Of a stretch of 64,000 bases of DNA, positions 1 through 64,000 are shown in pieces. The DNA is taken from the NCBI RefSeq assembly GCF_026210795.1, contig NC_089446.1, positions 3,749,001-3,813,000 of the forward strand, given 5' to 3'. Under the pieces are notes generated by a model. The model saw only the letters and a list, made by a program, of their open reading frames with translations. It ran no database searches and was not told the origin of the DNA. A program made the position numbers and the translations under genes. Origin of the DNA: Rhizophagus irregularis (taxonomy: Eukaryota; Glomeromycota; Glomeromycetes; Glomerales; Glomeraceae). Positions within the stretch are counted from its first letter, which is position 1. Each line of letters begins with the position of its first letter.

Positions 1-1140
1 TAGCATATTAAATAGTACTAATATAATTTTATAATTTTATTAGAAAATGCAATTATATATCGAGGGTAAGCCAAAGGGAAGGAAAAGTGCTCTAGGAACG
101 AAGTACTACGAGGAATTCAGTGAACGTTTTTGGGAAAAATGACGTAAATATTAGAAAACCACGTAAATATTTTATTTTTTTTTTATTTAATTCATAAATT
201 AATCTGATTATTTATTTAGAAACAATTTATGATATTACTCACGAAATCAACACAACAAGCCATACAACAACTCCGTCATCTTCACCACTACATTCACCAA
301 TATGCTCACCCATATCACCTCTCCGTTCACACTGATCATCATCACCTACGCCTCTCCGTCACTCATCACCTACACCTTACCGTTTACGAGGCTCACCTTC
401 ATATTATGAAATCATTGAAATTGAATAATTTTGCCTCTCCGTTTACGTTCACCTCACTTCATATGAAATTGTAAATCTTTCAAATCATAATTACTATTTT
501 GTTATATTGATGTCTGTACAACATTCAATTTTGCTTAATATTATATTGCTGTACAATATTCAATTTTTTGCTTAATATTATATTGCTGTATAACATTCAA
601 TTTTTTTATTTTCTGAACGATGTATCTTTCATTATTTGGAAAAAAATACTATTTACTTTACTACATAAAATAATAAAATATGCTAAATCATTAAATAAGC
701 AAATAAGCAGATCGTCACTGTATTATTTCAATTGGAATATTTTAATTATAACCTCCACAATTAATCATGAAAATTATTTTGAGAGTATTCTAGCAACCAT
801 CAAACTGTACTATATTTCATCCATTTATCGTTTAAAATTTCTCTTCCTTTAGCAGTTAAGTTTATAAATTTCTATTTAATGGTACTATTGAAATGTAAAT
901 TCGTTACCAACTCTAAATATTTTTGAATTTTGTAGCTTTACATAATATTCTATAGACTGCTCACGACTTTCTTTTCATAATTGTACAATAATATACAAAA
1001 ATCATATGTTAAGGAGTTGCATTGTCTTTTCGCAAATTTAGTAATCAGTCACATATGAGTAAAAAGGTTTGATTGGGTTATTTGGATGCAATAATATCTT
1101 TAACATTACGTAATTTAATGCTGAACGATAATAGTAGCTA
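1..1140. other. gene-free AT-rich stretch
   Basis: No convincing gene is visible. A His-rich open frame at 229-474 and an AT-rich frame at 568-852 have no domain, intron signal or paralogue in the window, and their composition follows the local base bias. A short motif with 'tatattgctgtac' and 'acattcaatttt' recurs three times at 510-610. I see no RNA gene or terminal inverted repeat here. Confidence 0.5.
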
Positions 1141-2650
1141 TAATGGCTATACTTTTTGAATTTGGTGCATATCATTGTATCACATAAAATGATACTTCAC
1201 ATGATTAATTTCTTCTCACTCCTTTCTTCTAATATTTTTCTTCTCACTCCTTATATGGCCTAAAAAAGTATAATAAAATTTATGAAATTGAATCGTAAAT
1301 ACGCAATAAAATAAAGATTTGAAACTGATTTGAAGTAATCTTCTATATAAAAAAAGTGTCCAGTATTCACTTTTATTATTAAATAAAATACAAATTATTT
1401 ATATAAATTAAATTTAATTTTAAATCATGAAATCATAATTTTTAGTTTTCCCATCTCCTGATATTTTTAACTGATCCTGCATTTTACACAATACACAATG
1501 ATATTGAGATCATGTATATTTTCCAATTAAATACTACAATCATAATTACAATAGCTAAAATCTCAAAATTATATCATGATAACCTCGCCCTTTTTTTTTG
1601 TTCATTCAATGTTTATCACCTACTTTTTTGAGCAAGAAAGTTGCTCCACATTTTTTATTCATTCATATTTTCTCGATATATATCACCTACTTTGAAACAA
1701 AAAGGTTGTTCCACTTTTTTTTTCGCTCATATTTTTTTTTATATTATGATGACTAAACATAAATCACCTAATAAATCGTCTGATGATAATCAAGAAATGG
1801 AAGTTGAAGGAGGTATGTAGATATAACTCTTTTGTAAATTTATAGTAAGTTTTGTTATATAGTTATATGTAAGAAGAATAATTAATAAATACCAAAATTA
1901 TGTATAATCGGATCGAAAAGAAAACAAATTACGAAAAAAAGAAGAGATATTGACATTGAGAAAGCCAATCAGTTGATGAAAAAAAGTAAAAACCATAGTA
2001 ATAAAGAAGCTGCCAAATCAGCCGATAAAGAAGTTATAGTAGTAAATGAAAAAGAAGTAATGATGATGATGATGATGATGATGATGCGAGTAAGACGGAA
2101 GATCATAAAAAACCCGAAGTATTCCAATCAAAGTCAAATTTAGAAATAGTTGCTTGGCTCGTCGACCATCTGGAAATTTTAAGATTGGCACTAGAAATGA
2201 ACAATGTTGCTATCTCATTATCCAGTAAAATTACGGACGTAAGTATTAAATTAACATGATAATATTTATTTGTCTAAATCTTTTAAATAATGTATTTTTA
2301 ATATTTTAGGATAAATTCGTCTATGGGACGAAAGTGTCAAGTGTCTTTTTTTACGTGCGAGAAGTCCACATGATGAAGTTTTTGATGAGTTGATAACAAA
2401 AATTTTCAAAATAAAAATACATTCGAACGAAGCTAAAAGCTACCTCAAAAAAACCCGAAAATTTTTCATCGACTTTAGAAATAAGTTTAACCAAATTATT
2501 TTAACTTCTATAGAAGAATTTAAAGAAATAAGAAAAAACAGGTATTTATTTAATTGTTTCCTAGCTAACCAAATAGTGCTGTTTGTATTAATTATTAATT
2601 TAATTATAGAGCATCTACCGGAAGTTTATCTCAAAAGGAACTTATAGATT
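1140..2650 (+). repeat. segmental duplication, copy 1 (inverted partner at about 42405-43960)
   Basis: The upstream flank and the first three exons of the pseudogene recur in opposite orientation 40 kb away. Shared flank landmarks are 'ataacctcgccctttttttt', 'gttgctccacattttt' and the repeated 'agaagaaa' block. The shared segment stops at the T-A dinucleotide where a GATATC-type element abuts copy 2. Divergence is low in the coding part and higher in the flank, as far as can be read by eye. Confidence 0.75.
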
Positions 2651-2880
2651 ACGTTGATGAAGAATTTGTTCAAAAGATTTTAAGCCGACAGCTTGTAGCT
2701 GTTAATATTTCAGAATTAACAAGAAATGGAGGGTTCGATATCTTGGTTGATTTCGTAAGAGAAACCTTTAAGGTTTCGTGGAATGGAAAAAATTTGTCCG
2801 CCGTTAAAGAATTAGATAATATAACCAAAGAATTAACAATCCCTTCTAGGAGCGGAAACAAGATCGTTGATTCTTTATCG
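1746..2880 (+). pseudogene. damaged copy 1 of a three-member gene family (paralogue of 31847-33420)
   Basis: The same exon order is seen as in the paralogues at 42405-43328 and 31847-33420: a short basic N-terminal exon starting MMTKHKSPNKSSDDN, a Lys/Asp-rich exon, a middle exon, and a C-terminal exon with the motif IPSRSG (about 2850-2870) ending at a GT donor at 2881. Function is unknown and no named domain is recognised. Damage relative to copy 2: the first acceptor reads CG where copy 2 has AG (about 1911); one A is missing from the A-run before the GAT repeat (about 2053), which shifts the frame into a stop near 2141; and one A is missing in the following exon (about 2312). Unlike copy 2, it keeps the C-terminal exon. 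Homology to copy 2 extends upstream to about position 1140. Confidence 0.7.
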
Positions 2881-2934
2881 GTAAGTTATTTTATTTATAC
2901 TGATACTTCATATCCTTTAATCATAGTTATTAAT

Positions 2935-4127
2935 AAAGCTCTGAACGGGTCGGTTTGGTTCAGTTTTTTTGCAGTTCGGGTAGAACCGAAAACCGAAATG
3001 GAACCGAACCGGAACCGTCTGGTTCAGTTCGGTTCTATCCGAAATTAAGAAAAATGCGAAAAAATGAATACACGACCATCCAGTGATCGTACAAGGACGA
3101 GCTATAGCTCGTTGGAATCCTCTCATCGAGACGCGTCGAATGGTGGTAAAATCAAGTTTCTAGCTTCGATAGATCACGAGATAGAACATGGTGAGTGTTT
3201 CTTAAAAAATTTGTATTAGAAAACGATCCATTGATGCTAGAGACATGAATTTACCACCATTCGACGCATCTCAACGAGACGAATCTAATGAGCTATAATT
3301 CGTCTTTTTGCAATCACTGGATGGTCGTGTATTCGTTTTTTCGCATTTTTTTTAAATTTTCGAACGTCAAAAATTAAAATTCTGATACAAGCGATTAAAC
3401 GCCATCTATTGATCACACAAAGACGAATTTTAGCTCATTGGATTCGTCTCACTGAGACGAGTCGAATGGTGGTAAAATCAAGTCTCTATCATCGATAGAT
3501 CGTGAGATACCCATGGTGAGTGTTTCTTAAACAATTCGCATTAGAAAACGATCTATCGATGCTAGTGACATCATTTTACCACCATTCGACTCGTCTCAGT
3601 GAGACGAATCCAATGAGCTAAAATTCGTCTTTGTGTGATCAATAGATGGCGTTTAATCGCTTGTATCGAATTTTAATTTTTGACGCTCGAAAATTTAAAA
3701 AAAATGCGAAAAAACGAATACACGACCATCCAGTGATTGCAAAAAGACGAATTATAGCTCATTAGATTCGTCTCGTCGAGATGCGTCGAATGGTGGTAAA
3801 TTCATGTCTCTAGCATCAATGGATCGTTTTCTAATGCAAATTTTTTAAGAAACACTCATCATGTGCTATCTCGTGATCTATCGATGCTAGAAACTTGATT
3901 TTACCACCATTCGACGCGTCTCGATGAGAGTATTCCAACGAGCTATAGCTCGTCCTTGTACGATCACTGGATAGTCGTATATTCGTTTTTTCGCATTTTT
4001 TCTTAATTTCGGATAGAACCGAATCGAACCAGACGGTTCCAAGTCCAAAACCGAACCGAGAACCGAACCGAATTTTTTGCCGGTTCCGGATCGGTTCCCG
4101 GTTCAAACCGGAACCGTTCGGAGCTTT
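2935..4127. mobile_element. 1.2-kb foldback element, MULE-like, 10-bp target duplication
   Basis: The two halves are reverse complements around about 3530. The ends are AAAGCTCTGAACGG (left) and the complement of CCGTTCGGAGCTTT (right). Identical 10-bp direct repeats AGTTATTAAT flank it at 2925-2934 and 4128-4137. Subterminal DNA is a run of GAACCG-type repeats; the interior carries six copies, in both orientations, of a core with 'gctcattggaatc' and 'gaatggtggtaaaatc'. No coding capacity is visible. The 10-bp duplication fits Mutator-like elements. It sits in the putative intron that begins at 2881 of the pseudogene. Confidence 0.85.
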
Positions 4128-4137
4128 AGTTATTAAT

Positions 4138-6745
4138 AATAATATTAAATTATACATAGTAGTTATAAATCTTAGCAAACGCTCTAATTTTTTTATAAAA
4201 TTATGCATTTTATAATGAATAAATTTAGTAAATTTTACAAGTAAATGATAATATGAAACATCATTATTCTAAACATTATACCATAATGTCGAGTGATAAT
4301 AATATAAAATAAAATGGATGTATAAAACTATAAAATGTTTGTCTAAGATATAACACTTTCAAGTTTAAAAAGTAATTGTTGTTTTGTTAAAAATGGAATG
4401 GTTATTATGTGACGTTTCTTCTTTAATGTATACGGCCTAAATATCTCTATATATTTGACGTTATTATACAGATCAAAAAGAATTTATGCAGATCAAAAAG
4501 AATACATTTACGTAACCATATGGGCCGATCCTTGGAATCTAATTTTTTTACACAAAAATAATTTTATTAAAGCAAATATAAATTATCATTTATATAAGAA
4601 TAATAAATTTATACTAGATAATGCAAAAAAAACTAATTAATTATATAATTTTTAATTTTTTTTTAATATAAGATATCATTAAAATTTAAAAGATCAAATA
4701 TAACTCTCATGACAAAATCATTGATAATTCTTCATAGAAATAAGCTATACAAATAAATTTACATTCATTTGAAAGAGAAAATCGAGATCTATCTAATGAA
4801 TCTAAAATCAAGTGAATTGAATCACTAGTTGTTCAGTAATCACATTCAGTATATTTATTGAATTTTATCTAAATTTGATCATTAATTACTTCACATGTAG
4901 TGATTCAATTTGAATGATCTTTGCTCCCTAAGGTGATGCCAACTTTTATCTTTAAAATAAATTTAAAATAATTCGTTTAATATATGTAGATGTTTAGAAA
5001 TCATCAATTATATTATTAATATAAAATTTTATAAGTTTGATAAAATCTGATATAAAAAAATTTATTAAATACCTGTAGATGCAAGCTACACGAATGAAAT
5101 TATATTCATTTGAAAGAGAAAATTGAGGTCTATCTAATAAGCCTAAAATCGAATGAATTGAATCACTGGATTGTGAATAATTACGTCTAATATATTTATT
5201 TTTAATTTTTAAATTTGATTTGACTTTGATCGTTAATTACGCCTCATCCGGTGATCCAATTTTCCTGATCTTTGATTCTTACGATAGAGCAAATTCTCAG
5301 CTTTCAAATGAATGTAAAATGATGACGTTAGCATATCTCCAGGAATAATAATGCACGATTTTGTCACCTGCATAAAGTCCGATCTGAAAATTTTATTTCT
5401 TACCAAAAAATGCTTTCATAAGAGATTTTATTTGCCATTTAAGGATTTTAATAGAATAAATCTAATAAAATAATTTTAAAATATAAAAAACAAATATATA
5501 ATTAGTTATTTTGAAAAAAAAGAATATCTTATTATTCATTTTACAACTATTTTACATCATAATTATTTTTTATTTGCATGTATTTTTTACAAAGAAAAAA
5601 CAATAAATTAAAGCTAAAAATTATGAAAAAATATATCTTATCTATGTATATAAAATATTAAGTTTTTTCTTTTACTTACCACTTAAAAATAACTGCTATA
5701 TTTGCTTATAAACTTTTTTGTCATATTTAATAAAAGTGAATAGAAAAATAATGGAAAAGTGATGGGCAGTGATGGGGAAAAAGAAGTGGTTATTACCGTT
5801 ATTTTTGAATATTGATTAAAAAAATTTTTTTTATTTTTTATTAAATCTGAGTTACGTAAATATGTAACACATATTTAATTTAGATTTGTGTAATGTTAAT
5901 CTTACTAAAATATTAAATTTTTATAAAAATCTTAATTTAGACTAATTCCAAAAATCGGCACATATGCATTTGCGTAAAGTAAGAACTTTAAAGTTTAAGC
6001 CAATTCTGACTGGTAATTTACAAAATAACAAACACATTTCTTAAAAAAATTCTGAATCAGAATACTTTTCTGGTTTTCATCTTCGATTTTATCTGCAAAA
6101 AATTGAAAAGTTCAAGTGATAATTCAAGAAATATCCACCTATAAAAGACTAAACAATTATCAGGTTGATCAAGTTTGTGTAATACCAAATTTAATAAATT
6201 GTCTGATTAAATAATCGCGTATATTAAATGATCGCGTATATTATAAGGCTATTAATTCCTAAAAAGTCAATTTAACCACTATTTTATTTAAGACTATTTA
6301 TTTTGTACATTTTTTTTTTAAAAAAAAACTTTCTTTCTGAAAGTAGAGTCTTCCTCCTATACTGTTTGCCGTCGTGCATAGTGTGTTATAGGAAAAGGCG
6401 GACTTGAATTATATAGGTGTAAGCTTATGTTATATAGGCATAAAGCTTATATAATTAACACAACGAAAATCCTTTAATCAAGGGTTAAAATAGGCATGAT
6501 GGGATATTCTCATATATCATGAGCTCTGTCTGTTCGAAGTGTCGTTTTATATATAATTAAGTAGGCTTAAGTCGTAAGTAACTTTTTTATAACATTGATT
6601 ATTGGAGAATTAAGTGGCAAAAATAATTTTTAGTTTGTAAGACTTTAACTCCATACCAACTTGTGTGTGTTTGACGTATATTTTATTTCCTAACTCTTAG
6701 ACCCACTCGTGGGTTGGTAGGTTGCTTTGCACTTCTTGCAGCCTA
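4138..6745. other. gene-free region with two dispersed direct repeats
   Basis: No supported gene. A block of about 175 bp at roughly 4750-4925 recurs at about 5087-5275 in the same orientation (landmarks 'catttgaaagagaaaat', 'tgaattgaatcact'). The open frame at 4455-4640 is AT-composition driven. Around 6320-6420 there is a less AT-rich patch with no recognisable product. Confidence 0.45.
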
Positions 6746-6999
6746 TCTTTAATGGGTTTTAGGTCCACGTTTGCCCATTTAAAATTTATTAAACAGGATG
6801 TCATTCGTCCAAACACATTGCAACGTTTGTTGATGAAGCTATGGTTGTCTAATAAAAGTTCGCTTTGCCAGGCAATTTATGGTGGATTCAATGGATCAAA
6901 TTACAAACAACAATAATGCAGTCATATGAGAATTCCAGGCTAAAGAATAAGGGTGAATTGTCAAAGTTGAGAATATATTTGTATTTTTTTTTAAAGCCG

Positions 7000-7188
7000 T
7001 CATTCTGCGAACTTTTTCATTGTATCCCTAAGTTCAATGATTTTGGTAATGATGAAACTGCAGTTGTTTACAGGGGTTTTCCGCCAAACTGAGGTGAATT
7101 TATGTCTGGTGTTTTCGAATATACTTATCCTTTTTGCAATAGAGTCATAGCGAGTCTTCTTAAAGCGTACCTGTGACACCCCATCCAA
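7000..7188 (-). other. short open frame in the left palindrome arm, function unknown
   Basis: A 62-codon open frame starting MDGVSQVRFKKTRYD is nearly identical to the start of the frame at 9366-9671 in the opposite arm. Substitutions between arms (R/C at residue 8, V/I, L/F) and a codon gain (SVW versus SEVW) keep the frame open, which hints at past coding. The sense strand also carries overlapping frames (6722-7092), so the coding strand is uncertain. I recognise no domain. Confidence 0.3.
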
Positions 7189-8439
7189 CTTTGGCAGTGT
7201 CGCTGAATCTAAAGCAAGGTACCCGGTTAATCCTCAACTTTGGGTTGATGAGTTATGATTCTGGAGTATTAATAAGGCATAATGTTTTGACTTACATCAC
7301 CAATTTAACTCATAATTCTAATTTATTGAATTAGTTTATTATAGATTTATTGATATTTTTTTTTATCTGTTATATAATATTTAAACTAATGTATACTTTA
7401 TCTGTAATTAAAATTGTTATTGTAATAAATAACCGGTAACTTAAATCTATTATTGAAATTAACTTTTAAATCAGATTACAAATTATTAAAATATTATAAA
7501 ATTGAATTTAACGATATTTGATTGATTTGATATTTTTAAAGGTAAATTCAATATTTATAGATAATATCATTTTGATATTATTTTGATACTAAATTAATAT
7601 TAAAATAATATTATATTGATATTGCATTTATTAAAAAAAAATCATTATTGTTATAACAATATCAAAATGATATCGTTTCGTTATATCAAAACGATATCAT
7701 ACTTTACAGAAACCTTGAATTTTTAAACAATACCGAATTGATATAATAATGATGTTAAATAAATATCGTGGCGATATCGATTTGCAAATGATATCATTAT
7801 GATATCGCAATGATACATCAGGAAATTTGTTTAGGCGTAATTTAGTGTAATATTTCGAAGGTGGTGTAAAATTTCGAAATATTACACTAAAAACGTAATA
7901 TTACAAAAGTTTACGCTCTTAAATTTGAATAATTATAGTAATTTAAGAATATCTCGCTGTCTACTGATCCAATCAAGACGATCTATAGCTCATTGGAATC
8001 AGCTCATCAAGACGGATCGAATGGTAGTAAATTCGCATTTCTACAGTTGATAGAACGCTTTATAGTATGCAGTAAAGTTTTAAATTAATAGAAAGTCATC
8101 TATCAAACGTAAAGATACGATTTTACTACCATTCGATTCGTCTTGATGAGCTGATTCCAATGAGCTATAGATCGTCTTAATTGGATCAGTAGATAGCGAG
8201 ATATTCTTAAATTACTATAATTATTCAAATTTAAGAGCGTAAACTTTTGTAATATTACGTTTTTAGTGTAATATTTCGAAATTTTATACCACCTTCGAAA
8301 TACTACACTAAATTACGCCTAAACAAATTTCCTGATGTATCATTTCAATATTAATTCAATATATCGAAATGATATCGTAAAGATATTTGTTTGAAAAAAT
8401 ATCAGATCGATATCATTTCAATATTGTTATAACAACAAT

Positions 8440-8960
8440 GAATTTTTTGAAAAATGGGAAGTAAATACGATATTAATATGATATCGTTCTAACATTAATT
8501 CAATATCAATATGATATCGTAAAGATATCACTTTATAATTATCTAATCGACATCATAACGATATTGACGAAACATCAAATTGATATCATTTCGATATTGT
8601 TAATTGTTATAACAATAATGAAAAATAGAAAGTAAATACGATATTAATATGATATCGTTTTAACATTAATTCAATATCAATATGATATCGTAAAGATATC
8701 ACTTTATAATTATCTAATCGACATCATAACGATATTAACGAAACATCAAATTGATATCATTTCGATATTGTTATAACAATAATGAAAAATAGAAAGTAAA
8801 TACGATATTAATATGATATCATTTTGATATTATGTCAATGTCAATATAATATCATAAAGATATCACTTTATAATTATCTAATCGATATTGACAAATAACG
8901 AAACGATATCATTTTAATATTGTTATAACAATAATGATTTTTTTTAAATAAATGCAATAT
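8440..8960. repeat. tandem GATATC-rich repeat, about 164-171 bp period, three units
   Basis: Landmark 'gtaaatacgatattaatatg' occurs at about 8461, 8632 and 8795. Each unit contains 'tataattatctaatcgacat', 'gatatcatttcgatattg' and 'ttgttataacaataatg'. The same unit occurs in inverse orientation four times at 52190-52870. Confidence 0.8.
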
Positions 8961-9365
8961 CGATATAATATTAATTCAGTATCAAAATAATAATATCAAA
9001 ATGATATTATCTATAAATATTGAATTTACCTTTAAAAATATCAAATCAATCAAATATCGTTTTATAATATTTTAATAATTTGTAATCTAATTTAAAAGTT
9101 AATTTCAATAGATTTAAGTTACCAGTTATTTATTACAATAACAATTTTAATTACAGATAAAGTATACATTAGTTTAAATATTATATAACAGATAAAAAAA
9201 ATATCAATAAATCTATAATAAACTAATTCAATAAATTAGAATTATGAGTTAAATTGGTGATGTAAGTCAAAACATTATGCCTTAATACTCCAGAATCATA
9301 ACTCATCAACCCAAAGTTGAGGATTAACCGGGTACCTTGCTTTAGATTCAGCGACACTGCCCAAG

Positions 9366-9671
9366 TTGGATGGGGTGTCACAGGTATGCTTTAAGAAGAC
9401 TCGCTACGACTCTATTGCAAAAAGGATAAGTATATTCGAAAACACCAGACATAAATTCACCTCAGAAGTTTGGCAGGAAACCCCTATAAACAACTGCAGT
9501 TTCATCATTACCAAAATCATTGAATTTAGGGATACAATGAAAAAGTTTATGAGAATGACGGCTTTAAAAAAAAAATACAAATATATTCTCAACTTTGACA
9601 ATTCACCCTTATTCTTTGGCCTGGAATTCTCATATGACTGCATTATTGTTGTTTGTAATTTGATCCATTGA
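9366..9671 (+). other. short open frame in the right palindrome arm, mirror of 7000-7188
   Basis: The first 60 or so codons mirror the left-arm frame at 7000-7188. The frame then runs into a poly-A run (about 9566) and AT-rich sequence, where the extra residues look meaningless. It has no recognisable motif. The interest lies only in the paired conservation. Confidence 0.3.
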
Positions 9672-9810
9672 ATCCACCATAAATTGCCTGGCAAAGCGAA
9701 CTTTTATTAGACAACTATAGCTTCATCAACAAACGTTGCAATGTGTTTGGACGAATGACATCCTGTTTAATAAATTTTAAATGGGCAAACGTAGACCTAA
9801 AACCCATTAT

Positions 9811-10540
9811 AAAGTACTTTACAGAAACCTTGAAAATTTGAGCGATATTGAATTGATATGGATACGATATAAATTTCATGTCATAATGGTATCAATTTCC
9901 GTGATGATATTGTTATAATGTTGATTCGATATCGTTACTTCATCACCATAATTTATCACGAAAATATCGTGGTGATATCTATTTAAAAGAATATCAAATC
10001 GGCACAGTCTTGATATCATTACGATGTCAGTAATTTCAAAAAAAAAGATGTAGTATTTTCGATATTGATTTGATATCGTCACTTCATTACCATAATTTAT
10101 CGCGAAAATATCAGGACAACATTTATTTAAAAGAATATCTGATCGGTATAGTCTTGATATCGTTACGATATTATTAATTTCAGGGAGAAAAAAGATGTAT
10201 TTACGATATTGATATGATATCGTCACATTATCACCATAATTTATCATGAAAATATCGTGATGATATCTATTCAAAAGAATATCAAATCGGCACAGTTTTG
10301 ATATCATTACGATGTCAGTAATTTCAAAAAAAAAGATGTAGTATTTGCGATATTGATTTGATATCGTCACTTCATCCCCCAATTTATCGCTGAGATATCA
10401 TGACAATATCTATTCAAAAATATCTAATCGGCACAGTCTTGATATCATTACGATGTCGGTAATTTCAAATAAAAAAAAAGTATTTACGATATTGATTTGA
10501 TATCGTCACTTCATTGCCGCAACTCATTTGTGGTATCGCA
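9811..10540. repeat. 144-bp tandem repeat in a TA-adjacent GATATC-type element
   Basis: It begins at T-A followed by CTTTACAGAAACCTTGAA, an end shared with the element ends near 7699 and 53095. Landmark 'ggcacagtcttgatatc' or its variant recurs at about 10000, 10145, 10289 and 10430, so the period is about 144 bp. Because 144 is divisible by three, one strand stays open for 168 codons (9876-10382, minus) as a 48-residue repeat containing EVTISNQYRKYYIFFFEITD. The other terminus was not found. Confidence 0.75.
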
Positions 10541-10789
10541 ACTCATCCGCAATACCGTAAATATTAAACTTTATTTTTTTACAAATTAATAAAAAACTTT
10601 TAAATGTATAACGTGCTGTCATATTAATAAAATAAAATTCTGATATTTTATGCGATTTTGAGAAGCTATTACTGATAGAGTTGTGTTTTACCTTCTAATT
10701 TTAACATTGCATCCTTAAAACATACGAATATCGTCAAAAAATCCATGATTTCTCAATATTGATTTTATTTGTGATTATCTAGAATTCAA

Positions 10790-11470
10790 TTAAGTAATAT
10801 TTTTAAGTAATATACATTAGTTATCTCAAAAAGTAACTTCTTCTTAATAGACTTAGAGAATACAATGTTGCAAAGCATCTTTTAACGCCAGATTGAGCTT
10901 GTGCATTCATACACCGTCATCCACCTTGTCTCCACGTACGATTTTAGACCTCCTCCTTGTATATTTTTTAATTGAATAGCGCTTTAAGTAATGCCGCGCC
11001 TATAGCTGAATTTTTGAAAAATCTTGTGAGATTACATTTGCGCATTTAATCATGTCAGAACTGATTAAATTAACACAGCGCGCAATGCACCATATATCGA
11101 GAATTGATGGATGATTTTGAGAGATAATTCGGCGGTGTGGTCCCATAGAGCTGATAAAATGATCATGTGAATCTTAGAATAGATAACAAATAGAAGAAAC
11201 AAAATTAAAATCAGAATATTAATAAAGAAATAATAATGAGATTTACCAATCGTACAATTAGTTTCCTTAGCTAATTCATTATAGATTCGTAAATTTACAC
11301 GAGCCAATTCAGCTTGTAATAACATTCCACTTAAAATTTGTCGAGTTGGTAGTAGGTTGTACGCTGGTTGTAAAGTTTTAATCATATCAATAAACCAAGG
11401 TTTTCAATAACACTAAATGGGATGCTACTCAATACTCATATCAAAAGCTTTAGTAACCGAACGGTCAATA
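10790..11470 (-). pseudogene. decayed hAT transposase fragment
   Basis: On the minus strand, 11385-11240 reads IKTLQPAYNLLPTRQILSG and LLQAELARVNLRIYNELAKE, the segment that precedes the DGW motif in fungal hAT transposases. Further along, out of frame, are a KIIHQFSI-like piece and a CVNLISSDMIK-like piece (about 11030-11110), which correspond to the 'CAHALNL' region. A frameshift separates the preceding IPFSVIENL-like residues (about 11400-11430). BED finger, catalytic core and dimerisation domain are missing, so it cannot be active. Confidence 0.65.
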
Positions 11471-11474
11471 GCAT

Positions 11475-12490
11475 CAAAATATCTCTTTTCCAATTTGTTG
11501 TTTTTTTTGTTAAAATTTTGAATTGATGTATGTTCGTAATTTTGTCTTTGCTTTTATTTGGTGATTACCTCCAGTTTAATTAATCACGATATTGCAAATT
11601 AACTGTGATTAATTATGGTATTGCGGAATAATTGTAACGTTGCAAAATAAATGCGGTTGCGAAATTGCGAAAATTTAGACATCATAATTCGTAATGTTCG
11701 CAATATCATAACCGTCATCCTTAATTATAACAAAAAAAAAATTAATTTGCAAAAAATTAGACTTTTGTTTATTTTATTACTAAAAGCATTATGTGGTATA
11801 TTATAAAATTTCCTTGAATATTGAACTTCACGTGATACAAACCTACAATTAATCAAAAAAAATCTTGATATCGCTAATATCGAAGCGGTATATCACGAAG
11901 ACATCCCCATGGTTTTTTTTTTTGCTTTCCCTCCTACGTTCAAAAAAGATTTTTCAGAAAAATTATAGATATTAAAAAATTGTTACGATGTGAAAACTGA
12001 TAATTCCACGTGTATAAATATATATAATAATAAAAACATATAATACACAATATACCTTATTTCGCAATCGTGATTTTCTTTCATCATTACTACTCTCTTC
12101 ATTATCAACGGAACGTCAGCGCCTATGTAATAGCGAGATAAGTCCAATGATCTTGCAACATTTATTTTTTCAGCTACGAGCTGTCTTATCGTCTTTTTTT
12201 AATTAAACATATAATCCAACAACATTTCGTCATTTCTTCAGGTAATTCATTTGAAACACACGTTAACCACTGACGAAATATAGCCAAAACTTCAAGGGGA
12301 AGATTGCGAAAATTAGCGCCAATACTACTACTATTTTGATACGCGCTACCTATATTCGGCCACAATTCACTCCTCTTAAATTCCTAGCAGAATGGTCAAG
12401 ATGCTGTACGAAAAAATAATGCTCTTAATTCAACGTATATGATGTTTGATTCCCATTTGAGAGGGAACTATAACGTTGCTTTCTAATAAT
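11475..12490. other. gene-free AT-rich stretch
   Basis: No supported gene or terminal inverted repeat is visible. At 11560-11720 there are repeated 'attgcg' and 'gattaatta' words, related in style to the satellite-like arrays to the left but too diverged to define a unit. Confidence 0.4.
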
Positions 12491-12689
12491 TCGCTCATCT
12501 ATTTCTGACTTTATTCACTAGATCTTTGCTCTTGGGAAGGACTTCTGGGTAGTGACGGTCTTTAACAAAGTAACTCCAATTATTAATTAATAGTAATTGT
12601 TCAAATTCGTCTTTATAATAAAAATTAAAATAGGTTCGAAATATATGAATTATAAATATTACAGATTTATTATAATGATACGTAAATAT

Positions 12690-13547
12690 ATTTACCTTGG
12701 GAGTACGTGTTTGTGCATTTTCTAAACGCGGAGAACAATATGGAGAACTAGCCGGAGAAGATTCCATCGGAGTTGTTGATAATATAGGACTTTGGCTTTT
12801 CTTATATTGCCTTCCGGCAACCATATTGACGTATTCAGGAAAACAAGCCCAAACCGACTACTTAATTGCAAGATGATCTGACGCTTTACTCGTTATATTC
12901 TCAATTCTTTCTTTTTTAACATTTCGTCTACAATTATTAGATAGATATCAAGGTAAGTGAATTATTCATATCATAAAAAGAAAGAATACTGAATATCAAC
13001 TATAAGTCACCTATTTCTTCTTGACCAATTTGAGGCGATGATAGATGATAGAGCGATGATTGAGGTAGCGGCGACGATTGATACTCTTATATCTATTGAG
13101 GTGTTGCGACCATTAAGGTTGAGATTGTTGAAGTTGTTGCGACCATTGAAGGTTGTTGAGGTTGTTGAGGTTGTTGAGGCCATTGAGATTGAGGTGGTTG
13201 CGGCCATTGAAATTGTTGAGGTTGAGATTGTTGAGGTTGTTGAGGCCATTGAGATTGAGATTGAGGTGGTTGCGGCCATTGAAATTGTTGAGGTTGAGAT
13301 TGTTGAGGTTGTTGAGGCCATTGAGATTGAGATTGAGGTGGTTGCGGCCATTGAAATTGTTGAGGTTGAGATTGTTGAAATTGTTGAGGTTGTCGCGGCC
13401 ACTGAAATAGAGTTTGGGGTTGAGATTGTTGCGGTTATTGAGACTGAGGTTGTTGATATTGCGGTTGCGATGGCTGCCAATGTTTAATAAGCGAGCCTTT
13501 TTTACGAAATTCGGCCATTGTTCTTTATCAAAATCTTGAGAAGACAT
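12690..13547 (-). pseudogene. Gln-rich family member, copy i (damaged)
   Basis: Starts MSSQDFDKEQW at 13547, matching MSSQDRNKPVQ of the paralogue at 28512. By comparison with that paralogue (SLIKHWEPSQPPSQ), the true continuation is SLIKHWQPSQPQYQQPQSQ, which lies in another frame here, so a frameshift occurs within the first 20 codons. The Gln-rich frame then meets CAA-to-TAA. The body is a tandem repeat of about 63 bp encoding QPQQFQWPQPPQSQSQWPQQ-like units (13150-13410). A downstream exon is visible at 12700-12840 (FPEYVNMVAGRQYKKSQSP, then a Ser/Pro-rich stretch) ending at a GT donor. Function is unknown; Gln/Pro-rich tracts suggest a disordered nuclear protein. Confidence 0.55.
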
Positions 13548-13569
13548 TTTAATGATAGTTAAAAAATGC

Positions 13570-14330
13570 AAGTCAAAAAAAAAACAAATATCTAAATATA
13601 AAAAAAAAAGAAATAATTAATTGAATAAAAAAAAAAAAAAATTTTTTTTATCCCTTTTTTTTTGCGTTGATCTTACCACATCATGATCGAAAAAAATTAA
13701 TCTTTTTCTTGCATCGTAATTATAACTATGATTAATATGTTAATTACGAAAAGAAAAAAAATTCTTTTTGCCATTGATCTTATTACATCATATGATACAG
13801 ATTTTTTTAAGGAAAAAAAAAATATGATTAATATAATGATGGATATTGTGATTAAATCATGGCCAAATAAAATTATTACATCATATGATACAGATTTTTT
13901 TAAGGAGAAAAAAAAAATATGATTAATATAATGATGGATATTAAATCATGGCCAAGTAAAATTAATATTTTTCTCACATTGTTACGATTAATTTCGAAAA
14001 TAAGTTTCTTTTTTACCATTGATCTCAATAGATTTTCTAAGGAAAAAAATTTGATTAATATAATGACGGATATTGTGATTATCGAGTAAAATTAATCTTT
14101 TTTTCAATTTATTTCTTTTTTTTAAAAATTCTATATCGTGGTTATACCTATTACCGAAAAAAACTTTTTCTGCAAAAAAAGTTGTTTGCATTGATATCAT
14201 AACACTACGAGTTATCTTTTCCTTGAACCTTCTCAAACATCTTAAGTCGTATAATTAATAATTAACCTCTCCTATAAACAGAGAGCAACTTACTTTAATA
14301 TAAACATGAATAGAGAGCGAGTGATTTGAA
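13570..14330. repeat. upstream part of a segmental duplication (partner 28540-29200)
   Basis: AT-rich sequence with homopolymer-interrupted repeats of 'attacatcatatgatacag' and 'gattaatataatgatggat', arranged as in 28540-29200. Both end with 'ccttgaac' + 'ctctca' and 'agagagc'-type landmarks about 750 bp upstream of the MSSQD start codon. This flank supports duplication of the whole locus, not only the coding part. Confidence 0.6.
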
Positions 14331-14339
14331 CTAAGCCAA

Positions 14340-15003
14340 AGTTAGAAACAAGATAGTTTCGGTATCTTCAGGCGGTATAGATGAAGACAATTCACGTATT
14401 AGCCCTTATTCTACAATTTGATTTTTATCAAACTCGCTCTACATTGATTATTTCAGTTCTGTCTCAACCGATCTCCGAGGAAGAAGCAAAGTAGAAATCA
14501 AAGAATGGGAATCATGTATGGAAAAGGAACATCCTAAAAAGAAAGAGGCAACGGTTCTGCGAGTTAGAAATATCTGAGTAGATGATTCATGCTGAAGCTT
14601 CTCTTCTCTCATTTCATCACTGATGCTTTTTCTTATGCGCCTTATCCAAGAAAGCATCCATTTCCCTTTCCTTCGATGACTTGGTATTCTTGAGCTGGTC
14701 TATGGAGTCGGATACATCTACAGCTTATATCTCTAGTGTCACGATCAGTGAAAAAATCCAGGTAACACCGGAAACGATACGGAATCACAATCACATGATT
14801 TAACGATTCTGATCAAAAGTTACTTTAGTGGTAACTGATATTGATGATGTAGATACGGAAGTGAATCCTCTTGATAAAAAGTGAAAATTAATTCATTCAC
14901 GAAGAAAATTATGATACAAAAGAGGAGAAGTGATTATTGAATGGAAACCTCGAAGAGAAAAGGATGCAAAAGATAATAAGTATGAGGGCGGGTTTTTGTA
15001 TAT
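14340..15003 (+). pseudogene. decayed coding relic, unknown
   Basis: Several short stretches look coding in plus-strand frames, for example KVEIKEWESCMEKEHPKKKE around 14490-14550, and VIIEWKPRREKDAKD near 14930-14970. They are separated by stops and frame changes. I do not recognise the family. Base composition is less AT-rich than the flanks, which is the other hint of former coding. Confidence 0.3.
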
Positions 15004-15318
15004 TCATTTTTGGATCATGAAAAGTAGGACAATATAAATAATTTTTTAGTAAACAATTTTTATACATTTTATTTTCAAACTGTATACATTAAATCAGAAT
15101 AATAACTGATAATGTTGCTTTAAAATACTTACATAACTGAATACATAGAAATTACTAATGACATTTGAGAATTTTATTTAAATTTAACTTTATTTACATT
15201 TGCGTGTTTTAACGTATTTGAACATTGTGAACTCTTTATTCAGAATAATATTTCTACAAATATTATCTTTTTACTTTTAATCTTTTGATTTTATTTTGCG
15301 ATACTTTTAATTCAATTC

Positions 15319-16601
15319 TTACAATTCCTCGTCCGCAATTGACGGTAATTTCCTCTTCCGTGTCTATACTATTTTTTTTTTAATTAAAAAAAAATTTTTT
15401 AAAAAAAATTATTAGTTTTTAAATTATAAATTAAATTACAATTTTACTAATTTAATATATAAACTTGCCTTTTGGGTAATTCCAGATTTAGAATAACTTC
15501 CTTGTCCGGAAAAACTGCTTTTCTTAATAGGCAATTGGATCCCTCAGGATCTTTTGGCAAATCGTACTCAAATTTGACAAATATGAGTTTCGTATTATTA
15601 ATATTTACATCAACAGAGAGATTTTTCACATTAAAAATAAAAATATCTACAATTAAACAGCTTTACCAAAAAAAAGTAAATAAAATATTAATAAAAACAA
15701 TTAATATTAATATAAATAAACTAATATTAATACCTATTAATTTTGACTTCAAAAATATTGTAAGCTGGTAATTGTGATTGTGATGGTTGTGGTGATTGTG
15801 GTGGTGGGAGTTGTACCGGTGATGATTGTGGTGATTGTGATGGTGGGAGTTGTAACGGTGATGATTGTGGTAATTATTGTAACGGTAGTTGTAACAGTGA
15901 TGATTGTGGTGATGGTTGTGATAGGGGCGGCTGTACCGGGGATTGTAGTGATTGTTGTAACGGTGATGATTGTGGTGATGGTTGTGATAGGGGCGGCTGT
16001 ACCGGGGATTGTAGTGATTGTTGTAACGGTAATGATTGTGGTGATGGTTGTGATAGGGGCGGCTGTACCGGGAATTGTAGTGATTGGTTTTGTGTATTCT
16101 AATTTTTTATAAAAAATTTTAATAAGTAATAATTCCTTCATTAATTTATATTTCATTAATGTAATAATAGTGCTTACAGATCGTCCATCATCATCGTCGT
16201 CATCATCATCATCATCATCATAATCATTATCATCTCCTCCTTTTGGACGTGCTTCTGCGAACATGATTGTTTTACTTAGAGGTCCGATAAATTTTTTGTT
16301 TCTCACATAATTGTAAAATCTAGTAGTTTTATCATCATCATTTTTGAAGTGCACAAATCCATGCCTAAATATAACAAATGTTCATTTAATTAAATTATTA
16401 ATTAAAAATTGTATATATTAATTATTTTATTTCATTACCCCCAATCAGGATCCTTTCTGACATGTACAAAATTGTAAGAAAATCTATTCTTTAACCATCC
16501 CTTAACGTCTTTCGATTTTATCCCTTTTAACTCTTTTGTGTTCTTACCACCGAAGAAAACTGATAATTTATGATCACGACAACATTCATGTCTTTTCTTA
16601 C
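15319..16601 (-). CDS. RRM-like protein with acidic and Pro/Gln-repeat regions (5' end not found)
   Basis: Five exons with consistent phases: 16601-16439, 16364-16178, 16098-15734, 15660-15465 and 15363-15319. The N-terminal part resembles an RNA-recognition motif: an RNP2-like LSVFFGG, then GHGFVHFKN matching RNP1 and spanning the first splice. Next come RPKGGDDND and a poly-Asp run. Exon 3 is a 22-codon (66-bp) tandem repeat built on [17 protein letters not shown]. The tail ends with a basic [13 protein letters not shown]. Role: probably RNA-binding, inferred from the RRM-like core. The first exon enters in phase 1, so an upstream exon must exist; none is clear before the repeat array at 16750 next to the TTAA transposon, so the 5' end may be lost. 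Confidence 0.6.
15780..16090 (-). repeat. 66-bp in-frame coding minisatellite
   Basis: Three near-identical 66-bp units plus partial, more diverged units lie within exon 3 of the RRM-like gene. Each encodes 22 residues rich in Pro, Gln, Ser and Leu. The unit length keeps the frame, so copy number could vary without breaking the protein. Confidence 0.8.
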
Positions 16602-16779
16602 CTATATTATTATTAAATAAAATTAAAAATAATAAATTAATACTTTATATTAAAAAAAAGAAAAATGATTCATTCTTGATATATACTTTTTCATATAATA
16701 TATTTGATTTCAATAAAGGAATATTAAATATCATATTTTAACAAAGGAATGGGAATGTTAAAGATGAAAGGAAACATAT

Positions 16780-16870
16780 TTTAGCCTTTCGTGATGAAAG
16801 GAATCTTATTTTAGCCTTTCGTGACGAAAGGAATCTTATTTTAGCCTTTCGTGACAAAAGGAATATCGAT
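16780..16870. repeat. palindromic short tandem repeat, left part of the transposon target
   Basis: About 32-bp units 'tagcctttcgtgacgaaagg' followed by 'aatcttatttt' occur three times. Each unit is itself a small palindrome (CCTTTCGT/ACGAAAGG). The array continues at 22068-22130 on the far side of the TTAA transposon, so the transposon landed inside it. Confidence 0.8.
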
Positions 16871-16878
16871 TATTTTAA

Positions 16879-19800
16879 GGGGAGCGTGTAGTCACGTGAT
16901 TTTTATTATGATCAACATGGCACAAAATTTAGGAATCCGAATCGGAAATTTTTAAGGGCGTCTCATAAATCCAGCCAGAATAGGATCACAGAATCCTACC
17001 AAAATTATAAAAAATATTTTATTTTTTTTTTTGTAATACAATATAAATTTTTTGTAACTCTCATTTCAATAAAAAACTCCAACACCGATTTTGTGCTATT
17101 TCTATGGCATTTTCGGTAATTCCTTCTATTATTACTTTACCGGACAATTGTGTAGAACTTGTACTTGTATTTACTTTTTTTAAATCAATACGAACTTTTA
17201 CCAAATTTTTTATAATTAAATTGTCAAGTAAACGAGAAATATCTTCAAATCGCCGAAGAGTTTTGTTGTAATCTTGTTTGTAAATCGGTAAAGAACTGAG
17301 TTGCTTTTCTTTGATATTATTGTTATTTGCTTTAGCAAAAACATGAATAATATCGATAGGTAAAGTAAGTTGATTTCTCATTCCCAAAAATTCTGTCACA
17401 GCGATAATAACTTTCAGTAAATGAATTACATCATTTTTAATATTTTCAGATTTTGGAAGATCTTTAAAATAGTTTATGCAACAATCACATTTTGTACACC
17501 GCGGAATTTTGGAATCGGATTGCCATGAATGGTAAGCTGCAAGTTGTTGGGCACGACATTCATAAATACTCTCACAATAAGTAACCATTTCAAATATCTT
17601 CCTTTGCCCCTTGTTTAGATATTGTGTGCGTTCAAGAGATGTAGATTCATTATTATCGAAATCACTATAAAGAAAACTATTTATTAAATAAGTTTTTTAT
17701 TTGTAATGAAAGAAATTCACAGTACCTTTCACGGCCTCCTGTAATTATGGTATATACAGTTTTAATATCATTTCGGGAATAAAACAAAATGCTTTGTGCT
17801 GGATTTCCATCACGACCTGCACGTCCGGATTCTTGTATAAAATTACCTATGTAATAAAAAGAAAAAGGTAAATTTTCTTATAACTGATATTTTAACAAAT
17901 AATATACAGTAAATCCTAACTTATACTAGACGGAAATGTATAATGTACAACAGTGCGAATATTAGGTGAATTTACGCCCAACCCAAAAGCATTTGTTGCT
18001 ATCATGACTTTTAGTAGTCGAGATTTCCATTGAAGCATAACTTGATCTCTTTCAAAACTTTCAAGACCTCCGTGATAAGTGCCAATTGCTGTGCCTTTTA
18101 GTTTGTCTTGCAATAAAGGTAATATTTCATTGCATATACCTGGAGAAGAACAATAAATTATGCATTGACCATCACTAATTTCATTAACAATTTTAGCTAT
18201 TTCCACTAAATTTCTTTCACGGGTACTCTTTTTTTTCACTATATATTCAATTTCAGGACGGGAAAAGCATGAACTGCGAATCACATTAAAGTTTACAGAA
18301 TTAATATTGAGGTTTTGACGAATTACTTCTGCATCATCTTGGGAACAAGTGGCAGTAAGAAGTAAAATGGAAGTGGATGGAAAAAACTCTTTTAAGCAGC
18401 CTAGCTTCCCCCATTCAGGCCTAATAAAATAATGTAAGAAGTTTAGATTAATATATATATATATATATATATAAAAGAAATTGTAATTCTTACCTGTAAT
18501 GGTTATATTCCAGTATACAATGGGCTTCATCTATTACAAATCTAACGCCTATTTCTCCATGAACTTTTCTTAACATATTACGAAAACCTTGATTGAGCAT
18601 TAGTTTTTCTGGTGTTATCAATAATATTTTGAGCATTTTACTCGCGATTTCTTGAAAAACTTTCTCTTGGTATTCCAATGATTGTCCTGTTGTTGCGTAA
18701 AGCCCTGCACATGGTATTCCAACTTTGATTAATTCGTTCTGAAGTAAAGATAAAGGCAAGTTAATATTTTTAAAATATAATCACTAAATCTTACACAATT
18801 ACCACTTGATCTAAAATTAATGCTTTCAAAGGTGAAATCACTACTGTCAATCCAGAAAAAATCAAACTGGATGCTGCGTAACAAAAGGTTTTGCCACCTC
18901 CTGTTTGAATTAATGCAAAAACATCCTGACCTTGGGTATATGATTGAATAACTTCTCGTTGATATAAGCGGAATGAAGAAAATTGAAATATATGTTGAAG
19001 AATAAATTGATCTGGAGGAATTATTTGAACAGGTAATTTTGAAGTTGGTTGATATGATTCATTAATAATTCTATCATGGTATCCCATTTGAATATAATAA
19101 TTACATAATTTACATAAGCCACTAGATGTGTATTTGGGAAAAGAGCGGCAACATATACATTTGACTGTAGTGGAAAAGTTTTTGATATAACAAGCAAATG
19201 AGGGTGTAAATTCTTCATATTGTTGTATTCTTTTTTGAAACTGGCGACCATAAGGTACTAATTCTTGACTAAAGTCAAAAGATTCTAATTCATTTCGTTG
19301 ATTTAATATTTTTTCACCTTTTTCTTTTGTCTTTTGTGCTAACTTTTCATTATTACGTTCTCTATTTGCCTGTCTTTCTTCTTGTATCTTCCTAATATTT
19401 ATTATATCATTCTCAGAATAACTCCCCACTCCTACGGTGTAAATAAATTCCAAAAGATTTGCAATTCCCTCATTGTTTTGGATTACAGCCAGAGAATAGC
19501 GAGCTGCAAATGACTTCCAATAATCAATTAATTTAGAAAGATAAACTAATTTAGTTCTATTGAATGATTCATTAGATGAAGTGCGAATTTCTGTTACTAA
19601 ACCTTGGCCTTTTGGTAATTGAAAGATTGTAAGTAAAAATTGGCGGAATGCATATCGTTGATTTTCAGTATATGTAATTAGATTAGGTTCTTTCAATTCA
19701 ATATCAGGATTTTCTTTGATCCAGCAAACCTCTGGCCAGCATAAAGAATGATTGCCACAAAGATGTCTAACTAATCCCTCTACTTGAACATACTTCAATT

Positions 19801-22059
19801 CATCTTCGCTAGGAGTATCTATTTCTTTATCAGCTTTTCTTGCACCAGCAGCATAAATGCATCCATTAAAATACTGCATTATCACTTGCTCAAAAGAACG
19901 CCACTGTACATTCTTTACTATAATAAAAATAAGGTGAATTTAGTTAATAATTAAATTCCATTTATTGAATTTATATTTTTAAACATACTGACCAATTTTG
20001 CTACGTATTAATTTTGCAACATGTTTTAAGTCAGCAAATATTTGGTTAACTATTGCTACTGTGCCGAGTGTTTTATTACTTTCCAAATCTCCATCTATTC
20101 CGATATCAAGTAGCAGATCAAATTCTTCCAAAATTGGTGTAACTTTTTGAAGAATAGCAATTAATATCGCGTGTTCCATTTGTCTGGAGCTTTTGTCATG
20201 ATTGCCCTTATGTACAATAACACTCTCACCATTTTTCTTGCATTTACGCGATTTTTAACAAAATAAAATCCAAGAATGGGTCTGTGAGGATATCCATCTA
20301 ATTTTTTTGAAAAGATAAATTCTCCGCTGGCCTGATTTGCATTTCTTACATGTGACCATGACACATCAAAACTTACTGGCAGAATTTTTTCATTTATTTG
20401 CTTTATATATTCACATGTCAATCGAAGAGCTTTGTTTGCACTTTCTTCTGCCTTTTTACAAATCGGATGGAAGATTTTTTTTTGATTTTCATGGTGAGAT
20501 TTTTTGGTAAGTTGCTGGGTTATTCCAAGTGTTGCTAATATCATTTCAAGTGATTGACGATTGATTCCTCCTACTAATCCACTACTTGCCACTGCTAAAG
20601 AAAAGTTTGAAGAAGTTTCATTGGAATATTCTGTATATTTCCCACAATCACATGTAATTGAAACTTTGAAAGTGAATCCTATAGAACAAACACTATATTG
20701 ACGTTTAGAATCAAGCATTGTAAAGCATTGCGAACATGGTTGAGACAATACTAGTCGGAGGAATTGGTCTGTATTAATGAGCATAGTGGTACCTATATTT
20801 GATTCTTGTATTAAATTTGAAACCTTACTCTCGATATTTTCTTTATTTTCTTGTAGGTTAACAATAAAAGGATTCATTGCCTGTTCATGTTCAACTAATT
20901 TATTTTCTGTACGCTTTAATTTTTTTTTCAGATTTCTTTTTTCGTTAAGTTCTGAAGCATATTCACATACAAGTGCTTGGGTCGATTTAGGAGTCATGGG
21001 AAGACCATTAGAACTGATTAAAATACCCGAATTGATTTTTACTGTATTAGAAGTTGTTGAAGTAGATATATTATTTTCTAAATTTTCACATAAACTACTT
21101 GCTTTTCGTTTCATTTTATTTTTTATTCTATTTGTAGTTACAATCGCATTATGAGCCTGTTTAACTTGAGTGAATAAATTTGGAAACGTCATATTAATTA
21201 CATTCCTGAGTTGAATCACAATTTCCAAAATATTGAGTCCTATTAAAGCAGGAATTGAAACGCGACCATCTATATTGAGATAATGAATCAATCCATGAAA
21301 AAAATTACGATGGGAGGATCTGTGTACACAATCAGTAAGAGAAATATCATCTTCATAATCTTCATACATATAAATTAAATTATTGTTGCTGTCTTTAGTA
21401 ATTGCAAGTCGTAAGAGTTTTTTTTTCCAAAGAATTATTACTGTATAACCAACTAATAAAGGAACCCAAGTACTTGTAGAGTTATCTTTTGGATAATTAT
21501 GTACTGTTAAAGCAAGGTATGGAGTAGTTGTTGAAGAACTAGAAGTAACAAGTTCGTTGTGTATATCCAAAGCTTCCAAAGGTACGGATTTGTCAAATAC
21601 AAGCCAACTATTATTATATGGTCGCTGGTAACTTTCGAAATGCGGATTCCTTTGGCATAAAATTTGATACCATTTCCGTAAAGGCATGTCTAAATAGTAG
21701 AATAACAATAAAGTTAAAATTTGGAAAGTGTAAATAATAAATAAAAGCATAATATCGTTTTTGAAATAAAATTTGGGTAACTAAAAAATCCCGGCAAATA
21801 GGATTCTGAACTTTTATATAGCGATTCTGAACTTTTTTTGAACTTCTTTTGATATTTTCTTCTAAAATATAATATGTAAGTCTATATAAAAACTGTACCT
21901 GACGAAACTTTAGGTTCTAAAAAATGAGAAAAAGTGGTTTTTATTTTTATATTGTTTATTTGATTATCACGTTGACTTTGACGCGAAAATCTAAAACCGC
22001 AGAAAAATTTTTGACGCCGATCAATCTTATATTAAAAATCACGTGACTACACACTCCCC
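16879..22059 (-). mobile_element. complete TTAA-flanked (Kolobok-like) DNA transposon encoding a transposase-RecQ fusion
   Basis: TTAA target duplications lie at 16875-16878 and 22060-22063. The terminal inverted repeat of about 27 bp begins GGGGAG[C/T]GTGTAGTCACG and ends TGATTTTTA, with one mismatch between ends; it contains the palindrome CACGTG. The 5,181-bp interior holds one minus-strand, six-exon gene running end to end. TTAA duplication plus the layout of the transposase (Cys-rich module, FDVSW, SSRQMEH, then IDGD and a DLKH motif) fits the Kolobok superfamily rather than piggyBac. The near-identical termini and the single coding lesion imply a recent insertion. Confidence 0.88.
17061..21687 (-). 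CDS. Kolobok-like DDE transposase fused to RecQ-family helicase (one frameshift)
   Basis: Exons: 21687-19993, 19917-18803, 18738-18494, 18420-17927, 17846-17726, 17664-17061; about 1,424 aa. Phases of all introns agree. N-terminal half: Cys-rich module (QPCSQCFTMLD, TCDCGKY), then putative catalytic Asp in FDVSW (about aa 438), SSRQMEH, and IGIDGDLESNKTL (about aa 530). C-terminal half: helicase motif I TGGGKT (about aa 902), SPLKALILDQV, DEAH (about 1009), TATCSQ, ATNAFGLGVNSPN, motif VI QESGRAGRDG (about 1190), a RecQ zinc-binding module (YECRAQQLAAYHSW, CTKCDCC) and a winged-helix-like tail. Lesion: one A appears missing in an A-run near 20245. Start chosen at 21687 (MPLRKWYQ); 21750 is possible but adds only an AT-driven hydrophobic stretch. 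Expected to act in the nucleus: strand transfer by the DDE part, DNA unwinding by RecQ. Confidence 0.85.
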
Positions 22060-22063
22060 TTAA

Positions 22064-22140
22064 CCAAGGATTTAGCCTTTCATGACGAAAGGAATATTTT
22101 AATTCAGCCTTTGTGACAAAGGAATAGCAAGCAAATTTAC
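22064..22140. repeat. right part of the palindromic target array
   Basis: Two further copies of the 'agcctttcatgacgaaagg' type unit directly follow the right TTAA, continuing the array at 16780-16870. Confidence 0.75.
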
Positions 22141-22600
22141 TTACCCATTTTTCTTTGTTTACTAAATCTTACGAAACCCACATTCTTATTGTAATTCGAA
22201 TGCAAAATTTGATAAATTTTATTGGTCAGTTAATGTTAATCATCATGTGAAATCAAATATTTTTTTTTTAGTCATACTCAAGTTTCACAAACCCAATTAT
22301 ATTGCACTATATATCAGGAAGTTACGAAAAAAATGTACATTACATATACATTTATGCAAATCATGTACATTGCAATATTCATTCTTTTTAATGTACAAGT
22401 AATATTTAACATTAATGAACATCATCAATGAAATTTTTATCATGATGTGCAGCATTTAATAATAAATATTCAATGTACATATCTTTGCTATAATAAAAAT
22501 ATAATTACTAACTAGTAAATTTCAGTTAGTATTGATCGGTATCATGTGATCAGTTTGCCGATCGATCTTTTTTTTGATAAAAAAAAAGTCTAATAAAAAA
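22141..22600. other. gene-free AT-rich stretch
   Basis: No gene. 'gtacatt'/'aatgtac' words recur at 22330-22490, related in style to the words at 24720-24890 on the other side of the mini-exon array. 22600-22720 turns into a pyrimidine-rich tract that could be the leader exon of the array transcript. Confidence 0.4.
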
Positions 22601-22609
22601 CTTTAAACT

Positions 22610-24600
22610 TTTTTTTTCCCTTTCTTTCACTTCCCTTCGTCCCCTTGTCCTTTCGTCCTTCTCCTATATCCTTCCCTTTCCTTTCGTCCTTCACTTCCCT
22701 TTCGTTCTCTTCTTTTTCTCACACCTGTAAGTTTCGTTACTTTTTTTTTAATTTATTTTTTTTTTATTTTTTTTTTTAATTTTATCTTTTTTTTTCGTTT
22801 CTTTTCATTATTTTATTTTTTGTAGGACGTTTACTAGGGGGACGCCGGCTTGAATACTATGAAACCGGACTTTAAGGTAGTAAGAAACTGAAAAGGGGAA
22901 GATTTTTTGTTATTTTTAATTTAAGAAATGAACTAACGTTTCTCTTTATTATTTTATTTTTTGTAGGACGTTTACTAGGGGGACGCTGGCTTGAATACTA
23001 TGAAACCGGACTTTAAGGTAGTAAGAAACTGGAAAGTGGAAGATTTTTTGTTATTTTTAATTTAAGAAACGATCTAACGTTTCTTTTTCATTGTTTTTTT
23101 TTTGTAGGACGCCAGCTTGTTCACGAAACCAGACTTTAAAGTAAAAAACTGGGAAAGGGGGATGGTGGAAGGGAATTTCGCAAAGAGGAACCAAGATTCG
23201 TAAGAATCTTGGTTTTTTTTTATTTTTTTTATTATTATGAAACGGTTTACTAACCGTTCCTTTCTTTTTTTTATAGGTTCGGTGTCTCGGAAGGGCTTCC
23301 GAAGAATGGAAAATGGAGAACTAAAGTTCGTAAGTATTATATTCAGTTACGAACCTTAGATTTATTTCTTTAATACTATGGACGGTTCTAACCGTTCTTT
23401 TTATTTTATTTTTTATAGGTTCTGTCGGGTGATCTTCCGAAGAATGGAAAACGGAGAACTAAGGTTCGTAAGTATTATATTACGAACCTTAGATTTATTT
23501 TTTTTAATACTATGAACGGTTCTAACCGTTCTTTTTATTTTATTTTTTATAGGTTCTGTCGGGTGGTCTTTTGAAGAATGGAAAACGGAGAACTAAGGTT
23601 CGTAAATATTATATTACGAACCTTAGATTTATTTTTTTTAATACTATGAACGGTTCTAACCGTTCTTTTTATTTTATTTTTTATAGGTTCCGTCGGGTGG
23701 TCTTCCGAAGAACGGAAAACAAAAAACTAAAGTTCGTAAGTATTATATTACGAACCTTAGATTTATTTTTTTTAATACTATGAACGGTTTTAACTGTTCT
23801 TTTTATTTTATTTTTTATAGGTTCCGTCGGGTGGTCTTCTGAAGAACGGAAAATGGAGAACTAAGGTTCGTAAGTATTATATTACGAACCTTAGATTTAT
23901 TTTTTTTTAATACTATGAATGGTTCTAACCGTTCTTTTTATTTTATTTTTAGGTTTTGGGTTTCTCGGGTGTCTTCTGAAAAATGGAAAAAACCAAAATT
24001 CGTAAGTACGAATCTTTGGTTTATTTTTATTTATTTTATTATTATGAACAGTTTCTAACAGTTCTTTTCTTTGATTTTTAGGTTTCGGGTGGGCTTCTGA
24101 AGAACAGAAAACCCAAAGATTCGTAAGGACAATACGAATCTTTAATTTTTTTAATTTTTTTTGTTATTTCTAATTCTTTTTCTTCTTTTAGATCTTGGGT
24201 GGGTTTCTGAAGAACGGAAAAAGAAGACGAATCTTAACAGATTGGTAAGTTTCAAAGATTTCAATTTACTTCGAAACTTGGATTTTTTTATTTTTCTTTT
24301 AGAAACGTAAACTAATGTTTCTTGTTTGCTTTTTTTTTGTAGGATCTGGGATCACTCAGTTATATGGAATTTCGAAGGTATATACAGTACCTTCAAATTT
24401 TTATTTTTTCTAACGAAACGTTTTTACTAATGGTTTCATTTTTTTTTCTTTTGTAGGTCCAAGACGCGACTGGATCCTATTTCGAAGGTATATATATCCC
24501 TTCGAATTTTACTTTTTTTTATTTTTAACGAAAAGTTTTATTAACATTTTCATTTTTTTCTTTATAGGTTTATTTTGGAAATCAATTTTTATCTAGTATT
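22610..24600 (+). ncRNA. array of about 15 mini-exons with hairpin-bearing introns; spliced transcript of unknown nature
   Basis: A CT-rich leader ends at a GTAAGT donor (22726). Then follow putative exons 22826-22876, 22967-23017, 23108-23199, 23277-23329, 23419-23467, 23553-23601, 23687-23735, 23821-23869, 23953-24001, 24082-24122, 24192-24244, 24343-24377, 24457-24487 and 24568 onward. Every intron has a GT donor, a CTAAC-like or related branch point in a hairpin loop or stem, a T-rich tract and TAG|G. At donors, exon end and intron start form a stem, for example CTAAGGTTCGTAA with TTACGAACCTTAG. Five 49-nt exons recur with a 132-134-bp period. A 49-nt exon changes frame each time, so a long protein is unlikely; a 58-codon frame spans exons 3 to 6 (ATG at 23000, stop 23430). 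I do not recognise it. Confidence 0.55.
23000..23432 (+). CDS. possible 58-aa spliced small ORF inside the mini-exon array
   Basis: The frame begins at the ATG of mini-exon 3 (MKPDFK), passes through exon 23108-23199 (with KPDFK repeated, then WERGMVEGNFAKR) and exon 23277-23329 (EGLPKNGKWRTK), and stops at TGA in exon 23419-23467. The phases across the three junctions agree. The same ATG in exon 2 opens only a nine-codon frame. No signal peptide and no domain are visible. It may be a chance frame in a structured RNA. Confidence 0.3.
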
Positions 24601-25150
24601 TAACATATTATATAGATTTAAAATAGCCATAGATATTATATTAATTAGTTAATAATACATTTGTATAGTATAATGATAGTATAATAATAAATAACGCATG
24701 TATTTTAATATCATTAATAAATGTGTTAATTAATCGTAATGTACAGGTGATGAACATCTTTAATTTGGCGATAAACATCAAATGTTGTGACATCGGTAGT
24801 ACATTGCAGGGTCCGATGTTCAGCGTTTCTTTATGATATACATCAAATGACTGATGTACATTTGATGAATATTTTTCCCGTGACTTCCTGATGTACGTCA
24901 TAATTACACATCTTAATTACAAAAAAACTTTTCATGTCACTTATCAGTCCAATCAAAAATAAATAAACCGGATTTTGAACAGGCGTAACATGAGATTATA
25001 TTTAAACGGTACGGTAACACTATTGGCTTTAAGCAATGTGACGAAAATTATACCCTACCTCTTGCTGTCAACACTTTCTTCACCAAGAATATTATATTCT
25101 TCGAAAGATGTGTTAATATCTATGACGAACAACAACTGGCTAATTCCTTA
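24601..25150. other. no supported gene
   Basis: AT-rich sequence with open frames on both strands (24641-24901 minus, 24975-25166 plus) that show no motif. The tail near 25100 may be decayed sequence upstream of the zinc-knuckle relic that follows. Confidence 0.4.
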
Positions 25151-25170
25151 CAACCATCCAGTATAAAGAG

Positions 25171-25377
25171 GCCTGTAAAATTTGTAAGTATTTTGGCCAT
25201 TCTGTAAAAAGTTGCCCCAATTTAAAATCGCAGTTTTGATGGGGTAATTATTGTATACGCTGCTGGAAAGCTGGGCACAACAGTAGTGAATGTAAAAATG
25301 AACTGGAGGTCGTGCCGTTCAACGAAGAGTTTCGTTCTCCAGAAGAAATTGTAAATTTTTTGATTTATAAATACTAG
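25171..25377 (+). pseudogene. CCHC zinc-knuckle protein fragment
   Basis: Two CX2CX4HX4C knuckles are visible in one frame: CKICKYFGHSVKSC at 25174-25215 and CIRCWKAGHNSSEC at about 25252-25293. An in-frame TGA at 25237-25239 separates them. The tail EEFRSPEEIVNFLIYKY ends at TAG 25375-25377. Double CCHC knuckles are typical of retroelement gag/ORF1 proteins and of host RNA-binding proteins. Nothing upstream continues the frame, so this looks like a broken retroelement ORF1 remnant. Confidence 0.6.
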
Positions 25378-25639
25378 TTTATTTTTTTTAAAAAAAAATT
25401 TTGAAATTTTTTTTTCTTACGAAATTTACCATGAGTTGCTGGTAGCAGTGGCAAATTTTGAAAGTTTATCTGGGCCATGGTGGCAGGGTGAACTTTTTTT
25501 TTTATACTTTTATTGTATGAAATATTTTCAATTTTTACAACCTAATAAAGAGTTAACGGACATTTTTTGAATATCATCTTGAATGCCAAATTGATATGGT
25601 GATAATGTTAAATTCATATTGCAGAAAATATAAAAAAAA

Positions 25640-26140
25640 ATTGTTCAATATGAAAGTCAGTAATTTGATGGATCAGTGATGTCAGAATCAACATCGGAAG
25701 TACATATTGAAAGATCACGTCGTATTTTGATAAATTTATTGATGTCGCGATGTTATAACCAGAAGTACTTGAAAAATCACAGTTAACTGTGTAGAGGCTT
25801 CCATTAAACGAGAAAAATTTTTCATGTGCTGCGTCATTGCTCCTCTTCCAAATTAATGATTTCTGCTTGTCTGGTTGATTGAGATTGTTGTCTCCTCTTC
25901 AAAATGTGGACACCTGGGCAATATTGTAAACAAGGTAATTGTTCATCCTTATAAGGATATTGCAATCGAAATGGTCTGTAATTACGTCCAAATTCAGGAT
26001 AATATTGTGATTGAGGTTTATAAATGGATTGTTGTTGCCGTTGATATTGCTGATGATGTTGTTGTAGATGTTGTTGGTGAAGTTGATGTTGATGTTGCTG
26101 TTGCTGTTGCTGTTTTTAAAAATAACCTTCACGATTAACT
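25640..26140 (-). pseudogene. Gln-rich family fragment, copy ii
   Basis: The minus strand from about 26115 reads a poly-Gln/His tract (QQQQQHQHQLHQQ type), then YPEFGRNYRPFRLQYPYKDE and CPGVHILKRRQQSQ. After a frame change, 25830-25690 contains SNDAAHEKFFSFNGSLYTVN and SGYNIATSINLSKYD, which match SDARDRFFTHTGNLYTVN and SGYNIGSSIDLSKYE of the copy at 26.7-28.5 kb. The middle of the protein is missing, so this is an internally deleted copy. Confidence 0.5.
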
Positions 26141-26719
26141 CAATTTAATATTTTATTATTGTATTATAAAATCCAATATACTAATAAAAATGATTTGATT
26201 TATTTTAAAAAAACACTGCATGATATCTTCGTGATATCGGTTTGTAATTGTAAAAAAATTATCTAAATGATATCGCCGTGATGTTTCATAATTGTACCAA
26301 AAAAAATCTAAATGATATCGCAGTGTTCGATTCAGTTAAAGAATGTGAATGAATGTTCGTTAATTTTGGTTGCAAATTTGAAGTTTTATTTTGGCAATAA
26401 TGTTATACAATAGAAATAAAAATGATAAAGAATATACTATCTACCCGTCTTCTTTTAGATTGTGAAAGTAAAAAAATATATATATATATATATATATATA
26501 GATACAAAGAAAAAAATTATTGTTGTAGTAACAATGATAATTATAATCATTTGACCTGGTTTTTAAAATGATGGTTTTTTACATAGAATTTTTTTTTTTT
26601 AAAAAAAAAAGAAAAATTTGTTTTATAAATTTACATACGAACCTCTCATCAAACTTCAACACACGACCAGATACTTTACTTTTCTACGCTAAAAATTTAA
26701 ATTGAAAAAAATCTACATA

Positions 26720-28512
26720 ATATATATTATTTTTTTCGCTTTTTAGTAGATTTCTTTGATTTCGGCTTTGGTTCATCCTCAGAGCTGGAATTTGAATCAT
26801 CATCATCATTATTTTCAATTTCATACTTTGATAAATCAATCGAAGAACCAATATTATATCCAGATAAATTGTTAAAATATTATTAACCGTATAAAGGTTT
26901 CCGGTGTGAGTAAAAAAACGGTCACGTGCATCACTGTTATAAATTTCTAAACAGTGGAATCCAAAAAGAATTAAATTTTTAAGCGAATTTTCGTTTTCTT
27001 GAGATATCGGCTTGTCCAAAAATTTCAACCAAAGGTTGAATATTTCTTCAATATGACGACCTTTTAAGTACGGCTTGAAATCAAGACTTTCGTCTTTTTC
27101 TTTACGTTTTTAATAAGTTTCGTATCTAAGCTTGATGTTATCCCATAATGTATTTCTCCAGTACGACCAGGTTTTACGAAAACTTTTTGCTACATTATGT
27201 AATATGTCAGGATGATCGTTCATAAAAGTTGGTAATAATGACGCTAAGAAATCTTCTATAATTTGATTATTGTTGCTTTTATCTAAGTTTTTTGTTCTTA
27301 GGAATAATGATTTTAATTCGTTAATCACTATTATTCTTAACCACTTTGGGATAGAGTTTTGCAACGATATAATATTAGAAATTCTCTTCTGGTTATATGA
27401 TATATTTGTATCACGATCTGTGAACTTTTCAGGAGAATTTGCATAAGGGCGAATCGATGTTGGATATCTTCGATTCTTGAGATAGAATTTTGGCAGCTGT
27501 AAGCCTGAGCTTAAGAGTTCTTCTTCCATATCATCCCTAATTTTTAAAGAAAACATTGTTATATGAAGATTACAAGATGATAAATATGAAAAAAATATAT
27601 TTGTTACATTGGATTCATCCGAGGGAGAGTTGAAGATGTAACAGAAGGTATAGCAATACCAAGAGAAGAAGTACTAGTACTACTTTGAGTTATAAGAGGA
27701 ATTTCTTCCAAGGTATCCCTAATTTTAAAAAACATTATGTTAATATGAAGATTATAAGATTATAAATATGAAAAAATCATATTCGTTACATTGAATCCGT
27801 CCGTGTGAGAGTTGGGGTTGTTATAATAGGTGTAGACGATGAGGAAGTGCAGCTTCGTTCTTCACTAGAACGCTTGCCTCTGTGGATCATCTGCTCGATT
27901 TGATCATGTAAATGTTCAGGGAGCGTCATGGCAAAGCGTTCTGCAATAGATTGTCGGACATAAACAGGATTAACGGCTCTGAACATGATGTCCTCGATTT
28001 GTAGAAATAGTGTAGCGAGTAAATTATCTATATGATAGAAATAACGTTACAAGTTATTGTTCTGTTATTGAAGATTTCTTCAAATACCGAATATTATAAT
28101 AATACAGACCAATTTCTTCATCAGAAAGTAATTGTGTTGAAGGATGCTGCAAGTGTTGTGAGAAATACGAGGGGTATGGAAGCTATTGTTGTGACGAGAG
28201 GTATGGAAGCTGTTGTTGTGACGAGGGGTATGGAGACTGTTATTGTGACGAGGGGTATGGGTACAAGGGGTATGGAGAATGTTGCCGTGACGAAAAATGT
28301 TGAGAGGGATATGGATACTGTTGCTGTGACGAACGTAAGGAAGGTAAAAGTTGAGATGATTGAGATAAATATTGTTGTGACCATTGAGGTTGAGATTGCG
28401 ATTGCGAAGGCGATTGCGAAGGTGGTTGCGAAGGTTCCCAATGCTTAATAAGAGAGCTCCATCTATGACTTTCTTTTTCTTGTACAGGCTTATTACGATC
28501 TTGAGAAGACAT
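26720..28512 (-). pseudogene. Gln-rich family member, copy iii (most complete, with in-frame stops)
   Basis: Exon 1 starts MSSQDRNKPVQEKESHRW at 28512 and becomes Gln/Ser/Pro-rich; its repeat region has TAA and TAG where neighbouring units have CAA and CAG. Exon 2 (about 28035-27790) includes AERFAMTLPEHLHDQIEQM. Exon 3 (about 27720-27612) is DTLEEIPLITQ...MNPM. Exon 4 (27540 down) is DDMEEELLSSGLQLPKFYLK, then IPKWLRIIVINELKSLF and FRKTWSYWRNTLWDNIKLRY, a TAA, then KRKEKDESLDFKPYLKGRH in the same frame. After one frame change it ends SGYNIGSSIDLSKYE and a Lys-rich tail. I recognise no domain; the Gln-rich start and Lys-rich end suggest a nuclear protein. Stops argue for a pseudogene, but errors cannot be excluded. 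Confidence 0.5.
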
Positions 28513-28539
28513 TTTTTGATAATGGTTTCTATAAGTTAA

Positions 28540-29200
28540 AAAATGTGGGTCAAAAAATTTTTTCAATTGAATTTTTTTTTTATTTAAATAATTTTAATCT
28601 TACCACATCATGATCGAGTAAAAATACGGTTAATTTCGAAAATAAAAATTATTTTTTGCCATTGATCTATTACATCGTGTAATACAGATTTTTTTAAGGG
28701 AAAAAAAATCTGATTAATTATTTAATATAATGATGGATATTGTGATTAAATCATGAACAAGTAATTTTTTCATATCGTGATTATATTACTTTTTTTCCTT
28801 AAAAAAATCATACGGTACAATAAAAACAATGGAAAAAAGAATTTTTTTTTCTTTTTCGAAATTAAATAGATTAGATTGAGTCAATAATTAGACTTTTCTT
28901 TTTTTCGAAATTAATCTCATCATATGATTACGGATATTGTAATTAAATCATGATCGAGTAGAATCTTTTTTCAATTTTTCTTTTTTTTTCTTTGTGATCG
29001 AATAAAATTCCATATCGTGTTTATACACCTATTAGTAAAAAAACTTTTTTTTGCAAAAAAAAATTGTATTGATATCGGTTTCCTAATAACACTACGGGTT
29101 CCTTGAACCCTCTCAAGCATCTAAAGTTAAACTCTCTCATAAACACAGAGAGCGCAACTTACCTTAATATGACATGAATACTAAATATGCTTAGTAGTGA
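28540..29200. repeat. upstream flank of copy iii, duplicate of 13570-14330
   Basis: It shares the order of landmarks with 13570-14330: 'cttaccacatcatgatcga', 'acagatttttttaagg', 'ttaatataatgatggatatt' and the closing 'cacagagagcgcaacttacc' block. No gene of its own is visible. Confidence 0.6.
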
Positions 29201-29744
29201 GAACGAAAAATTAAATTTTGGGAAAAGAAGAAAGATAAAATGGATCAACAAACTGAAATGGATTTTAACACATGAATCCTTCAGATGAAATTACTATGTT
29301 AGTAGAAAATTCAGGAGGTGGAAATAAACAGTATAATTATAATTTTGCTTCGCCACAATAACTTTTTATGATGGTAACAATCGTTATATAATTTTGATTA
29401 TTTTCTACATGACCAAAATAAGTATATCGTCTTTTTAACAAAATTTTTTAAGATCATCAAAATATTATTTTGATATTAGCAACTGAATGTTGGAACACAT
29501 GATCGGAAATCTGATTCTTCAATAATTTAAGTATAATACTTATAGAACAATTTATAGCATATTTTTTTTATTTTATATTATAGTGTATTATAAGTTTATT
29601 ATATTATTATTATCATAAAAAAAAATTGTGACCCGTCTTGCATAATTGCGCTTCTTCACTCCAATGTAAATAAAATGTGATAAAAGATAATTTTTTTATT
29701 ATAGTACCTAATATCATAAAAACGCTAACATTTTATTTATTAGG
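29201..29744. other. gene-free AT-rich stretch
   Basis: No supported gene, RNA gene or terminal repeat seen. A short plus-strand patch around 29270-29350 may be decayed coding sequence, but I cannot assign it. Confidence 0.35.
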
Positions 29745-30330
29745 GATGATATTGAAAAAAGCTTGTTGAAGCTGGATTATCGTTACCATTAAAATATCTG
29801 GAAATTTGATCATTTTTCAAAATTTGATTTGACGAATCGTTCAAGTACATCGTTCCTAAATAATGGCTTCAATTCGCCGAAAATTATCTTTCTAATCCAC
29901 TTCGGTAGTGATTTGTACGACTCAAAAAGCAAACATGCCATTTGAGCTTGGGTAATGCTGCCTGAATTGTGTGGATCGATGAATTCTTTTTAAGGATACG
30001 CTGACGTGTTACAAATTTATAATAATTTGCATAACGTCCTTTGGAAGAAATTAGTAGAAAGGTACATTAAATATAAAAATAGTAAAGAGAAGATTAAGCC
30101 GAATGTAAATTTAAAGAATCGACAAATTAAGGAAAATACTAACGGAGGAGAATGAGAGCGCACTTAAAATCTCATCATCTTTGGGTTTTATTGTATTGAG
30201 AATTTATAAGATGCGCACGACAAATTTTTCTCATTTTACGGAAGCCTTTTCACAGTTACTTGTGATTTTCCAAGCTCTTCGAGATATAATATTGCAGCTT
30301 CTATGGATTTATCAAATTTTTATGTAGTCT
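29745..30330 (+). pseudogene. rearranged relic of the Gln-rich family, copy iv
   Basis: Three blocks match copy iii in mixed orientation. Plus strand 29745-29800 is DDIEK..LVEAGLSLP (copy iii DDMEEELLSSGLQLP). Minus strand about 29960-29830 is SLPKWIRKIIFGELKPLFR (copy iii SIPKWLRIIVINELKSLFL). Plus strand 30020-30330 gives NVLWKKLVERYIKYKN and then DAHDKFFSFYGSLFTV (copy iii NTLWDNIKLRY and DARDRFFTHTGNLYTV). The middle block is therefore inverted in place. Many stops; not functional. Confidence 0.55.
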
Positions 30331-30409
30331 TTAAATAATAATAATCATACACGTGATAATACAGTGCGTGGCCATAAGTCACACGCTCCTGGGTATAATT
30401 TCATGAGAT

Positions 30410-30434
30410 GGTTTTTTCCCGAAGGGAAAAAACC
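30410..30434. other. perfect 11-bp stem hairpin with 3-nt loop
   Basis: GGTTTTTTCCC is followed by GAA and its exact reverse complement GGGAAAAAACC. Flanking 'tataattt' and 'aattata' words 20-40 bp out are also inverted, so the hairpin may be the core of a small decayed foldback element. Confidence 0.6.
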
Positions 30435-30601
30435 CTGAACTACTGTAGTTACTGAAACAGGAATTATACACGAGATCTTTACGTTGTACTAAACTAATTT
30501 TGACGACAGTACAATTGGACAATTTCCAAAATTGTTGAATCCCAATAATAAATAACATCTTTTTTCGATAAAAAAAAAGGTAATTTTCTTTTCATTTAAT
30601 A

Positions 30602-30994
30602 ATGGGAAAACCATCATTACATTCTAGGAAAACGGCCTGGCGTAGACAAAAAAAACGACAATATAAAAAATTTAAACAAAAAGAAATTGAAATATCTGAT
30701 CTCCAGATACAGCTCCAGGATTTCCAAAAAGCTGTTGAGACAGCCGGTGAACAAGTGATTTTCAAGCTAGACAAAACTGAGCGTGAAAATGCAAATCTAT
30801 TGAAGTGGATCGATATTTTTTCAAATCAAATTTCAAGTCAGGAAGAAGAGATATATAAGCTTGAATTAAAGAGTTATTTAGCACAATCATCATCGTCTCT
30901 GTCATCTCCACCACAGCCACCATCATCATCATCATCATCACAATTGTCACCGACATCTTTTAAAAGCATGGATGAGTACTTTAAACATAATCAA
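30602..30994 (+). CDS. small coiled-coil protein, unknown function
   Basis: The frame starts MGKPSLHSRKTAWRRQKKRQ, a strongly basic N terminus, followed by a predicted coiled coil (EIEISDLQIQLQDFQKAVE to about residue 90) and a Ser/Pro-rich tail ending SFKSMDEYFKHNQ. The basic stretch next to a coiled coil recalls bZIP architecture, but the bZIP signature Asn/Arg spacing is not clear. At 30995 a GTTAGT donor fits; the acceptor at about 31069 is followed at once by TAA, which would end the 131-aa protein. Reading through the donor adds only an AT-driven hydrophobic tail to 31156. Neighbours do not suggest a role. Confidence 0.5.
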
Positions 30995-31156
30995 GTTAGT
31001 AATTTTTTAGGTATTGTGCAATTTTTAATGATTTTTATTTTTATAATTAATGAATTGTTCTCATTTTTTAGTAAAAGAAATCTAGTAGTTTATTATTTTT
31101 TTTTACTATTCTCATTTTTTTTTTTAATAAAAGAAATTTTTGTAATATTGAAATAA

Positions 31157-31846
31157 ATACATAAAATAATCAAATTCGTATTAATAATATATCGTGTAAA
31201 ATATGTTTTACTTGCCAGTAAATAATAAAAAAAATATTTGTAAAGGTTTAACTGGAAAATTTTCGCCTATCAGGAGGATATGGAAAATTTTTGCCCGCTA
31301 GAACTCTATGATAATAATCACCATAAGGTATACATAGTAATCGAACCGGAGTTGCGATGCAGATTTCCTATCTCAAACTACTCTACCACATGCGATTATC
31401 TGTTTAAGGGATATTTGTTGATTACTTTTTATTACTAAATTACTGGATTATTGATTGTGCTATTCCCTAATAAGGTTTGTATGATCACTGTAAGACCTGT
31501 TATGTATGTATATATACATGTTAATTGTTACTGCGTTAAGAGATTGTTAATTTTTTTTTTATCAAAAATTAAATGAGATAACGATTACAGTTATGATAAT
31601 TGATGATTATAAGGTCAAGGTTACGATAAAAAAATAATTTTTAGAGAATGACATAAATAACAGATTAATAGTTATATTTTAGCGTCAAATTGTGTTAGTG
31701 AAGTTATTACGACATTAACTTATTAACTTGTGAAGTCACATTCTATAAACTTTTAAAACAATATGATATATTGTAATCTTTATTATAATAAAAGAATAAA
31801 AAACATATCAATATTATCACGGTCTTTTATGTGATATGTACTGTAT
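31157..31846. other. intergenic region with a tRNA-like segment
   Basis: No protein gene. On the minus strand, 31400-31325 shows a box-A-like TGGTAGAGTAG and, about 30 nt on, a box-B-like GGTTCGATTAC. The outer ends do not form an acceptor stem, so this is more like a tRNA-derived SINE relic than a tRNA gene. Confidence 0.3.
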
Positions 31847-33420
31847 TTATGAAAAAAGATGGAGTTTTAAAGAGCTAGCAATGTTTCTTCCGCTACGGGA
31901 AGGAATTTCTAGATCTTCTGTAATAACATCTAACTCCTTAACCTTTTCTTTGATATTTGCGCTTTCAGTTTCAACCCAGACTATTTTGAAGCATTTTCTG
32001 GAGAATTCTATTAATTTATCTAGTGAAGTTTCCGATAATTTTGTAAAATCGATGGCTGAAACGTATCGGCTTAAGATTCTCTTTAAAACCACCTCACGTG
32101 ATATGAAGTTGTTTACTTCCTCGTCGGTAGGATCTGAACTTTCCGTATATTCACTTTAATAGAAAAAAAATTTAAATCATTAAATCATTGTAGTAAAAAC
32201 AACATAACGATATGAACGTATCGATCACCTTTCTACAATTTGTCGAAATTCTTTTACTAATGTTGAAAGTACATTTTTCAATTGATATCGATAGTCGGAA
32301 AATGATTTATGATATCGTTCGTTAATTGACTTCGCCACGCTTTGATAAGCATCATGCCCAAAAATTTTTTGTGTTATTTTATCAAACGCATGATCGGGTG
32401 GATTTCTAGTTTGCAAAAAAAGACATTTCATTTCTTCGTCAATAAGACGATAATTATCCTAAATAGTAATAATATTAATAATACATAATACATCAGTAAT
32501 TCTGCTGTGTAATAACGATTGTTCTTAATTGGTAAGAATGTAACAACCAAAATAAGAAATGGACTTTACGTTGTCAGATGATGACGAAGTCGAGGTGGTT
32601 AGTGGCAAATTTGTTGATGGCTGCTTCGTCGAGGCATCAAGCATTTTGTTTGCCAAATGTAGCACACTTGGATGTAAGACCAACCAATTGCAAATTTGCA
32701 ATTGATAGGTCATTGCGTCAAACTGAACCGGAATTTCTTCTTCACTCTCTAGAAGTAATATTAAATGAGAATAAAATTATATTCATTAATTATGTTCAGA
32801 TTTTATGTTTTACCGCTTTCATCATTTTCATTTTCTTCTTGTTCTTTATCTTGCTCTCTCCTCCTCCCTCTCCCTCTCTCTCCCTCTCTCTCTCTCTCTC
32901 TTTCTTCTTTCTTTCTTTCTTTCTTTTTCTTTTTCTTCTCTTTTTATCTCTCCTCTCCATCTCTTTCTTCTCATTTACTCTTCTTTCTTTTTCAATATTT
33001 CTTTCTTCTTGCTCTGGAAGCATATCTTCATTATAACGAAGTAAATTTATTTTTAAATAAATTCGCAGAAATATCATTTCAATTGAATAATAAAACAATT
33101 ATTATAAGGTATTTACCCAAAATAATTCTTTCAATATCATCATCTTGTCTATTATTATCTTCTCCAATATCTACATCTTGTCCATGTAAATTATCTTGTT
33201 CATGTTCACTTCCTTCCTCTCTCCTTTCATCTCTTTCCTTATTATAATCACGTGAAGAGTTGGCAACATATGTACGAATAGTTTTTGTAGTCTTTGCAGC
33301 TTTTGTTGCCTTGTCTTTTAGGTATCATTATAATAGTATTAGGCGCAATTACTATATAAAATTTCAAATCAAAAATATAATTTTATTACCTTTTCCTGTT
33401 ACTCCTCTGCGTTTAGTCAT
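31847..33420 (-). CDS. six-exon gene, likely intact member of the family duplicated at 1.7 and 43.3 kb
   Basis: Exons: 33420-33390, 33314-33117, 33025-32814, 32746-32570, 32458-32229, 32153-31847. Phases agree throughout and give 384 aa. Order: basic start MTKRRGVTGK; acidic/charged region; a very basic Lys/Arg/Glu run of about 60 residues (GA-rich microsatellite at 32860-32960); QLQICNWLVLHPSVLHLANK; KCLFLQTRNPPDHAFDKIT; and a last exon with VLKRILSRYVSAIDFTKLSE and IPSRSGRNIASSLKLHLFS. The paralogues have the same intron positions and the matching KCLFLRVRSPRGEVFDELIT and IPSRSGNKIVDSLS. I do not recognise a named domain; the charge pattern suggests a nuclear protein. Exon 4 has a tandem acceptor (TAGAG); only the second AG keeps the frame. 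Confidence 0.65.
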
Positions 33421-33489
33421 GATAAACAAACAAGATGGTACTTATTGGTATTGTGCTAGTAGCAACGTAAAGAAATAGGTGATTCCTGA

Positions 33490-36260
33490 CGAAACGAATA
33501 CAGCATTATCTTTATTTATTTATAGAGATTTCTCCTAATATTAAGAAAAAATTACATCGTGACCGCAGCACATAAAAGGAAATTGGGTTAGCATTCTTAA
33601 AAAAAATGTTCATGGTTACATTAAATCTTGGATAGTTGATCGGAAGAATTTGTTAATGGTTACATCGATTCTTTATGAAGAAAATTTTGGGAAAATTTGA
33701 TGTCTTAACGGCTACATGTAAAGAAATTATATATGAGTATCGTAACCGTAGGACATAAACGGAAATTTGGCCAACAAAATTTTCAAATTATTGGAATAAT
33801 TGATCGGGAAAATCCTTAATGGGTATATTAGCTCTTTGTCCGCAGAACATTAATGGTAATTTCGAGCAATATTAACGGTTACAAGTAAAGAAGCTATATA
33901 TGAATATCATGATCGCAGAACATAAACGGATTTTCGGGATAATTGATCAGGAGAAAAAATTTGTTAATGGTTACATAATCAGGGTTGAAGAATTATACTG
34001 TACGTACTATATTATGCTGTCCTAATACTTAAATAGAGTACATTTTTTATATGTTTAATATATTATATATTTATTTTAATAATTAGGATTGATAATAAAT
34101 TATTAACTATTCTTTTAATCTTAATAGAAAAAATATTATATTAAATATTTAACAGTGCAATATTAGTGCAATGTATACAGTAAATTGATGAATTTTGGGC
34201 AATGGAAAAATTGCGGTTACATGTAAGGTGATCGCAGGACATGAACAGAAATTTAGATCAAAAACTGATCGGAAAAAAATTTTGTCAACAGTTCTGTTGA
34301 TTCTTTATCTGCAAAAGATCTTTATCTGCAGCACATTGGTGGAATCTAGGTAATGATCTGAAAAATTTGGCATGAATATCGTGGTCGCAATAAATAAATA
34401 GAAATTTAGATCAATAATTGATCGGAAAAAATTGTTAATGATTACATTGATTTTTATCTGCAGCGCATTGACAGAATTTGTTACATTAATTCTCTATCTC
34501 GGAATTATTTTAAAAAAAAACTTTTACAAGTTGTTGACCCAAATTTCCTTTTATGTAGTGCAGTCATGATATCACAGTCGTAATATTATAAAAAAAATTA
34601 CTTTGTACTTTTTTCCCAAAGAATTCAATTGATATTTTTTTAAAGTTTGACTGTCCATATCTTATCAGTTACATATAAAAATACCACATCTCAGATCAGA
34701 GTTTTTAGATTTCTAATAAAAAAAAGTTAGAAAGAAAATGTCCTCTCCCAAACCTAGTAGAGAAGAAACAGGTATAAAAAAAAATACCTCATATTAATTC
34801 ATTAAATAACGTATGATAATATTCATATAATTTCTTTCATATATAGATAATACGATATTGATCTCGCTAGACGATCTAATAAAAGAACAAACCCGATTGA
34901 ACAATCTTCGCCAAACCAACATTAAAAAGAAACGGCAACGTCCATCTTGTAACAACCGAACAAAGACCATGGGAGACTGGGCTCAGATGGTGAAAAAAGT
35001 ATGATCATTTGATTCTTTAATATTTTGTGATAATTTGAAATATTTAACACTTTAAAATTATTTGTTAGAATTGATATTGCCATTATATGAAGTTATATCT
35101 CATTACAATACCGCACAATATTACTATATTCACTTTCTTTTCAATTTATTTCAATAAAAAAATAAATCTTATGTAATTTTATAATTGTATATATCCGTAA
35201 AGCTCACCACTAGTGATTTTATCATAATAATTGATCGTAATAATTTAAAATCATAAAAATCAAAATTTCATATAAACCAGAACACGAATTGCTAACAATT
35301 TTTTTCTGATCATTTGTCTTGTCTAAATGTGCTGCGATCACGATATTCTTAAAATGTAATGTCAATTTTTCAGAAAAGCTTTGTTAACCCAATTTCCGTT
35401 ATGTCCAGCAGCCTATATAAATTTCTTTACATGTAATCGTCAAAACATCAATCAAGAGCTTTGTTAACCCAAATTTCTATAGTTACGATGTTGTTCATTA
35501 TATAATTCATTAACAGTTAATGTAACTAACTATTAACAAATTTTTTTTCCGATCAATTATCCCAAAATTTGATGATCTAAATTTCCGCTTATATCTTGCG
35601 GTCACAATATTCATATAAATTCCTTTATATATAACCGTTAAAGAAGTCAACTCATCAGATCATTGCCTCAAAATTTCGTCAATGCATTGTAAGTAAAGAA
35701 CCAATGTAGCCATTAAGAAAATTTCCCGATCAATTCAAATTTCCGTTTATGTCCCGCGGTCACAATATTCATACAAAATTTCTTTGCACGTCAATTTTAG
35801 ATCATTTTACCAAAATGTACTGTGGACAAAGAACTAACGAATGTAACCATTGACATTTTTTTCTGATCGATTTTCCCAAAATTTAAGAAATTAGTAATCT
35901 AAATTTCCGTTTATGTTTTGCAGTCACGCACGATATTCATACAAAATTTCTTTGCATGTAACTGTTGTTAACACGTCAATTTTAGATCATTTTCCCCAAG
36001 ATTTCCATTAATGTACTGTGATCCAAGAACTAATGTAACCATTGACATTTTTTTTTCTCGAAATTTCGTGAAATTCGTAATATAAATTTCCGTTTATATC
36101 CTGCGGTCACGATTTCATACAAAATTTCTTTACATGTAACCAGATCATTGCCCAAAATTTCCGTTAATGCACCACGGACAAGGAACTAATGTAACCGTTA
36201 AGAAATTTGTTAACCCAAAATTTCTGTTTATGTGCTGCGGTCACGATACTATGATATCCA
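33490..36260. repeat. degenerate inverted tandem array
   Basis: From 33540 to about 34500, words such as 'gaccgcagcacataaaagga', 'ttgttaatggttacat' and 'gatcggaaaaaatttgtt' recur with loose spacing. From about 35290 to 36250 the same words occur as reverse complements ('tttccgtttatgtcctgcgg', 'tctttacatgtaac'). The centre, about 34510-35290, is not repeated and holds a small spliced gene. No transposase is visible. Confidence 0.65.
34738..35004 (+). CDS. small two-exon basic protein, unknown
   Basis: Exons 34738-34771 and 34847-35004 join in phase to give 63 aa: MSSPKPSREETD, then NTILISLDDLIKEQTRLNNL, a basic stretch KKKRQRPSCNNRTK and a tail ending DWAQMVKKV. The intron has GTATAA and ATATAG ends. 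A further donor (GTATGA) overlaps the stop, so a longer spliced form is possible. Basic composition hints at nucleic-acid contact, nothing more. It sits in the unrepeated loop of the 33.5-36.3-kb inverted array. Confidence 0.45.
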
Positions 36261-36377
36261 ATTGAAAATATTATAAAAGCAGTTAATGAATTAAATACAC
36301 AAACGCGCATGGACATTTTTTAAATTTATGATTTTATTTCATTTTATTATTCCTTATTATAATTATTGTCATAGCCT

Positions 36378-39300
36378 ATGTTACGAAATAAACCTCGAAA
36401 AGCGAATATTGCTGCAATACCTTTTCGTATCCGTAATAATTTTAGAAGGTTGCCCAACAGATTTTTATTATCGGATAATGATAACAATGAAAAAATGGTA
36501 CAAAAAGATTTTGAAGATGATAATATTAGTGGCGAAGAGTATAATGAATATGGCGACGGAGATGATGATTTAGAACAACGAAGTGATGATGATCATATAG
36601 AACAGCGAAGCGATAATGGTGATGATTTAGAACAACGAAGCAATGATGATCATTTAGAACAACGAAGCGATAATGATCATTTAGAACAACGAAACGATAA
36701 TGATGATGATTTAGAACAACGAAGCAATAATGAAGAAGGTGATACCAACATGATTTCAACATCATCAGAGAATGAAACAGAAAGCGATTATATAATGTCC
36801 TTAGAAAGTGATGAAGATTATGAAACAATGTCGTCAGATAATGAAGAAAGACATGATTCTGATATCTCAGAAGAAAAGCTATTCGTTGATGAAGCATTGG
36901 CTAAAGATAAGTTACCATCTTTTGATGGCGATTTTGCTCCATATTTTCAAAATTTAACTACTGCTGCCTTATTTTGTTGGATTTATAAACATAATATTTC
37001 AACAAATGCATATGAAGATCTTGTTGACATTATCATGAGACCAGAATTTAATAGAGATCATATTGTAAAGAATATTCGGAGATTTCGATCATGGAGGGAG
37101 CGTCTTCCTCTTCCCTCAATATCAGCAAAATCTATCTCAATTTCATCAAAAAAAACACCATCAACTTTAAAGGATTCAAAGATGGCATATCAACTTTCAA
37201 TAAGTGATATCATTTGGAATGTTCTTAACAACCCATCACTATTAAAGGAAATGTATTTTGATGCTGGTGTCGATTCAAAAACAAAATCCGAGTACTGGCA
37301 TGGTACCTTATGGGCAGAGTCACCTCTTTTCAGTCAAGAACAATTAATGATATCAGGGGGTAATTATTTATTAAATGCAAGCTGATGGTAGAGAGGCGAA
37401 GCAATAAAGTACAAGAGACTAACACTTTTTTCATATGTATATAATAGAGATATACCAATGCGGCGATTTTGTTTACTATTACGATAATGAGCGAAAACTT
37501 GGCAGATTGAGAGCGATATTATTAAATGAAGAGAACCAACAGTATCGGCTGAGAATCCAAAAAGTTCTAGATTATAGTGACTTGCCTGGAAATTTTAAGG
37601 GAGAATTAAGACAAAATCGCTCTCTTTCCGGAGAAGTTTGGTTACAAGATGAACCATTCTTGACAATAACAACATCACAAATTTCCGAAAAGGTTGCTGC
37701 AGATACACTACGAATTACCGAAATACTTTATAAACATCATACACACTGGCGCATTCGTGATGCAACGTTCTCTTATCAACATCCTTCAGAATATATTTCC
37801 ATAAGGCAGCCACCATCTCCAACAATTCCGGTTTATAAGCTGTTTTTGGACATATACTACGATGATTTTGGAACATTTAGGAATGTTTATCATTCGTTAG
37901 GAGGTGTTTATGTGCAGTTTGGAAATATGCCTGCCCGTCAAAGAAAGTTGCTCAAAAATCACTTTGTTCTCAGGTTTGTTCCTTTCGGTGGTAATTTCAA
38001 TGAATTCATGTTGCCATTCATTTCTGAAATGAAAGAATTCGAACAAGGAAAATTAATGGAAGTGAATGGCCAAGATGCTTGGGTGATAGCCGGTTTAGGT
38101 GTCGTAACTGCTGATTTACCACAAGGGAATGACATGTGTGGTGTATTACGACATAATGCCAATAAAGGTTGCCGCACTTGTACAGCCTCTCGAGAATCAC
38201 TTACCAACTTCTCTCAGAATGTACCAGCAACATCAAGATATCATCACATCACTGACGATCAATTTAAAGAGATATTTGATGAACCTGCTACCACAAGGCA
38301 AAGACGACTTTGTACTGAGTTCGGACTAAGAACAAGGCCTAGCATTTTGGATAGGCTGCTAAGAGAAAGGCATCTACAGACACCTCAAGATGTATATCAT
38401 GCAACTGCTGGGAAGATTGGACGACTTCTTAAATTAACGTATGATCTTAGAATTTAATTAACTTTAGCTAGATATGTAACGAACAAAATCTTTTAATAAA
38501 GCTTTTTGATTTCCACAGGTGCGAATTATTTTCACAAAAAGGAGAGGACGAGTTTATCAAAGCCTGGAAGAACTTAGAGAAACCAAAAAAATGGTCTCGT
38601 TTGCCAAATCCAATTAGCCACAATGCTAGTTTCATGATGTCTGACTATCTTAGGCTCGCTATGATAATGCCTTTTATACTTAATAGTTTTTTAGAATCAT
38701 CAAGCTTAAAGGAAAATGAATCCAGAAGCATTCTGCGACGAATTCAAGAATCACGCATTAACATGGCGAAAAATGTAATAATTGCTTGTTGGGTATATGT
38801 AGCAAAAACAATGAGGATAGTTTTTGAAAGCAAGTTTACATTAGATTCATATGACGAATTACAAAAATGCCTTGAAGAAGAAATGAAAATTCTTCCAAAG
38901 GTACAATTATTCATAATTCTTATATAATTTTTTATTTTTTATTTATCAATATATAAAATATTATTTAATAATGTGGCTTTAGGTTTTCCCTGAATTTGCT
39001 AACTTATCAAACCTGCATGTCAATATCCACTTGCTGGTGCATGCAAGGACTTATGGTACTCTTATAAACACTCAAGTTGGTATCAAAGAGATGGTGCATC
39101 GGATCTTTAAAGCAATGGTACTACGAACAAATTGCAAGAATGTCGAGCTAGACTTGTTAAAGCGGTATACTACGCTCTTTGCAATTCGTCATTTAGTAAA
39201 TGAAGGCGCAGATCAAAGATTATCACAACCTTGTAGAGATTTCGCTACTATGTCCTCAAATTTTAGAAATTTATTGACTAATTGGTATATTACTGAAGAC

Positions 39301-39947
39301 AAGGTATCAAATGAACAAGAACCGGAAGGAAATGAAGAAGGTTTGTATTACAATTTTATAATAATAATATTTCCGCAATTATTAACGTATTTTTATTTTA
39401 TATAGCGATTTCATCTCCAGTGGATTTTATTACAAATATTATCTTAAAGAGGAGCTTATCCCGTCAGGATCGCGAAAATATCATGAAAAATTTGCCAAAT
39501 TTCAAATCTGAGCTGCTTCTTTCATTTATGGACATTGGACAAAAGTCAGCTCTTATATATTCTCAAATGAACTGGTATGAATTGGCGACATACACTATGG
39601 AAGAAAGCGATGGCGTATTTTCCAAAGTACATCTTCATATTGGTGATGTCGTAACAATACACGAGGAAGACAGTGGTGAATGTTATGCGATTATAAAAGG
39701 GATCTTCAAATACAAAGGCAATGATGATAAATATTATGCCTTTATTACTATTGATTGGTTTGACAATATTAACAGAATTCACAACGTATTGAAATGTCCT
39801 CTTTTTCGCATTCAGACAAGCCAAGACATTCGCTGGAGAAGAATCTTTCCGATATCAATAATTGACCACGTACAGAAAGTTCACTTTGTCTATGATACGA
39901 AAATTGATTTGTGGATAAAAAATAATTATTATTTTACAGCTATATAG
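36378..39947 (+). CDS. CMC/tnp2-like transposase-related protein with two BAH-like modules, intact (1,084 aa)
   Basis: Exons 36378-37359, 37448-38438, 38519-38900, 38983-39340 and 39406-39947 join in phase. Residues 1-180 are acidic and repetitive (DLEQRSD units). At about aa 333 begins CGDFVYYYDNERKLGRLRAI, BAH-like. From about aa 455, the core (FLDIYYDDFGTFRN, QFGNMPARQRK, PFISEMKEFEQG, VTADLPQGNDMCG, HNANKGCRTC) has the order of landmarks seen in tnp2-type CACTA transposases. At about aa 982 a second module reads GDVVTIHEEDSGECYAII, followed by YYAFITIDWF. Known of the family: CMC transposases cut and paste DNA. Inferred: a transposase or a domesticated derivative. No terminal repeats were found around it. 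The copy at 46.1-50.0 kb is decayed. Confidence 0.65.
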
Positions 39948-41235
39948 CTTTATTATGCAGTACAATGATTCTTTTTGGTATATTTATTTATGATAACGTG
40001 ATTTATTAAATAAATAAAGATAACGATATCGTTACAATATCGTTTGATATCGTATTCATGAATTTATTAGGCACGTGACTTTGCAATTTTTATCCAATCA
40101 AATCATTGTTTGTTAGACATGTTAAACATTTGCACGATTATGTTTACGTCTATTCAATTTTTTTTTAATACCGAAAAACATTTTGACAGTTTTTGTTATC
40201 AACAGTATACTTTATTCAAAAAAATATATTCATATTAACAATTACAGTCAGACCACTGTATATGCGCGTCTATTTTTATTCCGGCGTACGACAGGTACAT
40301 ATTCTGCTCTCGCTGGGTTATGTTAAACTATCTTTGACATTTATATAACGTGTCAAAAATAATTACGCGTTCAGTTTTAATAGTTTTTACCTTTTTATAA
40401 TAATTTTTTTTTCATATCAATACCCAAAGAAAAAGAATAAAGGGAAAGAAGAAGAAAAAAGAAAAAAACCATTGTGAAAAAACGAAAAAGAGAAAACAAA
40501 GGAACGAAAAGAAAGAGAGATTATCCTGAAATTTTTTCACAAAAGGTACTACTGTACTTGGGGGATCATTCGAGGGTTTTTTTTTGGCCGCTGATGAAAT
40601 GTACCATTTTTAAGACCTCTATATGGTAGGCCGTATTATGGAGGCAGGGTATGCACATAGCGAAAGCGCCATGCTCCTATGTAATACTTGGGATTTTGTG
40701 GTATCAGAAGGTAGTGGTGATGTATCATTGGTCATAGGCAGTTGGGTGATAATGGCTGACGACCTAAGGGACACTCTAATGAGGTAGGCCCCGCCAGATG
40801 AGCTCAACCCACTTATTGCATTTTTTGATTCTTAAGGTTGAAAATCTTGGTGACCCAAGTGTTCTGAGACCAATTTTTATTTTAAAAAAAAATTTCGTTT
40901 GATTTCTATAAATGCAGTACTTTAATTTATGCATCTTTTTTAGGATTAACAACCAGCATTTGCAATGACTTTAATAAATCTCAAGAACTATCATTTAATT
41001 AGGTTGGTTTGTATCTTCAACTCCTGTATTTTCTCATGGACAACTATATGTTGCATGTTCAAGAATAACATCAAGAAAAAATTTAAATAATTAAATTTTT
41101 ACTTTATTTCAAGTTTAGGTTTTAACTATTAACTGCTAATGTAGTTAACAGGTGAATCCTAGTAGTATTTAATATTTGTGACGAAATCCGATAATGTTGT
41201 GCGTAACTACTCCATTATGTTATAACGATATCGTC
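39948..41235. other. intergenic region with a less AT-rich island
   Basis: Most is AT-rich. At about 40540-40860 base composition shifts visibly toward G+C; a 55-codon plus-strand frame (ATG 40623: MVGRIMEAGYAHSESAML...) lies in it, and a 62-codon frame on the other strand. Neither has a recognisable motif. I could not match the island to snRNA, SRP RNA or RNase P RNA by consensus boxes. Confidence 0.4.
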
Positions 41236-41239
41236 ACGT

Positions 41240-41700
41240 TGGTTTATGTTAACCATCCAGGGAGAGAGATGTGTCTAATTTACCAGGTACGATCGTATTT
41301 TTAATTTCGCAGAAACTTGCACCATAATCCGTGTACTTATTAATTTAACAATTGTCACAAAGTTTCGATACAATATTAGTGTCATAACAGTTAACCATCT
41401 GGAGAGAGAGATGTCTAATTTACCAGGTACTTATCTTTAATTTCGCAGAAACTTGCGTTGTATGTAATACAGACTCTTGTCAATTCAGTATTTGGTATAA
41501 TATTAGTGTCTTATGTTAACCGTCGGAGAGAGAAGTAATTTACCAGGTGCGTCGTAATCAGGAAACTTACATCAATTCAACATTTATAATATTATTGTCA
41601 TACCGATATTGTCGCATTATTTTATGTTACTAGAGAGGGATGCGCCTACATAATTTACCAAGTACGATTAAACTTCGCAATACTTATCAATTCAACAATT
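41240..41700 (+). repeat. four degenerate direct repeats
   Basis: The core 'gagagagatgtctaatttac' + 'caggtac' preceded by 'gttaacc' occurs at about 41247, 41391, 41515 and 41627, with shrinking spacing (about 144, 124 and 112 bp). Units after the first share 'tttcgcagaaacttgc' in part. No coding capacity. Confidence 0.6.
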
Positions 41701-41929
41701 GTGAATCAATAATGACGGAACGTGACTACTTCAAACTGTAATAACAATGATATCGATACGTTGTTTTTATTTTTCATTTTGACCATCATAATTGCATATT
41801 AATAATTTATATATACGGCATTATCAATTAATAAAAATTATTGAATGTACTAGTACCTACGGTTCACAATTTTTTCATGACCCAAAATTCTTGTCAAATA
41901 TCATCTTGATACTGTGTAAATGTCGTCCT

Positions 41930-42404
41930 GATATCTTAATAATATTTTTAAATGAAATAATATTTTTAAATGATATCGTAACAGTACGGTTTGATAATTA
42001 TATCGATACATTTTCAACATCATCGCAACATCTTCACGAAAACATCACGATTTTTAAATGATATCGTAACAGTACAGCTTTGATAATCATAACGATACAT
42101 TTTCAACATCATCGTAACATCTTCACATAACATCACGATTTTTTTGAAGATATCGCGACGATATAGTTATGATAGTCTTAACGATACCTTTCCAACATCT
42201 TCGCGATATTAAATTACGAAATCAATATGATATCGTTCTGATATCAAAATGTTACCGATTTTAATATCGCGAAGATGTTGGAAAGGTATCGTTAAGACTA
42301 TCATAACTATATTGTCGCGATATCTTCAAAAAAATCGTGATGTCGTCGTGAAGATGTTGAAAATGTATCATTAAAATATTGTGGCAAATTTGAAGATTTC
42401 AGCA
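41930..42404. mobile_element. GATATC-type element, truncated, inserted at TA
   Basis: The right end is GATTTCAGCAAAG followed by TA and then the exon of the gene copy at 42405. The interior has 'acatcttcacgaaaacatcac' and 'gatatcgcgacgatatag' words and an inverted pair (42170-42210 against 42255-42330). The TA insertion and the CTTTGCTGAAA end resemble the CTTTAC[A/T]GAAA and CTTTACTAAAA ends elsewhere in the window. The left end was not found. Confidence 0.5.
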
Positions 42405-43328
42405 AAGTAATCTATAAGTTCATTTTGAGATAAACTTCCAGTAGATGCTCTATAATTAAATTAATAATTAATACAAACAGCACTATTTGGTTAGCTACGA
42501 AACAATTAAATAAATACCTGTTTTTTCTTATTTCTTTAAATTCTTCTACAGAAGTTAAAATAATTTGGTTAAACTTATTTCTGAAATCGATAAAAAATTT
42601 TCGGGTTTTTTCGAGGTAGCTTTTAGCTTCGTTCGAATGTATTTTTATTTTGAAAATTTTTGTTATCAACTCATCAAAAACTTCACCACGCGGACTTCTT
42701 ACACGTAAAAAAAGACACTTGACACTTTCGTCCTATAGACGAATTTTATCCTAAAATATTAAAAATACATTATTTAAAAGATTTAGACATAATAAAATCA
42801 TGTTAATTTAATACTTACGTCCGTAATTTTACTGGATGATGAGATAGCAACATCTGTATTGTTCATTTCTAGTGCCAATCTTAAAATTTCCGGATGGTCG
42901 ACGAGCCAAGCAACTATTTCTAAATTTGACTTTGATTGAAATACTTCGGGTTTTTTATGATCTTCCGTCTTACTCTCATCATCATCATCATTATCATCAT
43001 CATCATCATCATCATTACTTCTTTTTTCATTTACTACTATAACTTCTTTATCAGCAGATTCGGCAGCTTCTTTATTACTATTTTTACTTTTTTTCATCAA
43101 TTGATTGGCTTTCTCAATGTCAATATCTCTTCTTTTTTTCGTAATTTGTTTTCTTTTCGATCCTATTATACATATTTTTGGTATTTATTAATTATTCTTC
43201 TTACATATAACTATATAAGCAAAACTTACTATAAATTTACAAAAGAGTTATATCTACATACCTCCTTCAACTTCCATTTCTTGATTATCATCAGACGATT
43301 TATTAGGTAATTTACGTTTAGTCGTCAT
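42405..43328 (-). pseudogene. damaged copy 2 of the family at 31847-33420
   Basis: Exon 1 starts MTTKRKLPNKSSDDNQEMEV at 43328; exon 2 (43162-42819) continues SKRKQITKKRRDIDIEKANQ, an Asp-rich run and FQSKSNLEIVAWLVDHPEIL; exon 3 (42750 down) has KCLFLRVRSPRGEVFDELIT and IHSNEAKSYLEKTRKFF. Lesions: TAG near the start of exon 3 where copy 1 has TGG; and loss of everything after ELIDY, where a TA-adjacent GATATC-type element begins. The GAT repeat frame, broken in copy 1, is intact here. Function unknown. Confidence 0.7.
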
Positions 43329-44555
43329 AATATAAAAAAAAATATGAGCGAAAAAAAAAGTGGAACAACCTTTTTGTTTAAAAGTAGGTGATATTTATCG
43401 AGAAAATATGAATGAATAAAAAATGTAGAGCAACTTTCTTGCTCAAAAAAGTAGATGATAAATATTGAATGAACAAAAAAAAGGGCGAGGTTATCATGAT
43501 ATAATTTTGAGATTTTAGCTATTGTAATTATGATTGTAGTATTTAATTGGAAAATATACATGATCTTAATATCATTGTGTATCGTGTAGAATGCAGGATC
43601 AGTTAAAAATATCAGGAGATGGGAAAACTAAAAATTATGATTTCTAGAAGATCGAAAATTAAATTTAATTAATATAAATAAATTATTGCAATATCGAATT
43701 TCATTCAGTGAAATTTTTTTTTTACATGGAAGATTACCTCAAATCGATTTTACGGTTTCAAATTTATTATATTTTTCAGGCTATACGTGGAATGAGAAGA
43801 AAAATAATGGAAAGGTGAGAAGAAAAATGATCGGTAGAAGAAAAGGAGTGAGAAGAAAAATGATCAGTAGAAGAAAAGGAGTGAGAAGAAATTAATGGAA
43901 TATTACGTTTTGAATTTCCATTTTTATGTGTGATACGATGACATGCAAGAAAAAAAAATTTATAAGATCCTGGTACTCTTGACGGAAAAATAACTGAGCC
44001 AATGAACCATGTGATGATCCTATCTAACTAAGCCATATCTATTTAGTGTAAGCCTCTGGATTGATTACATAAAAAATAGATGGGATCTACAGTAGTCAAC
44101 TTACAACGATATTTGAAAAATACCGATATATTGATTGAAATTGTGAAATTACTGATAGGAAAGAGTTTTAATACATATTGGTGTAATCAAATATTGGTAT
44201 ATAAAGTATCAACTATTCAAATAATACAAGTCATGTGCAACTAATCATTTGTTTAATTGTTCGATAATATTTCTAAAACGGAGTAAATTAAGATCGAATT
44301 AAGTTCCTTACGGTGTAAATTAAGGTTAGCTTAAAATTCAGTATAATTGTAATATATCATCGCAGTGTAATATGAAATATAATCAAGGAAGGACATGCGT
44401 GATTTAAAATATTATATTTTATAATTATAAAGTATAAAGATAACATTTTAACTCATTTTTTATTAATAGAATTTGTTTATTTATTTTTATTTATATATAT
44501 TAATTAATGCAGTATTACTATAATTATATTTTTAAAATAAATTGATAAATCAAAA
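43329..44555. other. flank of copy 2 and gene-free DNA
   Basis: 43329-43960 is the inverted counterpart of about 1140-1745. The frame at 43686-43895 arises from a repeated 'agaagaaaaatgat' block and is not supported. 43960-44555 is AT-rich; a weak tRNA-like pair of boxes (TGGCTTAGTTAG and GGTTCATTGG on the minus strand near 44030-43990) is too short-spaced to call. Confidence 0.4.
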
Positions 44556-44559
44556 AATT

Positions 44560-44960
44560 GAGTGTATTCAATATTAAATAAATTAATTAAAGATGATTGC
44601 ATTAGAACTAAAAAATTTAGGCAAGATCGTAAAAATAAACTCAAAGAAATCAAAAAAAAATATGTGTGTATTCAATGTTAAATAAATTAATTAAAGATGA
44701 TTGCATTAGAACTAGACAAGATCGTAAAAATAAACTCAAAGAAATCAAAAAAAATTATGTGTGTATTCATTGTTAAATAAATTAATTAAGGATGATTGCA
44801 TTAGAACTAAAAAATTTAGACAAGATCGTAAAAATAAACTCAAAGAAATCAAAAAAAATTATGTGTGTATTCAATGTTAAATAAATTAATTAAGGATGAT
44901 TGCATTAGAACTAAAAAATTTAGACAAGATCGTAAAAATAAACTCAAAGAAATCATAATA
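44560..44960 (+). repeat. four tandem repeats of about 104 bp upstream of the SANT gene
   Basis: 'gatcgtaaaaataaactcaa' occurs at 44625, 44720, 44824 and 44928; the units share 'gatgattgcattagaacta' and 'tgtgtgtattcaatgttaaa'. One unit lacks 'aaaaattta' and is 95 bp. The array ends about 60 bp before the start codon at 45024, so it occupies the probable promoter. Confidence 0.8.
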
Positions 44961-45023
44961 AATTTATTATAAATATAGAGCCTTTTCTTGACATTTTCCC
45001 CATCAAACTAATAATATTTAATA

Positions 45024-45542
45024 ATGGCAGCATTAAACTTAAACGCAAATCTTCCAGTATACATTCAATGGCCCGATGACGCTGCTTTGACCTTAATTCA
45101 GTGTCGTCGGGCCTATCAGCCCTTATTCACCACAATGAAATTACATGACCAAAACCAATTATGGCGTGGAATTGCTCATGATATACGAAACAACCACATA
45201 TTCAGGCCAACTAGAAAACAATGTAGAGAGAAATGGAATGCGCTAAAGTCGGGGTATGAGAATTTAGAGAGATTAATAAACAGAAATCCTGAAGGATATC
45301 CCACTCGTACCCCGACTTTGCATGACGAGAGATTCCACCAGGAACTCTCTGATGAGTTTTGGAGAGTAGAGCGTAAGTATTTATTATTTAACTGATTTTT
45401 TCATTAATTCATTGCATTTATATTAATACTTGCTTTGTTTTAAGCATTAGTCCGGGCCACCCAGAGAAATAGGATGGATCGTAGGACATACGAGTATAGA
45501 GAGCGCAGGCGCTCTCGCTCCCGATCCCCCTACTACCACTGA
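45024..45542 (+). CDS. SANT/Myb-like (trihelix-type) DNA-binding protein with RS tail
   Basis: Exons 45024-45372 and 45445-45542 join in phase (148 aa). Residues about 14-85 form a SANT/Myb-like domain with spaced tryptophans: IQWPDDAALTLIQCRRAYQP, LWRGIAHDIRNN, and CREKWNALKSGYENL. Such domains occur in transposon-associated DNA-binding proteins and in host regulators. The C terminus after the intron is Arg/Ser-rich (RERRRSRSRSPYYH). Likely nuclear DNA binding. It lies between an intact and a decayed CMC-like transposase, so an origin as a transposon accessory protein is possible, but the neighbours are not within a shared pair of terminal repeats. Confidence 0.7.
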
Positions 45543-45640
45543 GAGCACAGGCGCTCTCATTCTCGATCTCCTCACCACTGAGAGCGCAGGCGCTCTCGTT
45601 CCCAATCTCCCTACCACTGAAAGCGCGGGCGCTCTTACCG
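45500..45640 (+). repeat. 39-42-bp RS-encoding tandem repeat running past the stop codon
   Basis: The last coding unit of the SANT gene (AGA GAG CGC AGG CGC TCT ...) is followed by three more units. In the following units the first codon position reads TGA (two units) or TGA-A instead of AGA, so the first repeat boundary provides the stop. Each unit would otherwise encode ERRRSRSRSP-like residues. Confidence 0.75.
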
Positions 45641-45649
45641 ACGTCATTG

Positions 45650-45890
45650 ATTTTTTATTTTTTATTTTATTATTTTAATATATTTTATTCTATTTTATTA
45701 TTATGTTTTATTTTATTTTAATATTATGTTTTATTTTATTTTATTATTATATGTTTTATTTTATTATATATTTTATTTTATTTAATTATTATTATGTTTA
45801 TATTATTATATGTTTTATTTTATTTTATTATTATGTTTTATATTATTATATATTTTATTTTATTTTCATTTAATAAATGACTATTTTTGA
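45650..45890. repeat. TTTTATTTTATTAT simple-sequence tract
   Basis: An imperfect microsatellite of 'attttattttattattatgt' type, about 230 bp, downstream of the SANT gene. No other feature. Confidence 0.85.
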
Positions 45891-46103
45891 TAATATTATT
45901 TGTCATACCAATTGTCATTAACCATATACAGCTGGTATAATTGACCCTAAATTTTGTGTAGCCAAATCGGCAGTAATTTAACCGAATTGATTACTTAATT
46001 GCATTTTTTTTTTGCCGACACACTAATAGTATTTAATAAATTTAGTTCTAATTGAATTTATAAAATTCTAATTGAATTTGAATTATTTTAAATTGTTATA
46101 AAG

Positions 46104-49100
46104 ATGAAAAGACGATATAGTCACAACAAGCCAATAGAGCCAATTCGAATTCGAAATCGGTTTTCTTACAGCAAACCTAATGAGACAACAGATTCTGACG
46201 AGAGAGTGGCAATTCGTTCGCCTGTACATTCACCTGATAATGATAACGATGACATGGACTTTCAGTATGATCATAAAGATGATTTAAGTTTTCAAGACAT
46301 TAATGATGATGATAATGCATATGGATCAATTAATCCTCAAGACTACAATAATAAGATGATATTTTCGCAAGATAATGTCAATTCATCTGATACTGAAGAG
46401 GAAGAAGAAAGTGATAACGAATACAATTATGAAGAGGAGAAAGAGAAGGAAGATAATAATGAAAACAATGACGAAGAGGAGGAGGATAAAGGTAATAATG
46501 ATGATAATAATAATCAAGTGGAAGAGGAACGTAATAACGATGAAGAGGAACGTAATTACGATGAAGAGGAACGTAATAATGAAGATGAAGAAATACATCA
46601 AATCGTTGAAGCGTTAGATGAAGACAAGATACCGTTCTGCAATGGTCAATTTGCACCGTACTTTGATAATTATACAACTACGGCATTATTTTGCTGGCTT
46701 CAGAAACATAATGTTTCTACGAAAGCATATGAAGATCTTGTCGATATCATTCACAATTCTCAATTTGAACCTACCCATGTGGTAAAAAATATCCGAAGAT
46801 TCCAATCATGGAGAAAACGTCTTCCTCTCCTACCAATAATAACAAAGTCTATTAAAATTTCACCAAAAAAATTTCCATCAACTTCACGAGGATCAAAACT
46901 TTCGTATCAACTCTCAATTAGTGAAATTATATGGCGTGTTCTTAATAATCTGATGCTAATGAAGCATATGTATTTTGGACCCAGCATTAATTCTGAAGAA
47001 AAATCAGAATTTTGGCATGGAAATTTATGGGGGGAATCCCCACTTTTTGGACAACACGAAATATTAATATCAGAAGGTTATAAATTAATACACTTTGATA
47101 CAATTATAATTTATTATCATTGATAATATTTATTAAAGTTATTTATTTTTAATAAATAGTATTGTACCGATCTGGTGATTTTGTTTACTATCATGATGAT
47201 AATGGTCAAAAAAAACTTGGAAGATTAAGATCAATTTTAAAAAATCATGATGGATATTATCAGTTACGAATTCAAAAAATTTTGGAATATAGTGATTTAC
47301 CTGGAAATTTAAAAGGGTTACCAAGACAACGTCGTTCTATTACTAGTGAAGTATGGTTACAAGACGAACGATTTTTAATTATAATGACTTCTCAAATTTT
47401 AGAAAAAGTAACTATATTGATGATGTTTCAACATCAAAATATTCCTGATGGTTCATTGCGGATTAGTGAAATAATTTATAAATGTAATGACCGTTGGCAC
47501 GTTCGTAATGTAAAGCTTTCATATCTACATCCATCTGATTACATTTCTATTAGAAATCCACCATCATCATCTATGACAATCTATAAGCTGTTTTTAGATC
47601 TTTATTATGATGATTTTAGTACATTTAGAAATGTATACCATTCTCTAGGTGGTGTTTATGTACAGTTTGGAAATATGCCAGCACATCAAAGAAAGCTAAT
47701 AAAGAACCATTTTGTTATTGGGTTTATCCCATTTGGAGGAAAATTTGACGAATTTATGATACCATTCATTTCAGAAATGAAGGAATTAGAGAAAGGAAAG
47801 GTGATGACTGTCCAAGGACAAGATGCATAGATAATTGCTGGTTTAGGCGTTGTTACGGCAGATTTACCTCAAGGTAACGATATGACAGGAGTACTAAGGT
47901 ATTTTTTCAACTTAGTTAATAATATAATAATATAATTTTATGACAACTATTAAAATTTTTTAAAAAATAAATTTAGACATAATGCAAATAAGGGTTGTCG
48001 TACTTGTAAAACTACTAAAGAATCATTGAATGCTCACAATCAGGATATCGTAACAACATTACATTATCATCATATTACAGATGAAGAAATCTTAAAAATT
48101 TCTCATGAGACTATAATGTCAAGAAGAGATCAACTTTGTACGGAATATGGTTTACGATCATTACCTAGTATTTTAGATAAATTAAAAAGGGAAAGACATT
48201 TACAGACGCCGCAGGATGTTTATCATGCGACTGCAGGAAAGATTGGGTGGCTACTAAAATTAACTTGTGAATTATTTTCATGAGAAGGAGAAGATAATTT
48301 TATCGAAATTTGGAAAAATTTTGAAATCCCAAAAAGATGGTCTCGCTTACCAAATCCGATTACTCACTACAATAGTTTTATGATGTCGGATTTACTTAGA
48401 TTAGCTATGATTATGCCATTTCTGTTAAACCAGTTTTTAAAAGAATCAAGTATCAAACGTAATAAAACAGCCATGATTCAACAAAGAATTGATGCATTTC
48501 GAGTTAGTTCAGTTCCAAAAATTATTATATCTTGTTAGATACATGTTGCAAAAACTATGAAAGCGGTTTTTAACAAGAAATTTACATCAGATAGCTATGA
48601 GGAATTGCAACAATGTCTTGAAGAAGAGTTTTCAATCCTTCCAAAGGTATACCGTATATCGCGGGCCATAGTACCCCCCTATGCATAGTACCCCCCTTGA
48701 AAAATTTCATAGAATTGTATAGTACCCGGAGGGATATTTTACAATTATCTCGTGATCTAGTGATCAGATTTGAGCCATCTTTTTTTTGTTTGATAGCTCT
48801 CATTGAGCTCTTCAAAATAAAAAAAGATCGTTCAAATTGGACCGGTAGATCGTGAGATATTCGCAAAAAACGGAATTTTTAGGCTTTGTTTAATACCCGG
48901 GGGTACAGGGTCAAACCCCCGATTTTTGCAAGATACCCGGAGTACTGTGGCCCGCTATATACGGTAGTTACAAATTTGATATTGAAATGTGGAATAATTT
49001 CAAATAATTAACAATATTTTACTTTTTATAGGTTTTTGTAAATTTTGTTAATTTACCAAACATACACGTTAATATGCATCTTTTGATGCATGCTAAAACC

Positions 49101-50035
49101 TTTGGAACACTTATTAATACCCAAGTTGGTATAAAAGAAATGGTCCATCGTATTTTTAAGGGGATGGTACCAAAAACTAATTGCAAAAACATAGATTTAG
49201 ATTTATTAAAGCGTTACAATACTTTATTTGCAATTCGACATTTAGCAGATGGTGGTATTGATCCAAGATTTAATAGATCTTGTACTGGATTTACAAATTC
49301 AAATTTTGGACAATTATTTTTAAATTGGTATGTTACAGAAGATAAATATTCAACTGAAGCAACTGAACAAATTCAAGACGATGATGATGATACAAAAAGT
49401 AAGTATTTTATTGCATATAATAGTACATGTTTGATATTTATATTTACTAATCTTTTAATTTAGTTATATCTCCAGTAAACTTTATTTCCAATATTTCATT
49501 AAAAAAAAGAATGCCAAAGCAGGAACGTGATAAACTTCTTTTAACTTTACATAATTTTAAAACTGAATTGTTTTTATCTTATGTGGATATGAAGTTTGAG
49601 GCGGCACTTATAAACTCTTCAATTAGTTGGTACAAATTTGCATCATATATGATTGAAGAAGAAAATGGTATCCTTTCAAAAGTTCACCTACATCTCGATG
49701 ATTTTATCACAATTTATGAAGAAGATCATGAAGAATCTTATGTAATAATCAAAGGTATCTTTCAACATAAGGGTAACAATAACAAATATTATGCATTTAT
49801 TGTTGTAGATTGGTTTGAAGATACTATGGTTGAACATTCAGTATTAAAATGTCCACTTTACTGTCTCCAAGCAACAGGAGATAAATGGAGACGTATTTTT
49901 CCAATTACTGTAATAGATAATGTTCAAAAAGTACATTTTATTCATAATTGTAATTCAGAAAGGTGCCAACTACCAAATCATGATACTACAAATAGAATTT
50001 GGATAAAAAATAATTTTTATTTTACAGCTATATAA
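46104..50035 (+). pseudogene. decayed CMC/tnp2-like transposase gene, copy B
   Basis: Exons 46104-47076, 47160-47898, 47977-48646, 49032-49398 and 49464-50035 align with the intact copy at 36378-39947 from the acidic N terminus to the shared C terminus ending WIKNN[Y/F]YFTAI. Three in-frame stops: TAG 47828-47830 and TAG 48536-48538, both at tryptophans in the intact copy, and TGA 48281-48283. Intron positions differ: this copy has an intron at 47899-47976 that the other lacks, and lacks the other's intron at 38439-38518. A 313-bp MITE lies in the intron before 49032. The acidic N-terminal tracts have diverged most. Not able to encode the full protein. Confidence 0.8.
48652..48964. mobile_element. 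313-bp MITE, TA target (mariner-like)
   Basis: TA lies on each side (48650-48651 and 48965-48966). The inverted repeat begins CCGTATAT[C/A]GCGGGCC on both ends, followed by GTACC-rich sequence. No coding capacity. It sits just inside the donor end of an intron of the decayed transposase copy B, close to the GT at 48647. Confidence 0.8.
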
Positions 50036-51345
50036 TTATATTAATTATATAAATATAATAAAATAATTATTTTAATTTGTATCGTATAAAATTTTAACCA
50101 ATAAAATCATATGCATGATGTAATAATAAATTAAAATTAACCAATTAAAATCACTTTAATTACATGCATGTGATATCATGCATGTGATATCTAAAAATAG
50201 CTAAAATTCGCGTTTATTAATAAGATTTTTTTTGTTTATTTTCAAAAATACGCTTTTCTCTTGTCTTTTATATTAATACTTTACGGTATTTTAGTTCGTC
50301 TCTTCTTTTTTCTTTTTAAAGTATACTTTAATTATCTTTTTACAATAATAACAATACTTTGAGACACTTTAGTTTATATATTCAACATAGTAAGACACCC
50401 ACATACGAAAAGTAAGAATAAAAGCAAGAATAAAGAAAAGAAAATGTACCCGCCACTCACATACAAAAGAAAAGAATAAAAGAAAGGAAAAATGTACCCA
50501 CCTACCCACATACAAAAGAGAAAAAAGCCGTTTTTTAAATAAATAGTGGAGCTGTTAAGCAAGGTATGAAAATAGGATATACGCATATTTTTCATATTTT
50601 TTTTACAATATGTTGTGGTTTGAGTATTTTTTTGTTAGACTGTGGTATAAATGTGAATATATTTTTCAGCGGCCATGTATCTATTGCTTGTTAAATATAT
50701 TTGCAATTTCTTTGTTAGACTGTGGTATTACAATATGAAGTGTGAATATATTTTTCAACGGCCATGTATCTATTGCTTGTTAAATATATTTGCAATTTCT
50801 TTTGTAATATTTGCTTTAGCCTGGAAGAAAATGTTGTAAAATAGGGCTGGATATTTATGGCATTTTCCGCCTTCCAATTACTTTGTCCGGGGGTAGCCTG
50901 ACAATTTGTCGTTGTCCGTCAGTCGTAGCAACCAGCATTTTTTTACAATATTATGATTTTAAGAAACAAAACACTTTCAAAAAAATTTAAAGAAAGAACT
51001 AACTTAAAAATATTATCATTTTTATTATTCTTTACAAAATCCTGGAATTACCTGCTCTAACTATTATCCCAAAGTTATGTATTAAATTTTAAATATATTT
51101 TACAAAGAGTATATTTTATTAATCATGATTGTTTTTTTTATTTTTTTTATATATATATATATATATTTTAAAATTGAAAATGACATATCCATCCACTCAC
51201 ATACGAGAAGAAAAGAATAAAAAAGAGAAGAAAAAAATAAAAAAAAAGGAAGAAAAGAAACGTACTCCACTCACCCATAATAATCCACTAATAAAAAATT
51301 ATTATTATTAATGTATAATAAATAATAAACATATATTACAATAAA
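50036..51345. other. gene-free region with a tandem duplication
   Basis: 50620-50830 is a direct duplication of a roughly 95-bp unit ('ttgttagactgtggtat', 'cggccatgtatctattgctt'). At 50380-50520 and 51180-51270, purine-rich stretches with 'acccac' and 'catac' words repeat. No gene is supported; frames on both strands are low-complexity. Confidence 0.45.
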
Positions 51346-51349
51346 AATA

Positions 51350-51990
51350 TTTTTGTGATGTTAATTCGGTGTTAATATAATATCATTACGATGTAGTTAC
51401 GATATTAAATAAATGTAAAACATTTTTTGTAATATTAATTCGATATTAATATGATATTATTATGATGTAGTTACGATATCAAATAAAATTGTAATATTAA
51501 TTCAATGTTAATACGACATCACTACGATGTGGCTACGATATCAAATAGATGTAAAATATTTTTAATATTTTTGCAATATTAATTCGATGTTAATATGATA
51601 TCACTACGATATGGCTACGATGTGGTTACAATATCAAATAAAATGTCAAATATTTTGTAATATTAATTCGATGTTAATATGATATCACTACGATGTGGTT
51701 ATGATATCAAATAAAATGTCAAATATTTTGTAATATTAATTCAATGTTAATACGACATCACTACGATGTGGTTACGATATCACATAAAATGTCAAATATT
51801 TTTGCAATATTAATTCGATGTTAATATGATATCACTACGATGTGGTTACGATATCAAATAAAATGTCAAATATTTTGTCAATGTTAATACAATATCACTA
51901 CGACATGGTTACGATATCAAATAAATGTCAAATATTTTTGTAATATTAATTCAATGTTAATACGACATCACTACGATGTAGTTACGTGAT
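51350..51990. repeat. 73-84-bp GATATC-rich tandem repeat
   Basis: 'actacgatgtggttacgatatc' type cores (read in pieces) occur at about 51521, 51603, 51687, 51760, 51834, 51897 and 51970. Each is accompanied by 'aatattaattcgatgttaat'. No coding capacity. Confidence 0.75.
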
Positions 51991-52179
51991 AATATTTACA
52001 TCGCATAATGATCGCAGCGATATCGCAAAGATATCAAACTAATCAATGTCGATTAAATACAGTTACGACTAACTTAATGACGTCGAATCTATTTTTTATA
52101 AAAATATCATAATGATATTGTAATGATATTATTGCGATATCTAATCAATATCGATTGTAAACTCCAAGTTTCAGCAAAG

Positions 52180-53095
52180 TATTAATATCGTATTTACTTT
52201 CTATTTTTCATTATTGTTATAACAATATCGAAATGATATCGATTTGATGTTTCGTCAATATCGTTATGATGTCGATTAGATAATTATAAAGTAATATCTT
52301 TACGATATCATATTGATATTGAATTAATGTTGGAACGATATTATATTAATATTGTATTTACTTTCTATTTTTCATTATTGTTATAACAATATTGAAATGA
52401 TATCAATTTGATGTTTCGTCAATATTGTTATGATGTCGATTAGATAATTATAAAGTGATATCTTTACGATATCATATTGATATTGAATTAATGTTGGAAT
52501 GATATTATATTAATATCGTATTTACTTTCTATTTTTCATTATTGTTATAACAATATTGAAATGATATCAATTTGATGTTTCGTCAATATTGTTATGATGT
52601 CGATTAGATAATTATAAAGTGATATCTTTACGATATCATATTGATATTGAATTAATGTTGGAACGATATCATATTAATATCGTATTTACTTTCTATTTTT
52701 CATTATTGTTATAACAATATCGAAATATCGAAATGATATCGATTTGATGTTTCGTCAATATCGTTATGATATCGATTAGATAATTATAAAGTGATATCTT
52801 TACGATATCATATTGATATTGAATTAATGTTGGAACGATATCATATTAATATCGTATTTACTTCCCATTTTTCAAAAAATTCATTGTTGTTATAACAATA
52901 TCGAAATGATATTGATCTGATATTTTTTCAAACAAATATCTTTACGATATCATTTCGATATATTGAATTAATATTGAAATGATATCATTGCGATATCATA
53001 ATGATATCATTTGCAAATCGATATCGCCACGATATTTATTTAACATCATTATTATATCAATTCGGTATTGTTTAAAAATTCAAGGTTTCTGTAAA
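52180..53095. mobile_element. GATATC-type element with four 164-bp units
   Basis: 'ctttctatttttcattattg' occurs at 52197, 52361, 52525 and 52689, an exact 164-bp spacing, and a diverged fifth unit starts at 52861. The right end TTCAAGGTTTCTGTAAAG is followed by TA (53096-53097). The unit is the inverse of that at 8440-8960, and 52940-53095 matches the inverse of about 7699-7815. The CTTTACAGAAA terminus and TA target point to a mariner-type non-autonomous element. Confidence 0.65.
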
Positions 53096-53104
53096 GTAGT
53101 AATT

Positions 53105-54043
53105 TATTCATAAAGCTTTTGAGAGTTATGAGCAGTACTTGTCTAAACCAAAAGTGAGAGGCGATGTAGACGAAGTACACCTGACAATCCATTAAATAGA
53201 TGGCGACGTACAGGGGATGGTAGCACTTTTAATGCATACATTGAGTTTGTTATCATTTTAGCTGATACTATATATACTATTCGTTATTTTCCTACACTGG
53301 TAAAAAAATGATTTATCCTACACATATCTTACACATATTGGATACTCAAAATGTAGAAAATCATACACAAATAATACACATATCATACACATATCGGGTA
53401 CTAATATATATATCATACATATATCAGGTACCTGATAGGTATACTATATATATAAGTACCCAATATGTGTATGATATGTGTATTATTTGTGTATGATTTT
53501 CTACATTTTGAGTACCCGATATATGTAAGATATGTGTAGGATATGTGTAGGATAGACCATTTTTTTACCAGTGCTAAATCTGGTAGTATACAAGTTTTTG
53601 GGTCTTTTGATCCTGTTGCTATCTTTTTACGTTACCTTTTTGAATATTCACTACCTGAGTTTTCTTCTGTAAAACTTGTGGGTGAAAATAAGGCTCTCCT
53701 GCACAATTATAAATTTGTGATTAATATCGGGAGTGATAAGTTTATTAATCTTTCTACCTTAGTATATGCTTTAAAGTCTATAGATGGTATTCGTGAGATT
53801 CTCCTCTTTCTGATAAAGTATATTAAGAATGATGCAGGTGATATTCATTCTAAAATTGCTATAGTCTTCACATCAAAAATTCGGGTATATATCTGGCCTA
53901 AATCTGGTAAGTTTAATATATTTGGCACTAAGACTGAATTAGATGCTGATATGATCTATAAGTTCTTACAGAAGTTGTTTTCTAATCCATATGATTTTGG
54001 TGATTTTATTTGTGATGCACCTATTCCAGATTGCGAGAGGTAA
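53105..54043 (+). pseudogene. unknown gene with two PKSG repeats, split by a MITE
   Basis: Upstream of the MITE the plus-strand frame includes NRWRRTGDGSTFNAYIEF; downstream it continues SGSIQVFGSFDPVAIFLRYL and runs to TAG... a stop at 54041-54043 after PIPDCER. If the MITE (53296-53573) and one copy of its CTA duplication are ignored, the frame is continuous across the site. Two segments resemble each other: PKSGSIQVFG (split by the insertion) and SKIRVYIWPKSGKFNIFG near 53875-53930. This internal duplication is reminiscent of TBP-like folds, but that is only a resemblance. I cannot name the family. As it stands the gene is broken. Confidence 0.5.
53296..53573. mobile_element. 278-bp CACTA-like MITE, copy A
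   Basis: Terminal inverted repeat CACTGGTAAAAAAATG; 3-bp target duplication CTA on both sides (53293-53295 and 53574-53576). The interior is a long palindrome of 'tacacatatcatacacat' type words with a central GGTACC-like site. CACTG termini and 3-bp duplications fit the CACTA superfamily. Nearly identical to the copy at 59583-59861. Confidence 0.88.
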
Positions 54044-54062
54044 AAAATAGTTTCACTGAGAA

Positions 54063-55140
54063 CTAGAAACCTTCTATTTGTAAAATCCAGCAATCACATT
54101 CCTGACTTCTTGTTGGCATAAGACATTCATCACATAGAGTTATAGCCAACACATTTTTTAGCCTATCCAGTTGACTCTCAGTAGTCAGTGTAAGATTCTG
54201 GTAGTATTCATTAAATTCATTCTGCTCTTCTTCATTTATATCTTCATCTATGTTTTCATCTGTGTCTTCATTCATATCTTCATCTCCTTTAATATGGTAA
54301 ATGCTGAATTCATTTCTATATTCATCATTAGGATTTGTGAATATTCTTTGTATATTGTAATCTATAATGTTGAATGTTGTAGGTTTCTTTTTTGATGATA
54401 TTTCTACTAAGTCTAATAATGCATATGCTAATTCATTATCCTCTGAGAAGTTCTTAATAATATCTGAAAATCTTTCATATATTGCCAATTTGCCATCTCA
54501 TCTGGTAGAATAGAATATCTTATTCGTGATAAAAGTGATGATGGATGTACTTTACTAAAAATGGCCAATTTTTTGAAATGATTTTGTAATAATTTTAAAA
54601 TACTACAAAAATACATTTAATACATCAAAATGTTTTTATTATATTTTTGCTATTATTTTGTAATTGTATTGTATCTAGGTCTATAAAAATAACTCAAAAT
54701 AATATCACAATAATTTTTTAATGTTTTTGTTATTATTTTATTATTATAATATAATTAACTTTGATATTATTTTAATATTTTAATCTTAAAAATACCTTAA
54801 ATATATCTTGATATATTTTAAAAATTTTACAAAATAATTGCACAATTGTTTTGAAAGCCATTGTATCTAGATCTATAAAAATATTTCAAAAAATTGGCCA
54901 TTTTTAGTAAAGTATCCATATATCATCACCTTCTAACATCTCATCAAATATTTCTACTAGCTCTTCTAATCCAGATACTAACATACTTTCTTTGCTAAAT
55001 TCGGAATCTAAAGTTTTTAAATATGCTATATCTAAATACCACATTATTTCCTTTACCCATTCTTCTATGTTGAGTTCAAACTGACCTATATACGTCTTAT
55101 TGATAATCTGTATTGTGACATTTTGTAAACCTTTTATATA
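54063..55140 (-). pseudogene. unknown acidic-region protein gene, split by a MITE and frameshifted
   Basis: Minus-strand frame: upstream part (about 55130-54913) contains TYIGQFELNIEEWVKEIMWY and SGLEELVEIFDEMLEGDD; then a 363-bp MITE; then SSLLSRIRYSILPDEMAN; then a one-base shift leads into IYERFSDIIKNFSEDNELAY, an acidic run (EDMNEDTDENIDEDINEEE) and a Cys-containing end CDECLMPTRSQECDC with stop at 54063. The Cys pairs could bind zinc. It converges with the gene ending at 54043, only about 20 bp away. The start codon lies upstream of 55140 and was not identified. Family unknown. Confidence 0.5.
54550..54912. mobile_element. 363-bp MITE, TA target (mariner-like)
   Basis: TA flanks at 54548-54549 and 54913-54914. 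The inverted repeat CTTTACTAAAAATGGCCAAT is exact at both ends and continues for another 10 bp. The interior is AT-rich with an inverted arrangement of 'attgtatctagatctataaa' words. It interrupts the coding frame of the minus-strand gene. Confidence 0.87.
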
Positions 55141-55289
55141 TGAATCTTTTATTCAATTACATTTTTTCTCGGTATAAGGGTAATTGCTTGCCTTGCTATT
55201 CCGCTCTATTGACTTCATGGCTGGTTTCCTAGATGGATTAATATTTCCTTACCTTTTTTGACTCTGTTGGCTTTGAAATCCCATTTCTT

Positions 55290-55545
55290 GTTCGGTTAAT
55301 TTTTTCAGATTGTGTGGTGGTAATAGAGTTGCATGGTGGTAATAAAACTATATGATGGTAACTAGATTATATGAAAAGTGGTAGGTGGATTATATGGTGG
55401 TAATTAAAATTATATGATGGTGGTAACTAGATTATATGAAAGTGGTAGTTAAATTATAGTGAAAGTGGTAAGTGGATTATATGATAGTAATTAAGTTATA
55501 TGATGGTGGTAATTAGATTATATAAAGTGGTAGTATTTTAGATTA
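55290..55545. repeat. ATGGTGGTAAT-type simple repeat
   Basis: About 250 bp of imperfect repeats with 'gattatatgatggtggtaa' variants. It directly precedes the MULE transposase fragment and replaces its expected 5' region. Confidence 0.8.
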
Positions 55546-55546
55546 T

Positions 55547-56762
55547 ATGATGGCGCTGAGCCAGAATTGGGGTTTTCATACTACTGTTTTATGTTCTACT
55601 AAAGAACAAACAATAGCACTTTCTAAATTGACACATATTGAAATTGATATGGCATTTAAAAGAATTCATGGTATCACAAATGAATGGGAAGTAACAGCAT
55701 ATTTACCTCGAGTACAGAAAAGTAAGTATAATTACTGAATTTTGGTCATTTATTTAATAATAAAACCTTTTATTTAGTTTTTTATTGTTAATTATTATAT
55801 GAAGCTTTGACTTTTGCTCGAATATTTACAAATATTGAAACGGCTGAAGCATACCAAAATTTATTAGAAGATTTGTTTGGATGCATAGAAAGAGATATAG
55901 GCAAAACTTTTAATTTTCATCACATTCATGGCGAAGGATTAGGCTGCATTATTGCAGACCAACATAAAGGACAAGCTCTAGGTGAAATTAAAATATTATA
56001 TATTTCAAATTATTTAAAAATTTTATTTTAAATTAACTTTTTTAATAGGATTGGGTCAATATTTACTAAATTCAAAATATCCACACTTAACTCTTATCGA
56101 ACATTTACAACATATCTACAAGCTCTGTCAGGTGCATTACAAACGGTAAATAAATATATTTATCTTATTTATAATTAAAACTATATAATTAGTACGATTA
56201 TTAACGATAATATTTTATAGGAACATTGACAAAAATAAAGCATTGTCAAGTGAAATTCGTAGCGCGATGTATATAGTTTCTAATTTAAATACTCAAAATG
56301 AAGTTTTAAAAATATTGCATAAAATTCGTGATTGTGGTGAACCAGGAACAACAGGTAATTAAATTATAATTATTGCAATTTAATTTGTTAATTTATATAG
56401 ATATTAAAAAAAATATTCAATTTTTTATAGCATGGGTTAAAGATAAACTTACTCCGTGGGTTTTGTCAGGAATATCAAGTGTATTTAGCAAAATGGATCA
56501 TATTATCTGGAGTCAAACACCAAATAATACCAATGCTGGAGAAAGTGCCCATGCCAATGTAAATCGCGATGGATGCAATCTTTCCCTTCTTGCAAGGATA
56601 GTTAGGTAACTATTTTTATATTCTACATAAAAAAATATAATTTACTTATCTATTTTTTGTTTTAAGAGGACGTGATTTTGATAAAAGGCAGTGGGAAAGC
56701 ACTGACGTTTATGAAAAATATAATGTTCCAGACACTTATCGAAATAAGTCAGAACTTGCACG
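55547..56762 (+). CDS. MULE-type transposase, spliced fragment (both ends lost)
   Basis: Six exon segments join in phase: 55547-55721, 55805-55981, 56049-56145, 56221-56354, 56431-56605, 56667 onward. Landmarks: IEIDMAFKRIHGITNEWEV (putative first Asp), HIHGEGLGCIIADQHKGQAL (putative second Asp), IEHLQHIYKLCQVHYKR, and WSQTPNNTNAGESAHANVNR (putative catalytic Glu before H). This Asp..Asp..Glu layout with TN..ES.H fits Mutator-like transposases of fungi. The 5' end runs into a simple repeat and the 3' end is cut at 56762 by a 245-bp element, after which only a few codons follow to a stop. No in-frame stop lies within the exons. It could be a source for the 9-10-bp-duplication MITEs nearby only if a complete copy exists elsewhere. 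Confidence 0.65.
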
Positions 56763-57007
56763 TAAGGTTACTTGCCAAAACCTAGGGGTTTAGGCAAGAT
56801 GGCGTTTTGCCGAAAAGCAAAATTCTGCCGAAACTATATTAAAGTTATATTAAAAAAACTGGCAAAACTTTGGAGAAAGGCGAAACTGCCGAAACTTATT
56901 ATAAATGCCGAAACTGCCGAAACTCTGCCGAAACTATAATAAATCTATAGTAAAATTTTGACGAAACTAATCATAGGATTTTGAAGAGGTTTAGACAAGC
57001 AACCTTA
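56763..57007. mobile_element. 245-bp MITE with CCGAAACT subterminal repeats
   Basis: Ends TAAGGTTACTTGCC (left) and the complement of GACAAGCAACCTTA (right); direct CACG flanks at 56759-56762 and 57008-57011. Interior has repeated 'tgccgaaact' units. The superfamily is unclear from a 4-bp duplication. It interrupts the MULE transposase reading frame. Confidence 0.75.
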
Positions 57008-57118
57008 CACGTGACTTCAATAACTGTACTGTATGGTAAATTTGGATAAAATTTTGTACAGTACAGTACAGCTAGGGATGGAAGTTAATTAACTATGGTT
57101 AATTAACCACGGTTAATT

Positions 57119-57532
57119 AGTGCTCCAAAACGAGTCAAGTTGACTCATGAGTTGGTCAAGTCGAGTTGAGTTGAGTTGAGTTGAAAATTATAATCAAATC
57201 GAATCGATTCGAGTCGAGTTAATAATTTAATAAAATAGAGTCGAGTCGAGTTAAGCCGAATTAAACATAATTCTGGCCAAATTTATGGAATTTCCTTTTT
57301 TGGAAATTATGTTACACAAAATCCGGGACGAAAATTTTTTGAAAATTACAAAAATGGAATTTTGTGGAATGGCTATCGCCAAAAAAAGGAAATGATCAGC
57401 ATAGCTGAATAAAATCACGTGATTTAATTCGACTCGACTCGATTCGGTTTGACGGGCCAACTTGACTCGAATCGAGTCGAGTTTATATTTTTATAATTTT
57501 AACTCGACTCGACTCGACTTGTTCGGAGCTCT
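57119..57532. mobile_element. 414-bp foldback element, MULE-like, GAGTC-repeat type
   Basis: Exact 10-bp duplications ACGGTTAATT at 57109-57118 and 57533-57542. Ends AGTGCTCCAAAACGAGTC and (complement) AGAGCTCCGAACAAGTC. Subterminal arms are GAGTCGAGTC-type repeats. The centre (57260-57410) holds a core with 'tttccttttttggaaatt' and 'ggctatcgcc' shared, inverted, with the element at 62.6-63.3 kb. The end motif and duplication length match the element at 2935-4127. Confidence 0.87.
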
Positions 57533-57705
57533 ACGGTTAATTAACGGTTAATTTAGTTAATTATAATTAGCTAAAGTTGGTTAATTAACAATTAATTTTG
57601 TTAATTATAAATTGACCAATTAAAGAAGCAGATTTTAATCATGTGATCAAAATTCCAATTTATTTGATTATCATCTTTTTTTCCATCTTTTTTTTTAATT
57701 TAATA

Positions 57706-59924
57706 ATGACCAAAAAAAAGGTCCTGTTTGGAAACACTGGACAGTTATTACATAAAACCAAGTGGAAAATAGCAAAAGTAATTCACATCCTTCTGTGCAA
57801 TGTAATTACTGTACCAAAATTTTTGACCGAGCTGTTTTTTCATGAATGCAAGTACACCTTGATAATGAATGTTCCGGAGCACCTGATAATGCAAAATCTG
57901 CTAAACAAAATGTAGGTTCACAAGATTCTATACTCAAAACTACACAATCCCTCCCAAATAATATTGTACTAAATTCCATTCCCACAGATACACTTACAAA
58001 TAGACCTGTAAAACGAATTAAAACACAAAAAATTGAAAATTTTATTGATTGTATGAGCGAAGAAGAACAGGAAAATCTTGAAATCCAACTAGCACAAGCA
58101 TTATATTTAGCTGGAGTTCCATTTTCCTTTGTTGATAATCCACTTGTTATTCAATTTTTTCAGTGCCTTCGGCCATCTTTCAAATTGCCAAATAGAAAAA
58201 GACTAGCTGATGAGTTGTTGGATGATGTTTATGATGAAGTGAAAATGCATACGGATAAACAAATTTCCAAAGCAAAATCACTTTGTATGGTTTCTGATGG
58301 TTGGTCTAACATTAATCGAGTATCGGTACAAAATTTTATTGTTTATACTCCTAAACTGATTTTTTTTGATACCACATTTTCAGGTGAAGAATCTCATACA
58401 GGAGAGTGGATTGCAAACCAAATAACTCAACAAATGGAAATTATTGGCGCTCAAAAATTTTCCTCAGTCATTACAGATACAGCTAGTGTAATGAAAGCAG
58501 CATGGAAACGGATTGAAGAAAAATATTCTCATATCGTTTGTCTTGGATGTAACTCTCACATTATTAACCTATTAATTGGAGATATTTTAAAAATTGATGA
58601 AATTAAAGATATAGTTAATAATGCTAAGATTATAGTGAATTATTTTAAATCTCATATACAAGCAGCGGCAAAACTAAAACGTATTCAGATCGAAAATTAT
58701 AATAAGGAGATTGCATTAGTTTTGCCAATACTTACACGATGGGGTACGCATCTTAGCTGCTTTCAGTCACTTCTAAAATCAAAAATTGCTCTTGAACAAG
58801 TGTTAATGGATTCCGAAATTTGCCAAAAAATAAATAGGGAAGTAAGAAATAATGTATTGTCAGAGGAATTTTGGGAAATGGCGAATTTAATAACAAAATT
58901 TTTAGAGCCAATAGTTGTGGCATTAAAGTTGTTTGAATCTGATTTATCTACTCCTTCAACTGTCTATTCAAATTTCAAAAAATTAATGAATAAAGTTAGC
59001 GAAATTTCATGTAATTTTTCTGATAATATTCAACAGCTTATTCAGAAATGATGGGAGTATTCATACCATCCTGTTATGATGGTTGCTTATATATTAGATC
59101 CACGTTTTTTAGAAGAAAGTAAAGATGCGGATATAGAAGCAATTGGGTATACTGAGTTTACAGAATTCACAAATAAAAGATTTGGTCAGGAAGAATCCAT
59201 AAAATTGTTTGCAGAATTAGTAACATTTCGTCAAAAAAATTCACCTTATGATAATGAAACAATTTGGTTATCATCATCCGTTCTTAATTCATTCATATGG
59301 TGGCAAACTTCAAAAAGTGAGCTTCAGCAGTTAGCCATTAAAATTCTTTCAATTCTGACGTCATTTGCAGCTGCAGAAAGAAAATTTTCAACTTTTGGAT
59401 TTATTCATAATAAAATTCGTAATCGTTTACAAAATGATCGTGTAAAAAAATTAGTTTTTATTTATGGGAATCTTTGGATACACAAAGGGGTTTGAAATGT
59501 AAAAAAAATAAATTTATACATGATCATCAAACACTTGATGATAACGATAATGTATAGTGGTAATAATAATGACAATAATTCACACTGGTAAAAAAATGAT
59601 TTATCCTACACATATCTTACACATATTGGGTACTCAAAATGTAGAAAATCATACACAAATAATACACATATCATACACATATCGGGTACTAATATATATA
59701 TCATACATATATCAGGTACCTGATAGGTATACTATATATATAAGTACCCGATATGTATATGATATGTGTATTATTTGTGTATGATTTTCTACATTTTGAG
59801 TACCCGATATATGTAAGATATGTGTAGGATATGTGTAGGATAGACCATTTTTTTACCAGTGTCAGATGATGATAGATTAATTGGATTGGAATTAAATATT
59901 ACAGATTTAATAGCTGAAGAGTGA
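57706..59924 (+). pseudogene. hAT transposase (BED finger to dimerisation region) with stops
   Basis: The BED-type finger region is visible as SHPSVQCNYCTKIFDRAV and HLDNEC, with a TGA at 57843-57845 inside it. From 57846 the frame runs to a TGA at 59049-59051, then continues in the same frame from 59052: WEYSYHPVMMVAYILDPRF. Landmarks: MVSDGWSNINRVSVQNFIVY, SVITDTASVMKAAWKRIEEK, LGCNSHIINLLIGDILK, LPILTRWGTHLSCFQSLLKS, and the C-terminal FAAAERKFSTFGFIHNKIRN of the dimerisation domain, with stop at 59493-59495. A fragment with LIGLELNITDLIAEE (59880-59924) beyond the nested MITE is probably the old C terminus. Stops at likely Arg/Gln positions and the small N-terminal shift make it inactive. 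Confidence 0.82.
59583..59861. mobile_element. 279-bp CACTA-like MITE, copy B
   Basis: Termini CACTGGTAAAAAAATG; 3-bp duplication TCA at 59580-59582 and 59862-59864. Differs from copy A at 53296-53573 by only a few bases, which implies recent movement. Sits near the 3' end of the hAT transposase gene. Confidence 0.88.
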
Positions 59925-60175
59925 AATATTTAGTTTTTGATAATAAAATAAAATTTAAACATTACAATATAATTTATAAATGAAAATCTTATACAATAAA
60001 ATAAATAATTTAGGCCGTTAATATTAAGTTTGGCCCGAATTAACAATAATTCAGTAACTTTGGCTAAAATTATAAAATTTTAATTAACTGTTAATTAACT
60101 GTTAATTTATGGTTATTTAACTGGTTAAATAACCAAATTATAATTAACCGTTAATTTTCCATCCCTAAGTACAGC

Positions 60176-60265
60176 GCTTATTATAGTACTGTACTGTACT
60201 ATATGAACTTTAGTTAAAAACTTACTGTACAGTACAGTTTAGCTGACTGTACAGTACAGTTTATA
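60176..60265. repeat. GTACAGTAC palindromic repeats, right side of the hAT target
   Basis: 'tactgtactgtact' and 'ctgtacagtacagttt' words occur here and at 57035-57070 on the other side of the hAT element. They look like the arms of a small foldback element that was split by the hAT insertion. Confidence 0.55.
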
Positions 60266-60289
60266 GATCTACCTGAAAAATTTTTATAT

Positions 60290-61400
60290 ATTGATTAAGC
60301 AAACTCAAAACCTACCTTTATATATATTGTTTAGGGTCCTGATGCAAGTGACTCACCTGTTTGATTCTGACTGCCATCTAATTACAAGAAGTATCCAATC
60401 CGTAGTGAAACACAAAGCTAATTTTCATCGTTCTCTTCCCAATTCTATTTTATTTTTATTTCAAGCCTTGGGCTTGATTAATTTGTTCGCTCATCAACGA
60501 CAATGTCATATTACTAATTTATTTTTAATGGCTAACTCTTCTTTTTTGTTTATGCAATCTTTATTTATTTATAGATTGCGTTTAATTCAATATACTTTTT
60601 AATTCCATTTTCTCTTCTTTTAAATAAGGACTGGTCTATATGGTTTTCCCTTTTTTATTTTAAGAAAGATTATATTGCATGCACTATCGCTCTCTTGAAT
60701 TCTACTCCCTTCCGCTTGCTTCAAACTCAACTTTTGAAGCTCCCAAATTTATCTGTGCTTGATGGACGCATTCGTTTATTTGAATGCATGACCCCTAAAG
60801 CTTTTAAGGCTCACTATCCCATCCTGCGTAAACGGCAGCTGTTTTATTTATCTCAGCTTGTAACTCCACAAGGCACCCATCTAATCTCTTGGAAGGCTTA
60901 TTATGATAACTTGGTCAGACAATGAGATCCTGGCCACATCCCCTATTGGTATAAAGATATCCAACGACAAACTACTATTCCTGATTCTAATAATCGCTTA
61001 GTCAATGAATATACCTTACCTTTATCTGCGAATGATTCCTTATATTTTAAGCTTGAATCTTGTCTTTCTTCTCCTCCTACTACTATAAACTAAATTGTCA
61101 CATTAGGCAAATTCGGTTCTCCCATCTTCAGTAAACAACTTTTGGTCCAAGCAGGATGGGGTACTTCTCTATTGTATTTTAGATTTCTCCTGATTGTGAA
61201 TCTTTGCCTAGCGATATCATTAAGCTTACTCCCTACCCTGGTTGTGCTGCTCATACTCCTTTACTTCCTTCTAAAAGGCAGAATGTTGATCTGACTCTTT
61301 ATACATTCAAGGTCTTTTTATAACATTCGCTTATTCTACCTATCACTATTAATGAACGGATTAGATGTAATATCTCTAAAGTGACTTCCCTTTTTACTTA
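60290..61400 (+). pseudogene. non-LTR (LINE) reverse-transcriptase relic
   Basis: Pieces of plus-strand frames, interrupted by stops and shifts, read LFQALGLINLFAHQRQCHIT, then LNSTPFRLLQTQLLKLPNLS, DGRIRLFECMTPKAFKAHYP, YLSQLVTPQGTHLISWKAYY and HIPYWYKDIQRQTTIPDSNN. This order resembles the region after the reverse-transcriptase core of fungal LINE-type polyproteins. The catalytic FADD box is not present, and there is no intact frame longer than about 100 codons. Assignment is from general resemblance only. Confidence 0.4.
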
Positions 61401-61439
61401 GGCTCACAGGTAAAACGCTGACCAATCGGGTACCTACCC

Positions 61440-61590
61440 GATTATACTTGCCACTTATTTAAAATCCCATCCCATCCCCTCCCCTCTCCTCCCCTCCCAT
61501 CCCATATCCCATCCCATCCCAAATCCCAATCTTAAATCCCATCCCATTCCAAATCCCAAATCCCATTCCAAATCCCAAATACTTATATAA
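61440..61590. repeat. AATCCCATCCC simple repeat
   Basis: Repeats of 'atcccatccc' grading into 'aaatcccaaatcccattcc' over about 140 bp; strongly C-rich on the plus strand, unlike its surroundings. No telomeric TTAGGG-type unit. Confidence 0.8.
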
Positions 61591-61643
61591 CATTTCTCCT
61601 ATTGGATAATTATCACGTGACGTTATACAAATTTCCAAAAAAG

Positions 61644-61917
61644 GGTAGACTATAGCAGGAGTGTGATGTGGCGCCTCAAAAAATTTCCGGAGATTCCGAG
61701 ATTCCCCGAGTTAAAGCGGAAAATTTATAGTGCTGTGGCGTAGAGTCACGTGGTTTTTTGTGGCATAGTGGCTCGTGCCAGCACTCGCCACTCTCACGAA
61801 GGACCCCGTAAATTCAGCCACGGCTCATAGATTTTCTGCAGAGCCACTCGGAGAATCCCAGGAATCTGAAAATTTTTTTAGTGGCGCCACTAGACTTCAC
61901 CCCCGCTCTAGCCTACC
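61644..61917. mobile_element. 274-bp MITE with 9-bp duplication (MULE-like)
   Basis: Exact duplications CCAAAAAAG at 61635-61643 and 61918-61926. Ends GGTAGACTATAGCAGGAGTG and (complement) GGTAGGCTAGAGCGGGGGTG. Relatively G+C-rich, with GGCGCC just inside each end and CACGTG near 61748. It is inserted in a 'tttccttttttggaaa'-type core seen also at 57270 and 63010. Confidence 0.85.
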
Positions 61918-62204
61918 CCAAAAAAGGAAATTTTGACTCCCGCAAAAATTGAGAGAATTTGGTTTTACAAGCATTCCAAAAAAGGAAATTTCTATGCCGA
62001 TCACATAATTCTGGCCATAATATTTTAGTTTTTGAAGTCTAATGTTAATTCCGGTCAGAATTTAGTTTAAATCCTTATTCTACATACCCCAATTTTTAAG
62101 AGATTTACTGATCAGATTTTAATGAAATTTATATCATTGGATTTGTCTTGATGCAAGGAATTTAATGGCAGTGAAATTATATTCCCAACATTAATATTGA
62201 CCAA

Positions 62205-63459
62205 CACAGATCGAAAAGTGAAAAATCAGGCATCAATCAGCACATCGGTCACCAATCAGGTACCTGATTGGCGACCGTGGATACATCGATTGGCATTTTC
62301 GTTAAATAAGTCAACCCAATCAGGCAGTTTGCTAACTTTTGATCCAGTGATCAGAAAAGGATGAAATATAGCTCATTGGAATCGTCTCAACAAGACGAAT
62401 CTAATGGTAGTAAAATCGCATCTCTAGGATTAATAGTTAATAAAAAATTAAATAAAATATAAATAATACATTTTTATTTTTATATTTTACTTAATTTCTC
62501 ATCAAGTATTAATCCTAGAAATGCGATTTTACTACCATTAGATTCGTCTCGTTGAGACGATTCCAATGAGCTATATTTCATCTTTTTCTGATCACTGGAT
62601 CAAAAGTTAGTAAACTGCCTGATTGGTGACGAGTTATCTCGAAAAAAATCTGATCTGATCAGATCAGATAAATTTAATCTGCAGTTCAGATTCAGATCAA
62701 AAAAAATTTGATCTGAACAAATCAGATTAGCTTCAGATCAAATCAGATCAGATCAGATCAGATTCAGATTAGGCTTATTCAAAATCTGAATCTGATCAGA
62801 TTGAATCTGACAGATTTGATTCAGATTTCAGATTTGATTTTACTAATAATTTCAGACGAATTCATAATGCCGGCTGGAATTAATTCCTAATTTTTAACTC
62901 CAGCCAAAACGGATATGTCGATCATTTCCTTTTTTGGCGATAGCCGTTCCACAAAAATCGATTTTTATAGAACCCAAGTTGGCATATTGTGTAACCTAAA
63001 TTTCCTTTTTAGGAAATTCAATAATTCCTGCCAGAGTTAAGTGCATAATTCCGGCCGAATTACATATTTACAAATTATAGCTTTAGAATTTATAATATAT
63101 TTATTCAGATTCAAATCAGATTCAAATCAGATCAGATCAGATCCAGATCAGATCAGATTTAATCAGTTTTGAATCAGATCAGATCAGATTTAAATCTAAT
63201 TAAATCTGATCTGATTCAGATTAAATTTAAACCGATCTGATTCAGAACAGATCAGATCAGATCAGATTTAATTAATTTCAGATCAGATTGAATCTAAGTA
63301 AAATCTGATCTGATCTGATCTGTTAGGAGCACTAGTGACGGTATTTGGCGAAAATGCCAATCAGTCACCAATCAGTCACCAATCAGTCACCAATCAGGTA
63401 CCTGATTGGTGACCGATTGGTGACTGATTGATGCCTGATTTTTTACTTTTCGACCTGTG
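62205..63459. mobile_element. 1.26-kb CACTA-like non-autonomous element with nested foldbacks
   Basis: The inverted repeat starts CACAG[A/G]TCGAAAAGT and continues AAAAATCAGGCATCAATCAG; 3-bp CAA duplications at 62202-62204 and 63460-63462. Inside are CAATCAG/CTGATTG repeats next to each end, a palindrome at about 62330-62635 centred near 62480, and a GATCAGATC-rich foldback at about 62637-63334. No coding capacity. Confidence 0.75.
62637..63334. mobile_element. GATCAGATC-rich foldback element, nested
   Basis: Both arms are runs of GATCAGATC/GATCTGATC; the right end read inward is GTGCTCCTAACAGATC, matching the ends of the elements at 57119 and 2935. The centre (62880-63055) shares 'gatcatttccttttttggcg' and 'atagccgttccac' with the centre of the 57.1-kb element in opposite orientation. 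GTGACG lies at both borders, but a full 10-bp duplication is not exact. Confidence 0.65.
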
Positions 63460-63469
63460 CAAGTTATTA

Positions 63470-64000
63470 TAAAAAATGTATTTTATAATATATATTATTA
63501 AATAACATGTATAAAGCAAGCAATAATTGGTTACTTTTAATATAAAAAGATATATTTATTCAATTTATTATTTTATATTTTTTATTATAATTTTAATTTA
63601 ACTTTGAATTAACTTAAACCTATCTATTAATTCATCAAAAAAAGTTTGATTATTTATTTCTAATATATAATTTGATAGATATTATTATTATTGCATAAAT
63701 ATTTAATAAAATAATATTTACAAACCAGGAATTAATTAACTGTTAATCTAAAAAAACAATATCAGATATCATCAAAATTATTAATTCAAATAAAATAATC
63801 AGTATATTACTGAATACTAACTGCTAACATGTTACTTTTAAATAATATATAGTATAAAAAATACATTTTTTATAATAAATCAGTCAATATTAATTTTAGA
63901 AATATGATTTTACTACAATTTAATTAGACCCCGGATATCTAATATAAAGGTCATAATGGACTTTTGGCCAAAAACACCCCTTTTTGCTGAAACTCAAAAA
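63470..64000. other. gene-free AT-rich end of the window
   Basis: No gene, terminal repeat or RNA gene is visible. 'tattaattttagaaatatga' followed by 'ttttactac' near 63890-63915 resembles the edge of the palindromic core seen at 62510, so another foldback copy may begin here and be cut by the window end. Confidence 0.4.

Follow-up and report, generated by a model that had tools for sequence, protein, structure and literature searches.

The window is the whole stretch of 64,000 nucleotides of Rhizophagus irregularis DNA that was analysed. It contains a TTAA-flanked element of 5181 bp with one gene on the minus strand, in which transposase residues are followed by a RecQ helicase. In the window sequence the bounds of the element, 16879-22059, are exact to the base, as given in the preliminary description. 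The features are as follows, with residue numbers taken from the protein of a sister copy, L002.

16879-22059, minus strand: whole element, one gene, 5181 bp
16875-16878, no strand: left TTAA target duplication, adjoining the left end
22060-22063, no strand: right TTAA target duplication, adjoining the right end
16879-16905, no strand: left terminal inverted repeat, 27 bp
22033-22059, no strand: right terminal inverted repeat, 27 bp
19993-21687, minus strand: exon 1, encoding the N-terminal region and the beginning of the DDE core; in the window copy its frame is broken near 20.25 kb
20365-20367, minus strand: codon of the putative first catalytic Asp, residue 441, assigned by eye
20087-20095, minus strand: Asp-Gly-Asp with the presumed second catalytic Asp, residues 532-534
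18803-19917, minus strand: exon 2, transposase end, zinc-binding joint and helicase start in one open frame (382-aa frame at 18791-19939)
19568-19570, minus strand: presumed catalytic Glu codon, residue 682, in NESFNR
19103-19159, minus strand: C-x2-C ... C-x2-C segment between transposase and helicase, residues 819-837
18884-18907, minus strand: helicase motif I (Walker A, TGGGKT)
18494-18738, minus strand: exon 3, helicase motif II (DEAHC)
17927-18420, minus strand: exon 4, helicase motifs III-V (Helicase_C)
17726-17846, minus strand: exon 5, helicase motif VI (QESGRAGRDG)
17061-17664, minus strand: exon 6, RecQ zinc-binding module followed by the C-terminal region

The preliminary description had read the locus as a TTAA transposon whose single gene joins a Kolobok-like transposase to a RecQ helicase, and this is supported. 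The gene model contains its junctions 19993/19917 and 18803/18738, the transposase residues, all main RecQ motifs and the RecQ zinc module. There are indeed six exons on the minus strand, but they are not all in phase in the window copy, where exon 1 has its frame broken by one base near 20.25 kb and translation of the model runs for 508 codons before a first stop. The sister copy L002 is open over 1424 codons, and in L001 and L003 the helicase half is broken, after 1138 and 1089 codons respectively. The joint between transposase and helicase falls within a single open exon, exon 2, and in the window family it contains neither stop nor intron. For the 382-aa middle frame a structure was predicted from the single sequence and discarded (pLDDT 40, pTM 0.26). 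The single polypeptide is a prediction from genomic frames.

The 27-bp terminal repeats reported earlier are present and match at 26 of 27 bases (16879-16905 against 22033-22059). They sit within 35-nt arms, TTAA included, that are 94% complementary. The TTAA duplications are likewise found on both sides, and a search with the flanks of the window copy fetched seven empty paralogous sites, each with a single TTAA; this applies to the window copy alone (L002 was left out of the joined-flank search, and the flanks of L001 and L003, once joined, gave only diverged or partial relatives, at best 73% and 85% respectively). Four copies of 5181-5183 bp have distinct flanks and differ in 11 of 5183 alignment columns. 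All four have the TTAA target-site duplication and GG ... CC termini, which agree with 5'-RR ... YY-3', and seven other loci with recognised ends start with GG. With up to 3 mismatches allowed, a 25-base pattern of the ends occurs 40 times in the genome (147 Mb), compared with 0 for the reversed control. The ends are also shared with short TTAA-flanked elements of 460-479 bp: seven of 15 short stretches are complete, L038 was left out because one of its sides has TTTA, and a full pair of ends was seen in none of L034-L036 and L039-L042.

In the transposase half, the DDD/E catalytic triad typical of Kolobok is presumably formed by putative Asp 441, Asp 532 and Glu 682, residues that were assigned by eye from conserved motifs, using sequence only. 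Asp 441 is found in 23 of 25 alignment rows (the other two are gaps), Asp 532 in 22 and Glu 682 in 21, with Lys in three. The C/DxxH motif is CGNH in the window family; its His is present in 22/25 rows, but of 24 rows only 6 have Cys at the first position, 10 having Leu, 7 Ser and 1 Arg. Cys 625 (21/25 rows) and Cys 630 (22/25) come after this His, and equating them with the published zinc finger is our own reading. Pfam gave no confident match for the transposase half, and structure searches found no solved relative (one chance-level match in each of two). One of six members scanned matches PF20700 'Mutator-like transposase' (E 0.0013), and this is considered weak because one of the same six matches the unrelated Schlafen family with an E of 0.00038. 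The piggyBac transposons, which also use TTAA, were rejected as a candidate: no piggyBac model is among the Pfam matches, and the ends begin with GG. According to the available text of PMC9587614, RR/YY termini separate Kolobok from piggyBac.

The helicase part of the L002 protein scores 319.5 bits against TIGR00614 (cut-off 219.8), and the RecQ zinc-binding module PF16124 is found in exon 6 of the window with 30.1 bits (cut-off 25), so that this half is a predicted RecQ helicase by both the family model and the zinc module. The Walker A Lys and the DEAH residues are present in 24/25 rows, the remaining row being a gap. Pfam lists neither RQC nor HRDC for the L002 protein, and RQC reaches the Pfam cut-off in seven relatives. 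Ten representatives are 32-39% identical in their RecQ core to the chain in 1oyw, which we take to be E. coli RecQ, and 38-84% identical to each other. In a comparison of the helicase frame with plasmids, the five rows looked at among 170 records were all annotated as RecQ, and in viral contigs none of 26 pattern matches was confirmed.

Relatives of the element are found elsewhere in the genome, and of the 28 loci examined 25 have both halves in this order. Separate genes for the two halves in other copies would have spoken against the preliminary description; these 28 loci contain no intact separate halves. L027 has a transposase only, and the decayed helicase stretches L050 and L051 have no transposase match. 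Left out of the 28 are transposase fragments at C26, C22 (2.62, 3.15 Mb), C16 (1.32 Mb) and C1 (3.93 Mb), as well as helicase or middle fragments on C1 (two), C29, C22, C3, C4, C27 and C13. The earlier suggestion that such elements could explain RecQ gene expansion in this lineage is supported in this genome to the extent that RecQ matches lie almost wholly in these loci (all 48 listed, and 21 of 22 zinc-domain matches). L001-L024 form ten clusters, and TTAA ends bracket both halves in 11 loci from five of them, so the further TTAA-flanked copies with both halves that had been looked for do exist. Ends were tested in 14 loci, each against 100 shuffled flank pairs. The end score was reached by none of the shuffled pairs for L002, L006, L008, L016 and L012, by 1 for L014 and 4 for L017, and by 10 for L009, 22 for L013, 24 for L024, 31 for L004, 46 for L011, 96 for L010 and 98 for L015; for many relatives terminal repeats were thus not convincingly found. 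L012 was not counted as having ends because its high score stems from an inverted flanking repeat. L009 and L017 were not counted either, and L007, L018 and L021 were counted by their likeness to L006 and L014, not by single tests.

When several of the relatives are read straight through, stops appear at the joint. This would be expected if the element made transposase and helicase as two separate proteins, with no fusion, and the published description of KolobokH, in the part available, says only that the helicase is 'downstream of the transposase domain' (PMC9587614). We nevertheless regard two proteins as improbable. In eight relatives the stops are confined to a gap of 65-80 nt just after codon 783 that starts with GT and ends with AG, with coding resuming beyond it, and the window family reads across the joint without any interruption.

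Transposase and helicase distances are correlated (Mantel r 0.888, 0/9999 permutations), which points to one common history of the two halves. Selection was estimated for the 27 pairs with transposase identity of 0.55-0.97 only, and four L022 pairs were left out of the range (dS <=0.05, dN/dS 0.52-0.95). In the 23 remaining pairs, from five clusters, dN/dS is 0.11-0.25 for the transposase and 0.10-0.30 for the helicase; in 3 of the 23, transposase dS is >2 and thus near saturation. These values indicate purifying selection on both halves in the relatives, and the fusion appears to be old and maintained by selection. The window's own family is outside this test because its copies are too alike. 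The broken frame of the window copy might suggest a passenger role for the RecQ half, or that a transposon and a host gene are chance neighbours here, but it is very unlikely that either is the case: the ends and the empty sites enclose both halves, their order is kept across the loci, and the helicase has both low dN/dS and a history in common with the transposase. On the basis of loci order, TTAA ends, joint history and selection, a chance composite and separate genes were both rejected.

On the general view, cut-and-paste transposons rely on the host for repair. Here, the simplest reading of the one gene is a single polypeptide, with an N-terminal region, then a DDE transposase, then a short zinc-binding joint and lastly a RecQ helicase. 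From what is known of DDE transposases in general, the transposase would recognise the terminal repeats, excise the element and insert it at TTAA. The tethered 3'-5' helicase might then work at the cut ends or at the gap left in the donor, by unwinding or by promoting repair from the sister copy; this step, drawn from general knowledge of RecQ, is the least certain. We consider it probable that the element belongs to the KolobokH lineage of DNA transposons and was mobile recently, with such a gene and with a tethered helicase acting on the cut ends or donor gap. More tentatively, the tethered RecQ may carry out a required step of transposition, one polypeptide both cutting the transposon out and opening or repairing the DNA left behind. 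The purifying selection on the helicase fits a role coupled to transposition and does not show that role, nor does it say what the selection is for. The helicase of a KolobokH element could also act outside transposition, by countering silencing or in a general maintenance of the genome or chromosome ends that favours persistence. KolobokH adjoins telomere repeats in another fungus according to the accessible part of PMC10989895, and 4 of the 28 loci have a contig end no more than 60 kb away. The other 24 are far from contig ends, and none of the clusters examined has lost the tether between helicase and transposase, as would be expected if both act at the same DNA. We find a helicase action outside transposition rather unlikely.

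With a helicase that is fused to a transposase and selected as strictly as the transposase over deep divergence, a role of the helicase in transposition can be put to the test. To count RecQ genes in this genome is mostly to count transposons, and this bears on annotation and on any claim that DNA-repair genes have expanded. If the helicase does perform a required step, KolobokH would be a DDE transposon of eukaryotes equipped with a repair helicase of its own, and nearly every recognisable RecQ gene in this fungus would code for such a helicase.

Contrary to what the preliminary description had implied, the combination is not new, because the lineage has already been published as KolobokH by Kojima and Bao in 2022 (PMC9587614). 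The available text of that paper gives KolobokH a fungal host, a Kolobok-type transposase with RecQ downstream, TTAA duplications and 5'-RR...YY-3' ends, all in common with the element described here; RecQ downstream of the transposase holds for the window family as well as the 25 loci. The comparison, made with the published description, showed no difference, and Rhizophagus is absent from the main text of the paper as far as it was available. KolobokD, KolobokE, KolobokP and Kolobok0 likewise combine a Kolobok transposase with a second DNA-processing protein, but their partners are not RecQ: in the same partial text they are a DnaQ-like exonuclease, a lambda-exonuclease-like nuclease, a His-Me finger nuclease and KolX (PMC9587614). 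AcademH of fungi and animals is also a helicase-carrying DNA transposon and belongs to another superfamily, a separation that follows its description in the available part of PMC10799480, not a sequence comparison. With RecQ helicases themselves (TIGR00614; RECQ1, BLM, 1oyw) the element's helicase shares motifs 0-VI and the zinc module, and unlike them it is fused to a transposase.

The transposon in the window has moved by insertion at TTAA, and it carries a transposase and a RecQ helicase in one gene. The features concerned are as follows.

16763-16867 and 22071-22098: tandem units of about 30 bp, TTTAGCCTTTCGTGACGAAAGGAATCTT-like, in the repeat around the element
16879-22059, minus-strand gene: the TTAA transposon, with a DDE transposase half and a RecQ helicase half
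18451-18473 (approximate): (TA)n microsatellite within intron 3
18791-19939, within exon 2 of the minus-strand gene: open 382-aa frame running from transposase to DEAD domain, with the joint between the halves inside it
19103-19159, minus strand: segment with a conserved C-x2-C ... C-x2-C pattern, situated between the two halves and without a Pfam name; its final position is His in the L006 cluster of distant relatives

The outer coordinates are exact to the base, as the preliminary description had them, and the 27-bp terminal inverted repeats it reported are present with one mismatch, enclosed by 35-nt arms that include the TTAA and are 94% complementary. From the genome (146.7 Mb, 32 contigs) three near-identical copies, L001, L002 and L003, were fetched, making four with the window copy. 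These are 5181-5183 bp long, and only 11 of 5183 alignment columns vary, so the family has spread recently. Their flanks differ, with TTAA on both sides in all four. The host site of the window copy is another repeat, and the window flanks, fused at one TTAA, have ten genome matches across all 300 nt (seven at 98-99%, three at 89-90%). The seven closer matches were fetched, and because each of these empty sites has a single TTAA at the joint, they are direct evidence that the element inserted with duplication of TTAA, as had been proposed. The hosting repeat thus occurs at seven or more further places at 98-99% (L043-L049).

The gene has six minus-strand exons and five GT...AG introns of 61-80 nt. 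In L002 it reads open over 1424 codons. The earlier description of six in-phase exons stands as to their number; the phase is lost in the window copy, where a one-base frame break interrupts exon 1 near 20.25 kb. In L001 and L003 the frame is lost in the helicase part, and the breaks in these three copies are due either to decay or to assembly error. The L002 protein matches the Pfam models DEAD (E 2.5e-22), Helicase_C (4.3e-17) and RecQ_Zn_bind (4.1e-06), and no Pfam model matches its transposase half. The helicase part scores 319.5 bits against TIGR00614 (cut-off 219.8), and its best solved relatives include RECQ1, chain 1oyw and BLM. In the alignment of element proteins, 24 of 25 rows keep the Walker A Lys and the DEAH residues, and the remaining row has a gap there. 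Since the presumed catalytic Glu is replaced by Lys in three rows, some element copies are predicted to be dead.

Distant relatives were sought with transposase, middle and helicase frames, and 24 loci were fetched (L004-L027), giving 28 examined loci together with the window family. By the preliminary description, copies with the halves as separate genes would refute the fusion; in 25 of the 28 the two halves share a strand and keep a conserved order. L025 has both halves with a partial helicase; in L026 the helicase is accompanied by just the end of the transposase (from residue 679), and in L027 the transposase stands alone. The last two may be one disrupted element, and both, like L018 and L019, are no more than 60 kb from a contig end (4 of 28 loci). 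TTAA-flanked inverted ends enclose both halves in L006, L007 and L018 (5733-5752 bp), L008 (5432 bp), L014 (5379 bp), L021 (5378 bp) and L016 (7794 bp), so the further TTAA-flanked copies called for earlier do exist, and counting the four window-family copies there are 11 such loci, from five clusters. Scores of the ends of 14 loci against shuffled flanks are a mixture of clear, marginal and negative results. L012 sits between inverted copies of another repeat, immediately outside TTAA on both sides; its left end begins GGGTAGGGTGTACGG, and a right end was not found.

Just past codon 783, eight loci in three clusters (L006, L007, L009, L011, L014, L015, L018 and L022, five of them from one cluster) have a gap of 65-80 nt that starts with GT and ends with AG, with coding resuming beyond. 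A similar stretch is open in L008, and the window family has no gap at this joint. An intron exactly at the boundary between the halves would fit a fusion that arose through the joining of exons. In L020, the gene is interrupted just past the joint (codons 783-822) by about 1.5 kb of additional sequence, which contains a TCACGTGA-like motif shared with the ends of the window element.

A passenger role for the RecQ half is very unlikely. L001-L024 form ten clusters at a threshold of 80% transposase identity, with 37-57% identity among representatives except for two pairs at 80%. Transposase and helicase distances are correlated across them (Mantel r 0.888, 0 of 9999 permutations), and both halves are under constraint: in 23 non-independent pairs from five clusters, dN/dS spans 0.11-0.25 in the transposase and 0.10-0.30 in the helicase, the window's own family being too uniform for the test. 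In the tested relatives selection has thus held the helicase no less strictly than the transposase, and this speaks against the passenger reading.

RecQ sequences in this genome lie largely in such elements, although a host RecQ could escape these exon-wise searches: all 48 TIGR00614 matches listed (35 of 137 candidates scored), 21 of 22 RecQ_Zn_bind matches (26 of 26) and 7 of 7 RQC matches (11 of 11) fall within examined element loci. L050, the sole outside zinc match, and L051, another helicase place, are both decayed, show no transposase match over stretches of 7.8 and 5.4 kb, and are closer to the C-terminal part of the element family (30-31%, about 200 aa) than to chain 1oyw.

Shorter derivatives also exist. 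A 25-base end pattern has 40 genome matches, against 0 for the reversed control. Fifteen stretches surrounding such matches were fetched, and seven of them are complete elements, 460-479 bp long and flanked by TTAA; these share the terminal repeats and, at about 72-81%, parts of the first 258 nt. Used as query, one of them has at least 16 matches in the genome that are 90-100% identical and cover 464 or more of 470 nt, with 40 of the 44 candidates scored. These presumably move in trans, because an element below 500 bp cannot hold either half.

As for mechanism, the DDE part would excise and insert the element, and the RecQ part would unwind DNA 3'-5', most likely at the element ends or the donor gap. 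The leading alternative has the helicase acting outside the transposition reaction, and that the helicase is essential for transposition is a tentative suggestion, somewhat doubtful. The open-licence literature gave no match for RecQ together with the name Glomeromycotina, and the accessible portions of the open-licence papers cited below contain no functional test of the fusion. Kolobok is among the R. irregularis profiles in the accessible text of PMC11075540, where RecQ and helicase are absent. The kind of element is already known: KolobokH is the Kolobok lineage with a RecQ helicase downstream of the transposase (Kojima and Bao 2022, PMC9587614), and the window element is almost certainly KolobokH. 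The main text of that paper makes no mention of Rhizophagus; a passage of PMC10989895, citing Kojima and Bao, places similar structures primarily in R. irregularis, and describes KolobokH adjoining telomere repeats in Cladobotryum. In the part available of PMC10799480, three main origins are given for the TE-derived helicases of fungi, KolobokH among them.

Follow-up and report, generated by a model that had tools for sequence, protein, structure and literature searches.

The array of mini-exons and introns at positions 22610-24600 of the window (the whole 64,000-nt stretch of Rhizophagus irregularis DNA analysed here) is the interior, or cargo, of a non-autonomous terminal inverted repeat (TIR) DNA transposon spanning 22312-24893. 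Our best explanation, which on sequence evidence we would put at a probability of roughly 0.55, is that this cargo is a structured intron array: non-coding, with introns removed by the spliceosome, and with a structure that was selected in the source copies of the element. The same combination of mini-exons and hairpins occurs at other loci in the genome, and it extends beyond the sequence of the element in the window.

The array lies within a mobile element

An earlier note on this DNA had taken 22610-24600 as the feature of interest; the array is indeed there, but the true feature is the larger mobile element at 22312-24893. Alignments with five other copies (L009, L010, L011, L012 and L015) stop on both sides of the element, at about 22308-22313 and 24893-24895. 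An inverted repeat beginning CATCAGGAAGT is found at both ends, with 79% agreement between left and right over 42 positions, and such terminal inverted repeats, as expected of a TIR transposon, are common to dispersed copies. Matching 2-bp flanks, read by eye and taken as target duplications, are present in all 14 copies that have both ends (TA in 5, TT in 3, AA in 2, AT in 2 and CA in 2, with TATCAGG counted as the element start in the window copy and L024). Since these duplications are mixed, the element does not fit Tc1/mariner, which requires TA only, here seen in 5 of 14 copies; the CACTA/CMC/Plavaka-like group is, we presume from the short duplications, one superfamily candidate. End to end, the 14 measured copies are 2.3-4.6 kb in size, the longer ones containing insertions.

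Across the 146.7 Mb and 32 contigs of the genome (the window lies on contig 18), the end pattern gave 104 matches with at most 2 mismatches, 50 forward and 54 reverse, against 0 for the reversed control. Similarity searching gave at least 116 matches, a lower bound because 40 of 340 candidates were scored. Eight loci (L009-L016) align with the window over most of about 22310-24895, some being truncated or carrying insertions; L013 has no right end and L016 no left end. Another 12 loci (L017-L028) match parts of the array and have the right end, together with the left end in 8 of the 12, one of them partial.

No transposase of its own was found among the element frames tested. Frames were taken from 28 elements (at least 90 aa in 20 elements and at least 80 aa in 8), those of 22 elements were put to Pfam, and the reach of this search ends above shorter or multi-exon transposase genes. 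The matches above cut-off were a Tc1-like helix-turn-helix in L036, where the frame interrupts the right end of the element, and a reverse transcriptase in L017; both are most likely parts of other elements. A further relative, L045, also contains a Tc1-like frame, and the two Tc1-like frames (L036:3217-4315 and L045:312-827) are located within or next to the right ends of these relatives. As for a KDZ transposase partner, none of the 23 KDZ matches was near the end positions among the matches listed. A 515-aa open frame with no Pfam match (L024:2164-3708) lies between two right-end pieces of an element copy.

Anatomy of the intron array

Hand annotation of the plus strand between 22610 and 24600 yields 14 predicted introns, all ending in TAG, in keeping with the earlier description of about 14 introns of common layout. 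Their donors are GT, mostly GTAAG, and are followed by a CTAAC-type branch motif in most cases, a T-tract and the TAG, which is the order of signals expected of spliceosomal introns; intron 1 is without a clear branch motif. The internal exons measure 51, 51, 92, 53, five times 49, 41, 53, 35 and 31 nt, and the array is flanked by a CT-rich leader on the 5' side and a terminal exon on the 3' side. Five exons of exactly 49 nt at a 132-134-bp period had been reported, and these are exons 6-10 (23419-23467, 23553-23601, 23687-23735, 23821-23869 and 23953-24001), with acceptor-to-acceptor spacings of 134, 134, 134 and 132. Sequence comparison likewise bears out the proposed tandem duplication of an exon-intron unit. 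The features of the element are as follows.

22312..24893, plus strand: whole non-autonomous TIR element, with TA duplications at 22310-22311 and 24894-24895
22312..22351, plus strand: left terminal inverted repeat, starting TATCAGGAAGTTACGAAAAAAATGT...; most other copies start CATCAGG
22610..22726, plus strand: CT-rich leader, predicted exon 1, from sequence; common to L009-L013 and L015
22727..22825, plus strand: predicted intron 1, without clear hairpins
22826..23107, plus strand: predicted exons 2-3 (51 nt each) and introns 2-3, with branch hairpins GAAATG/CGTTTC and GAAACG/CGTTTC; the donor position could shift 3 nt downstream
23108..23199, plus strand: predicted exon 4 (92 nt), whose end is the 5' arm of a donor hairpin
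23182..23221, plus strand: intron 4 donor hairpin AACCAAGATTC-GTAA-GAATCTTGGTT, with the GT in the loop; fold z -7.95
23241..23258, plus strand: intron 4 branch hairpin AACGGTT-TACT-AACCGTT; fold z -2.54
23277..23952, plus strand: predicted exons 5-9 and introns 5-9, tandem units; introns 5 and 6 folded
23953..24191, plus strand: predicted exons 10-11 (49 and 41 nt) and introns 10-11, with 3' arms CGAATCTTT; fold z -4.54 and -4.80
24192..24342, plus strand: predicted exon 12 and intron 12, donor paired within the intron (AAGTTTC..GAAACTT), weakly here; fold z -0.44
24343..24567, plus strand: predicted exons 13-14 (35 and 31 nt) and introns 13-14, with GTATAT donors; fold z -4.13 and -1.86
24568..24700, plus strand: predicted terminal exon with AATAAA-like words, from sequence
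24854..24893, minus strand: right terminal inverted repeat, from comparison of both ends

The loop of the intron 4 donor hairpin consists exactly of GTAA, the bases with which that intron begins. The tandem units at 23277..23952 have donor stems of the type CTAAGGTTCGTAA/TTACGAACCTTAG, in which the exon end itself belongs to the 5' arm, and branch stems of the type GAACGGTT/AACCGTTC. Introns 13-14 have donor stems of the type TTCGAAGG/CCTTCGAA; in the window copy, intron 13 has CCTTCAAA as its 3' arm. An inner TAG of intron 12, at 24300-24302, is probably skipped.

Local hairpins at donors and branch points

Folding of the donor regions of eight introns of the window copy gave z-scores of -7.95, -3.08, -5.99, -4.54, -4.80, -0.44 (intron 12), -4.13 and -1.86; intron 6 was folded singly, and introns 7-9 have the same donor stem by sequence. 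Four branch segments gave -2.54, -4.83, -1.03 and -2.73. The three stem pairs named in the earlier note (GGTTC/GAACC, GATTC/GAATC and TTCGAAG/CTTCGAA) are all present, while its broader picture of two stems in every intron is true of only part of the array. Clear donor hairpins are found in introns 4-11 and 13-14, but not in introns 1-3, and branch hairpins occur in about nine introns, with none in introns 1 and 11 and weak ones in 13 and 14 (corrections to the branch hairpins were read on the majority sequence of nine copies). All of these hairpins are local to the donor or the branch point, and none spans the intron.

Matched arms pair better on average than swapped arms

Among the element introns, 233 have GTAAG, GTGAG, GTAAA or GTAGG donors, 60 of them non-redundant; GTATAT donors stand outside the tests because the selection kept these four types. 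Mean fold z-scores were -1.63 for the donor (60 introns) and -1.76 for the branch (51 of the 60, the nine introns below 70 nt being left out), compared to +0.69 and -0.02 for 13 candidate host introns. These host introns, which are candidates by sequence, were hand-picked before folding from the 26 candidates of a looser finder, because the set of 6 from a strict finder included at least one member of another array (L013).

When arms were swapped between units, matched donor arms were more stable than swapped ones (-8.26 vs -6.58 kcal/mol, n = 60, z -5.3, 0 of 2000 permutations), and so were matched branch arms (-4.34 vs -2.40 kcal/mol, n = 54, z -6.7, 0 of 2000 permutations). Host introns gave z +0.8 for the donor (n = 13) and +0.4 for the branch (n = 12); six of the 60 element introns and one of the 13 host introns, without a branch motif, were left out of the branch comparison. 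The effect is an average one: only 13% of the donor units and 11% of the branch units had their matched arm in the top 5%, and arms common to related units may account for this.

A similar picture emerges for donors of the AAGTTTC..GAAACTT kind. In 29 distinct inner sequences from the fetched loci (7 of 36, shorter than 7 nt, being left out), 3.21 contiguous pairs were found vs 2.18 under permutation (0 of 5000), with 5 of the 29 having no inner pair at all. A second set comprised 26 distinct inner sequences of at least 11 nt, drawn from 45 sequences among the genome-wide donor-motif matches listed, after repeats, opposite-strand readings and some short inner parts had been left out. Out of 4 possible Watson-Crick pairs, these formed 3.27 vs 2.17 when permuted (0 of 5000 permutations), the count of contiguous Watson-Crick pairs was reached in 4 of 5000, and inner pair 2 was CG in 15, TA in 6 and AT in 5. 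The two sets overlap because L048 is in both, and, because related sequences stay in all the pairing sets, the permutation counts are not exact probabilities. Taken as a whole, it is unlikely that the hairpins are due to chance; that they act in splicing is something we infer.

Covariation within one unit class and decay of inserted copies

Compensating stem changes had been proposed as a sign of selection for RNA structure. Across units this is supported by the arm-swap comparisons, and within one unit class by a test of pairing maintenance, but not by covariation within that class. From 108 introns (98 unique), 74 distinct trimmed sequences were obtained by requiring anchors and merging identicals, and an all-pairs, phylogeny-aware test on these found no pair with E<0.05. 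Pointwise p-values of 0.006 and 0.008 were obtained for two variable pairs of the donor stem, and variation in loop length made for a poor alignment of the branch columns. When pairing was followed from a reconstructed root, it was kept at 93.4%, a level reached in 0 of 500 simulations of a tree-based null (59.2%) that ignores rate differences between columns. By parsimony there were 3 double compensatory changes, against a null mean of 0.55 (10 of 500 simulations reach 3), so the compensating pairs are present, but few within a single class. Single pair-preserving changes (19 vs 20.8) and pair-breaking changes (20 vs 25.0; 88 of 500 as low) were no different from the same null.

Differences between copies seem to have arisen largely irrespective of where splice sites and stems lie. 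In a group of nine copies (group A) 41 differences keep and 71 break a stem pair, and in a group of five (group B) 30 keep and 19 break; mutation density gives a mixed picture, with 123/5256 in stems vs 363/10071 outside in group A and 50/2730 vs 98/7255 in group B. Among the private C>T/G>A changes of the window element and its copies, those at CpG sites number 64 of 203 (group A) and 77 of 145 (group B), a bias that methylated repeats might show, and this decay is about symmetric (CG to TG 69 and CG to CA 66 in group A, 50 and 45 in group B). At donor CpGs, 17 units have TG, a change on the exon base side that leaves the GT intact, and 13 have CA, with the GT destroyed; no purifying selection at the donor GT was seen in present copies. 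Element branch arms have 37 TG vs 15 CA, a tally in which copies related by descent are counted repeatedly. The 100 listed branch sites include 34 wobble, 19 A.C and 13 doubly changed pairs. Their excess of wobble over A.C, as expected under RNA-level selection, is suggestive at p=0.053, a value that is too small because the rows include related copies. For an excess of double changes at these sites, Fisher's test gave p-values of 0.11 (outer pair) and 0.046 (inner pair), and CpG decay in both arms can produce part of the apparent covariation. These results on copy differences, CpG and wobble fit a neutral decay of inserted copies, which leaves any selection to the source copies.

It is here that an origin of the stems at the DNA level has to be weighed, in which quasi-palindrome correction, template switching and unequal exchange would make and homogenise the stems and RNA pairing would be incidental. 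The material is suited to such processes: the repeats are in tandem with turnover, many stem differences are CpG decay that can appear in both arms, the wobble asymmetry is not significant at 0.05, and present copies are under little constraint. What they do not predict is the placement, with stems at both splice signals in unit after unit of differing sequence, and the 13 host introns tested are without such stems. We consider this explanation unlikely, though deserving of serious attention. In our preferred reading, the array was probably selected at the RNA level in the source copies.

The architecture recurs at other loci

A search for the unit elsewhere in the genome had been suggested, and the architecture does recur, both in the many copies of the element and at other loci. 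Eight further elements (L029-L036) have the same ends with much of the interior different. Of these, L030 and L033 were read throughout; their mini-exons are different, and their donors include GTAAGTTTC...GAAACTTAC, in which the donor itself is paired within the intron. L046 has the right end in common and mixes both kinds of module; upstream of this mixed array, an open frame matches the ZZ zinc finger (L046:2910-3335, plus strand, E 1.3e-4) and is possibly a gene capture or an adjacent gene. The same plan was seen in L047, L048 and L049, found via the branch motif, and L050 was included in the scan for donors of the AAGTTTC..GAAACTT kind. Mini-exon arrays other than that of the window thus include L047, L048, L049 and L013 near base 2600 (minus strand), some with a period of about 110 bp, and the donor stems of L048 are especially regular (GTAAGTTTCGCAAC...GTTGCGAAACTT, GTGAGTTTCATGA...TCATGAAACTT).

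Genome-wide, a branch-hairpin motif (GAAACGNNCTAACGTTTC) gave 328 matches and a donor-hairpin motif (GTAAGTTTCN{2,24}GAAACTTA) gave 505, a figure that overstates the number of sites because some are read on both strands; both reversed controls gave 0. Similar modules are present in L030, L046 and L047, and L047 is without family ends among the matches listed. We tentatively propose, as something we would not yet bet on, that mini-exon genes carried by transposons, structured and non-coding, make up a class found across the genome, with these loci among its members. In this class, covarying local hairpins would govern splice-site partnering, signals would be structurally guarded throughout the array, and spread would take place by DNA transposition together with module shuffling.

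The mutual similarity of the modules in L030, L046 and L047 might also reflect an introner-like process, in which single structured introns spread and accumulate within repeats, the arrays being their nurseries or graveyards. Excerpts of PMC8469720 describe fungal introner-like elements and stwintrons with predicted secondary structure or internal inverted repeats. In the loci read, the units are in arrays with mini-exons, outside recognised coding exons, none is found singly in a host coding exon, and the hairpins are local and not intron-spanning, which makes this process quite improbable as the source of the arrays. A plain satellite with splice-like words by chance would suit a tandem array in a repeat-rich genome, but the order of signals is the same in units of differing sequence and the reversed patterns gave 0 matches vs 328 and 505, leaving it very improbable.

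The predicted spliced RNA appears to be non-coding

As annotated, the predicted spliced RNA is 903 nt in length, and its longest ATG frame is 71 aa, compared to a 95th percentile of 78 in base-shuffled sequences. No phase is open in exon 2 or exon 3, the 49-nt exons rotate the reading frame, and Pfam has no match to array frames from the window, L009 or L015. The predicted RNA is thus apparently non-coding. An SP7-like effector gene, which needs an open frame with tandem repeats, was rejected for the predicted spliced RNA. The related idea of a decayed protein-coding mini-exon gene captured by a transposon, for example one for a repeat-containing secreted protein, can point to the existence of SP7-like repeat-containing effector genes in this group (excerpts of PMC11333574) and to the ZZ-domain frame close to the array in L046, but it is largely refuted by the rotating and closed frames, a longest frame within the shuffled range and the lack of a Pfam family in those three copies, and is the least probable of the explanations considered.

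Relationship to known systems

The element resembles non-autonomous TIR DNA transposons in its inverted ends, short target duplications, many copies and lack of its own transposase in the frames tested, and differs from others in that its interior is composed of predicted introns and non-coding mini-exons. At tau exon 10, a host gene donor is regulated by a local hairpin. As in that case, where the stem-loop is able to affect splicing, many of the donors here lie in predicted stem-loops; cases of the tau type are single regulated exons in coding genes, whereas these are repeated arrays in transposons. A mirtron has one pre-microRNA hairpin, unlike the two short hairpins per array intron. What array introns and mirtrons (PMC5569705) have in common is a short intron with a hairpin.

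Fungal introner-like elements and the stwintrons of Hypoxylaceae are similarly multi-copy spliceosomal introns (here predicted), and the fungal ones have predicted structure, according to the parts of PMC8469720 and PMC9860276 drawn on here. They sit in host genes, whereas the array units are in tandem with their own exons. In stwintrons, inverted repeats of 45-55 nt occupy the intron ends (PMC8469720, PMC9860276, same parts), whereas each array hairpin is confined to a donor or a branch point. Inverted repeats at intron ends, a trait of some introner families, are absent from the array introns. Rhizophagus is not named in the main text of PMC9860276, and "intron" and "splic" have zero occurrences in the main text of PMC8647823 and PMC11075540. 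Titles and abstract openings, mostly of literature outside subscription, included none on transposon-borne, hairpin-guarded mini-exon arrays.

A model for the element and its implications

Under the preferred reading of a selected, structured cargo, the element would carry an mRNA-like but non-coding RNA polymerase II transcription unit, with a CT-rich leader, mini-exons and an AATAAA-like end, from which the spliceosome would remove the predicted introns. In source copies, selection may hold every donor and branch point in a local hairpin of its own, a less certain step. Such hairpins could curb the pairing of donors with the wrong acceptor among near-identical units and could set the order or rate of splicing, and the processed RNA would help the element, for example by escape from a silencing directed at repeat RNA left unspliced. 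Most inserted copies would then decay under little constraint. One unit junction was also sought as a spliced genomic copy, and none was found with up to 3 mismatches.

Should these introns be spliced, the elements would provide hundreds of natural introns with varying hairpins and constant signals, on which the influence of local RNA structure on the choice of splice site could be tested directly. Unclassified repeats account for between 24 and 30% of this fungal genome (excerpts of PMC8647823 and PMC11075540), and the elements, if they are among these repeats, would characterise part of them. They would also raise the question of why a parasite seemingly without a protein product keeps an mRNA-like gene.

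Surroundings of the element

The window has no Rfam match at the gathering cut-off, no tRNA by scan and no match in a plasmid collection. Ten of its frames put to Pfam matched only DEAD, Helicase_C, a RecQ zinc family below cut-off and DUF659. The element is directly preceded, at 17061-21750 (minus strand), by a DEAD/helicase-like (RecQ-like) gene in the opposite orientation, and a stretch at about 25140-25330 (plus strand) looks, by eye, as if it codes for a CCHC zinc knuckle. Further along, two blocks with 99% identity (53294-53573 and 59582-59861) flank a stretch containing the DUF659 frame (57846-59051), perhaps another DNA transposon. The window also contains two inverted repeat pairs about 40 kb apart, 1395-2661/42398-43681 (94%) and 8335-8971/52338-52988 (92%).
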